64,000 bases of DNA. It comes from Caprimulgus europaeus (taxonomy: Eukaryota > Chordata > Aves > Caprimulgiformes > Caprimulgidae). The translations under genes and the position numbers were made by a program. This document shows, piece by piece, positions 1 through 64,000 of this stretch. The notes beneath the pieces were generated by a model. It was given only the letters and a program-made list of their open reading frames with translations. It was not told where the DNA came from and ran no database searches. Position 1 is the stretch's first letter, and every line of letters starts with the position of its first letter. The DNA lies in the NCBI GenBank assembly GCA_907165065.1, contig OU015532.1:36374339-36438338 (forward strand). Direction: 5' to 3'.

Positions 1-3000
1 TTCTGTTTCTCTCCTCTGAGACCATCACCAGTTTAGCCCAATATAAGGTGTGGTTCTTAGTTTTTATTGTGTCCTAATGAAACATACATAATATTTGTAT
101 TATTCTACATCTAGGAATAATTTCACTTCTCTTCGGCAAAGGGATTAGAGAACTGGGGTGTCTGTGTTATATACAGACATGATGGCTGTCAAAATTTGAA
201 TATAAATTGTGGGACCTTTCAGAGATTATCTGTTACATATATACATGTGAAAAAATAAAGCTAACTAGTATTTAAAATAGTTTCACTATTAAATAATGTG
301 GGCTGCTATTGTGTGAAAATACTGCAGTTTGGGAAAGAAAGACTTTGCACATTAGGTCTCTATAGATGAAGTTTGTGACTGTCTATCTTACTGGAAGTAG
401 CTTGTTGTATATTTAGCTTTGCTCTTGGTTGGTTGTGTATTTGTTCTGAGAGAAAATGTCATTTATATTTTAGGATGCTGGATGTTGTGTTGTTCAACTA
501 GAGAAAAATAGAATAAAATCTATAATAAAACTAAAATGTGTGAAAGATGAAGAGTGAATCTGCACAAAAATGGGTTCCCTGCTGAACTGAATTCTGGCCC
601 TTCTAACATGTTCTTTGCTGCGTTATGTTCTAATGTACAAAGCCCCCAGTACTTCATGTGTGTGCAGGCCAGCTGGTTCTTTGCTTCTGTGATCACAGTG
701 TAATTGCTTCTTGAAACACTGTGGTCGAAAAAGTTAATGTAAAATTATCTAAGAAAACCAGCCTGCAGAGAGAGGTTACTGCCAAGAAAATGAAAACCTG
801 TGTGTGAGGTGGCAGTCCTGTGTCACAGGCTGGGTGTCACCTGTGGCTGCAGACTCCCGTGTGTAATTGTCTGCTCTCTGTTCTTTCAGCTGTCAGTGAT
901 CAAACCAGGGATTTGCAAAATAACAAGCAAGCTTCCAGACTGGTCACTAATAATAGTGTTTATTGTGAGGTTAGAATGAAGTGGGAGTTATGATTTTTGA
1001 GTCAAGAGTGTGCAGTGTGTTTCACAACTGATTCTATGTCTTCAAGTTCGTTTGGCAATCGAATTGTATGGCATAATATTTTGTGCATGAAACTGAAACC
1101 AATTTAGACATTTTGGCAGAAAAAAAGCAGACTGTTTCTAAATTTTGTGTGGTATTGTTCACTGCTCACAGGCTGCCAAATAGGCAGCTTAAATCCTTTT
1201 TTCTCATACATACATTTTTATACAGTAAAAACAAAAATTCTGTTCCTCACATGTATGATACTTATGACCAGTAGAAGAGTTCAGGCTGTCTCAGCTGGAT
1301 CCTCCCAGTGTGTGTGATGCCTTTAAACTGTGAAACTCACAACCAAACTTTATACACAAAGTCAAATGTCTTTATTATGACCCCTGTAGTACCAGATCTG
1401 ACTGGCAGTCTGCTGTGGTGGATCTCTCCTCCAGGAGTGAGAAGATGGAGTAAAATATAATATTCTGAAATGGAGACAGTATAGGGTTACTTTAAAACTT
1501 TGTTTCAGCTCTGAGGCATTTATAGAATTGTATATTTATGTATTTCTGTTTCTCTTTGTTTCACATTTGTTATTATTTATTTATGTAGTCTGTTTTTTCA
1601 AGCTAAAGATGTCAACTGAAAATGTATTAAGATAAATATGGTGAGCTGGAGCTGTAGGTGAGAGATTGTTTATTTAAACAGTAACATAACTTTTAATATA
1701 TCTTTCAAAAATCTGGAATTGTGATAACTGACACTTTCAATGACATTACATATGTGGTTTTGTAAAGGAAAATGTCCAATTCAGGAATGCAGAACTACTT
1801 TAAAATGTGCTACCATTTGGACTGCAACTTGGCAGATTCAGAGTATGTTAAGCTCTTGACACAAAACTTTGCATATAAGCATTTGCAGAAAATGATGCTA
1901 ATTAATAGTTTAAGCAAGCCAGATAAGCTTACTGAGTCAAAAATTTTTATTTGTAAAATTTTTTTCTGATGTATTCCAAGAAAGTGCTTCATAGTTGTGC
2001 TGAGGGTGGTCAATAAAGAAATCTGGCAGGTGGAATTTGCTGCTGGTGGAGTGCTGGCAGCAGAGGCTCTGTCCTCCCCTTCTGCTAGAGGACAGAAAGT
2101 CAGTGAAGTCTTTTTTTTTGTACTCCAGAGTGCAGACAGGAATGGATCTGAAAGAACTAAATAAAAAATGTTTTCTTAGGGACCTAATTCCAGTAGCAAT
2201 GGGACTGGTCATGTGCAATGATAACATGAACTGATCTGAGCCACTGTCACAGTGTGATGAAGCAATCCTTTGTCATGGTGTTAAAGCCAATTTCTTGTAG
2301 CTATCTCTGGAAACACCATCTGAACAAAGGTCAGGTATAGTGAAGAATAAAAGCTCATGTTTGTACTTGCACTGGCAAAAAAAAGTTTCAGTTCTCTCCA
2401 ACATTTGACTCCACTGATGATTAGCAGCAGTTTAAGTTGCAGAGGAATAGGAGAGAGCACTTGCTGCAGTCTTAATTGTTCACTATGAATTTGAATGTTG
2501 TAATGTCTGGACCCTGTCTCTATGTCCAAAATCATAGTTGATACTATTTGGATCAGTGATGGGCTTCACACTTGACTTTTCCTATGCAGACTTCATCTTG
2601 TGTGTGAAGACTTCAAACCATTCATTTCTGGGAGTGACTTACTTGTAGAGATCTGGAAAGGCAGGACTTGTGGGAAAGATCTTAATGTATGCTCTGTGTT
2701 ACTCTCTTCTCCCCCTTTGAGGTTGAGTAAACAATATGTATAATAATTTCAAGACTGAGTTTAAGGAAATACCACAATATAGATGTGCTCACAATTGGAA
2801 GGAAAACATCAAAGAATAGCACATTTGACAGGTGTCTACTGCTTTACAAAAACAGTTTCACATGTGATTTCCATTTCTATAGGACCCAGAAAATGACTAG
2901 TGCTGCTGTGCGGAGCCAGCAGGGAGGTCATTAGTGCACTTAGATTTTTAGGTCTGAATTGTCACTATCAGTGACACTGCCTCATGAAATAAAAGCTATG

Positions 3001-3763
3001 TCTGCATGAGTCTGGGGAAAACGTGATATTTGCCACCATTTATAGGACATGCTATTCATACATCTTTGGTATGTGAACTATTCTTTACCATAAACTTCTG
3101 CATGATGGAGACAAGTAAGGTCAGTAAGTTCAATGTGAAACAAAATCCCCTGTTTTTCTACATCAGTGCCAACTATTGCACATCACCTACTTTTTATTAC
3201 CAATCATGAACTCCAGAGACTTCCAAACATAGAAGCCACAGAGTCCATGTGGTTTGTGAGGTCTCTATATGCACGTCTAATTAAAAACATTCAATTTCTA
3301 GAGTTGCGTTTGGATGCATTTAAGACTGTATAGCAGCTTAGTGAAATACTGAGCACAAAGCACATAAGGCTTCCAATATTTAAACTCATCCATATGATGG
3401 ACAACAAAGAAGAAATTGTAGAATATGATGACTGATGGCCATTAATGTAAAGAACAACATCCTGGTGGTGGTAATTCTGCTTGGTTGACTTAATTCTTAT
3501 CTTTCAGGCTTTCAGGCTAATGAAGGGCACCTTGTTTCTAATGTTTATGTTAATCACATGAAGAGTTTTCTTTGGAGAAATAAAGGACAAGGGGGGTTTG
3601 CTGTTGTTTTGGGGCTTGATGGGTTTTACCTCTGAATTAGTGAGAGGGATGTTTGTGTTTTGGAACAAATCATGACACCATTAACATGCTGTGCTTTGTG
3701 TTACCCTTTTTGGGAATACATTTCTTCTGATTTCAGAGAATATTTTTCTTCTCCTCATTTCAG
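1..3763 (+). other. GPHN: GPHN intron, upstream part
   Basis: This is AT-rich non-coding sequence leading to the splice acceptor of the first visible gephyrin exon. I see no recognisable exon, RNA gene or interspersed repeat. The preceding gephyrin exon (start of the G domain, around the SDSCF motif) is not present, so the intron begins outside the window. The open frames here are short, overlap on both strands and match nothing I recognise. The stretch ends in a polypyrimidine-rich tract and a CAG acceptor at 3761-3763. Confidence 0.7.
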
Positions 3764-3821
3764 GTTGGGTGGGACTATATCTGCATACAAGATAGTGCCA
3801 GACGAAATAGAAGAAATCAAG
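3764..3821 (+). CDS. GPHN: Gephyrin internal exon (G domain, about residues 48-67)
   Basis: Gephyrin is the postsynaptic scaffold of inhibitory glycine and GABA-A receptor synapses, and also a cytosolic enzyme of molybdenum-cofactor synthesis. This 58-base exon encodes LGGTISAYKIVPDEIEEIK, which I recognise as vertebrate gephyrin G-domain sequence (MogA/MoaB-like molybdopterin adenylyltransferase). The acceptor is a pyrimidine-rich tract ending TTTCAG at 3763. The first exonic base is the third base of a leucine codon begun in the previous exon. The donor is AAG|GTACAG at 3821/3822 and leaves phase 0. The next exon begins in phase 0 with the residues that follow in gephyrin, so the two join in frame. 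Residue numbers are from memory of the mammalian protein. The frame is open for some codons on both sides, but only this stretch matches the protein. Confidence 0.93.
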
Positions 3822-6800
3822 GTACAGTATTACTGCCTTTCAACACTGAATTTCTTTGCTTGGAGAATTACAGAATTGTTACATTAAAAAGCCATGCTTG
3901 GAAGTGCACAAAGAGTATATGGCCTTTCTTTGCTATCCTGGTTGATAAAATTTGAAAGTGGAAAACAAGAATGATTATTGGTATTGATTATACAAATTGA
4001 TTCCTTATCTGGAAAAATATCTTAAATTAAAAATTAAAGATAAAATTGAACCCTTGTGCTTTCCAGGCATTTTAAGTCCCTCCTTTAATTGATAAACTAT
4101 ATTTTCTGTAGACATTCATCTTGGTATTTCTTTATACATCCAAAATATTAAAAACTATCTGTTGAAATCTTAAAATTATTCGGTAAGAAAATACTATTAA
4201 TAATAGTTTCCTTCTGATTTATTAATTGATTAATATCTTTAAGCTGCTGGAACATTTTATTGTCCACTCATTTCTAATGTATCATAGGGGGAAAAACTGT
4301 CTAAAGTACAAGTATTAGATTCATATTTAGGCATCTAAAATAGAACTTTAGTTATTTTTAGAAGTACAGTTTACCCTCAGCTTAAGTTGACTTCTGTAGG
4401 ATTTGTTTTACGTCAAAAACTTATGTAATTTAACGTATCTCTGTTTTGTTACCTGAAGACAGATGCAGGACTACTGTGAACACTGATTTATATTTTCATA
4501 GCAAAAAATAAATATCATTTTTTGTTCTTTTGCTTTTGACAACAAAAGCACATCCAAGTTTTTCCAGTATTATATATCTTAAGAAGGGGACAGTATGACA
4601 TCATTGGTACTCAGAATCACTAGAAGCTCTTTGTTTTTGGGGGGTGATAACGATAACTACTGAAGTTGAAGTTTATTTGTGCATTATAACAAAACTCACT
4701 TTATCTAAGTCCGCTGCTGGAGTGTACTTCAGCAGCTTGGGTCAATTTTCTTCTTCACTGGAGAAAAGATGGATACTGGGTGGGAATTTGACATAGATCT
4801 GGTAGCACGGTCTGTGTAGGTGGTTTTTTATTCATTTATTCATTCATTATTGGTAGTCAATATTGCTTGCTCGTTATGGTTGCTTAACCCGTTGTGCTCT
4901 TTCATATACTCATTTTCAGCTGTGCAAAATGAGTTGAGAGTAGTTGAAAATCTATTAAAGGGAAGTGGTTCCATAATCATCTGATCTACACATGATTTTG
5001 CAGTGTGTAAATTTGTGAAGATTTATTCCTTCTCAGTGAGCATCAAACCCACAATAGGCAAATACAATGGCTGTGTCTGCATCAGTCCCAGCTATGACTT
5101 CACTGCAATCAAAGTTTATTTCTCTCCTCTGAGGTTCGTGGACTCCTCTATCTCCAATTACCAAGAGGAGGATGATTTATTAGCGTAGATTAAATGTTTA
5201 GACTTTGGTATTAGAAAGAAAGAAGGTTTTCAAAACTTATTAGTGTTATGTAATACTTTCATTATGTTCAGAGAATGGCAGCAAAACTATAAAAACAAAA
5301 ATGACAAAACTTCTAATCTTTCTTCTTTAATATAAGAAATCCAAACCCACTGACGTTTTGCTCATGTTGAAGACAGAGAAAAGGAAGCTGATATTTCTGG
5401 CTTCATTGTGCAGACTAAGTTCAGTGAACAAAAAAAAATGGAATGCTGGGAAATAAGAAATAATTTTATTTTGGGGAGCTTGCTGTATTAGCCAAGATCA
5501 GCAGTCACATGAATGTGGTTTTCCCCCCACCTGCTAAGGAGGCCTGTTCCAATTTTTCATCTCTTTCCTACTCAACTGGTGTTTAAGTGCTTGAGATCCT
5601 AGGAAACAGCAAAAGGTGGGTTACTCATTGATCTCAGTTGTGCCAGCATGTAAGTGAGGAGGCCTGGTTGTGTTGTTCTCAGTCAGAGCTAATTAAAGTG
5701 TTAGGAAAAAATCACATCCTTTACTTGTTTCTGGTAGCTCTCTTGTCTTGTTCAGGTAATATTTTTTTTTAAATTGTGCTTGAAGTCAGCCCACCTCTCA
5801 CACCTTAAATGAATTTCTCAAGCTATAATACAATAGATGTTATTCATATGAAATAAGACACTACTGGAAGACACACTAGTAGTGAGTATAATGGACAAAT
5901 CTGTATCAAATATGTAAAAGTGTTCTTTTGTATATATATTTTGAGTAGGAGCTGGCAAACAGGGACACTCCGTGTCCTTGCAGTAAATGTAGGGGGAATC
6001 TTAACTTCTGAAAGGTTCTCCAGGTGGATTAGAGTAGAAAAATGAGAGAGGAGGAAATAAAGGAGAAAGCAAATGACTTTATTGGACTGTTACTTCTAGA
6101 GAAGACATAATCTTCCATGTGCAATAGCTCAGAGTTATTCCTCCTCACAACTATCCCTACTCTGTTTAAACAGGAAATATTAAGGGGTATAATTTGATGA
6201 AATATGCAAGAATAGCAGCTCTGTTTTTAATAGATGATTTAACTTGACATATTGCTGAATTATATTTACAGGAGTTGGAATATTTGTGTTTTCTGATAGT
6301 CCTTACAAAGTAAACTGCTTGCTTAAATGGCAGAGGAGGGTACTTTATCAGGCAGAGAGCAATAATTACTATCACAAATAAATAAGAAGTCTCTCTGACA
6401 GCATTTCCATATATTGTTGAAAAGGTGGTAGATTAACCTCTTTTACAGCTCAAAGTAATTTATGAGGAAAACAGATGTATTGATTTTCTTAATTCACATA
6501 ATTATATCTAGGTACAATACCACGTAAACAGAGATTGTAGCTCTGAGTTTGTGAAAGAGGAAAAACTGTTTAAGCCTCAATGTACCTGCTAGTTGAAAAA
6601 GTATCTTTAGAAGATTAATGAAATGCATGTTTCTACATATATTAGTATTTTTTTAAATCTGTATCATATAAATATAGATATAAATATAAATATGAGAATT
6701 TATTTATCCATCTTGCAATACTTGGCAAATTTTATTGTGTGTTTATAATGTTTCCATTCTGGAGTGTTTAGAATATATTTATCCTTGCATGGGAATGTGA

Positions 6801-9800
6801 TTTTACTGTGGGTATGTATGTACTGTGGGATCATATATGGTTTATGTATCTAGAATGTTGCCTGTACATGTGTGTACATATTTCTGTGAATGAGTGTATA
6901 TCATCAGTGTTGGGTATAATCAGAGCAGTGCATCCTGCTTACCAAAATTAAGTAGTGTCTGGCATCCTTCCATCACAGGACCTTCAGGATCAGTGCTTCA
7001 ATGAGAAAAGCTTTCAGAGAAGGAAAACCCGAGTGAATGCCCAAATGAATGTATTGCCATCTGCATTCCTGTCATTTCTTTACACCAGCTAAGGCAATGG
7101 CATTTCATTTTCAGTAAATGCTGGTTTTAAGATACTGCAGGAACTGCTGAAGACAGTAAATGTAGGAATTACAGCATATTCCTGTTTGAACTTTCCCTAG
7201 ACTTCTATTCTTACCAGAACTACTCACCCTGTAAACAAGAAGCTTTTCATACTTGCAAAAACACACAGGCACATTTCAGCCTTGCCCCTCAGCCACTGCA
7301 GCAGCATGCCGTGCCTAAAGGAGAGGTCTTCCAAGTGAAATAATTTCATGTACAGAGGGACTGGTGAGCATATCGGGCAACACTGGTTTTGAAGAACATC
7401 TTCTGGTTGGAATTTAAAGCAATTCCATTTGAGAGGAAAAGAATAGCATCAAACTTAATATTTCTTTATTCCTAGTTAACGACATTAATGACAAAATACA
7501 ATTTCATTTACAATGTCGAGTTTGCCTCAAGAGTAAAGAGCAATTTATGACTATTACTGGTGAGGGAAAGTGTGTGTGATGTGCCTATAGATAGTTTTAT
7601 ATGTCAACAGTAGCATCTTACAGTTTATAATACCACGAGAAATGGTCTTCTTGATTGCTGCATTCTGTCATTACAGAGGAAATAAATGATATTGTGAAGG
7701 ATTGTTATTCTAGAGGAAGACTTGGTGAATGAGAAGACCACTCATTAACAGATCTATAAAAAATACTTGGTTTGCTAGGATTTGAAATCAACAGCAGAAA
7801 GGAATTTAATTGTTTTTTGGTTTGTTTGGTGGGTTTTTTAAGTGCTTTCCCATATGCTATTCATGTAGGCATATGCATGGATGTTGTCATCTCAAGACCA
7901 GAAATTAATTTGGCAGCAGGTCTTCAATTCATAAAAGTAATATGCACAAGAAAGACATTGTCATTGTATTTCATTCTTGTCATACTTGTGGTACAGGTAA
8001 GATGTTCCAGTGTAGAGAACAAGGTTAAATCGTTACCTCCTCTGGTAGTTAATTTTAAGAAATCTTGTTAGAAATTTTTCTTAGTACTGCTTGTAAATTT
8101 AGATGTAAAGCAGTTTTGGAAGAAGATGGGAATTTTTTTTTCTTTTAGTTCCATTATCCACCCCTTCACATGCAGACATACTTTATGCTCCTCAGAGAGC
8201 ACCTGTAATTCTTCTATAGTTGCTCTTTAAATGAAAGCACATATGCATAAAGTATTAAAGGCTACATTTAAGACTACAGACTTTTTCCCCTGAATAATGA
8301 CAGGATAGCTCTTTTTTTCTTTAGAAGTATGTGTTCACTTAATAGTTTAATATATGAAAATCCTTTTCATGAATAGCTGAAACTCATTCCTCTCAGATTT
8401 GTCTCTGGAGGCAACAGACTCCAGTGATAAAAATTCAAGAGTAGAAAATTATGAAAAATGTGGGGGAACACTCCATCTTCTTAGAGGTCAGTAGCCCCAG
8501 ATAACGTAGGAATTCGTGAGATTTTAAATTTTTCACACAGTCATGTGTAGGAACATCTTATGAACAAAGTAAACTGATTTCAGTATCAGTGAGCTGCGTT
8601 TCAGAGCAAAGCTGAACTTTCTACCATCAAAAATATGCATCTTGGAAATGATTGAAAATAAAAATCAGGCCATTCAGAGACTTTCTCGGAGATGCCTGGT
8701 TTGAAGGCCTTGTGGTGCCATACACCTACATAATCCTGTGTGCCAGAATCTGCTCTGTGTGCCAGTAGGAGTCGCTGATGGAAACACCTCTGTGTGCAGC
8801 CAAGAGACAGTGGCCTTGATCCTTCAAAGCATTTTCTTGTCTATCAATATGTGGGAAAAAAAAGTAGTCATTTGTCAACAAGTGCCATTTTATAGACTTA
8901 AATAAAAAAAAAAAAGAACCATGAATGAAGGAAAAGTATTCATTAGTACTGTGGTGAATAGCCCATAAGAGCAGCATTATGGTTCAAAATATGCAGACTT
9001 CACAAAACTGGCTTCATATCTTGATAGTGGGCAGTAGGGCATGTAAATATTTCTTGCATCTTCTACAGAACTAACAATGTATTATATATAAACAAGGAGA
9101 TGTGCTGTCATCCCAGTTTTGCATAGGAGCTTAAGTCCTGGATCTGGTTTATTTCATCATTGTATTGATGTTCATCTGCTGAATGTATCAACATTTGCTG
9201 AGGTTCTCCACAAAAAGTTTCCAAGGTTTATGATGAGAGGCATCACAATTTGGTGATAATGCTGAGATTGTCACTCTGTGGAGCAAAAACAAAAACTAGA
9301 TTTCCCTCCAATGACCTTTCAGAGTTTTTTGGAAAGGTTTAAGCTATTTAAAGTATGCACTCCCACCAATCCCATCACTGAGAAACATAAAGCACCAGGA
9401 AGCTTTACTATTTACTGTGCAGGAAGGACAATTCTGGTTCTCAGTTTTTCTGCCAATATTTTCCTTCTCTGCCTCTTAGATTAGAATTGCTAACTCATTG
9501 TACAAGAGCCCTTAGTGAGTAGCATGACATAAAAGGATGTTATCAATTGAATATCTAATGAGTATTAACAAGTAGTATCTCCGTGGACTCCAAAGCTTAC
9601 AGATACAAGTTGAAAAAGATTTAAAGGCAATGTATGATGGTCACATCTCTTCTTCCACTTAGATGATTAGTCATGCTGGACTGTGTGTTGGCTTGAAGGC
9701 TTGTCTTTTCACTCTCTTAGCATGCACTCAGTACTGTCTGCTCCAGGAGACAGTTTCATTGTGCTCCTGTATCCAGGAAAAGAAAGTTTCTAAAAGAATT

Positions 9801-11899
9801 TGCAAGGGTCCCAACTAGTAACAAAAACCAGACACTATTCTGAGATCTCAATTTAGTGTATGAAATTTGGAATAAACTTCCAGATTTGGATCTTCTGCTT
9901 GCTTCTCAGGTTTCCATAAAGGAGACTTTCTTCTGGCCATGAATCCAGCTAGGACAATTGAGAAGTGGGACATGTTACCTTTGAACAACTTTGCATCTCC
10001 TCATATTTCCCATGTAACTAAAATTTACCTGATGTGCACACAGATTTCTTCCAGAGCTAATTTCTGAACCCTGCATTAGCGGAGTCAATCAGTGATTAGT
10101 ATTCTTTTCAAGCTACATATGGCTCACAAAAAATGAAAATTACATTGTTTCGATGACAGAAAGAACTTTGAGTTTTTATTTGCTCTATTAATCCTTAATT
10201 GATCTTACAGACTTTTGTGGTTTCCATGCTGAAGAGAAAGTTATATGTGTGAGATGGCGTGACAAAACTGTGAAAAACATATGAAACAAAATAATTACTT
10301 TCTTTGAATTGTCTATGTGTATGCATTTATGCTATAAGCACATATATAGAGTCACTTAGGCTAGAGATTTACACCCTTTGCAGTATTGGTAATGGGGTCT
10401 GAGCTCTTTCTCCCCCTTGCCACGCCTTTGTGCTCTCTTTTAGTTCTTGTCAACAGCTGATTATTTATATCATGTTGTATCATATTATATTACATTGCTT
10501 CTAGTTGACTGTGATTTCATTATCTATTGTGTTATGTCAGTTTTTCTTTTCGTTAGTCCTTTGTTGTTTTAGGTTAGTTTTGTTTCTTCTAAAACTGATT
10601 TCTCCCCTTTTTCTGGAAAGCACAGTCTGTGTTACACCGGGTTCTGGCTTACAGGCTGGGGTTTTGGTGCCAAGCCTGACTGTGTAAGCCTGTCAGGCAC
10701 ACTCACACCAGCAAAATAGGGGTGTTTCCTCAGAGTGCCTTTTCTATTGTGAGATTTGTTCCTCACCTATGAAGACAGTAGTTGTTGTGGATTTTGGTTT
10801 TGACTCTTAGATTGATTCTGCTCTGATAAGTTTGAGACTCTTTACTTGAAGGACGTGACTGTTCTTCATGCTATAGCTATTGCTGTCTCAAGTTTTTGTA
10901 TAGAAACTCCTTAGGGAGTGCTCACTGAAGGGGTTTTTCATCTGTTTCTCTCATCTTCTGTGGATGATGAATACTCACTGCAATCACAGACCTCTCAACC
11001 AAAAGAACATCTATACAAAAAGAATGTAAAATGAGAGATGGCCAAAGTGTCTGTCATCGCTGTTCCCTGATTATTGAACAAGAGGATGCAGCTATGCCTT
11101 TCTAGATGTTCCCTGGCATTTGATGGGATTTCTTTTAGGCCCAGGCAGTTGCTGCCTTTACCAGTGTTAGAGTCATTTTTCTTCTCTGCCTTGCTCCTTC
11201 TCTACTGCCTTTGGAGATGGCCATGATGTAAACAAAGCAACTGGGGCAAAGGAAGCTGAGCATCCACTCTTTCTGGCTTCTGGCACTGAAGATGCCAATT
11301 GACTTTTTTTGATTTAGAAGAGACACTGGCAACTATCTGGGGGTGGCACAATTTCTTTACATCTGTTAGGGATCGAACTCTGATGACTCTTAGGACTGCT
11401 GAGGGTATCACAAGTGCTCATCTGCTTTCCTGGCAAGGACATCAAGTGCCTAGATGCTCTGGATGAGAAAGCATACTCACTAACTTTCCATATGGAAATA
11501 GGAATTCCCACTTCTTGTTTTCCTGCTTTCTTCCATCTTGTTTCATAGGCTCTGTGGCCTCGGGCACTGTATGGCTCCAGAAGTGACAGAGGAGACTACC
11601 TCAATGAGCTACCTTCCTCTTACAAGCTGTCTTGAATAGAGAAAATGCTGAAGCGTTGTTAGTAATTCCTGTTCTACTGTGAGAAGGATTTAAACTGATG
11701 TACTTTGTATTTTATTGTGAAATTTGGTCTTATGAACGTCCAAAAGAAGTTTATCCTGTGTTTTGCTGGTCACAGAATATCTCAGCATGGGGAAAGGAGG
11801 GGCAGAAAGATCCATTTAAGTTGCAATACCGTATCAATGACATAAGATCATTTTAGTAATATTATTATTTGCTTTGCAAAGGAAGCAAAATGGTTCTGT
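3822..11899 (+). other. GPHN: GPHN intron, repeat-poor 5' part
   Basis: This is about 8 kb of AT-rich intron between the donor at 3822 and the first clear CR1. I see only simple-sequence tracts: ATTC-type repeats near 4828-4855, TATA-rich DNA near 5930-5945, and ATAAATATAG-type repeats near 6663-6690. The longest frame (99 codons, 7772-8071) has no recognisable motif. Composition becomes slightly more GC-rich from about 10.6 to 11.6 kb. A short stretch near 11426-11470 weakly recalls DIRS Gag and is treated as a finding only. Confidence 0.6.
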
Positions 11900-13616
11900 A
11901 GTTCTCCTGCAAAGAGAGAAGTATCTGTAGGATGACTTTGCCTTAGTCTTCACTAGCAAGGACTCGTGCCACACTGCCCAAGTCCTAGAAAGCCAAGAAA
12001 GAGTCCAGGAGAATGAAAAGCCGCCCACTGTAGGAGAAGATGAGGTTCAGGAGCACCTAAGGAACCTGAAGGTGCACAAGTCCATGGGACCTGAAGGGAT
12101 GCATCCATGGGTCCTGAGGGAACTGGCAGATGAAGTCGCAAAATCACTATCCATCATATTTGAGAAGTCCTGGCAGTCTGTTGAAGTTTCTCCACACTGG
12201 ATAAAGGGGAACATAACCCCCATTTTTAAAAAGGGAAACAAGGAAGACCCAGGGAGCTGCAGGCTGGTCAGTCTCACCTCAGTGCCAGGCAAGATCATGG
12301 AGCAGATACTCCTAGAAACTATGCCAAGGCACATGGAGAATGAGAAGGTGATTGGTGACAACCAACGTGGCTTCACCAAGGGCCATTCATGCCTGCCCAA
12401 TCTGGTGACCTTTTGTGGTGGGATTACAACATTTGTGGACAAGGCTAAAGCAACTGATGTCATCTACCTGGACTTGTGCAAGGCCTTTGACACCGTCCTG
12501 CATGGCATCCTTGTCTCTAAATTGGAAACATGTGGGTTTGATGGATGGATACTTGGTGGATAGGGAACTGGCTGGATGGCCGCACTCAAAGAGTTGTGGT
12601 CAACAGCTCAAAGTTTGAGTGGAGACCAGTGACGAGTGGTGTTCCTCAGGGGTCGGTATTGGGACCGGTGCTGATCAGCATCTTTATTGGTGACATGGAC
12701 AGTGGGGTCGAGTGCACCCTCAGCAAGTTTGCTGACAACACCAAGCTGAGTGGTGCGATTGACACACTGGAGGGACAGGACACCATCCAGAGGGACCTTG
12801 ACAGGCCTGAGAGGTGGGCCTGTGCAAACCATGAAGTTCAACAAGGCCAAATGCAAGGTCCTGCACCTGGGTTGGGGCAACTCCAAGCACAAATACAGGG
12901 TGGGAAATGAGTGGCTTGAGAGCAGCTCTGAAGAGAAGGACTTGGGGGTGCTGGTGGATGAGAAGCTCAACATGAGCCGGCAATGTGCGCTTGCAGCCCA
13001 GAGGCCAATAACCGTGTCCTGGGCTGCATCAAGAGCAGCATGGCCAGCAGGTCGAGGGAGGGGATTCTCCCCCTCTACTCCGCTCTTGTAAGGCCCCACC
13101 CGGAGTCCTGTGTCCAGTTCTGGAGCTCCCAACACAAGAGAGACATGGAACAGTTAGAACGAGTCCAGAGGAGGCCACGAGGATGATCTGAGGGCTGGAG
13201 CACCTCTGCTGTGAGGACAGGCTGAGAGAGTTGGGGCTGTTCAGCCTGGAGAAGAGAAGGCTCTGGGGAGATCTTACAGCGGCCTCCCAGTACCTGAAGG
13301 GGCTACAAGAAAGCTGGGGAAGGACTTTTCGTAAGGGCAGTTAATGACAGAACAAGGGGAAATGGCTTTAAGCTGAAAGAGGGGAGGTTTAGATGAGATA
13401 TTAGGGAGAAATTCTTCACTGTGAGGGTGGTCAGACACTGGCACAGGTTGCCCAGAGAAGCTGTGGATGCCCCCTCCCTGGAAGTGTTCAAGGCCAGGCT
13501 GGATGAGGCTTTGAGCAACCTGGTCTAGTGGAAGGTGTCCCTGCTGATGGCAGGGGGGTTGGAACTGGATGATCTTTAAGGTCCCTTCTAACTCAAACCA
13601 TTCTGTGATTCTATGA
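11900..13616 (+). mobile_element. CR1 LINE, 5'-truncated, family A
   Basis: This is a non-LTR retrotransposon of the CR1 family in the same orientation as GPHN. It starts inside ORF2 just before the reverse transcriptase. Translation shows the CR1 series [44 protein letters not shown], then [19 protein letters not shown] and a C-terminal RLPREAVDAP-like region. The 3' end has the family hallmark TTCTGTGATTCTATGA at 13601-13616, with no poly(A). The copy is dead: a stop and frame change occur near 12560, others follow, and the catalytic FADD box reads FADN at 12728-12739. The 5' boundary is approximate. CR1 in the 36.4-37.1 kb interval is the same subfamily in the opposite orientation. Confidence 0.93.
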
Positions 13617-15186
13617 AAAAAGAATAGCAGAAAGTTGATTTACAGGACAAACCAATGTGTTGTTGATGTTTCAAGCCTTTCTGGTTACCCAGTATTGAAG
13701 CATTCTCAGTGCTGTTGGCCTTACCAGGGGAGATTAATGTGTATCAGATATTTCATTACCACAGTTCTATTTCTCTATTAAATCTTTCTTCACTAAATAC
13801 ATTAGAAACAAACAAATCTTTTGTTGTTTTCCAGCATTAAAAAAAATCTCTGCTTCTCTCTGTGGCCATAGTAACCAACTTTCTCTGACTCCCTCCTGGC
13901 TTTCCTTCATTTGCTGTTTTTGCTGAATACAGAAGTACAGGTTGCTCTGTACCAGTCATCACCTGAAGCCTAGTTAGGTCTTGGGGCATCTCCTTACTTG
14001 CTCTAACACAGTTCTTGTGCTTTTCACCTGACCTGCTCTACTGGGCAATGTGTTCAGTGGCTTCCAATCTCATTGGAAAAGTCAGTTCTTACATGGACTC
14101 TCACTTAGCCTGAATGAGAGAAGATGTAGCTCAGCTTCATTAAGCAGCAAATAGCTTTTAGCAGGTATATAAGTAAATCCAGTTTATACAAAAGGCCTAA
14201 TAATTTTCCTTGTGACCTGATACATTAAGCTTTGTTTGGTTATATTTACCCTATAAGAATGTATTCTGGTGATTATTTTTTGAGATCTATGAAGGAAATT
14301 TAATGTTGTCCTGTCATAACTGATAGTGTCATAATTACTTAGTGGCTTGACTGAGTTTGAGGGAGATCTCCTTTTCTTGTGAGAAAGAACTTTCTGAAAG
14401 TTCTTTCTTTTTCTGATTGTGAAAATAGGTGAATACTGGTATTGTGTATGTAGGAAAAAAGGAGATCAGTTGTGTTTTTTAAAAAAGAACTTCAGGTTCT
14501 ACAGCTGTTTACAGGTAATGTCACAGTGAATCCTGAAAATTATTATTTGTAGAGAAATGAAGTATAACTACAGATAAAGACATTGAAATACTGAGTAATG
14601 AGGTGACAAACCATCTGATGAAATTCAGTGGAGGTTAAGTGATGCCTATGGGAGGTGTGGAAAAATCCTAAATTTGCATATAAAACTAGGGGCTCTAATT
14701 TGACTATCCCAATCTGAGAATGAGGTCTGAGAAGTGTGTTAAGGTGGTTACTATTAGCTCAGTGTTCAGGAGCAACTGAAGGGGGACACTAAAAAGACTG
14801 TGAGGAATTATTAGAAAGGTATCCAAGACCAACATGCAAAACCTTTTCTGTTAATGTCTGAGCCTCTGGTGCCCCACCATATGCAATGGGGTGTGAAGGG
14901 CTGAGCCCCTAATCACAAAAATGGCACAGTAGGGCTGGAAAAGATTCAGTGTCATTAGAAAAATTATCTAATTTATAGAAGCACTTCCATGTGAGGAACA
15001 GAAAAAGAGACTGAGACAGAAACGTTCACAAGTAGCACATTTGGTTGCATTTCAGCAACATTCTTCCTTACGTCTGCTGCACTTTTAAAATTAACACTCA
15101 TGCTTAATTTATGCAAATGGTAAGACTGCCTGAAAGCAGGCGCTGAAGCTTTGACTGTATTTCTTCTATTGGTTGATAATCTACTT
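13617..15186 (+). other. GPHN: GPHN intron, no recognised element
   Basis: This is AT-rich unique-looking sequence between two CR1 copies. The block around 14700-14990 is less AT-rich and might be an old repeat, but I could not match it to a family. No exon signature is seen. Confidence 0.55.
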
Positions 15187-15807
15187 AAGATCCAAGCAAC
15201 TACAGGCCTGTCAGTCTGACCTTGGTGCCAGGGGAAGGGAATGGAGCAGATCATCCTGAGTGCTGTCACATGTCACGTGCAGGACAGCCAAGGGGTCAGG
15301 CCCAGTCAACATGGGTTTCTGAAAGGCAGTTCTTGCCTGACCAGCCCCTTCTCCTTCTATGACAGGGTGATGGGCTTAATGGATGAGGGAAGCCCTGTGG
15401 ATGTGGTGTATTTAGACTTTTGCAAAGCTTTTGGCACCGTTTCCCAGCATTCTCCTGGAGAAACTGACCACTCATGGCTTGGATGGATGTACTCTTCACT
15501 GGGTAAAGAACTGTGGCTGGGCCCAGAGAGTTGTGGTGAATGGAATTAAATCAATTCAGCAGTTGGTCACAAGTGGTGTTCCCCAAGGAACTGGGGCCAG
15601 CTCTGTTTAATCTTTATCAGTGATCTGGATGAGGGCATTGAGTGCACCCTCACTGAGTTTGCAGATGACATCAAGTTGGGCAATAGTGTTGATCAGCTTC
15701 AGGGTAGGGAGGCTCTGCAAAGGAATCTGGACAGGTTGGATTGATGGACTGAGGCCAACGGTATGAAGTACAATAAGGTGAAGTGCTGGGTCCTGCACCT
15801 GGGTCAC
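15187..15807 (+). mobile_element. CR1 LINE B, 5' segment (interrupted by an LTR)
   Basis: This is the first half of a + strand CR1 copy. It opens within the reverse transcriptase at a sequence reading NYRPVSLT and continues through CHVQDSQGVRPSQHGFLKGS, VDVVYLDFCKAF, then [14 protein letters not shown] and LHLGH. It breaks at 15807, where a solo LTR begins. The continuation of the same CR1 resumes at 16928. The copy is 5'-truncated and carries several disabling changes, including an in-frame TGA near 15743. Its closest relative in the window is the CR1 at 30.5-32.2 kb. Confidence 0.92.
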
Positions 15808-16927
15808 TGTATTGGGTTTGCGTGGAAAGGTTTTGGTGGCGGGGAGGGGCATAGGGGTGGCTTCTGTGAGAAGCTGCCAGAAGCTTCCCAGTGTCCAACA
15901 CAGCCAATGCCAGCCGGCTACAAGAACGGACCCGCTGCTGGCCAAGGCCGAGCCCATCAGTAACGCCTCTGTGAGAACAGAATTAAGGAAAAAAAGGGAA
16001 GAGAGGAAAAAAAACCTGCACACTTTGCAGCTAGAGAGAGGAATGAGAAGATGTAAGAGAAACAACTCCACAGACACCAAGGTCAGTGAAGAAGGAGGGG
16101 GAGGAGGTGCAGAGATGCCCCTGCAGCCTGTGGTGCAGACCATGGTGAGGCAGGCTGTCCCCCTGCAGCCCATGGAGGTCCATGGTGGAGCAGATGGCCA
16201 CCTGTAGCCTGTGGAGGACCCCACACCGGAGCAGGTGGATGCCCGAAGGAGGCTGTGACCCCGCGGGAAGCCCGTGCTGGAGCAGGTTCCTGTCAGGACC
16301 TGTAGCCCGTGGAGAGAGGAGCCCACGCCGGAGCAGGTTTGCTGGCAGGACTTGTGACCCCGTGGGGGACCTGTGCTGGAGCAGTCTGTCCCTGAAGGAC
16401 TGCACCCCATGGAATGGACCCATGCTAAAGCAGCTCGTGAAGAGCTGTCAGTCATGGGAAGGACTCACGTTGGAGCAGTTGGTGGAGGACTGTCTCCCGT
16501 GAGAGGGACCCCACGCTGGTGCGGGGGAAGGAGACCTCCCCCTGAGGAGGAAGGAGCGGCAGAAACACCGTGTGATGAACTGACCCCAACCCCATTCCCT
16601 GTTCCCCTGTGCCGCTGGTGGGAGGAGGTGGAAATCGGGGGAGAAGTTAAGCCTGGGAAGAAGGGAGGGATGGGGGAGGTGTTTTAAGATTTGGGTTTAT
16701 TTCTCATTGTCCTTTTATCTGATTGGCAATAAATTAAAATTAGGTTTTTCCCCCAAGTCGAGTCTGTTTTGCCCATGCCAGTAACTGGTGAGTGATCTCT
16801 CTCTGTCCTTATCTCCACTCACGAGCCCTTCATTATATTTTTCTCCCTCCCTGCCCAGTTGAGGAGGGGGAGTGATGGAGTGGGCTTTGGTGGGCATCTG
16901 GCCTCTAGCCAGGGCCAACCCACCACA
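15808..16927 (+). mobile_element. Solo LTR of an avian endogenous retrovirus, nested in CR1 B
   Basis: This is a 1120-base element with TG...CA ends (starts TGTATTGGG, ends CCCACCACA), flanked by a 5-base target duplication GTCAC (15803-15807) / GTTAC (16928-16932) with one mismatch. The uninterrupted CR1 at 31.5 kb reads GGGTCACAACAACC across the same point, which confirms the insertion site. The element carries an AATAAA polyadenylation signal at 16728-16733, as expected near R. It also has an internal tandem array of about 50-base units (16150-16530). No gag, pol or env lies next to it, so it is a solo LTR left by LTR-LTR recombination. The 5-base duplication fits ERVL-type (class III) or some class I families. 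The exact family name (perhaps a TguLTR5-like family) is uncertain. It has the same orientation as GPHN. Confidence 0.88.
16150..16530 (+). repeat. Internal tandem repeats of the LTR (about 50-base unit)
   Basis: A GGAGCAGG-type core recurs at about 16187, 16228, 16279, 16330, 16377, 16427 and 16472, with a decayed copy near 16513. Spacing is 41-51 bases. Each unit also holds a CCTGTAGCCCGTGGAG- or GTGACCCCGTGGG-like segment. The same array occurs in the other two LTRs of the window, so it is part of the family consensus. The long GC-rich open frames over this region are products of the repeat, not genes. Confidence 0.85.
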
Positions 16928-17648
16928 GTTACAACAACCCCCTGCAACACTACAGGCTTGGGGAGGGGTGGCTGGAAATCTGCCTGGCAGAGAAGGACCT
17001 GGGGGTGTTGGTCGACAGCAGCTGAACATGAGCCAGCAGTGTGCCCAGGTGGCCAAGCAGGCCAATGGCATCCTGGCCTGTATCAGCAATAGTGTGGCCA
17101 GCAGGAGAAGGGAAGTGATTGTACCCCTGTGCTGGGCACTGGTGAGGCTGCACCTTGAGTCCTGTGTTCAGTTTTGGGCCCCTCACCACAAGAAGGTCAT
17201 GGAGGTGCTGGAGCGTGTCCAGAGAAGGGCAACAAAGCTGGGCAAGTCCTGTGAGAAGCGGCTGAGGGAACTGGGGTTGTTTAGTCTGGAGAAAAGGAGG
17301 CCGAGGGGAGACCTTATTACTCTCTACAGCTCCCTGAAAGGAGGGTATAGTGAGGTGGAGGTTGGTCTCTTCTCCCAAGTAACAAGTGATAGGATGAGAG
17401 GAAACTGTCTCAAGTTCACTAGGGAATATCAGGAAGAATTTCTTCACCAAAATGGTTGTCAGGCATTGGAACAGGCTGCCCAGGGACATGGTGGAGTCAC
17501 CATCCCTGGTGGTATTTAAAAGATGGGTAGACGAGTTGCTCAGGGACATGGTTTAGAGGTGGAATTGGCGGTGTTAGGCTTCAGGTTGGACTTGATGATC
17601 TTAAAGGTCTTTTTCAACTACTATGACTCTGTGTGTTTCTGTGTGATT
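16928..17648 (+). mobile_element. CR1 LINE B, 3' segment
   Basis: This is the continuation of the CR1 interrupted at 15807. It begins with the LTR target duplication and proceeds through ACAACAACCCCCTGCAAC to a translation reading [47 protein letters not shown] and [17 protein letters not shown]. It ends in the CR1 3' tail, where the usual ATTCTATGATTCT has decayed to ACTATGACTCTGTG around 17620-17648. It is colinear with the + strand CR1 at 31.5-32.2 kb. Confidence 0.92.
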
Positions 17649-19009
17649 GTAAGGGGGAAGGGGGGGAAAAAAAAGGAGTTCCTAATAACAGAAAAACAAA
17701 AAGCATTCACTTAAAACTGCTGAAGCTGAAATCTTACCTGGTTATAACACAGCAGTGATCTCTCCATCACAAAATGGTTCAATAGATTGTATTTTTCTGA
17801 AAAATATTGGTAACTGGTAGGCTGCAGATAATTCTGCTAAAATAGTGTGGTTTATGTTGCTTTCATAGTTTGTTTTCTTTCTAGATGCTTTTTTATGTTA
17901 TGTTTTAATACCTTGATTGGAAAAACACAGTAGGAAGACACCAAAAACTACACATGCCTCCCTGTGATATTGAAGCTTGTAAACTGTATCAGTAAAGTGA
18001 TGCTTCGTAGTTCAATGTGTGATTACACCTAATTAAACTTCTCTGATAGTTAGATTTTTTTGTGGTGCCCTAATCATATTAGTTACCCTATCATATGTAA
18101 GGTCCACTGTCTAAAACAGAACAGGAAACATGAAATGTTTTTAACAGAAAACCAACCAAAAACTTCCTTCCAGGAAATATCGTAAGGGAATGATGTAAAA
18201 TAGTATTAACAGATGTGTTGAACCATGTGGCTAGGGGCATTTTGTGTGCTCAGATGATTTTTTTTAATCAGATGCACGAGATTCATATAGATGAGATTTC
18301 ATGCTGCTGAGCTGTATCTGTGCACAGATGTAAAATGTGAAGTTTTAAGTGGATTCTGTGTTTTATTGAGTATGCTGGGTAGGTAGCTCATCTCATCGCT
18401 GTCTGTGCACGTTGCTGGAATCTTGGCTTCACTGATATCCTAAAGGCTTCCACAAATGAGTGTCTTCTGGCTAAGCAAAATCAAAGCAAAGCAGACCCTA
18501 GCCCTAGCTGCTCTATCCCTAGTGCCAAGACCTGAACATTTATTTTGACCCAGGTATGTGTTACCAAGTCATGCACAACAATAACATGCATCTGTCTGTG
18601 CAGTAAAGCATTTGCTGCAGGACATCCAGCATCCCCATCATCTGTTCTTTGATGTGTTCTATTTTGAACTATTTCTAGTATGAGTCTATGAACTGTGTGC
18701 CTGTTAACAGCAGAGCAGATTATACATGCTGCTGCAGTCCATCTTCCAAATAAGTTTTATCTGAAAGGATTCCAGTTCATGTGCTTAAAGACTTCTTTGC
18801 AGTATGAATCAAAGTCTGGTAAACAGAGCTGTCAGAAGGGCACTACCATTTTGAACTAACAGCCTCCAACACATACTATACTGCAGTACATCTAGGTTAC
18901 AAATAACATTAAATTCATCATATAGTATCATTGTCACCAACGTAACCCTGTTGTTTGAGCTAAGTCCTTACGCAGTGTCCGAAGCCCTTACACAGTGCCC
19001 AGCCGTGCT
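17649..19009 (+). other. GPHN: GPHN intron, no recognised element
   Basis: This is AT-rich intronic sequence with no recognisable exon or repeat family. A run of short purine tracts follows the CR1 tail near 17650-17680. Confidence 0.55.
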
Positions 19010-19195
19010 ATCTAGGCTCAGCCATGCAGCCAGTTTTTTAGTCAGCAAAGAGTGCATTTGTCCAAGCCATGAGCAGCCAATTTCTTCAGGGAAGTGCTTT
19101 GGGAAGTGGTGTCAGAGCTTTACTAAAGTCCAGGTAGACAACATTCACAGCCTTTCCGTCATCCACTAAGTGGGTCACCTTGTCATAGAAGGACG
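19010..19195 (-). mobile_element. Old CR1 LINE fragment (reverse-transcriptase region)
   Basis: On the + strand this reads TCTAGGCTCAGCCATGCAGC, then CAGTTTTTTAGTCAGCAAAG, CAAGCCATGAGC and CTAAAGTCCAGGTAGACAAC, ending GTGGGTCACC...GTCATAGAAGGA. This is the reverse complement of the CR1 reverse-transcriptase stretch seen intact at about 31030-31220 (FYDQVT ... VYLDFSKAFDTVSHS ... WVKNWLHGRA). The fragment is internal: neither the 3' tail nor the 5' part remains. It is more diverged than the other copies, so it is probably older. Edges are approximate. Confidence 0.82.
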
Positions 19196-22100
19196 CTTCT
19201 GTGCTTGTCATAGTTTGCTGAAAATCACCCAGCATTCAAAATTTCATCTGAGGTGTTTATAAAATTGCAAAAAACCACAGAAACGTTACTTGAACACATT
19301 AGTGTCTTAATGAAAATCCTCTTGAGATGAGATTGTTAAAAGGATGTAGAAAATGCTTGCAGGAAGAGGTCTATTCCACATTAAAAAAATACTATATCGC
19401 AACAGTTTCAAGTAACAAAGCCCAACAGGTATTTTGACAGACTGAAAGGAGTTCTTCCTCTGAAGTCTTCTCCTGTAACACAAGCACACAGGAGAAAAAA
19501 GCTTTCCAAAGAGCTTTTTCCATTTTTTACTGAGATAAAAAGCCTTATAGTATTAATTAACATTGATAACCACCATATTTTATCTGGCCTTTAGATTGTG
19601 TGAGCCATAGTTTATGGAACTATTTCTCTTCATGGCTTTTACATAAGGGAGCTAAGAAGTGATGGCACAGGGTGAGAAGACAGAGACGAGTACAGGGTGC
19701 AGGTGTTGCCTGAATGAAGTGGGTCCATCTTGGATGTAGGCATCCGATTCCCAAGAAGGTGGGATCGATATGGACAGATTATCTCAGAGAGCTGTGGTTG
19801 TAACAAAAGCCAGTTATTTCTGCCGTGGTGTGTGGAGACAACACTGATGATGTATTTGATTGGACAACAGTGGCAGTACATTATATGTAATGCAATTTGC
19901 TGTGGTTAAAGTCAGAGTATTTGATCTTCTGGAATATCTTTGTGGTCCTTATGTATTTTCTAGCATGCACCTGTCTAGGCAACAAAAATATTTCTTTTCA
20001 AGTTAAACACTAATATAAGATTAAGTTTTCTCTTTTTCATTATCCATGTGCTTTTGGTATGTTCTTTTTCCAGATATTCTCATGCCAAAATAGCTAGCAT
20101 TTTGGTTTTGCTTACTGTAACACTGTTTCTGTACCTTACAATTATAGTAGGATTTCTGAAATTACATGACTTGTCCTTAGAGAAATGTGTAAGGGAGAGA
20201 ATGCCACTGAGTCATCAGAGTTTGGTACGGTGCAGTGGTTGCAAAGCTTTACTTTTTAAAATATTCTCTTATAAAAAAATAAACAAGGTTTTCTAGGATT
20301 GTTCTGTCAGAAACGTTTGCGTTCGGTTTCAGCTGCCTCATCGTTCTGACAGGATTAGGTGGAATGTTAAGACTACAAAGGTAGCACATATATTGGCCTT
20401 CACCATTCCTGCATAGACTGACATTTCTAGTTTTTCTTACAATTTATCATCTGCTTTGTTACTGTTGTTGTGCTCTATCGAAATAGCCTTGTATTTTAAA
20501 ATTACAAATATTGTAACAGTTTCAGCATGTTGCTTCCATAGTATGAGGACATGAACCTCTGTATTAACAAATAGACTTATCCCTCTGGAAGCTGCTCAGT
20601 CCTGTCCCTGTTTTAAAGGGTTCTTCTGCATTCTTGCCAGTGAAGTGGTCTTGGTAGTTGAACATAATCTAAAATAAGTGAGAATTACCTGACATTTCTA
20701 ATTCTTGAAAATGAAGCTATGCATCTGAGAATGCCTTATGAAGATAAGAGCTTAACTTCAAGATGTTTTAAAATGTTTGTCCTTCTCTGATAAAATAGAA
20801 AACAACTATTCTGTGTGTATTTGGAGCAAGGAATGTGTTCTATATTTTAATAAAAAGTTCTAAGGAACAATGCTATATAAAAGAGGCAGTGTGTAAAAAT
20901 AAAGCTGAGTGTCACTTGGGGCAGTGAAGCTAACACTTCAGTTTTACAGGGTACCTTGAGGCTGTAAAAGACAACAGACAATTATCTTCAGGCTGTTTGG
21001 AAGGGAAGATGCTTACATTTAAAATCAGGGAACTGGAAAGAACTGCTTTACATACAAAGGATTCAGCTGTCTCTGAATATTGTGCAGAACTGTGAATGCT
21101 TCTTTAGGTGAGAAAACCAAAGGGATGATTGTGTTTCAAAAATGAAAGAAATAGATATTTGTAAAGTATTATTCTCTCAGTGTAATTAAACCTTTCACAT
21201 GTGTGATATCTTCACTGAGTTGGCTTCTGAGAGACCCAGCAAAAGAAATAAGCAATAGACGTGCTCAGATAAAGGGAAATGATGAGTTTCTGTGATTAAG
21301 CCTCTCTGCAGACTTTAGAAAGCACTTAGGATACACGTTCTAACTGTTCAGCCCATAGTCTATATACAGGCATGAAGCTTTAATCATAGTGGCACAGTTC
21401 CCTATATTTACCATTTTGCTTTAAGTAAAACACTGAGAGGATACACCTCATGCATTTGTGTACCCAAGCACTTTTACAATGTATTTTTATATTTAATTAT
21501 TTTTTATGAAGTAACATATAGATTTTAATATAAACAGTGTGTGTGTGTGTGTGTTCAGAATATTTTTTTTATTTCAGTATTTTTTTGCATAACTTTAGTA
21601 CCTTAAAGTCTTTAAAAATAATCCTATATTTGGGAAAATAGTATTTTAGCAGAAATATAGTCTTGACAACAGCAAAAACTTGTCTAATTATGCTACACCT
21701 GCTACATCTCTACCTATGAAAACAATACTGGACATGTTCAAGCACTTAGATTGCCTTCTGGGGATGGCTAAATAATAGGGAAAGAAACCCATAAGAAATA
21801 TTCTTTTAAGAATCCTTATAATTATATATTTTGAGTATGTTTGAAACACAGAACGAACATATCAACTGTCTTCAACTTTATCCCTTTTTGTGGTCTCAAT
21901 TAAGAATCTGTTCTATCATCAAGAGGCACAACCTAATTCTTCAAAATTACCAACCTGGGCACAAGTTTTTCTCTGAACGCATGGTTAATGTATTCCACTC
22001 CAGGCTCTTCAGCTTGTAGGTTTCGAAATCAGCAATAAGATGGAATGCATCAGGCTCACTGATAAATAGTATCCAAATACCAAGTTTATTTTACACACAA

Positions 22101-23587
22101 GGTGCATAATAGCTTACCAAGGCCAGTAAAAAATAAAAATAACAAAATCAATTTAAAATTGAAACTGCAGTGTAAACAAACTTTCTGCTGTCCCTTCTGG
22201 GAAAGGTTAATTTAAAATAGTTCTGAAGATCATTCCTGTTTCTTTTATACAGAACTCCCCATGAAAACCTGATTTACCTCTCTCCTCCATCTTAGATTAT
22301 CTGCAAGGAACTGAAGGTACTGGACAAAGTAGAATTTGCAAAAGAATTAAACTTAATTAAGTTTAAAGAAATTCAAGAACATTAATTTCTTGTCAGACCT
22401 CAGACACTGAAATCTATCCAAAGAACAGAGATTACTGATGAACATTTTTCTACAAGTCAGTTAGAAATTTAGAATTTCCCTACAAAATCATTATTATAAT
22501 AAAAGGAGCCTGAAGGAGTGAAGTCTGTTTATTCTGTTAGCCCGCAGGCCTTTTCTCAGTACTGTAAATGAGGATGGCCAGATGTTAACTTGCCAGATGT
22601 TATGACCTTCAATTGAATACATTTAAATGAAGTGGTAGTTTGCTTTTCTGTGCCTCAGTTTTGTCATAATTATTATCAGGGTTGTTTTTTTTTAAAGGTT
22701 CAAAGGTAAGATACATGAAACTCAAATCTCTCAAAATCCAAAGAAGATAGGAAAGGAACTGTCTGACTGAAAAATGGTTTTTTCTGTGCAGTTTTTTTTG
22801 TTTTGTTTTTTTTTTCCTTTGTAGAGATCTATAAATGGCTCATTCCAATGAAATTTATTTTCTGTAGCCAATGCACTTATGATGTTATCTTGGAGATATT
22901 GTGACAGACAAAAAAATGCTTCGAGTTTCCTAGTAAAAACATCTCTGTGTTTGGAGTTAGACAGAAGTGAAAGCTGAAACAGCAGCTGGAGACTTAATGG
23001 ACTTCTAAATGATGTGTGACATCTAAGAAATAGCTACAGTAGCTTGGAAATTGGCTTCATTTTTTAACATTGTTTGGTATGGCTGCTTACAGCTCCAAAC
23101 CCAAAAGTTCTAAGTGGGCAAAGTGTCAAATGCTGTGCTTAGATTCATGGGTACAAATGTAAAAGCTCTTGGAATATTGCTGCTATAGTTCTTGAATTTC
23201 CTGGTAGACCTGATTGTTAAACACAAATCTATAACTCTTAGCAGAAGAAAAAAAAAATCTTTTATCTATTTTTAATGTCTTCAAATATCACAGCTATTAC
23301 CAGGCCTGGAGAGAGGGCTCTTACATGGCAGAGAAGACTTGCTTAGTAATTGCAAATTAAAACAAGGGGTTTTCCCGTAGATTGAGAAATGATGAGTGTT
23401 GAACTGAAAAGGTAATTCTAGGTGTAGGTTTATTCTGTGCTGGGGCCAGGGAGATGAGAGAGGGCTGATGCTGGGCTCTTTCTTGATCTCAATAAGAAAG
23501 GCCTGACAACAAATGGCTTAATAAAATATCTGCCTTAATACAGCAGAATAAGAGGAGAAATATAGATAGCAAATGAATCTTACTCCT
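19196..23587 (+). other. GPHN: GPHN intron with a (GT)9 microsatellite
   Basis: This is AT-rich intron. The only structured element I see is the GT repeat at 21537-21554. T-rich tracts occur near 22684-22694 and 22790-22817. No exon signature or named repeat is recognised. Confidence 0.55.
21537..21554. repeat. (GT)9 microsatellite
   Basis: Nine uninterrupted GT dinucleotides lie between TAAACA and TCAGAA. It is short and possibly polymorphic. Confidence 0.95.
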
Positions 23588-24705
23588 TGTGGTGAACTGA
23601 CCTGTCTGAATGCCAAGTGCCCACCAAAGCCATTCTGTCACTCCCCTCCTCAGCTGGACAAGGGAGAGAAAACATTACGAAAGGCTCATGGGTCGAGATA
23701 AGGACAGGGAGAGATCAGCAATTGCTGTCACAGGCAAAACAGACTTGACTTGGGGAAATCAGTTTAATTTATGACAAATCAAATCAGAGTCTGGTGATGA
23801 GAAATAAAACCAAATCTTAAAAAAAACACTTCCTCTCCAATCCTCCCTTCTTCATGGGCTCAACTTCAACCTCCTATTTTCTCTGCCTCCTTCCCCGCAG
23901 CAGTGCAGCAGGATGGGGAGTGGAGGAGCAAATCAGTTCATCACACATTGTTTCTGCCACTCCTTCCTCCACCAGTGGGAAGACTCCTGACGCTCTTCCC
24001 TTGCTCCCCACGGGAGACAGCCCTCCACAAACTTCTCCAACATGAGTCCTTCCCATGCGCTGCAGTTCTTCATGAGCTGCTCCAGCCTGGGTCCATTCCA
24101 TGGGGTGCAGTCCTTCAGGGACAGACTGCTCCAGCATGGGTCCCCCACGGGGTCACAAGTCCTGCCAGCAAACCTGCTCCAGCGTGGGCTCCTCTCTCCA
24201 CGGGCTACAGGTCCTGACAGGAACCTGCTCCAGTGTGGGCTTCCCATGGGGTCACAGCCTCCTTCAGGCATCTACCTGCTCCGGCGTGGAGATCTCCATA
24301 GGCTGCAGGTGGATATCTGCTGTACCATGGATCTCCATGGGCTGCAGGGAGAACAGCCTGCCTCATCAGGATCTTCATCACAGGCTGCAGGTGCTGCAAC
24401 ACCTGGAGCACCTCCTCTCTCTCCCCATCTTCACTGACCTTGATGTCTGCAGAGTTGTTTCTCTCACATACTTGCACTCCTCTCTCTGGGTGCAGCTCTG
24501 CAGCAGTCTTTCTCCTTCTTCAATACATTATCACACAGGTGCTACCATTGTTGCTGATGTGCTCAGCCTTGGTCAGTGGTGGGTCCATCTTGGAGCCAGC
24601 TGGCATTGGCTTTATGGAAAATAGGGGAAACTTCTATCAGCTTCTCACAAAAGCCACCCCTGCAGCCCCACTGCTACCAAAACCTTGCCATGGAAACCTC
24701 ATACA
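23588..24705 (-). mobile_element. Solo LTR, same family, reverse orientation
   Basis: This is a 1118-base element. On the + strand it runs from TGTGGTGAACTGACC to AACCTCATACA, the reverse complement of the TGTATT...CCACA ends of the LTR at 15808. The flanks CTCCT (23583-23587) and CTCAC (24706-24710) are a poor candidate target duplication with three of five bases matching. This copy also looks the most diverged of the three, so it may be the oldest. It contains the family's tandem array at about 24075-24290. No internal retroviral genes are adjacent, so it is a solo LTR. Confidence 0.85.
24075..24290 (-). repeat. Internal tandem repeats of the LTR
   Basis: CTGCTCCAG/CTGCTCCGG cores recur at 24077, 24125, 24174, 24224 and 24276, a period of about 48-52 bases. 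This is the same array, reversed, as in the LTR at 15808-16927. Confidence 0.82.
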
Positions 24706-27700
24706 CTCACTCAGATGCTGGGAAGCATGTGTTTGTGCAGCATCAGATCAGTCCCTAGACAGATTTCTCCACTCATGAGGAATTCTTGCTACAGTTTTAG
24801 ATAAAGGAAAGGCCAGAGTGGTGGTGTAAACATCAGTACTGAGTGGGAGCTGCCTGCAGGCTCCTCCGTTACAATGATGTGGCTGAATCTGTCTTTTGGC
24901 CAAGGGGTTTGTGCAGCATGACACAGAGCTGAGGGCCATGCTGGATGTGGAGCACAGCACAGCCTGCTGTGGGAACTTCAGGGGAATTGTTATGTGGATC
25001 ACTAACTCCTTAATGTAGGATAGTCTCCTGGTCAGGGTCACTGCAATTTTAGAAACATTATAAATAGAACATTGTGTGGTCTTTAATTTCCGGAAGGCAT
25101 TGCCCTGTTCTTGCTCACAGATAAAATTTATTGCATATTGTCCTTCATCCACTAATTCCATCTACTCTCCCTTACTGCAAATACTATCCGAATGACTCCG
25201 CTGTCTTTGTGGGCTCCTCATCACTCTCCAGCACTGAAGTGGTAATTGGCTCTGTAAGGGAAAGGAGTCGTCCAGCAATAACATACACTGCATGCCTTGT
25301 AATCGCCAGAGTAGAGCGTGTGGGAAATGATACAAAGGGGCAATATGGTATTTTTAATTATTGAGATGATGCAATTCTAAATTGCATTGAGCAGATGACT
25401 GTAATGTGTTTTTGACATGTACAGAAAGGTAAGTTTTGCAATTAAAAACCCCCAAATTACTTATATAAAAATTTTCATGTAACAGTATGTTAGAATAGTA
25501 GTATATAAAGCAGGTGATACACAGTCAAAAAGACTAAAACACTTATTATCCCTTATGCAGCTTTTTAAAAAAAAATATAAATAACTCTGGATTCTTGTAA
25601 AGGTTACCATGTGTGTCTTCTTACATCTTTAAAATAGCAAACAAGTACTCCTAGTCCAGAGGGCTCTCCTTGGTTTCACAACTCTAGAGGTGGCTTATGC
25701 TTTAGCCAGGAGGGTGCTGTTCCTGTGAAGCAGCAGACGTTTCCTATGTGCAACTTCCATTATCTCTCAGATTCGAGCACATCTGTGACAATGGGAATGC
25801 ACTTTTTTCACTAGAACCTGCTGTACCTACTGTACTCCTTAAATATTTCCATAATTACTGAGTGTCCCTGCTTATCCTTTTGAAAAACTACTTTTAAAAA
25901 GTGTATATATATTCTTTCTCCATTCTTTTTCAAGGGAAACAAAAGGAGGCAGAGGCATGAAATACTCATTTATGAAAGCATCAGGAATAATTGTGGTGTC
26001 TGTATGTTAATTGTGAAGTTTAAAATAATGGAGTTTTCTAAATAGTCATGAAGGTTTAATATAAACTTCATGTGAAGTAAGTGAAAGCAATTTCAAAATA
26101 AATTTGAAAAATACTTTGTGAAATACTTATCTCAGAAGGATCACTTGTGGTGAGAAATGTCTGCTGAGATTAGCACAAGAGAAATCATTTGTTGTTTAGA
26201 ACTTAAAGCGTAAGAAAACCTTTTAGTAAAAAGGACACTAAGATTTTATTTGCCTTCTGCTAAGTAGTTAGAGTGTATAAATCATTAGTCCTCTTGAAGC
26301 AGACACTGTGAGGGCTTCACTCATCAACGACTGTTTCCTCAGTGCTGCAGCTTTTGGTTCTGACACAGATCTTGATTTTGCAACGCAGCATACGGTACAA
26401 ATATATTCATTGCCAGAGCACTTAATTAAGCCATCATTCTTTCAAGGTTTGATGTTAAGAGTACGTATATAGGTGACATACTTAGTGTTTCTTACTCTGG
26501 AGTTAGTAGCATTTGTTTGAAAACTCTCAGTCACAGAACGGTAGTTGCAAATAGAACCAGCATGTTGGAAATCATGGGGCTGAAAAGCATTTCTGAATAT
26601 ACCAAGACTTTCTCTGCAGCAGTCAAGGTGCTCAATGATTGCTGCAAGCATTTGTAAGGATTTCTCTTCCTTTAGCAGAAAGCATTCTACTCTCATTCTG
26701 ATAGTACTAATTAGTATTTCTTCTATGACTCTTAAATTTTAGCAAGTGAAGTTTGCCATATGTCTATACAAAAACCAGAGATGACAAATTATTATGCTCA
26801 AAATTGTCCTTTTCAGCTCCTTTCATGTATTGCTTTGAACTTTGTTGATGTCCTAGTTAGCCTCTATGGCTTTGTTAACATTTTGAGAGGAGACTGAGCT
26901 AGGTCACTTCTACGAAGCAGTTGCTTTATTAAGCTTCTGTTTGCTCCATTTGCAGCAACTTTATCAAATTAGGCAGACTTCTTACAAAGTTGTCTTCACC
27001 TCAGTCAGCTCTGAAGGATATTTTTTTTTTTAATATATATAATCCTCATCATATAACAAAGTGTTAGGATATATTTCTATATAGCACAAAATACTTTCCA
27101 AGAATTTAGGACCTTGGAAACAATGGAAATTACAATACAAAGAATTCTGCAAAAATACAGTAGGGTGTTCAACATTCTGCATATTATTTTGCCTGAGAGA
27201 TTTCCAATATGCATAAAGGCATGTTTGAACAACCTTAGTATCTTGGCAGATTTTAGTTTCATTTATACCAGCTGCAGAAATAGTTGGAAGATGATTTTGA
27301 AATCTCTTTAGGATTTTGAATGCTTTTGTTATCACCTAACTAGAAGTAATTTTGTTGTTAGTATGTATCAAGGAAAAATGAACATCTTTTAAAAACTTTC
27401 CAAAAGGGAGATGACCGGAAAGTTTCAGCTCTTAGGGAAAGAAGTGATTCTAATATGAGTTGTTCTGCATCAGTTTTCTCCAGAGTATAATAATCAGTCA
27501 AAATCTTTGATTGCAGTGGGATCAGCTAATGCTGAGACACCTCTGCAAGCTGCAATGGCAGCAGAAGATAGCTCATCAAATTCTATGGTAACAGCTTTCA
27601 CCCAGTATCACGCAATAGCTGTAGTCCTTTGGGTCTGTGAGACAGATTCTGCAGGGACTGAATCCTGAAAAGGTCTTCCCTTTGAAGAGAATGGCCTTTT

Positions 27701-28520
27701 AAGTTCAGTAATGGATTGTCTTACAAGTGCCAAAAGGTTCTTTCACTACATTTTAGTCTTTGGATGCTTATACTCCAGAGTTCAGGAATAAACAATAACC
27801 TAATCAGCAAAGCAGCCTATTACTAGTTCATTCTATTATTCTTCTCTTGTGCACTGTCTCTGTAAGAAAATAGCAGGGGCTCATAGGGAAAACATTTTTT
27901 TTTCTGTAATGATCATAGTTATTTAGTTTTCATTGCTTTTAACAGCTGTCAACGTGTTGTTTGCATTAAGAATGAATCTCAATTGATTTTTATCCTTTCC
28001 TTATCCATTTTGAGAATCATTTTCAGTGTCTCCAAAATTACTCCTACTCAACAGCTAATGGAGAAGCGCAGACAGTCTAATCAGTTCCAGGATACTCCAG
28101 TCTTCTTTCCTTTCTTGCTGTACCTTTCTCTTCCTTGTTTGTATATCCCTGTCACAACAACGTATCAGAGCAAGATGTCCATACCTTCCTTATGTTTGGA
28201 AAAATAAAGGGACACTGCTGAATTTCAGATGAAGGGGTTTTCTTCCTGATGCTGTATTATTTTCTGTATATCCTTCTGTCAGTAAGGATGCTAAAGCTGG
28301 CATTGATTATAAGACCTGGAAGATTACTTACCGTCTAAAAATGGTAATCTATAGTTTGTTCCTTATTTGTCTGTGGTAGTAGCTTTTCCCAGGGAAAAAC
28401 AAGTGTCTTTGCATACTCACATGTAGTGACCTAATTTGTACAAGACTCCTTTCTCAATCAACTCACTTGTTCAGGGTTCTCTACAAATACTTTTTGAATT
28501 TTACACTACAATAGAAGGAT
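24706..28520 (+). other. GPHN: GPHN intron, no recognised element
   Basis: This is AT-rich intron. The first 450 bases after the LTR are less AT-rich and carry a 137-codon minus-strand frame (24748-25161) without any recognised motif, which I do not call a gene. Nothing else stands out. Confidence 0.5.
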
Positions 28521-29090
28521 GAATCACAGACTCACAGAATCAATGTTGGAGATTGGAAGGGACCTCGAAAGATCACCTAGTGCAACCCCCCTGCCGGAGC
28601 AGGAACACCTACATGAGATCACACAGGAAGGCGTCCAGGTGGGTCTTGAATGTCTCCAGAGAAGGAGACTCCACAACCTCCCTGGGCAGCCTGTCCCAGT
28701 GCTCTGTTACTCTCACTGTAAAGAAGTTTCTTCTCAAGTTTAAGCAGAACCTCCTGTGTTCCAGCTTACACCCACTGCTCCTTGTCCTATCATTGGCTGT
28801 CACTGAGAAGAGCCTGGCTCCATCCTCCTGACACTCACCCTTCATATGTTTATAAACATTAATGAGGTCACCCCTCAGTCTCCTCTTTTCCAAGCTAAAG
28901 AGGCCCAGCTCCCTCAGCCGTTCCTCGTAAGGGAGATGCTTCACTCCCTTCATCATCTTGGTGGCTCTGTGCTGGACTCTCTCAAGCAGTTCCCTGTCCT
29001 TCCTGAACTGTGGGGCCCAGAACTGGACACAATATTCCAGATATGGCCTCACCAGGGCAGAGTAGAGGGGGAGGAGAACCTCTCTCGACC
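28521..29090 (-). mobile_element. CR1 LINE C, 3' end of ORF2 plus tail
   Basis: This is a minus-strand CR1 copy of about 570 bases. The 3' tail is at the left (GAATCACAGACTCACAGAAT, 28521-28540). The minus-strand frame 28609-29052 (147 codons) is uninterrupted. It encodes the C-terminal CR1 segment [48 protein letters not shown] and [19 protein letters not shown], and ends at the usual ORF2 stop. The open frame suggests a fairly young insertion. The 5' truncation lies just after a CTCTCGACC-like segment. It is nearly the same as the CR1 at 44918-45380. Confidence 0.93.
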
Positions 29091-30530
29091 ACTAACCCCA
29101 TCTAATTTATATTTGGGAAAGAGATTTTATTTTTGGCTTGGTAGGCTTCACCAGGGCAAAAGGAACACTTCCCTGAAACAATGCGAACAGTGCCAGGATG
29201 ATCATAGATCACAATAAGATGATGCCTTTAGTTGCTATGCCACATGGCCTGTACATGCACTGGTAGGCTGGAAACATCTTACATTTAATTTATGCATTAT
29301 AATTAGGTGTGAGAGAATGAATAGAGCTGATATATAGTAATCCTAAGCTGGTAGGGGGGATCCACTACAAATATGTAGAGATTTGAGGATAGGATGGCGT
29401 CTTTGTTTCGAAAGAGAGGCATCTTCTAGTAAATGTTGCTATGCAGAATTGGAGTGCTGTTCTCTGTCCGTGCACTGGTGATCAGAACAATGATTTTTGG
29501 GTGAATAGCACCATCATAGTGCACTGCATGAGCAAGCAGTGGTGCTGGATCCATCCATTATGCAATGACTCCATCTATGAAATTGTTGTGCTTGCTATAA
29601 AATAGTGGTTACAACTCGTTATCTTCGAGATCTTCAGAATTTGCTGCCACATCTTCTTAACAGATGAATATCTAAATAGGCAATTGTATTGACAGTATTA
29701 TTGACCAAAGATTCATCTGTGATTCGTAACATCAAGAAATGCAAAGATTTATTCTCCAGCAGGGAAGAGAATCTGATTTGGCAGGGAGATGTCTTTTTAA
29801 TTCCATGCATTTCAGATCTGGGCTTATCTACCAATACCTTTTTTCTGTTGTGATTAAATAAAAAAACAGTGTCTGAATCACCACAGTCACTCTGTTCTGG
29901 CTTGAACAGTATTGGTACCTGGAATTCAGGAGCTTTCAAGCATCTATTCTAGTCATTTTGCCTTTTTCTTCCCCCACACTGAGCGTTCAAACCAATAGAC
30001 ACATGCATCCTTCAGGCCTCAGTTGTCATACGGTAAAGTAACATAACTGACTATTTAAACATACAGAACATTTTGGTCCAGGGTAGGAAATGGTCCATAA
30101 CCTTTACATGTGCTACAGAATGGACATGGTTTTACTTCAGGAGGAATCCATCTTTGGTGAGGGTTTTGTTTCTCACTATTCTAGAATATTAGAGTTATTG
30201 GAAACTCATAAGCCTGGTATATATCCAGCAGCACTTCATCCACCAGTCTGGAAGCATGCAAATTCTCTTCATCCTACAGTGAGTACCAGACTTCCATTTC
30301 AAATAGAAGAGTTTGCTCAAATTTGGACTATTAATATGATTCTTCTTACTTATTTGATATAACAATGTTCTTTATTACATACAGATGACAGTGAGCCCTG
30401 ATATAAGTGGCTTTGACTCTATTTACAGTCCTTTGTAAGACAGAAGTGAAATTTTAGACCAAATTTCTTCCAAAAGTTTCGATTTTAATTTAAACCAGTT
30501 TATTCACCTGTTCTTCCAGTGGTCATTTGC
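29091..30530 (+). other. GPHN: GPHN intron, no recognised element
   Basis: This is AT-rich intron between two CR1 copies. No exon, RNA gene or named repeat is recognised. Confidence 0.55.
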
Positions 30531-30604
30531 CTCAATCTCTAACAGCCAGACCAGTTACCCTCTTGGCCTCAGTCTTTAATAGCCAGACCAGTTATCCTCA
30601 GAGT
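30531..30604 (+). repeat. 37-base direct duplication at the CR1 D 5' edge
   Basis: Unit 1 (30531-30567) and unit 2 (30568-30604) share CTCA.TCT.TAA.AGCCAGA and CCAGTTA.CCTC in order, differing at a minority of positions. The second unit continues into CR1 sequence. It may have arisen at the insertion junction or be native to the subfamily 5' region. Confidence 0.7.
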
Positions 30605-32230
30605 ATTCAGCCCCTGAGCTGGAAGACAGGGATGGAGAACAGAATAAACCCCCCATAATTCAGGAGGAAGCTGTTTATGGCCTGCTACACCACCTCAACA
30701 CTCACAAGTCTATGGGGCCAGACAGGACCCACCCAAGAGTACGGAGGAAGCTGGTGGAGGAACTTGCCAAGCCGCTCTCCATCATTTATCAACAGTCCTG
30801 GCTAACAGGGGAGGTCCCAGAAGACTGGAGGTTGCCAATGAGACGCCCATTTACAAGAAGGGCCAGAAGGAGGGTCCTGGGAACTACAGACCTGGCAGCA
30901 TGACCTCAGTACTGGAGACCATGGAGCGGTTCATCTTGAGTGCACTCACACGGCATATGCAGGACAACCAGGGAATCAGGCCCAGCCACCATGGGTTCAT
31001 GAAAGGCAGGTCCTGCTTGACCAACCTGATCTCCTTCTATGATCAGGTGACCCAACTAGTGGATAAGGGTAAGGCGACTGGTGGTGTCTACCTGGACTTC
31101 AGCAAGGCCTTTGACACTGTCTCCCACAGCGTTCTCCTAGAGAAGCTGGTGGCTCAAGGCTTAGACAGGTGAACTCTTCGCTGGGTAAAAAACTGGCTGC
31201 ATGGCCGAGCCCAGAGAGTTGTGGTGAATGGAGCTAAATCCATTTGGTGGCCAGTCACAAGTGGTGTTCCCCAGGGCTCAGTGTTGGGGCCAGCTCTGTT
31301 TAATATCTTTATCAATTATATGGATGAGGGGATTGAGTGCACCCTCAGTGAGTTTGCAGATGACACCAAGCTGGGTGGGAGTGTTGATCTGCCTGAGGGT
31401 AGGGAGGTTCTGCAGAGGGATCTGGACAGGCTGGATCGATGGGCTGAGGCCAATTGTATGAGGTGTAACAAAGGCCAAGTGCTGGGTCCTGCACTTGGGT
31501 CACAACAACCCCCTGCAACGCTACAGGCTTGGGGAGGAGTGGCTGGAAATCTGCCTGGCAGAGAAGGACCTGGGGGTGTTGGTCGACAGCAGCTGAACAT
31601 GAGCCAGCAGTGTGCCCAGGTGGCCAAGAAGGCCAACAGCACCCTGGCCTGTATCAGCAATAGTGTGGCCAGCAGAAGTATGGAAGTGATTGTGCCCCTG
31701 TGCTGGGCACTGGTGAGGCCGCAAAAACTGTGTTCAGTTTTGGGCCCCTCACTACAAGAAGGACATTGAGATGTTGGAGCGTGTCCAGAGAAGGGCAACA
31801 AAGCTGGGGAGCAGGGAGCACAAGTCCTGTGAAGAGCAGCTGAGGGAACTGGGGTTGTTTAGTCTGGAGCAGAGGAGGCTGAGGGGAGACCTTATCACTC
31901 TCTACAGCTCCCTGAAAGGAGGGTGTAGTGAGGTGGGCATTGGTCTCTTCTCCCAAGTAACAAGTGATAAGACAAGAGGGAACGGCCTTAAGCTGCACCA
32001 AGGGAGGTTTAGGTTAGGTATCGGGAAAAATTTCTTCACCATAATAGTTGTCAATTATTGGAACAGGCTGCCCAGGGAAGTGATGGAGTCACCATCCCTG
32101 GAGGCATTTAAAGGACGTGTAGATGTGGTACTTGGGGACATGCCTTAGTGGTGAACTTGGCAATGCCAGGTTTATGGTTGGACTAGCTGATTGTAATGTT
32201 TTTTTCCAACCAAACTATTTTATGGTTGTA
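30531..32230 (+). mobile_element. CR1 LINE D, 5'-truncated, long copy
   Basis: This is a + strand CR1 of about 1.7 kb, and the best-preserved reverse transcriptase in the window. It reads ELEDRDGEQNKPPIIQEEAV near the start, then SIIYQQSWLTGEVPEDWR, HMQDNQGIRPSHHGFMKGRS, VYLDFSKAFDTVSHSVLLEK and [18 protein letters not shown]. The catalytic FADD is intact at 31353-31364. It ends with the C-terminal [20 protein letters not shown]. The frame shifts near 30840, a TGA follows LDR near 31170, and the region around 31490-31580 has lost part of the consensus frame, so it is inactive. The tail has decayed to TTTTATGGTTGTATG near 32218-32232. The 5' edge holds a 37-base duplication. Confidence 0.92.
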
Positions 32231-33224
32231 TGTTGCTCCAGAAATAAAACATTTACTGATCTTTAAGCGTATGTTTTGTAGAGAAGTGCCTGCCAGGAGT
32301 GACAAAATAATCCTGAGCTGGACAGAGAGAATAATAGAGTTTCTGTCCAGGCAGAATTTTGTGAACTAGACTTCCCCAAGAAAATTTTTGTGAGGATACA
32401 AGTGATTTGTGCTGATTCCTGTAGGGGTATTCTTTAGAGGACCTGAGTAAGTCTGTTCTTTGCAATACTGCATGTGCTTTTGTTGAAATATACTCATTGT
32501 TTTGGCATCACATTCAGCTGCCTGGCTTAAGAAAGCCATACAGCAATTTTGTTTGGACTACACTTGCAAAGTACTGCTTCTCCTTTTATGGTGTATTGCT
32601 TGTAAGTGAGTTACCAGAGTTAGCATACATTTAGAAAAATATTCAGTAAAGACAAACTTGTTATATTTTGGGTAGTTTCACCTTGTTCTGACAGTAGGTG
32701 TGTTCATGCACTGCTAGGTGAGTTATCTTTTGTCGTATCCATAGACATTGTATTTTAGCTCTTCCGTGGCTCTTCTTTAATCTGTGGCAATCTCAGAGCC
32801 CTTCCAGTCAAAACATTAATCCATCTCTAGGGTAGTCAGTTCTTGGTACTCTTCAGGGTAATGATAGTCAGTTGTGTGAAGGTGTCGTCTAGACATGGAC
32901 ACTCTGTAAGAAAACAGTATTTTCTGTACTGTGTGTTTGTTGCTGATCTTATCTCTTTTAGGTTGTTATATGCAGTTCCTTTGATTCCTTTCTGTACTTT
33001 GGTGAGGGTACCAGGTTGCTCTCCCTGGTTGAGTACACTCATGTTCTCACACCTCACAGCTTCCTAACAGAGCTGATCAGGATGCACTGAACTGTTCATG
33101 AATAGTCTTGGGAAACCACTGCATTATAGTGGTACCTTCTCCCGTTTTGAGCTCTTAAACTCTTACTCCTTCTGCTTATGTCTGTGAAAGTGGCACATCT
33201 GATGACAGTTTTCTCAACCAACTG
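32231..33224 (+). other. GPHN: GPHN intron, no recognised element
   Basis: This is intronic sequence ahead of the DIRS-like fossil. Earlier parts of that fossil could extend into 33060-33224, but I cannot support them. Confidence 0.45.
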
Positions 33225-34140
33225 CTGAAGTGTACAGGTCCTTATGGCTGCCATTTTCTATACTACCTTTGTAAGGGCAGAATATCTGTTCTTCAGCCAT
33301 CCAGGATTCCTTCTTGAAGTGGTGCCAAAGTTCCAGAGCAGACAGGCAATTAGTACTCCACTACTCGTTTCCAGATCTTACGCTTCTTTGATTGAATATT
33401 ATGCTTCACATTCTTGATTTCATAAGGACCTTATCATTTCTCTTCCCAGGTCCAAATCTTCTACTTTGTTTCTTTGCTTGTGGCACTGTGGGAATATCCA
33501 GAAATTCATCTGACTTCACACAATGAATTGCTTTCTGGCTCTTTGTGGATTCAAGGAACTTTCACCCCCATGGTCAAAGCAAATTCTATTAGATCTCTGG
33601 GCTATCTTAGTATCTGTGTTGTGTGGTATTTGGACATTTGCCATAAGGCTACCTGGAGTTCTGTCTTTGCTTTCACTTGGCATGATGTTAGTCTAATAGT
33701 ATCCAGGGCTATTTCAGCCTTCAGTGGAGTGATGCCACAGTTGTTTGTGAGGGTCCTCAGGCCTTCTCCTGGGTGGTAAAAGGCAAAGGTTACTGTTCAG
33801 AGTGAGTCATTGCGGGAATGTACATGCAGACTCAAAGAAGAAAGGTTACTGGTCAGTAACTGGTGTTCTTTGAGAGGTAAAGTCTGCATGTACATTAGTC
33901 TCCTACCTGCCTTTCCCCTCTTTCTGAATCTCTTTCAGGTTTGATTGTGCATTTAAGAGGAACTGAAGTGGTGGCGGATGCACTCTGCCCTGTATGTCAT
34001 GCCTCAAGCAGAAGCGGGGAAGAGCTAGAGCGTCCCTCCCGGGACACTCCAGGGCAGGCCACCAGCCCACCCACTCTTAGACTATATGTATGGACTAAAT
34101 ATCTCAAAGTACAGCAGCTGGTCGTTGGTAGGTAAATTTT
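33225..34140 (+). mobile_element. Fossil 3' part of a DIRS-like tyrosine-recombinase retrotransposon
   Basis: The stretch about 33225-33780 recalls the C-terminal part of the tyrosine recombinase of DIRS elements found in turtles and crocodilians. Recognisable landmarks are an arginine in SIRS (near 33591, in the position of the HxxR arginine), DICHKATWSS (33633-33662, family form DICRAATWSS) and a terminal PSPGW at 33765-33779. It is followed by the family's 3' layout: AAAGAAGAAAGGTTACT, a palindrome (33818-33895), a spacer with a GGAACTGA...GGTGG motif, and an inverted copy of the palindrome arm (34075-34135). The element is heavily broken and 5'-incomplete, with many breaks, and is probably very old. 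Recognition is from memory of such elements; an unrelated repeat with similar hairpins is the alternative. Confidence 0.65.
33818..33895. repeat. Imperfect palindrome in the DIRS-like 3' region
   Basis: The outer arms ATGTACATGCAGACT (33818-33832) and AGTCTGCATGTACAT (33881-33895) are exact reverse complements. Further in, CTCAAAGAA pairs with TTCTTTGAG, and the centre GTTACT-GGTC-AGTAAC is a perfect small stem. The right side has a short extra segment (AGGTAA) that bulges. The sequence could fold into a hairpin of about 78 bases. Confidence 0.9.
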
Positions 34141-36417
34141 CTTTACTGTATTTTCACAGGTAAAGCAGTAGATTTTATTTTAAAAACTATTTGCATTCAT
34201 TGACTCTGTGGATGAGATGCATGAACAATACACACGTGGGGGAATTTGTACCACAAACTGCATTACACTGAGTATCTATCTCTAACAGTTTCATCTCTTG
34301 TCTTTCTTCCCCCCTCTCCTAACCTTTTTTAGATATTTTAATATTTTCACTCTGCTCAATTTGCCATTTCCATTGAGAGCTACACCAACAATTGAAATTA
34401 CAGAAGTTGGAATATTATTTTAAAAGCCAGAAGAAACAATGTCTTGCACAATGTAGCTAAGAGTATGAAGTAACATGTAAAATTGTATTTACTATTAGAA
34501 AATGAAGCTAGAAACTGAACTGAGTTCTGTAAGAATCAATTACATTTTTAGAATTATATTGTGTTTTAAAACTCCGTATTTACAGAAAAGCAAGCATTTG
34601 AGTTTAAACATTTTTTTCACAGCTGGGTTCCTCATGTTTGGGTTTTTTTAATCCCAGAAGCCTTGTAGTAATTTTTTAATCCCCTGCACTTTCTGCCCAC
34701 TAAACAGAACAAGTAGACACAGGGTATAACCTGGCCTAAACTAGAGATGTACTTGTCTCTGCATGCAAATACATAGGTGCCAATTCTGTGAGTGGATGTT
34801 TTCATGGATAGTTTCTGGGAAGTGCAGGTTGTGTGAGCTGAGGGCTGTTACACAAATACGATTCTTCTGTGCTTCTACTTGGACTTCTCTGAGATACATC
34901 ACCTTTGCCAATAAGACACACGTGCTTTTACCAGTTTCTTAAGAGTTGAAGCAGTTAGTGTTGTTTTGGCAGCTGAAAGAAATTTGCAGTTGTTTTTCTG
35001 TGGCTTTGCCATTTCTATGTTTTCAGTAAGATTAAGATGTAGCTTATCTGGGCTTAGTTACAGCCAGCAAAGTTCAGTGAAAATTCTCATCTGTGGTGCC
35101 TGAGATACACATGCTGTAGATGTGGATGCACATAGATTAAATATTGTGAAGAACTCTAGTTTTAGAAAGTTACTCTGTAATATCAAGCTGCCTTCTCACA
35201 TTCTGAGACAAAAACCCAAAGTAACAATCTTTTAAACAACCTCAGATGCAACATTAAAGTATGCAAAGGGAAAGAAAATTGGGGAAAAGCCATCTTGTTC
35301 TGCACAATTAATATGAATTTTATGTCTCCAAAACCAAGCATTTATATATTGTGATAACACATCTTTGAAGTGCTACTTTAATTAAAAAAAGAAGTAAGAT
35401 AGAGAAAGTTTCTGATTATCTATTATTAGTGAGTAGTATTGGATTAATTCAGTTGGTTTTATGCTTTTCTTCCTTTTCTTTTCATTCCAGTTGGTATTTT
35501 AGGTTGTGTTGTAGGAATAATTGGAGGAATATATATCAGATGTCAAGATTCTCACTGGGAAAAGTAATACTGGCAAGGAGGCAGTATGTTTTCCTTTTAT
35601 TTAATTATTAATTGATTTCAAATTATTAATAAAAACATTGAGTTTTTACAACTACTGTAATATTTATTTCAGCAAGTAAACATTATACTTTAGTAAGAAG
35701 TCTTTTATGCATGACAGAAATGAGACACATTGAACTTTGGTGCATTTGCTAGTACATTTTTAGTATGTAAAGATAAGCGTGTGTGCATATATACCCACAT
35801 ACATGTGGGTATCTGCCAAATTCAGAGTGGACAGGAAAATAGTTTCAAGGAAAAGCTGCATTTGGGAAATACCCAATTCTGACTCTTCTGACAACTCTTA
35901 AGTTCCATCCTTTCCTTCAGGCATCTGAGTAAAACTGTTATGCTGGAATGACTGAGCCTTTCCAGTGAGTAGCCGTGATTTCAAGACCTCAGCATGCACT
36001 CCAGGAGGATACCCATGGTACCAACAGTAGAGAGGAACAGATGTTCATACAGAAGGAAACAAATCTTGTGCCTTGCTGCATGCTCATGGTTTGCATCTGC
36101 TCTAGACCCTCTTGTAGATTTTAATTGTTTGTTAAATCGTACAATGAAATCACGATTTTTCTTGTTCATACTAAGACTGATATGCCAAGGTAGTTAGCTT
36201 GAATTAAGAATCCCACCTTTGTCTTTTTGAGAGGAAATCAGCACAAGACATTTAAAACTGCACTTTTAGTTTTTGGAGTCACTCTTGTACACGGCCTATA
36301 CCGTCTTCACCTTTCTCCATGTTAATAGTTAGAAATTTTTTTGCCAGTCTCAACCCTTAAAAAGCAGATTGCTTCAGTGTTGGCCAGTCTCAGTCCCAGT
36401 GGTCTGACCAGCAAACA
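34141..36417 (+). other. GPHN: GPHN intron, no recognised element
   Basis: This is AT-rich intron between the DIRS-like fossil and the next CR1. No exon, RNA gene or named repeat is recognised. Confidence 0.55.
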
Positions 36418-37088
36418 CAGAATCATAGAATCATAGAATGGTTTGGGTCGGAAGGGACCTTAAAGATCATCCAGTTCCAACCCCCCTGCCATGAGCAGGG
36501 ACACCTTCCACTAGACCAGGTTGCTCAAAGCCTCATCCAACCTGGCCTTCAACACTTCCAGGGAGGGGGCATCCACAGCTTCTCTGGGCAACCTGTGCCA
36601 GTGTCTGACCACCCTCACAGTGAAGAATTTCTTCCTAATATCTCATCTAAACCTCCCCTCTTTCAGCTTAAAGCCATTTCCCCTTGTTCTATCACTACCT
36701 GCCTTTGTAACAAGTCCCTCCGCAGCTTTCCTGTAGCCCCTTCAGGTACTGGGAGGCCGCTATAAGATCTCCCTGGAGCCTTCTCTTCTCCAGGCTGAAC
36801 AGCCCCAGCTCTCTCAGCCTGTCCTCACAGCAGAGGTGCTCCAGCCCCCGGATCATCCTCGTGGCCTCCTCTGGACTCGTTCTAACAGGTCCATGTCTCT
36901 CTTGTGTTGGGGGCTCCAGAACTGGACGCAGGACTCCAGGTGGGGCCTCACGAGAGCGGAGTAGAGGGGGAGAATCCCCTCCCTCGACCTGCTGGCCACG
37001 CTGCTCTTGATGCAGCCCAGGACACGGTTATTGGCCTCTGGGCTGCAAGCGCACATTGCCGGCTCATGTTGAGCTTCTCGTCCACCAG
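36418..37088 (-). mobile_element. CR1 LINE E, 3' part, family A
   Basis: This is a minus-strand CR1 with its tail at the left: CAGAATCATAGAATCATAG (36418-36436), two copies of the 8-base AATCATAG unit typical of CR1 3' ends. Moving to the right, its complement encodes the ORF2 C-terminus, including [20 protein letters not shown] and [11 protein letters not shown]. It stops abruptly within [11 protein letters not shown]-equivalent sequence at about 37088, which is the 5' truncation point. It closely matches the 3' part of CR1 A at 12.95-13.6 kb, in inverted orientation. Confidence 0.93.
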
Positions 37089-38649
37089 ACATGTCAGTGT
37101 TTGCACATCTCTGCTTGACTTCCCTACTCATTTGCACAGGTGAACTCTGCTGAACATTGCACTTCAGTGCCTGGTTTTTTTTGTCTCCTGTTTTAGGGAT
37201 AATTATCATGAACAGTAGCTTTTAGAAGACATGAAGTACTTTTTAAAAAGGTTACGTTACAGGCTGCAGAGGTATGTTGAACCTTGAAATATTTGATAGC
37301 TGCAATTTATTTCAAATGGAAAATGCCTATAATTAATTTTCCATTTAAAAAGTAGTCCATTTATAGAGTACATTCTTATTACTTTCTTCCTCTAGTTTTG
37401 CATTTCAGTAAAATAGTTGCATTTTCACAACTTCTTTTAATATACTAGCTTAATATTTAGAAAATGATATTTGGAAAAAACATCAATATAAAATTACTGT
37501 GATGCTGAAAACTGCAAATATATCTGTAGAACCTTCAAAAGACTACTAGATATGTTCAGTAGAATCTCAAAAGATTAAAAACTCTATTTAGAGACATTGA
37601 GATACATATTTGAATTTGACCCAAGTCGAGACCTTGAGTACAGCACTTACACTCTGAACACAGTCCTAGCATTTCTCTTACTTTCTGCCTTTTGTTGGTG
37701 GGAGAAGGAAAAATGGGGTGGAGGCAATAGAAAATGTCAAGCATATTTTCCTGGTGCTTTAGTGTTTCATTTTTTGATATTCTTAAATAATTTAGAGATT
37801 GATTACTTGCAAAGTTGTTTGCTCCACATGTAAAAATATCTTCATGCCTCTACATTTCAGTGAACCTTTCAAGCAATAAGAGAGAGATTGTGAGCATAAA
37901 AAATAAAATCATCACAAGAAATAGGGCAAAAAATATGAAATTAATTCCAAGAATAAGTTAACATTTCGAAGGCCTTCCCTCTTTTTCAAACTGAATGTTG
38001 AACTCAGCTCTTTGTCTTTCCTTTAGTGCCTTTGCTTTATGGATATTCATGTCTTTGCATGATCCTCAGTACTTGATTTTCCCTTTTAAATTAATGGACA
38101 AGCCATGGTCAGCTGAAGAGAGAAGATTCAAACTCCAGTGAGTTACTTTTACTTCCTCCCCAGCTTTGTATTTGTGTGCTGTGACGCCAGTTTCTTATTC
38201 ATGCAGTTATGCATGTTCTCTCAGGCCTTAAAATCAGGGATAATCTTCAGTGAGCTGAGGTCTGGAGTAGTTCAAGCCACGTGACTAAGTAAAGGTTGTC
38301 ATGAGATCTTAATGTGCCAGTTCCTGCCTGTGTTGCTGAAACTCCGTGGTCAAAATGGCATCCAGTTTTCTTAGCAAATTAATGCAGGCTTTGCTTCTTT
38401 GATATGTTTTTCCATATTCTCATTCACTATAATTTCTTCATTATGATGATGCTAGATAATCATAAATGAAAATGATCTCAGACAACCTTTTAGCTCTTTT
38501 TAGCATGAGACCACACTGTGAAAAAAAATAAATTTATATTTAATATGATTTTTTTATACAACCATTATTCTTATTTTACTTGGGTTGCTAAGGAAAGATG
38601 TCATTATAGTATTATACTCTCCCAGAGTAAACAGGATTTATTTGCAGGT
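37089..38649 (+). other. GPHN: GPHN intron, no recognised element
   Basis: This is AT-rich intron. No exon or named repeat is recognised. Confidence 0.55.
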
Positions 38650-39797
38650 TGTTGTGGGTTGGCCCTGGCCAGAGGCCAGATGCCCACCAAAGCCCACTCT
38701 ATCACTCCCCCTCCTCAAATGGGCAGGGGGAGAAAATTATAACGAAAAGCTCGTGGGTGGAGATAAGGACGGAGAGAGATCACTCAGCAATTACTGGCAC
38801 GGGCAAAACAGACTCCACTTGGGGGAAAAACAAATTTACTTTATTACCAATCAAAATCAGAGGAGAATGAGAAGTAAAACCAAATCTTAAAACACCTCCC
38901 CCATCCCTCCCTTCTTCTCGGGCTTAATCTCTTTCCTGATTTTCCACCTCCTCCCCCCAGCAGCACAGGGGGACAGGGAATGGGGTTGGGGTCAGTTCAT
39001 CACACGGTGTTTCTGCTGCTCCTTCCTCCTCAGGGGGAGGACTCCTTCCCCCGCACCAGCGTGGGGTCCCTCTCACGGGAGACAGTCCTCCACCAACTTC
39101 TCCAACGTGAGTCCTTCCCATGACTGACAGTTCTTCATGAACTGCTTTAGCATGGGTCCGTTCCATGGTGTGCAGTCCTTCAGGAAGGGACTTCTCCAGC
39201 GCGGGTCCCCCACGGGGTCACAAGTCCTGCCAGCAAACCTGCTCCAGCGTGGGCTCCTCTCTCCATGGGCTACAGGTCCTGACAGGAACCTGCTCCAGCG
39301 CGGGCTTCCCATGGGGTCACAGCCTCCTTCGGCATCCACCTGCTCCGGCGTGGGGTCCTCCACGGGCTACAGGTGGTCATCTGCTCCACCATGGACCTTC
39401 ATGGGCTGCAGGGGGACAGCCTGCCTCACCATGGTCTGCACCACAGGCTGCAGGGGAATCTCTGCTCTGGCACCTGGAGCACCTCCTCCCCCTCTTTCTC
39501 CACTGACCTTGGTGTCTGTGGGGTTGTTTCTCTTATATCTTCTCACTCCTCTCTCCAGCTGCAAAGTGTGCAGCTTTTTTTTTCCCCTCTCTTCCCTTTT
39601 TTTTTCTTAATTCTGTTATCACAGAGGCGTTACTGATGGGCTCGGCCTTGGCCAGCAGCGGGTCCGTTCTTGTAGCCGCTGGCATTGGCTGTGTCGGGTC
39701 GGACATGGGAGAAGGTTCTGGCAGCTTCTCTCACAGAAGCCACCCTATGTCATCCCACCCTGCTGCTACCAGAACCTTGCCATGCAAACCTAATACA
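38650..39797 (-). mobile_element. Solo LTR, same family, reverse orientation
   Basis: This is a 1148-base element. On the + strand it runs from TGTTGTGGGTTGGCC to AACCTAATACA, matching the reversed ends of the LTR at 15808. The flanks CAGGT (38645-38649) and CAAGT (39798-39802) are a 5-base target duplication with one mismatch, as for the first LTR. The tandem array lies at about 39140-39355. No internal retroviral region is adjacent, so it is a solo LTR. Its age seems similar to the copy at 15808, judging by eye from how closely the two match. It lies antisense to GPHN. Confidence 0.88.
39140..39355 (-). repeat. Internal tandem repeats of the LTR
   Basis: Cores of the CTGCTCCAGCG type recur at about 39141, 39190, 39239, 39290 and 39341, a period of about 50 bases, as in the other two LTRs. 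The overlapping long frames are repeat artefacts. Confidence 0.82.
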
Positions 39798-42700
39798 CAA
39801 GTATAGAAGTTCCATAATCTTACAATGCTTGTAGTTTTCAGCAGGTCTGTGCTGGAGAAAAGACTTTTGCAGTTCTAAGAACTGTCAGTAATGTTTCCCA
39901 AAGGCAGCAACAATCTTTTCAGTCACATAATGTTGTTTTCAGAATTCCTGGATAGTCTGCATGTCTTTAAAATAGCTTATACCAACTTCTGTTTCAGAGT
40001 CCAATGTAAATAAATGTGTATTGTTTCATAATTAAATTCCACATTTAACATTGATATTTGTTCAGCAACTTCTATTAAATTTTAACATGTTTTAAATGGT
40101 CCTTCATATGTGATTAGTAGTGCACATAAGGAGAAACAACTCTAAGTCTGCTCTGTACTAGAAAAATTCAGCATGTGCCAAGATACTAAACATCTTTGTT
40201 AACTATAATATTACTTAACCAGCTTCAATTTTGAATGTAGAGTGTAAGAATTCTCTATGGATTCTTTACAAAAACCTGCCTTTTTAGCATTTCCCGATTC
40301 TTTCCTAATAAATGTTTTAAATGGTAGCAGTGTACTTGTCATATTCCAATGGTTAAGGTTTATGAAAGTATGCATATGTGCTGAAAATTATTTCAGTCTT
40401 TGTATTATGAAGTAAATGACTTAATGATAAGAAAAAAGGGATACATGTTAATCCCAGGAATAAATAGCATCATACTGATTGGCAGGAATGTGTTCTAATA
40501 ATTGAAGCATAAACAATGTGGGACTGTTACCACACTCTTGGAGAAAAGTGGTGGCAAAAATAGAGCAAAAAGAAAGACAGGAAATACCCCAGGACTGCAG
40601 CATCACAGGAGAGGGACGGTCATCAAGACCTCAACTCTTCTGTCAGGGCATTTAGTCTGTTCCATGGTGACCAGTTCTGTGTGCCTTACAGTACTTCTAC
40701 TCCAGTTAGAGGCGTTACTCACAGTCTCAATATCAGTGTGGAAGAGCAGTGTACAGTAGCCATAAGAGGACTAGAGGAGTCTTGAAACCTTTCTCAAGTA
40801 TCAATTCCTGGCTCACAGCGTGCTTCATGACGTTATGTCAGTGGACAGATGCCTCTCACTCTGGACAGGAGATGGTTGGTTACACTTGCAGAACTGCTCT
40901 GCTCCATTATTGAAGTGAAGCAGCCATCAAGGACAGAAATGTAGAGTGCCAATGACAGTGACAAGGCTGCAAAAATTTACTAAAATAAGTAAGCCACCAA
41001 CCTCAGTTATGTCCACAGATCAGGGAACTGTTCTGTGCAGTCCAGAAAGGAGTTCCTGCTTGTTTCTCCTGCTCACTTACTTACAGAGGTTAGAGGATGG
41101 TGCATTAATGAAGTTACAAAAACCCCTCACTTTGCTAACCATTACCATTGTGCATTTTGTGAGCAGCTTTCTTAGGCATCATGGCGGGGGGCTCATTATC
41201 CCACTGAATTATCAGTAAGAAACAGTTACTAGAAACACAACAAATTAAAAACATGAATAGCTGCTGGAAAACCATACCAAATTAAATGATGATGTGTTTG
41301 CTCTCTCTTGAATCCTTCAGATCAAGGCTGGGTGGTTTAGTGAACAGATGCTTGAGTCCTAGAATTTGTTTTAAATGCAGGAGAAACTGACCAAAATTCT
41401 GACTTGCCCATTGGATTGCAACTCAAACTAAGAGCAGTTTTGCATCTTGGACATTGAGATGCTTAAGTTACCTCTGCAGAAGGAAATATGTCTGTAAGTG
41501 TTCTAGCCATTCACTGACTGAAATAGCAGGTAGCACTCGCTATGGTGCTACAAGAATACATCTATACATCTTTTGGTCTTAGTGTCTTTTAATGTGACGA
41601 TGCCTGTATGAATTTGCAAGCATGTATCTGTGCTAAACATAGGTTCTCTGCATTGTGCCGCACACTGTGGGCATTCTTTCCATGAGTTAATTATCTTAAT
41701 TTGCCTTAAAATCAATGAATTTACATGTGAAAGACTGAGAACTCATTCAGAGAAAGAATGAGGCGAGATTTTTCTGCACTGGTGAAATCAACACTGGTCA
41801 TGAGAAAATTCAAACAGATCAGAAGTTCTTGAGGAGCAATGTTATAACTGAAATAATTTCAAGATTGGGCAGTGCAAAGGAAGTCCAATGAGTAGTTCCA
41901 GGTTGGGAGGGAGAGGGGACTGATGGAAACAAGTGCACTTTGGAGCAAGACATGGAAATAAATTGTGTGTTAGACCCAAGGATTTCTTACTTATTTAAAT
42001 GAAAGAAATTTAAATGTATTTAAGAGATAAAATACAAAGAGATAGGTAGAGAGGACAGGGCACCAGATCTAATCCAAAGCTTAAGGAGACAACTGGGCTG
42101 ATATTTTATTTCTGTGCCACAGAAAAACATAATTAATATATTTTTTCTATGACTTCAGTGGAATCTGGAAAGGTTAGAATCACAGTTGTGTGCTTTTGAA
42201 GTAAAAATGTGTCTAGAGAAGCTGACTGTAATGACTTCTCCTTGTCTGCCTTGACATTAGAAAATAACTGCTAAAGCCTATTTTAGGATATTAATTGCTA
42301 AAAATATTGAGCTATTTATTGTTGGGTTTGGTTTTGTTGGTTTTTTGTTGTTTGTTTTTGTTTTGTTTTGTTTTGTTTTCTGGAGGGCTGTAGTTTTTTT
42401 CTGGCTATTTAAAATTTGATAGTAAGTTTACAGTATTGTTTTCAAAACCAGCTACTGTATTTTGTATCCACCAGCATAATTCCACTGACTTGAATGGAGT
42501 GACAGTGATATACATAACCTGTTGACCTGGTCACATTTTCTCTTGAAAGCTTATCATCAATGAAACAACAGAAGACGAGAAAGATGCACAAAAAATAGTC
42601 AATAAAATTTTCTGTAGTTGAAAAGCTGTATGTGGTTGGTTGTTTGTGGAGCATCAGTAAAGCCCAGTACCAGGTCCCTGGCCCAGAGGAATTCTCATTT

Positions 42701-43050
42701 GAAGACAGAGCAAATTCAGTTCCATGCAAAGCCAGCAGAGAGTTGAGCTGGGTGGACTGCTGGCAGCAGCAGAGTGAGCATGAGTGTCCTTTTGTCCTCA
42801 GTCCATCAGGGTGGTGCTTTCTTTTTTAGACACTTGAAATGTCAATTAGAACATTTTGTGGGACAGAGTTTTGTGGGTTAGAGACAGTAAATAAGCTGAA
42901 TCGCAGTCTCAGGTATTTTTCCTTGGTTTTAAAAGACACAAGCGCTACAGTGTACACTTCTAAAATATGATGAAACCCAAACTGACTGCCTTAAAGTTCT
43001 TCTTACTTGTGTTTCTTTATTATAACTAGAACTTGATAGGGTATTATATA
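39798..43050 (+). other. GPHN: GPHN intron with a TTTTG-rich tract
   Basis: This is AT-rich intron. The only structured sequence is the G/T-rich tract at 42321-42379. The short frames at 40502-40759 and 40946-41218 show no recognised motif. Confidence 0.55.
42321..42379. repeat. (TTTTG)n-like low-complexity tract
   Basis: The tract is entirely T and G, with four consecutive TTTTG units at its right end and looser GGTTTTGTTGG-type units on the left. Similar A/C-rich tracts (the complement) occur at 51440-51506 and near 56836-56870. Confidence 0.85.
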
Positions 43051-43160
43051 GAATCAGAGAATCAGAGAATCTCCTGGTTGGGAGAGATCTCGGAGATCAT
43101 CGAGTCCAACCATACCTGTCCACTACTAAACCAGATCTCTGGGCACCCCATCTACCTGTC
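43051..43160 (-). mobile_element. CR1 LINE F, short 3' tail fragment
   Basis: GAATCAGAGAATCAGAGAAT is followed by CTCCTGGTTGGGAGAGATCT and GAGATCATCGAGTCCAACC, the reverse complement of the CR1 3' untranslated end (GGTTGGA...GATCTC...GATTCT). Only about 110 bases remain. The sequence after GTCCAACC differs from copies A, C and E, so it belongs to another CR1 subfamily. Confidence 0.85.
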
Positions 43161-44917
43161 CTATGTCTGCCTAAGTACACTGATGGAATAGCAGTAAAAG
43201 GCATTTAATTATTGCTCAGTTTATTGGAAGAGTTAGGATGTATACTGATTTCTTTAGCTTTTTTGTAGGCAGTCACATGACTTTTTTTTCCCTGTTAACT
43301 GGAGTATTATTTAACTGTAGCAAAATGAGAACACAGGAAGGATTTCTTTTCCCTATAAAACCAGTTGGAATTTGGCAGATTTTATTTTATCTAAAGATAA
43401 ATGCTTCATTAAGAAAAACAAATTAAAAAAAAAAAACCCACAAAATCTCCCCTTCCTGTTTTATACTGACAAATTTTTCTTTATGGTAATTTTTAAGATA
43501 TATACAATATTAAGTTATAACTTTTCCAAAGACCATTTTACATTGAACTTTTTTCAAGTATTCTGAAATTTGTGGCTGTTGGAAATCAAGATAAATATGT
43601 TTCTAGATTAGAAAACAGAGAAGATGCCACCTTTAAATTATTATTTTAAATAATTTTTCTCATGCATGTCTTTGCTATTGAAACAGACAATTTTAAGACT
43701 TAAAATGCTTTTTACTACCATTCTTCACATTTTTTTCAAAGCAGAAGTCAAAAGTCAGACTTAAAAATTCATTTATGTACAGGTCTAGGACATTATGTGT
43801 GTTCTTTTCTCAAGCTTATCTGAAATGTTCATATAACCAGAAACTTGTGGCAGTTTACAGCCCACCTCAGTAGAGTGCCATCCTCCAAACGGAGAGAGTC
43901 AAAAAATGAATGTGATTTTAGTAAAGACAAGAGATAAGACAAAAGGGGAAGTGGAAGGAATGAGTAAAGAAAGGAGACATAAAGACAGAACTTTTGGCTT
44001 TGTTACCCCTTGAAGTAATCCTTGGATATGTATGTGTGATGGGGCTTGCAGGCAGACACAAGTTCATTCTACCTGCGATTTGGAAGAGGCTGTATATGAG
44101 CTTTCTCTTAATTGGAAGTTACATAGCAGTGCTAAGCCTGCAGAACATACACCTGAGGATTCATCTAAATTGGTAGTACTATTTAAAATGTTCTGGACAG
44201 TTTTATGACCATCAACAGCAATATTTTAAGCAGTATATTGCTCAGATCTAGTTTTATGACAAAGCTTCTAGCCAACAGTCACCAAAGCAGTTTGTTCCTC
44301 CCCAATATGATACTGCAGAAACATAAATATGCCCACAGCTTTTTTAAAGAATGAACCTTCTTCGCTAGAATACTGATAGCTATGTAATTTATCTGACTGA
44401 TTCCTGCAGATGAATACTTTACTGTGTAATACATGAGTGTACTTCATGTAACACAGCTAATGCTGAGCTCCAAGCAGACATTCTGCTGCTACACAGTAGA
44501 GTATGAAGGGTAAGTGATAGAATCGTATTGAGACTAAATAAATTTTCTGCTTATGTCAATTTTTTTTCAGTTTGAAAACTAGTTTAAAATGTAATTAAAA
44601 AATGAACACCAATCAAATTAAACACTTCTCTAGTATCATGAGTTCTTTAGCATTGAAAGTCATTGAATTTACATGACAGATTTATTAAGCCTTCTTAGTC
44701 CAGCCTTGGAATTTGTATACAAAGTCCTATTGAGATGTTGTAGGGAATGTAGAAAAGATGATTATAAATAATCTTTTGTGTTGCTGCATCAGGTATTTAT
44801 TGTGTCTTTTAGTAGGTAAGCTTACAGATAGGTGGTTCTTGCTCTTTTTCAGGCGATTAAAAAGTGGAGCACAGAAATCAGTTACTGTAATAGGAGTCAA
44901 CCATGTAACCAGAATTA
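43161..44917 (+). other. GPHN: GPHN intron, no recognised element
   Basis: This is strongly AT-rich intron with an A-run near 43420-43436. No exon or named repeat is recognised. Confidence 0.55.
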
Positions 44918-45380
44918 AATCACAGAATCGCAGAATGTCAGGGATTGGAAGGGACCTCGAAAGCTCATCCAGTCCAACCCCCTGCCAGAGCAGGAACACC
45001 TACATGAGATCACACAGGAAGGCGTCCAGGCGGGTCTTGAATGTCTCCAGAGAAGGAGATTCCACAACCTCCCTGGGCAGCCTGTTCCAGTGCTCTGGCA
45101 CCCTCACTGTAAAGAAGTTTCTTCTCAAGTTTAAGCAGAACCTCCTGTGTTCCAGCTTACACCCATTGCCTCTTGTCCTATCATTGGTTTTCACCAAGAA
45201 GAGCCTGGCTCCATCCACCTGACACTCACCCTTCATATATTTATAAACATTAATCAGGTCCCCCCTCAGTCTCCTCTTCTCCAAGCTAAAGAGGCCCAGC
45301 TCCCTCAGCCTTTCCTCATAAGGGAGATGCTCCACTCCCTTCATCATCTTGGTGGCTCTGTGCTGGGCTCTCTCAAGCAG
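44918..45380 (-). mobile_element. CR1 LINE G, 3' end
   Basis: This is a minus-strand CR1 copy of about 460 bases, tail at the left (AATCACAGAATCGCAGAATG). The minus-strand frame 45000-45347 is open. It encodes [56 protein letters not shown] and ends LCDLM. The 5' truncation is just after a CTCTCTCAAGCAG segment at 45380. By eye it differs from CR1 C at only about 6% of positions, so the two are recent relatives. It lies only 374 bases before the gephyrin exon acceptor. Confidence 0.93.
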
Positions 45381-55999
<10,619 letters not shown>

Positions 56000-56660
56000 T
56001 GTTTCGCTCATGGTATCCCACGTTAAGTGAAAAGCACTGCCACCCTGTTGGCCTGTCAGTCGGTTGGCAGGCTTATGTTTTGTCCTTGCTGACAGTCACA
56101 TCTGATTATTCGTGGGCTTTGGCCTTTTGCTGCCTGGCCTGTCTGGGGACTGCCTGGCATTTGCTGCTCTCTGGTGTTCTCTCCACTGCTGGCTCTGTGG
56201 TGTTGTCCTCCTGAAATCTTGGTCCTTTGCCTGACTGTCTGGCATTACCTCTTGACCAGCTAATTGCTTGACACTGACTACCTCCTGCCCTGTCCATCTG
56301 TAGAACAGCACGTATCGCCTCCTGGCTGTCCTTGCGGTCTGATGGCACGCGGGTACTGGCCTTGTGCTGCCCCGTCTGCCGTGCCCAGTGCCCGGCGTCA
56401 CCTTCCTGCTGAGTGCACCTGCTGACTCTGCCGAATTGCTCTTCTGCTGCTTGGCACCTGCTGACTGTTTGGCACTGCTTTATCGACCTGCTGAATGTCT
56501 GGCATTGCCCTCCTGCCTTTTCACCTGCTTCTTGGTTCTAGTGTCCCCCTTACTGCTCTTTGAATCTGCTTACTCACCGATACTTGCTCTTTTGCTGTCC
56601 TGTCCACTTGCTTTTATGCCTGGCATTTCGATCATATTGTCCTGCCCACCTGCCTAGATT
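56000..56660. repeat. Degenerate CTGCCTGGCATT-type repeat tract
   Basis: The tract is C/T/G-rich and unlike the surrounding AT-rich intron. A core of TGNCTGGCATT or a close variant recurs near 56149, 56237, 56266, 56447, 56465, 56497 and 56617. CCTGCTGA-type cores recur three times between 56410 and 56500. Several spacings are close to 30 bases or multiples of it. This looks like a decayed minisatellite. The long frames on both strands follow from its low stop-codon content, not from coding. No known family is recognised. Confidence 0.6.
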
Positions 56661-57660
56661 TTATTTCTAAATATGCACCAGTCTGAAAAAAAAATTTAAA
56701 TTGTGAGGAAATGGGGGAAAAAAAAATTGTCTGACTCCTTCATGATCTGATTCAGTTCAACATACCAGCCAAAAACTGATCTCAGTACCAGCATCCAGCT
56801 TTTTCATAGAACTGCTCAAAACACTTTCCCTCCTTACAAAAACAAAGCAAACAAAAAAACCCCAAACCAAAGCTGAATTATATTTAGTCTTCACTTCCAT
56901 CACTTCATTTGGTAGCTGTAAAACTGTTCAGTAATAATGTATTCCATATTAAATTCAGCAGTAATTAAGTACTAAAACACATCACTAATATTACCTACAG
57001 TAATTCTCGTAATCTGTGGAAGGTAGGTAATAACAGGGGAAAAAAACAAGCTGTTGCTGAGGCTCAGAAAGAATAAGGTTTGAATGTAGAGCTGTGTTCA
57101 GTAAACACAGTGGATCAAAGGAGCTAAATAAGAAATTTTACAACTCTCTTATTTTAAAACACAACTTTGCAGCTAGTCTAAAAAAGCTGTGGAATCGATA
57201 CAGTATTAACCAGCTGCAGCGGGGCGTAGTTGTGCTTCCTGCACTTTCTGTGCTGTGAGGATGGTCATTTGCTAGTTTACAGAAAGCTTTTGTCTCTCTC
57301 ATAGACTGAGAAAAAGGACTTAACTACATCTGTAAGGTCCATAGTAAGGGAATAAATCATTGTCATAGCTTAGAGTAAGAAGCAGGATTTCCTGCCACTT
57401 TTCTTGAATTCAGTTCACTTGACCTCTTTTTTCCTAGCTCTGCCACAGTTTCTAGCTTATTATGACTATTTGTGGTTTTAATTACCCTTTTGAATCCAGA
57501 AACAACCAAGAACCAGAGAGAATATTCTGTCATAACAAACCCTGTCATAATAAAAGTCTTCCTAAGCTTAAAATAATAGTAATATTCTTTTAACTTTAGC
57601 TTTTAATCTCTCCAGATTTATTATTATTACTTTTGCTATCTTCAGAGATACCCTAAATAT
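56661..57660 (+). other. GPHN: GPHN intron, no recognised element
   Basis: This is AT-rich intron with an A/C-rich low-complexity piece near 56836-56870. Nothing else is recognised. Confidence 0.5.
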
Positions 57661-58282
57661 GCAAAATTATGTTTAACTGTAGAGGCAGGGCAGTATCCCT
57701 GGAGTTACTGATGTCTCTCACCTGTGCGAGACCAGCTGTGGAATCGGAGAGTGATGCTGTGGGAGAGCAGTTGGCTCCCAAGCTCCTGACAGCAGCTCAC
57801 CCCAGTGAAGGATGGCTCCCAGGACAGCAGAAAGTGTTCCCAGTAAGAGCCAGCAGGAACCTTCTAGTTTTCACGTTAGTGTCTAGAAATCTGGTACACT
57901 TGTTCTGAGGAACCGGAGGACACGAACATCAGCCTCTACTCCCTTGCTGTCTCGCAGGCTCTCCTGTCCTCTCTCTTCTCAGCCTTTCCAACCCTCCCTT
58001 GCTCCTCCAGGCATGTTGTTTTCACAACTTTGCAGACTCTCTTAGACAGTAGGCTGGCAGTCTCTCACTTCCCACCAGCTTCACACTGTTGTGGGGTCTA
58101 GTGACAAGAACAGATCTCAGTGGCAATTCTCTTTCTCCTGCCTTTAACTCCCGGTGTTACTTTGCTGCTTCCCCAGGCTGTTGTTTGAGAAGTGGCATCA
58201 GATGCTGCAAGGGAGGAGGAATATTCTCTCTAGCAGGGCTGCAGGATGCTGCTAGAACTTACTTCTTATCCCAAGAACCATA
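57661..58282. other. GC-richer block of unknown origin
   Basis: About 600 bases are clearly richer in G and C than the flanks, with a + strand frame of 79 codons (57669-57908) and another of 64 (58089-58283). Neither shows a motif I recognise, and there is no CR1 or LTR signature or clear splice-site pair. It might be an old repeat or a conserved regulatory element. Confidence 0.35.
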
Positions 58283-61200
58283 AGTCATTTTTCCATGTGT
58301 CATTTTAGTTATTTTAATATAGTTTTTTTAAAAAAAATAATATTACCTCAGAAAAATTGCTAGTTTTCAACTAATATTCAAGTTATATAAACTTCAAACA
58401 AAAAGCAGAAAAACATCAGAAAGTTGTGGAAAATAAACACAATGCTTTTTCTTCAATGTATGTAATTTTCTTGCTTGAAAAGTACACCTACCAGAGAACT
58501 GGTGCAGTGCTGTCTCAGGCAGCTTCACTGTAAAATATTCATGTAAATTAATTCTCTATCTACAGTGATCAAGCTGTGGTACGAATATATTTTAATCAAT
58601 TAAAGAAAAAGGGTGTTAAGTTGAAAGAATTCATTGTAGTTTTTGTCTTATAAATGAGTTAAAATTTGGTTAAAGAAACAGTTGAAAAATTTGCAAAGCC
58701 CTGGGAATAATATTACATCTGTCAAATCCCTGGAACACCCTGGAACAATGAAATACAACATTATTTTGTCTCTTTTTTGTTATTTTTTTATTTGTATTTT
58801 GGTTTGTATTCTTTAATCTCTCCTGTGCACTTTTCAGCAAAAAAATAGCTTCTGGAACAGTTTTGAATAGTTAAAAGTCTTTCCAGCTTATAGAGTTTCC
58901 CTTTCCAGGGCAGCTAAATTTTTTGTTATCAGCCTAATTGTATCTCAGTTTTGTCTTGTTAGCTTCTTTTCCTTCAATATTATCTCTGATAAAAAAAAAT
59001 TGTTACGTTTCTAAAAGTCATTTCCTGAACTACTATGTCTAGATCCTACAGAGTATTTGTCAGGAGAATGTTTTTCATATATCCCCTGCTTGCTTCAGTG
59101 CAGTATTTATATCTACTAAATCCATTAGGATTTTTACAGTGTGCTTTCTTTCTTCTCCTCTGTTTTCTGAAGGTATCCTTTCTGATGATAGTCAGCCCTT
59201 TAGCATCTAAGCAGCTAATTTCTTCAGTTGTTTGTGAAAAGCAAACAAATTCCTAACTCATGCAGGTCTTCTACTCTCAAAAAGAAAGAGGTATATAATT
59301 ATTTTGTTACCCTTGGGATTTCCAGGTGTTTCACTGCCCTGATCCACTTAATCACTGCTTTCATTTTCAGTTGAAGTTTTCCATTCTTTTAAGACTAAAG
59401 TGTCTGACAGTGACTCATATCAACTTGGAATTCAGATTTTATTGTGTCTGTATATTGCTTCTGGATCCAATTTGAAAAAAAAATGTTTAATTTTAGACAA
59501 GAATGCTTCAGAGAAGTATTATGCTAATGCCTTTGATTCATGCATTGTCATCAGTGATGGAGGCTTTCACTGTCACAACTTGTGGCATGGATATTGATTC
59601 CGAGTAAGTTCCAGTGTCTCTCTACCTCTTTACGTAGTGGGTAGATAGCTTTTTTTTTGGAAAAAATGAGCAGATAGATACACAAAGCAGATGTAAGAAG
59701 CAAGACAATACTGTTTTTACATGATTATTTCTGAGCATCGTAATTTGTAACCCTTTTTTTTTCTTTTATTCTGTTGAAAATATTTGAGAAGATTTAAACA
59801 CTCCCATCCTCCGGATTCCCTTTTCTTAAAATATCCTTTAGGGTACAGGCTAGGAAGAGGTGTTTGTGTGGTTATAATGCAGTTTTTAGCTGATTCCTTG
59901 TCAAAATAATACCCATGGCTTAAAGTTCATCAATTTCCTTAGTAAATTAAACTGAGGTATTCACTGAGTTTATACGTGGAAGAAGAGACCCAGTCATCCA
60001 TCCATCAATGACTGTTGCAGAATTGTTCTCCTCAATACATTTCTCTGTTGTGCTGCGCAGTCAAGTTTTAGGTTTTGTAGTTGCTGGAGCTTCTTTCGCT
60101 TCACTGGGGAGTTTGATGAAGACAGATAGATGTCATGGTTCAGCAATTTCATCTGAAACTACACCGAAACTTTTGTTGATTAGTCCTTCACTGCTCTCCT
60201 GGTGCATCATAACAACACTAAATAATCTTTTCCACCCTCACTGTTTGCTTCAGGAAATATTTGTACACATTAAGTAGGCTTTTTCTTTTAATCTTTTTGC
60301 AGATAGACTGTAGATAGACTTTATGAAATAGGTGTGTGGTGCTGCAGTCACGTACGTGACTCAGGTGGCAGATTTTGCAGATTTCAAAGCTGAAAGAAAC
60401 CTACACATTGCACCATTTTTTATCTGAGATTCTGGTTATTGCTCCCTTTTTAAGGGTGAAAAAATTATTTCTACTTGCTGACCAGTTCTTTCTGTCCAAT
60501 CAAATGGTGCTTATGGATCTGGTGGTATAGGCAATTAATGCAACAACAGCAGGGCCTAAAACTGCAACGTCTCTCAAACGCTTCTACAGCTCATACAAGT
60601 TTTACTGATTTCTGCTGTTCAGCTTTGGTGGTTCCTGGGATGAGAAAAACAGGGCACAAAGTTCTTTCAGATGTCTTTGTCTCCTAGGGATTTTGTTTCC
60701 TGCAGCATCCTAATGAGAAGCTTCTATTAACTCATCATTGCTGTTTGCAGGCAAGAGCAAGTCTGTAGCAGTAGTTTTCTTTTGATTCTTTTAAGCATAA
60801 CAAAGATGGATTTACTAACCTAGCTGGAGCTTGGGGTTTTTTCTCAGTTAATAGCCTGTCACATTGGCTAGTAAGACAGATTAATATTTTCCCCAGAAAT
60901 ATTTTGTGTCTGTCTTTCTTTTCCTTGTTGGCTTTTTTTTAAAATGAGGAAATTTTTTTTAACTGATTTAATCAGATACGTAGTATTGGGCAGCCAACAT
61001 TAGGTTCATATGATTTCTATGTTATTCTAAATCAGTGTCTTTCATTATCCATATACATTATATAGAAATATTGCTGTCTAGTTTTTTACTTAAGTTAATC
61101 TGCTTAGAGCTATGATGTTTTGTAGTTGCTGTTCTCTGAATGTGAACACATTGCTGTGGTAGTGAGCTGCTTAACATTTATTGCAAGAGTTGTGTATATT

Positions 61201-64000
61201 TTAAGTACACAGAGGAAGAACTAACTTGTTCCCTGTGCCCATCTAAGAATCTCTTCTGTCTTACCAGTTGATAAAAGCTGCTACTTTTCTCAGTGATCCA
61301 CTTTTACACACTGCTAGCATAAAAATCAATCTGCTGAAAAAGTTTGGACATAGGTGAATTTTATCAAAAAGCAAAAAGATTTTTCAGCACAACATGGTCT
61401 GCTGCTTTTCAAGCACAGCAGAAGTGTCTGTATGTGAGGGGAAGTGCTTATCTGCCTGTGTTGTTATATCTGTATTAATGAAAAGGTGCCTCCATTATAA
61501 GAACTTCACGGTTTCAAAGTGGAGAGTTGGGCAGTTAGAAGTAAACCAACAGAATTTGCCAATACAATGCAAAGTTGCATTAATGTGAAAGCATTAGCTG
61601 GGTAATGTCAATAAGTGATTGAACTGGTTTTAGCTAGTGCATGACAGATACTGTGACATCTTCTAAAACTGGAAGAAACTGGTGTTTTGGATACAGAAAC
61701 CTGTATAGAAAAGATCTTAGGAACACTGAGATAGACGGAGAACATTTTATACTGGATTTTGTTATATTGTTAACTATTACATATTGTAAACCATTAATTA
61801 AATAGTAAATTCAATTTCCAGAGGAAAAGGTCAACTTAATATATTTCGTATTCCTCATTCATTGTAGATTTGGAATTCTACTGTCTTCTGTTTCAGTGCT
61901 CTGTGCTGCAGCAGTCTCAACAAAGTACTTTCCATCTTCTCTTTGAGAAACTTTCTCATCCAGTTGTTTCCATGAGAATCTTGGAGGAAAAAAATGTGAT
62001 TTGTGCCAGGAGTTAAATAATCCTGTATCAGAAATTGTTTGACAGAATGCACAGTAGGTCATTTTGGCTTTCAAAATCTGTTCAGTTGTTCAGTTCTAAC
62101 GAGTGCATCATTCATGTGTACCTAAACTGACAACTGTTCAGACTCTAAACACACGAATTGCGTCACTGGATCTCACTGAAGAATCTTTTCTATAAGTTTT
62201 TAGGTTATGGCAGTTCCTTAAAGCTGTTGTTATTAGACATGCTTTATTCTTTACTTGGGAAGTAAAGATACTATGTACAGGAATTTTAAGACAAAGTAAA
62301 GTACTTTTTGTAGTTCTTGCATATTCTTGAAAAATTATCACTCAGAAGTCCGCCCTTGGTACTGTAGAAGGTGTATTCTAGAAAAGATTGGTTTTTTAAT
62401 GTTCAACATTGATGATTTGAGATCTGAAGTTGTTTGGAGGAGCTACTTTACCTGTAGCAGGAATTGATTGGAGTTTCAGAAGTACAAATATTTCATATGC
62501 AATATTTGTTCTTGGCAACATTCTCCAAAGAAGAGTGTTCCACATCTCAATCTCAGTAGCAAATGCCTTGTAACTAAACATTGTGAAAATATTCATTTAC
62601 AGAAGTGAAACAGCAAATAAAAACTGTTTATTCTTTCACTGCTCAAGAGACTGGGAAGTTCTTAAGAGAAAGCAGCATACATTTCTGCCTGGTGGCCTCA
62701 TTCTTTGTGTGTACTGATGAGGATCTCTAAGAGTAGGGTCTTTTCCTGTGATACTAATATCACAGCTAGGTAGAAGTGACACATTTGTCTCTCTTACGTA
62801 GTGCTAGACTTCAGAGCTTAATATACTTCCCACCCCCCAATATATAATGAATCCAAGTTTGGCACTAGTTTACTAGTTTTATATGAAATTCAGCTAACTG
62901 TTCCCTGACTCCCCTTTGGTATAAATACATAGTCTAGAAGATAGTATGCATAACCAGAAGCACTGAAGAGGGGCATTTCTTTTATGAGACAGTACTCCTT
63001 AGTTATTATACCATTAGTTAAAGCTCATTACATTGTCAGCTGCATTAATTGTAGAATTCTTATTTATACCCTTATTGAGATATGGTAGGTTTTCTTAATG
63101 ATACTAATTTTTCTCATTTCTGCTATCAGAGAACAAAATTTTTCAATTCTCAGGTTTTGTTCCACTTCAATTTTTAAAGGATTTTGCAGAAGTCATGACA
63201 AATTGTATAGATTTTTACATTTTATATTAAATATAAAGCAGTTTGAAGTAACTGAGGAAAAACCTAAAAGAATAATAGATAAAATTTTAGCATTTTTTTG
63301 TAATAGCAGAATGGTGTCACTACCTTTACCAGCCAGTCTTCAGCTGTACTACTACTTTTGTTGCACAGCAAGGGATTCATTTTGACTTGAAGTTGAGGTG
63401 AAGTGGGAAGCACAGCAGTTTGCACATGAAATAGAGGGCTGAAAAAGGAAGTAGGCAGCTGGCCATTCCTTATAAGCAAGTGCAGTGGCTTGTTTGCAGC
63501 TGTTGTTTTAATAAGCTAATCCTCCTAACCCCTCCTCCTTTTCCAATCCCCTGCCTTCTGACACTGGCTGAGCACACGCCGTGGTACAGCTGTAACGTAC
63601 TGCATCTGGTGGGCTGCATACATCTCATAGAGCCTGAATGCATTCCTCAGAGTGCAGAAAAGCCTCTAGTAAACATTTTCTTTGTTTGGTTACCTGTTTC
63701 TAAATATGATTGTTCTGTTGGTTTTATGTAATTTTATGGGGTGAGCAGTATAATAAAATAAAGATCAGTTTGTATGGCATAAATATTTTATACACATTTA
63801 CTATCTTGAAACTTTGGTTAGCAATCAGGATTTTTCAAAAAATAGTAGTAGTAGGAACACTTCATATAAATTAGAAGTGATATTTAGAAGATGCACATGG
63901 TTTGGTTGCCCAGATAAACAAATTTCATTAACATTTCTATTACAAAAATGGGGCAGGCAAATCACTGATCTGTGAAGTTTATGTAAATCAAATGCAACCA
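58283..64000 (+). other. GPHN: GPHN intron, 3' end of window
   Basis: This is AT-rich intron to the window end. No exon encoding the next gephyrin residues, no interspersed repeat and no RNA gene is recognised. The 95-codon frame at 63098-63385 has no motif. Confidence 0.55.

Follow-up and report, generated by a model that had tools for sequence, protein, structure and literature searches.

In DIRS retrotransposons, as the available passages of PMC3266345 describe them, the recombinase is followed by internal complementary regions (ICRs) and then by the right terminus. The left and right ICRs join at a 3-bp circular junction and each is complementary to its own terminus, and both terminal repeats (ITRs) share with both ICRs a short conserved stretch of at least 10 nucleotides, next to a part that diverges. 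In the Anolis element AcDIRS1, the same passages give terminus parts of 26, 140 and 26 nt (192 in sum) and ICRs of 40–58 nt. The distribution of DIRS among tetrapods is patchy, which is viewed in the accessible part of PMC9004415 as the outcome of an ancient loss of activity, and the human DIRS fossils treated there predate the amniote/amphibian split. For birds, the available sections of published papers report DIRS as undetected, including in chicken (PMC5006616). The excerpted repeat tables of an owl (PMC5629816) and a martin (PMC13365828) list 111 and 137 entries, respectively, in a pooled class Gypsy/DIRS1, from which DIRS are not separable. Among the matches listed in our literature searches, which drew mostly on journals readable without subscription, no title dealt with fossil DIRS elements of birds.

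Since DIRS have been reported as undetected in this group, a DIRS copy in the nightjar Caprimulgus europaeus is of interest. The window analyzed here, a whole stretch of 64 kb within one contig (C9) of a genome of 1,177,730,439 bases in 121 contigs, very probably contains a dead, ancient DIRS retrotransposon copy in sense orientation in an intron of GPHN. The kind of element is already known; its interest lies in its occurrence in a group reported to be without DIRS, and in a frame through its palindrome that has diverged less from a related protein (P0001, below) than the recombinase part has. An earlier note on this DNA had delimited the element to 33225–34140 and placed it in a GPHN intron. 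The placement is correct, since gephyrin exon matches on the plus strand lie on either side of this region (3729–3821, E = 2e-6; 45749–45850, E = 8e-15). A search of the genome with the 916-base region 33225–34140 found only the region itself, and no Rfam family matched within the window at gathering score.

Recombinase and probable upstream pol remnants

The decayed recombinase C-terminus read in the earlier note lies in a stop-to-stop frame of 117 codons (33426–33779), and its three motifs stand where they had been placed: SIRS at 33585–33596, DICHKATWSS at 33633–33662, and PSPGW directly ahead of the closing stop codon at 33779. We compared the window with 120 recombinase references, listed among 156 proteins found from 334 candidates and including turtles, Anolis, coelacanth and amphibians; the bait was a DIRS-type sequence composed after the window had been read. 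The best tblastn match against the window was with Chelonia mydas P0075 (E = 5.1e-8), in two colinear pieces, followed by Latimeria P0061 (E = 2.1e-5) and Chelydra P0041 (E = 3.0e-5), while the lowest value in the reversed window was E = 0.006. Matches inside 33200–34200 at E ≤ 10 were found for 109 of the 120 references. At E < 0.05, 40 matches were centred in 33000–33999 on the plus strand versus 11 scattered elsewhere in the window, the best of which had E = 0.003 and 0.009. Thus, the translated search against DIRS recombinases, by which the earlier note had put its own family call at risk, came out in favor of that call, with matches at 33061–33752.

Frameshift-tolerant alignment over 32236–34200 gave a similar picture. 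Among the 120 DIRS-type references, 108 scored above their own controls, with top scores of 132 for Chelonia and 126 and 121 for two Chelydra proteins, as compared with a highest control of 54 over all proteins; the Anolis sagrei recombinase reached 64 versus 132 for Chelonia. The best alignment ended within 33300–33760 for 116 of the 120 references. A profile built from the 120 references matched the window best at 33618–33722 (E = 0.0029, with an overlapping piece at 0.0059) and at 33142–33375 (E = 0.077), against a next window match of E = 0.46 and a value of 1.5 in the reversed window. Pfam found no relevant family in five raw frames, but the turtle recombinases P0075 and P0041 likewise escape it. 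These results suggest that the remnant is of the DIRS type, as judged by a comparison that covered DIRS-type proteins only.

The conserved recombinase positions were taken from 30 of the references and compared with the tblastn alignments of the window. The window copy deviates at the first Arg motif, the Lys, the His of HxxR and the Tyr, and the Chelonia reference likewise deviates at HxxR. Given its stops and frame change, the recombinase copy is dead and, with the departures at these positions, the element is unable to move.

The span of 33225–34140 is probably too short for the element, since weak colinear pol remnants lie upstream (Table 1). For these we used 120 RT/RNase H references, listed among 2179 proteins found at E ≤ 1e-10 with a second bait. 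Their profile matched the window best at 29862–30017 (E = 0.021; reversed window, 3.6). Frameshift alignment was run on 26001–30540 with the CR1-like stretches masked and with three controls. The best forward match ended in 29900–30049 for 51 of the 120 references, whereas the largest control cluster comprised 23 of 120, and scores of at least 50 were reached by 20 of 120 in the forward direction versus 2, 5 and 4 in the controls. Farther upstream, the ends of three turtle proteins (P0142, P0124 and P0228) agree on 28212–28246 in neighboring alignment columns, with scores of 63, 59 and 52 against control maxima over 120 proteins of 51, 55 and 52. When six proteins were each set against nine controls over 26001–30540, five beat all nine and P0183 did not. 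Since the single scores are weak, the argument rests on the shared columns and on the order of RT, pol end and recombinase. With tblastn, RT/RNase H references formed no cluster in the window, except for the recombinase tail of P0228, and in 32236–33060 RT/RNase H did not rise above controls. The upstream pol remnants probably come from the same insertion as the recombinase, though we say so less firmly than for the parts downstream, and the element likely extends over about 28.1–34.1 kb, beyond 33225–34140.

Two further elements lie among these remnants (Table 1), both of which we take to be CR1-like. The longer one shows RVT_1 matches in two frames with E = 1.3e-11 and 4.2e-10. Elsewhere in the window there is a GC-rich similar pair in opposite orientation (13183–13302, minus strand; 36737–36901, plus strand), both members of which are matched by the same part of P0166.

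Table 1. Positions of the features in the window, with the basis of each assignment.
Feature	Position	Strand	Basis and remarks
Possible RT remnant, weak	28123–28246	+	Three turtle proteins (P0142, P0124, P0228)
Second element, 3′ end, presumably CR1-like	28510–29130	−	By eye from the sequence
Remnant of the C-terminal end of pol (past RNase H), probably from the same element	29862–30029	+	RT/RNase H profile, clustering of references
LINE between pol remnant and recombinase, presumably CR1-like	30540–32235	+	RVT_1 in two frames; borders by eye
DIRS-type tyrosine recombinase (YR) remnant	33061–33752	+	tblastn, frameshift alignment, profile; interrupted by stops and one or more frame changes
Left half of near-palindrome, read as left ICR (lICR)	33817–33852	+	Naming after PMC3266345 (available passages)
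Right half of near-palindrome, read as right ICR (rICR)	33853–33900	+	Naming after PMC3266345 (available passages)
Putative right terminus (ITR and right extension)	33901–34125	+	Upstream border and end deduced; end at about 34125 estimated from rICR alignment

Palindrome and putative right terminus

The recombinase and the palindrome that follows it are parts of the element. Behind the recombinase, the two ICRs meet in a palindrome whose outer arms (33817–33832 and 33881–33896) are 16 nt long and 100% complementary, and whose inner arms (33831–33851 and 33854–33874) are 21 nt long and 81% complementary. The palindrome score over 33760–33900 was 56 versus a highest value of 42 in 1000 dinucleotide shuffles, and 32 versus 26 under a second scoring, so that none of the 1000 shuffles reached it under either. 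The palindrome that had been reported behind the recombinase is therefore genuine. A second inverted arm, reported together with it, is probably also real, but it is weak: the reverse complement of 33860–33900 aligns weakly with 34080–34117, and 10 or 9 of 1000 tail shuffles reach as good an alignment. In direct orientation, alignment of 33860–33900 to the tail gave nothing (equalled by 344 and 125 of 1000 shuffles). A genome search with 33780–33935 found only this sequence and its own reverse.

With inner arms that are imperfect, outer arms that are perfect and a putative right end weakly complementary to the rICR, the copy fits the description in the available passages of PMC3266345, and the order that the earlier note had given for turtle and crocodilian DIRS, namely recombinase, palindrome and inverted right terminus, agrees with the layout described there. 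No left ITR stood above controls in 20001–33200 (best 14; reversed, 14; elsewhere in the window, 18), and it may have been lost or have decayed in the fossil. Since the left ITR is the single defining feature that failed to appear, we class the element as a DIRS copy that is truncated or decayed.

Searching for homologs of the 117-codon frame yielded one protein, P0001, among six candidates (78% identity over 72 residues), which is taken to be the same locus because its frame continues through the same palindrome. Two of 54 residues differ from P0001 in the frame through the palindrome (33780–33944), whereas 16 of 72 differ in the recombinase part (P = 0.004, Fisher’s exact test); this is one comparison at the protein level, with a boundary chosen after looking. 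The lower divergence of the palindrome frame is a hint that, together with outer arms complementary at 16 of 16 positions, could be explained if the host had reused the palindromic end, for instance in a regulatory or structural role, and selection had kept it. We regard such reuse as improbable, the more so as the contrast comes from that one comparison and palindromes can be homogenized by hairpin-templated repair. Moreover, in DIRS themselves both ICRs are described as sharing a short conserved stretch (PMC3266345, available passages).

Even less credible is an origin from another tyrosine-recombinase element, be it an Ngaro- or PAT-like retrotransposon or a Crypton, a reading left some room by the fact that the recombinase was set against DIRS-type proteins only. 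Ngaro and PAT elements have split direct repeats, and Cryptons are not known to have a pol gene. What follows the recombinase is inverted and palindromic, which is the DIRS layout as given in the available passages of PMC3266345, and P0228, whose recombinase tail matches the window, is a turtle protein with Pfam RT and RNase H domains. That an ordinary intron has by accident acquired a recombinase-like frame next to an unrelated hairpin or DNA transposon can be practically dismissed, for although individual matches are weak and decay is far advanced, the reversed-window, reverse-strand and shuffle controls lie far below what was observed, and the best alignments of nearly all references end in one and the same interval.

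Recombinase fossils elsewhere in the genome

The earlier note had considered the copy a rare survivor. As a lone survivor it does not hold up: recombinase fossils were found at 31 further places in the same genome, and every one of these scores above the window copy. A genome search with P0075 found 43 places at E ≤ 10, nine of them at E < 0.001, with the window copy at only 0.71; with P0061, 25 places were found at E ≤ 0.01, 15 of them at E < 0.001, and the window copy was absent from them. Places from the P0075 search for which there was no locus were counted only where the P0061 search supplied one. The 120-protein profile matched all 20 loci of a first set (L002–L021; best E from 4.7e-23 to 1.7e-5, as compared with 0.0026 for the window locus, L001) and all 24 loci of a second set (L024–L047; 5.4e-23 to 1.8e-6), 11 of which are new places, and no reversed locus of either set matched at E ≤ 1. 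As it was recombinase searches that supplied the loci, and as the sets are small, these E-values confirm rather than discover. With the window copy included, DIRS recombinase fossils thus lie at 32 or more places in this genome.

Three of the DIRS recombinase fossils lie within about 320 kb on one contig (G000:C37:930134, 1011569 and 1252185). There are also two weak recombinase matches in open frames, G000:C20:11917886-11918140 (E = 0.28, 199 codons) and G000:C3:90254909-90255355 (E = 2.24, 330 codons), which may be due to chance or to a host exon.

We surveyed 19 stretches downstream of 18 places for palindromes, L018 and L031 being one place. At 17 of the 18 places, no convincing ICR-like palindrome was seen behind the recombinase fossil; at some of them the ICR may be out of reach, because the recombinase match ends well before the C-terminus. 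The only comparable palindrome is that of L029, which was reached by 1 of 60 and then by 20 of 500 shuffles. Its core aligns with the window core at a score reached by 5 of 2000 null palindromes, a figure that is optimistic because L029 was picked after looking at all places. The high score of the L033 palindrome is due solely to an AT run, and this candidate was set aside. Direct matching of the window ICR to the downstream stretches gave weak results, the best being equalled in 8 of 300 (L020) and 10 of 300 (L007) cases. A TTAATTA motif is common to L002, L003, L004 and L007, 10–62 bases behind the recombinase match, and may mark the 3′ end of a different DIRS family.

Origin of the copy and comparison with known DIRS systems

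If the published DIRS model applies to this copy, the element would have been reverse transcribed, its two ends would have been joined on the palindromic ICRs into a circle, and the circle would have been inserted by the element’s own tyrosine recombinase. DIRS insertion leaves no target-site duplication and takes place at a short sequence identical to the circular junction. Both CR1-like elements would have landed in the DIRS copy afterwards, and the copy presumably has no function now. Given the recombinase fossils at no fewer than 32 places, it seems that DIRS were present in the line of this genome and then died. That number in one genome agrees with the view of an ancient loss of activity in the accessible part of PMC9004415, and such fossils, if dated by orthology, would show at what time DIRS ceased to be active on the bird line. 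A more ambitious proposal, that the bird line holds a layer of dead DIRS missed by annotation (the same 32 or more places here) and that the GPHN palindrome has been kept beyond neutral decay, possibly for a new use in the intron, strikes us as improbable when its parts are taken together.

Like the dead DIRS copy in GPHN, the LAP2alpha domains of TMPO and ZNF451 in mammals are a DIRS remnant within a host gene, as set out in the available passages of PMC4495291. These domains come from ORF1 and are coding, whereas the GPHN copy is intronic and presumably without use. The DIRS fossils of human, alligator and turtle in the accessible part of PMC9004415 are likewise decayed protein remnants, some of them intronic, and are regarded as ancient; they differ in species and in the method of detection, and the passages available include no bird. 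Turtle DIRS (Chelonia mydas P0075, Chelydra serpentina P0041/P0042 and Macrochelys P0228) have a recombinase colinear with about 33061–33740 of the window in two frames, and in Macrochelys P0228 the recombinase comes after RT and RNase H, which would match the order of the probable pol remnants and the recombinase in the window. In contrast to the turtle elements, the window copy is broken and deviates at catalytic positions, a comparison made by protein rather than by DNA ends. Compared in layout and size only, AcDIRS1 of Anolis (PMC3266345, available passages) has a recombinase, two ICRs, and a right ITR with a right extension, as the window copy probably also does, and the sizes are near each other, with about 225 nt behind the palindrome (to the estimated end at 34125) and palindrome halves of 36–48 nt in the window copy.
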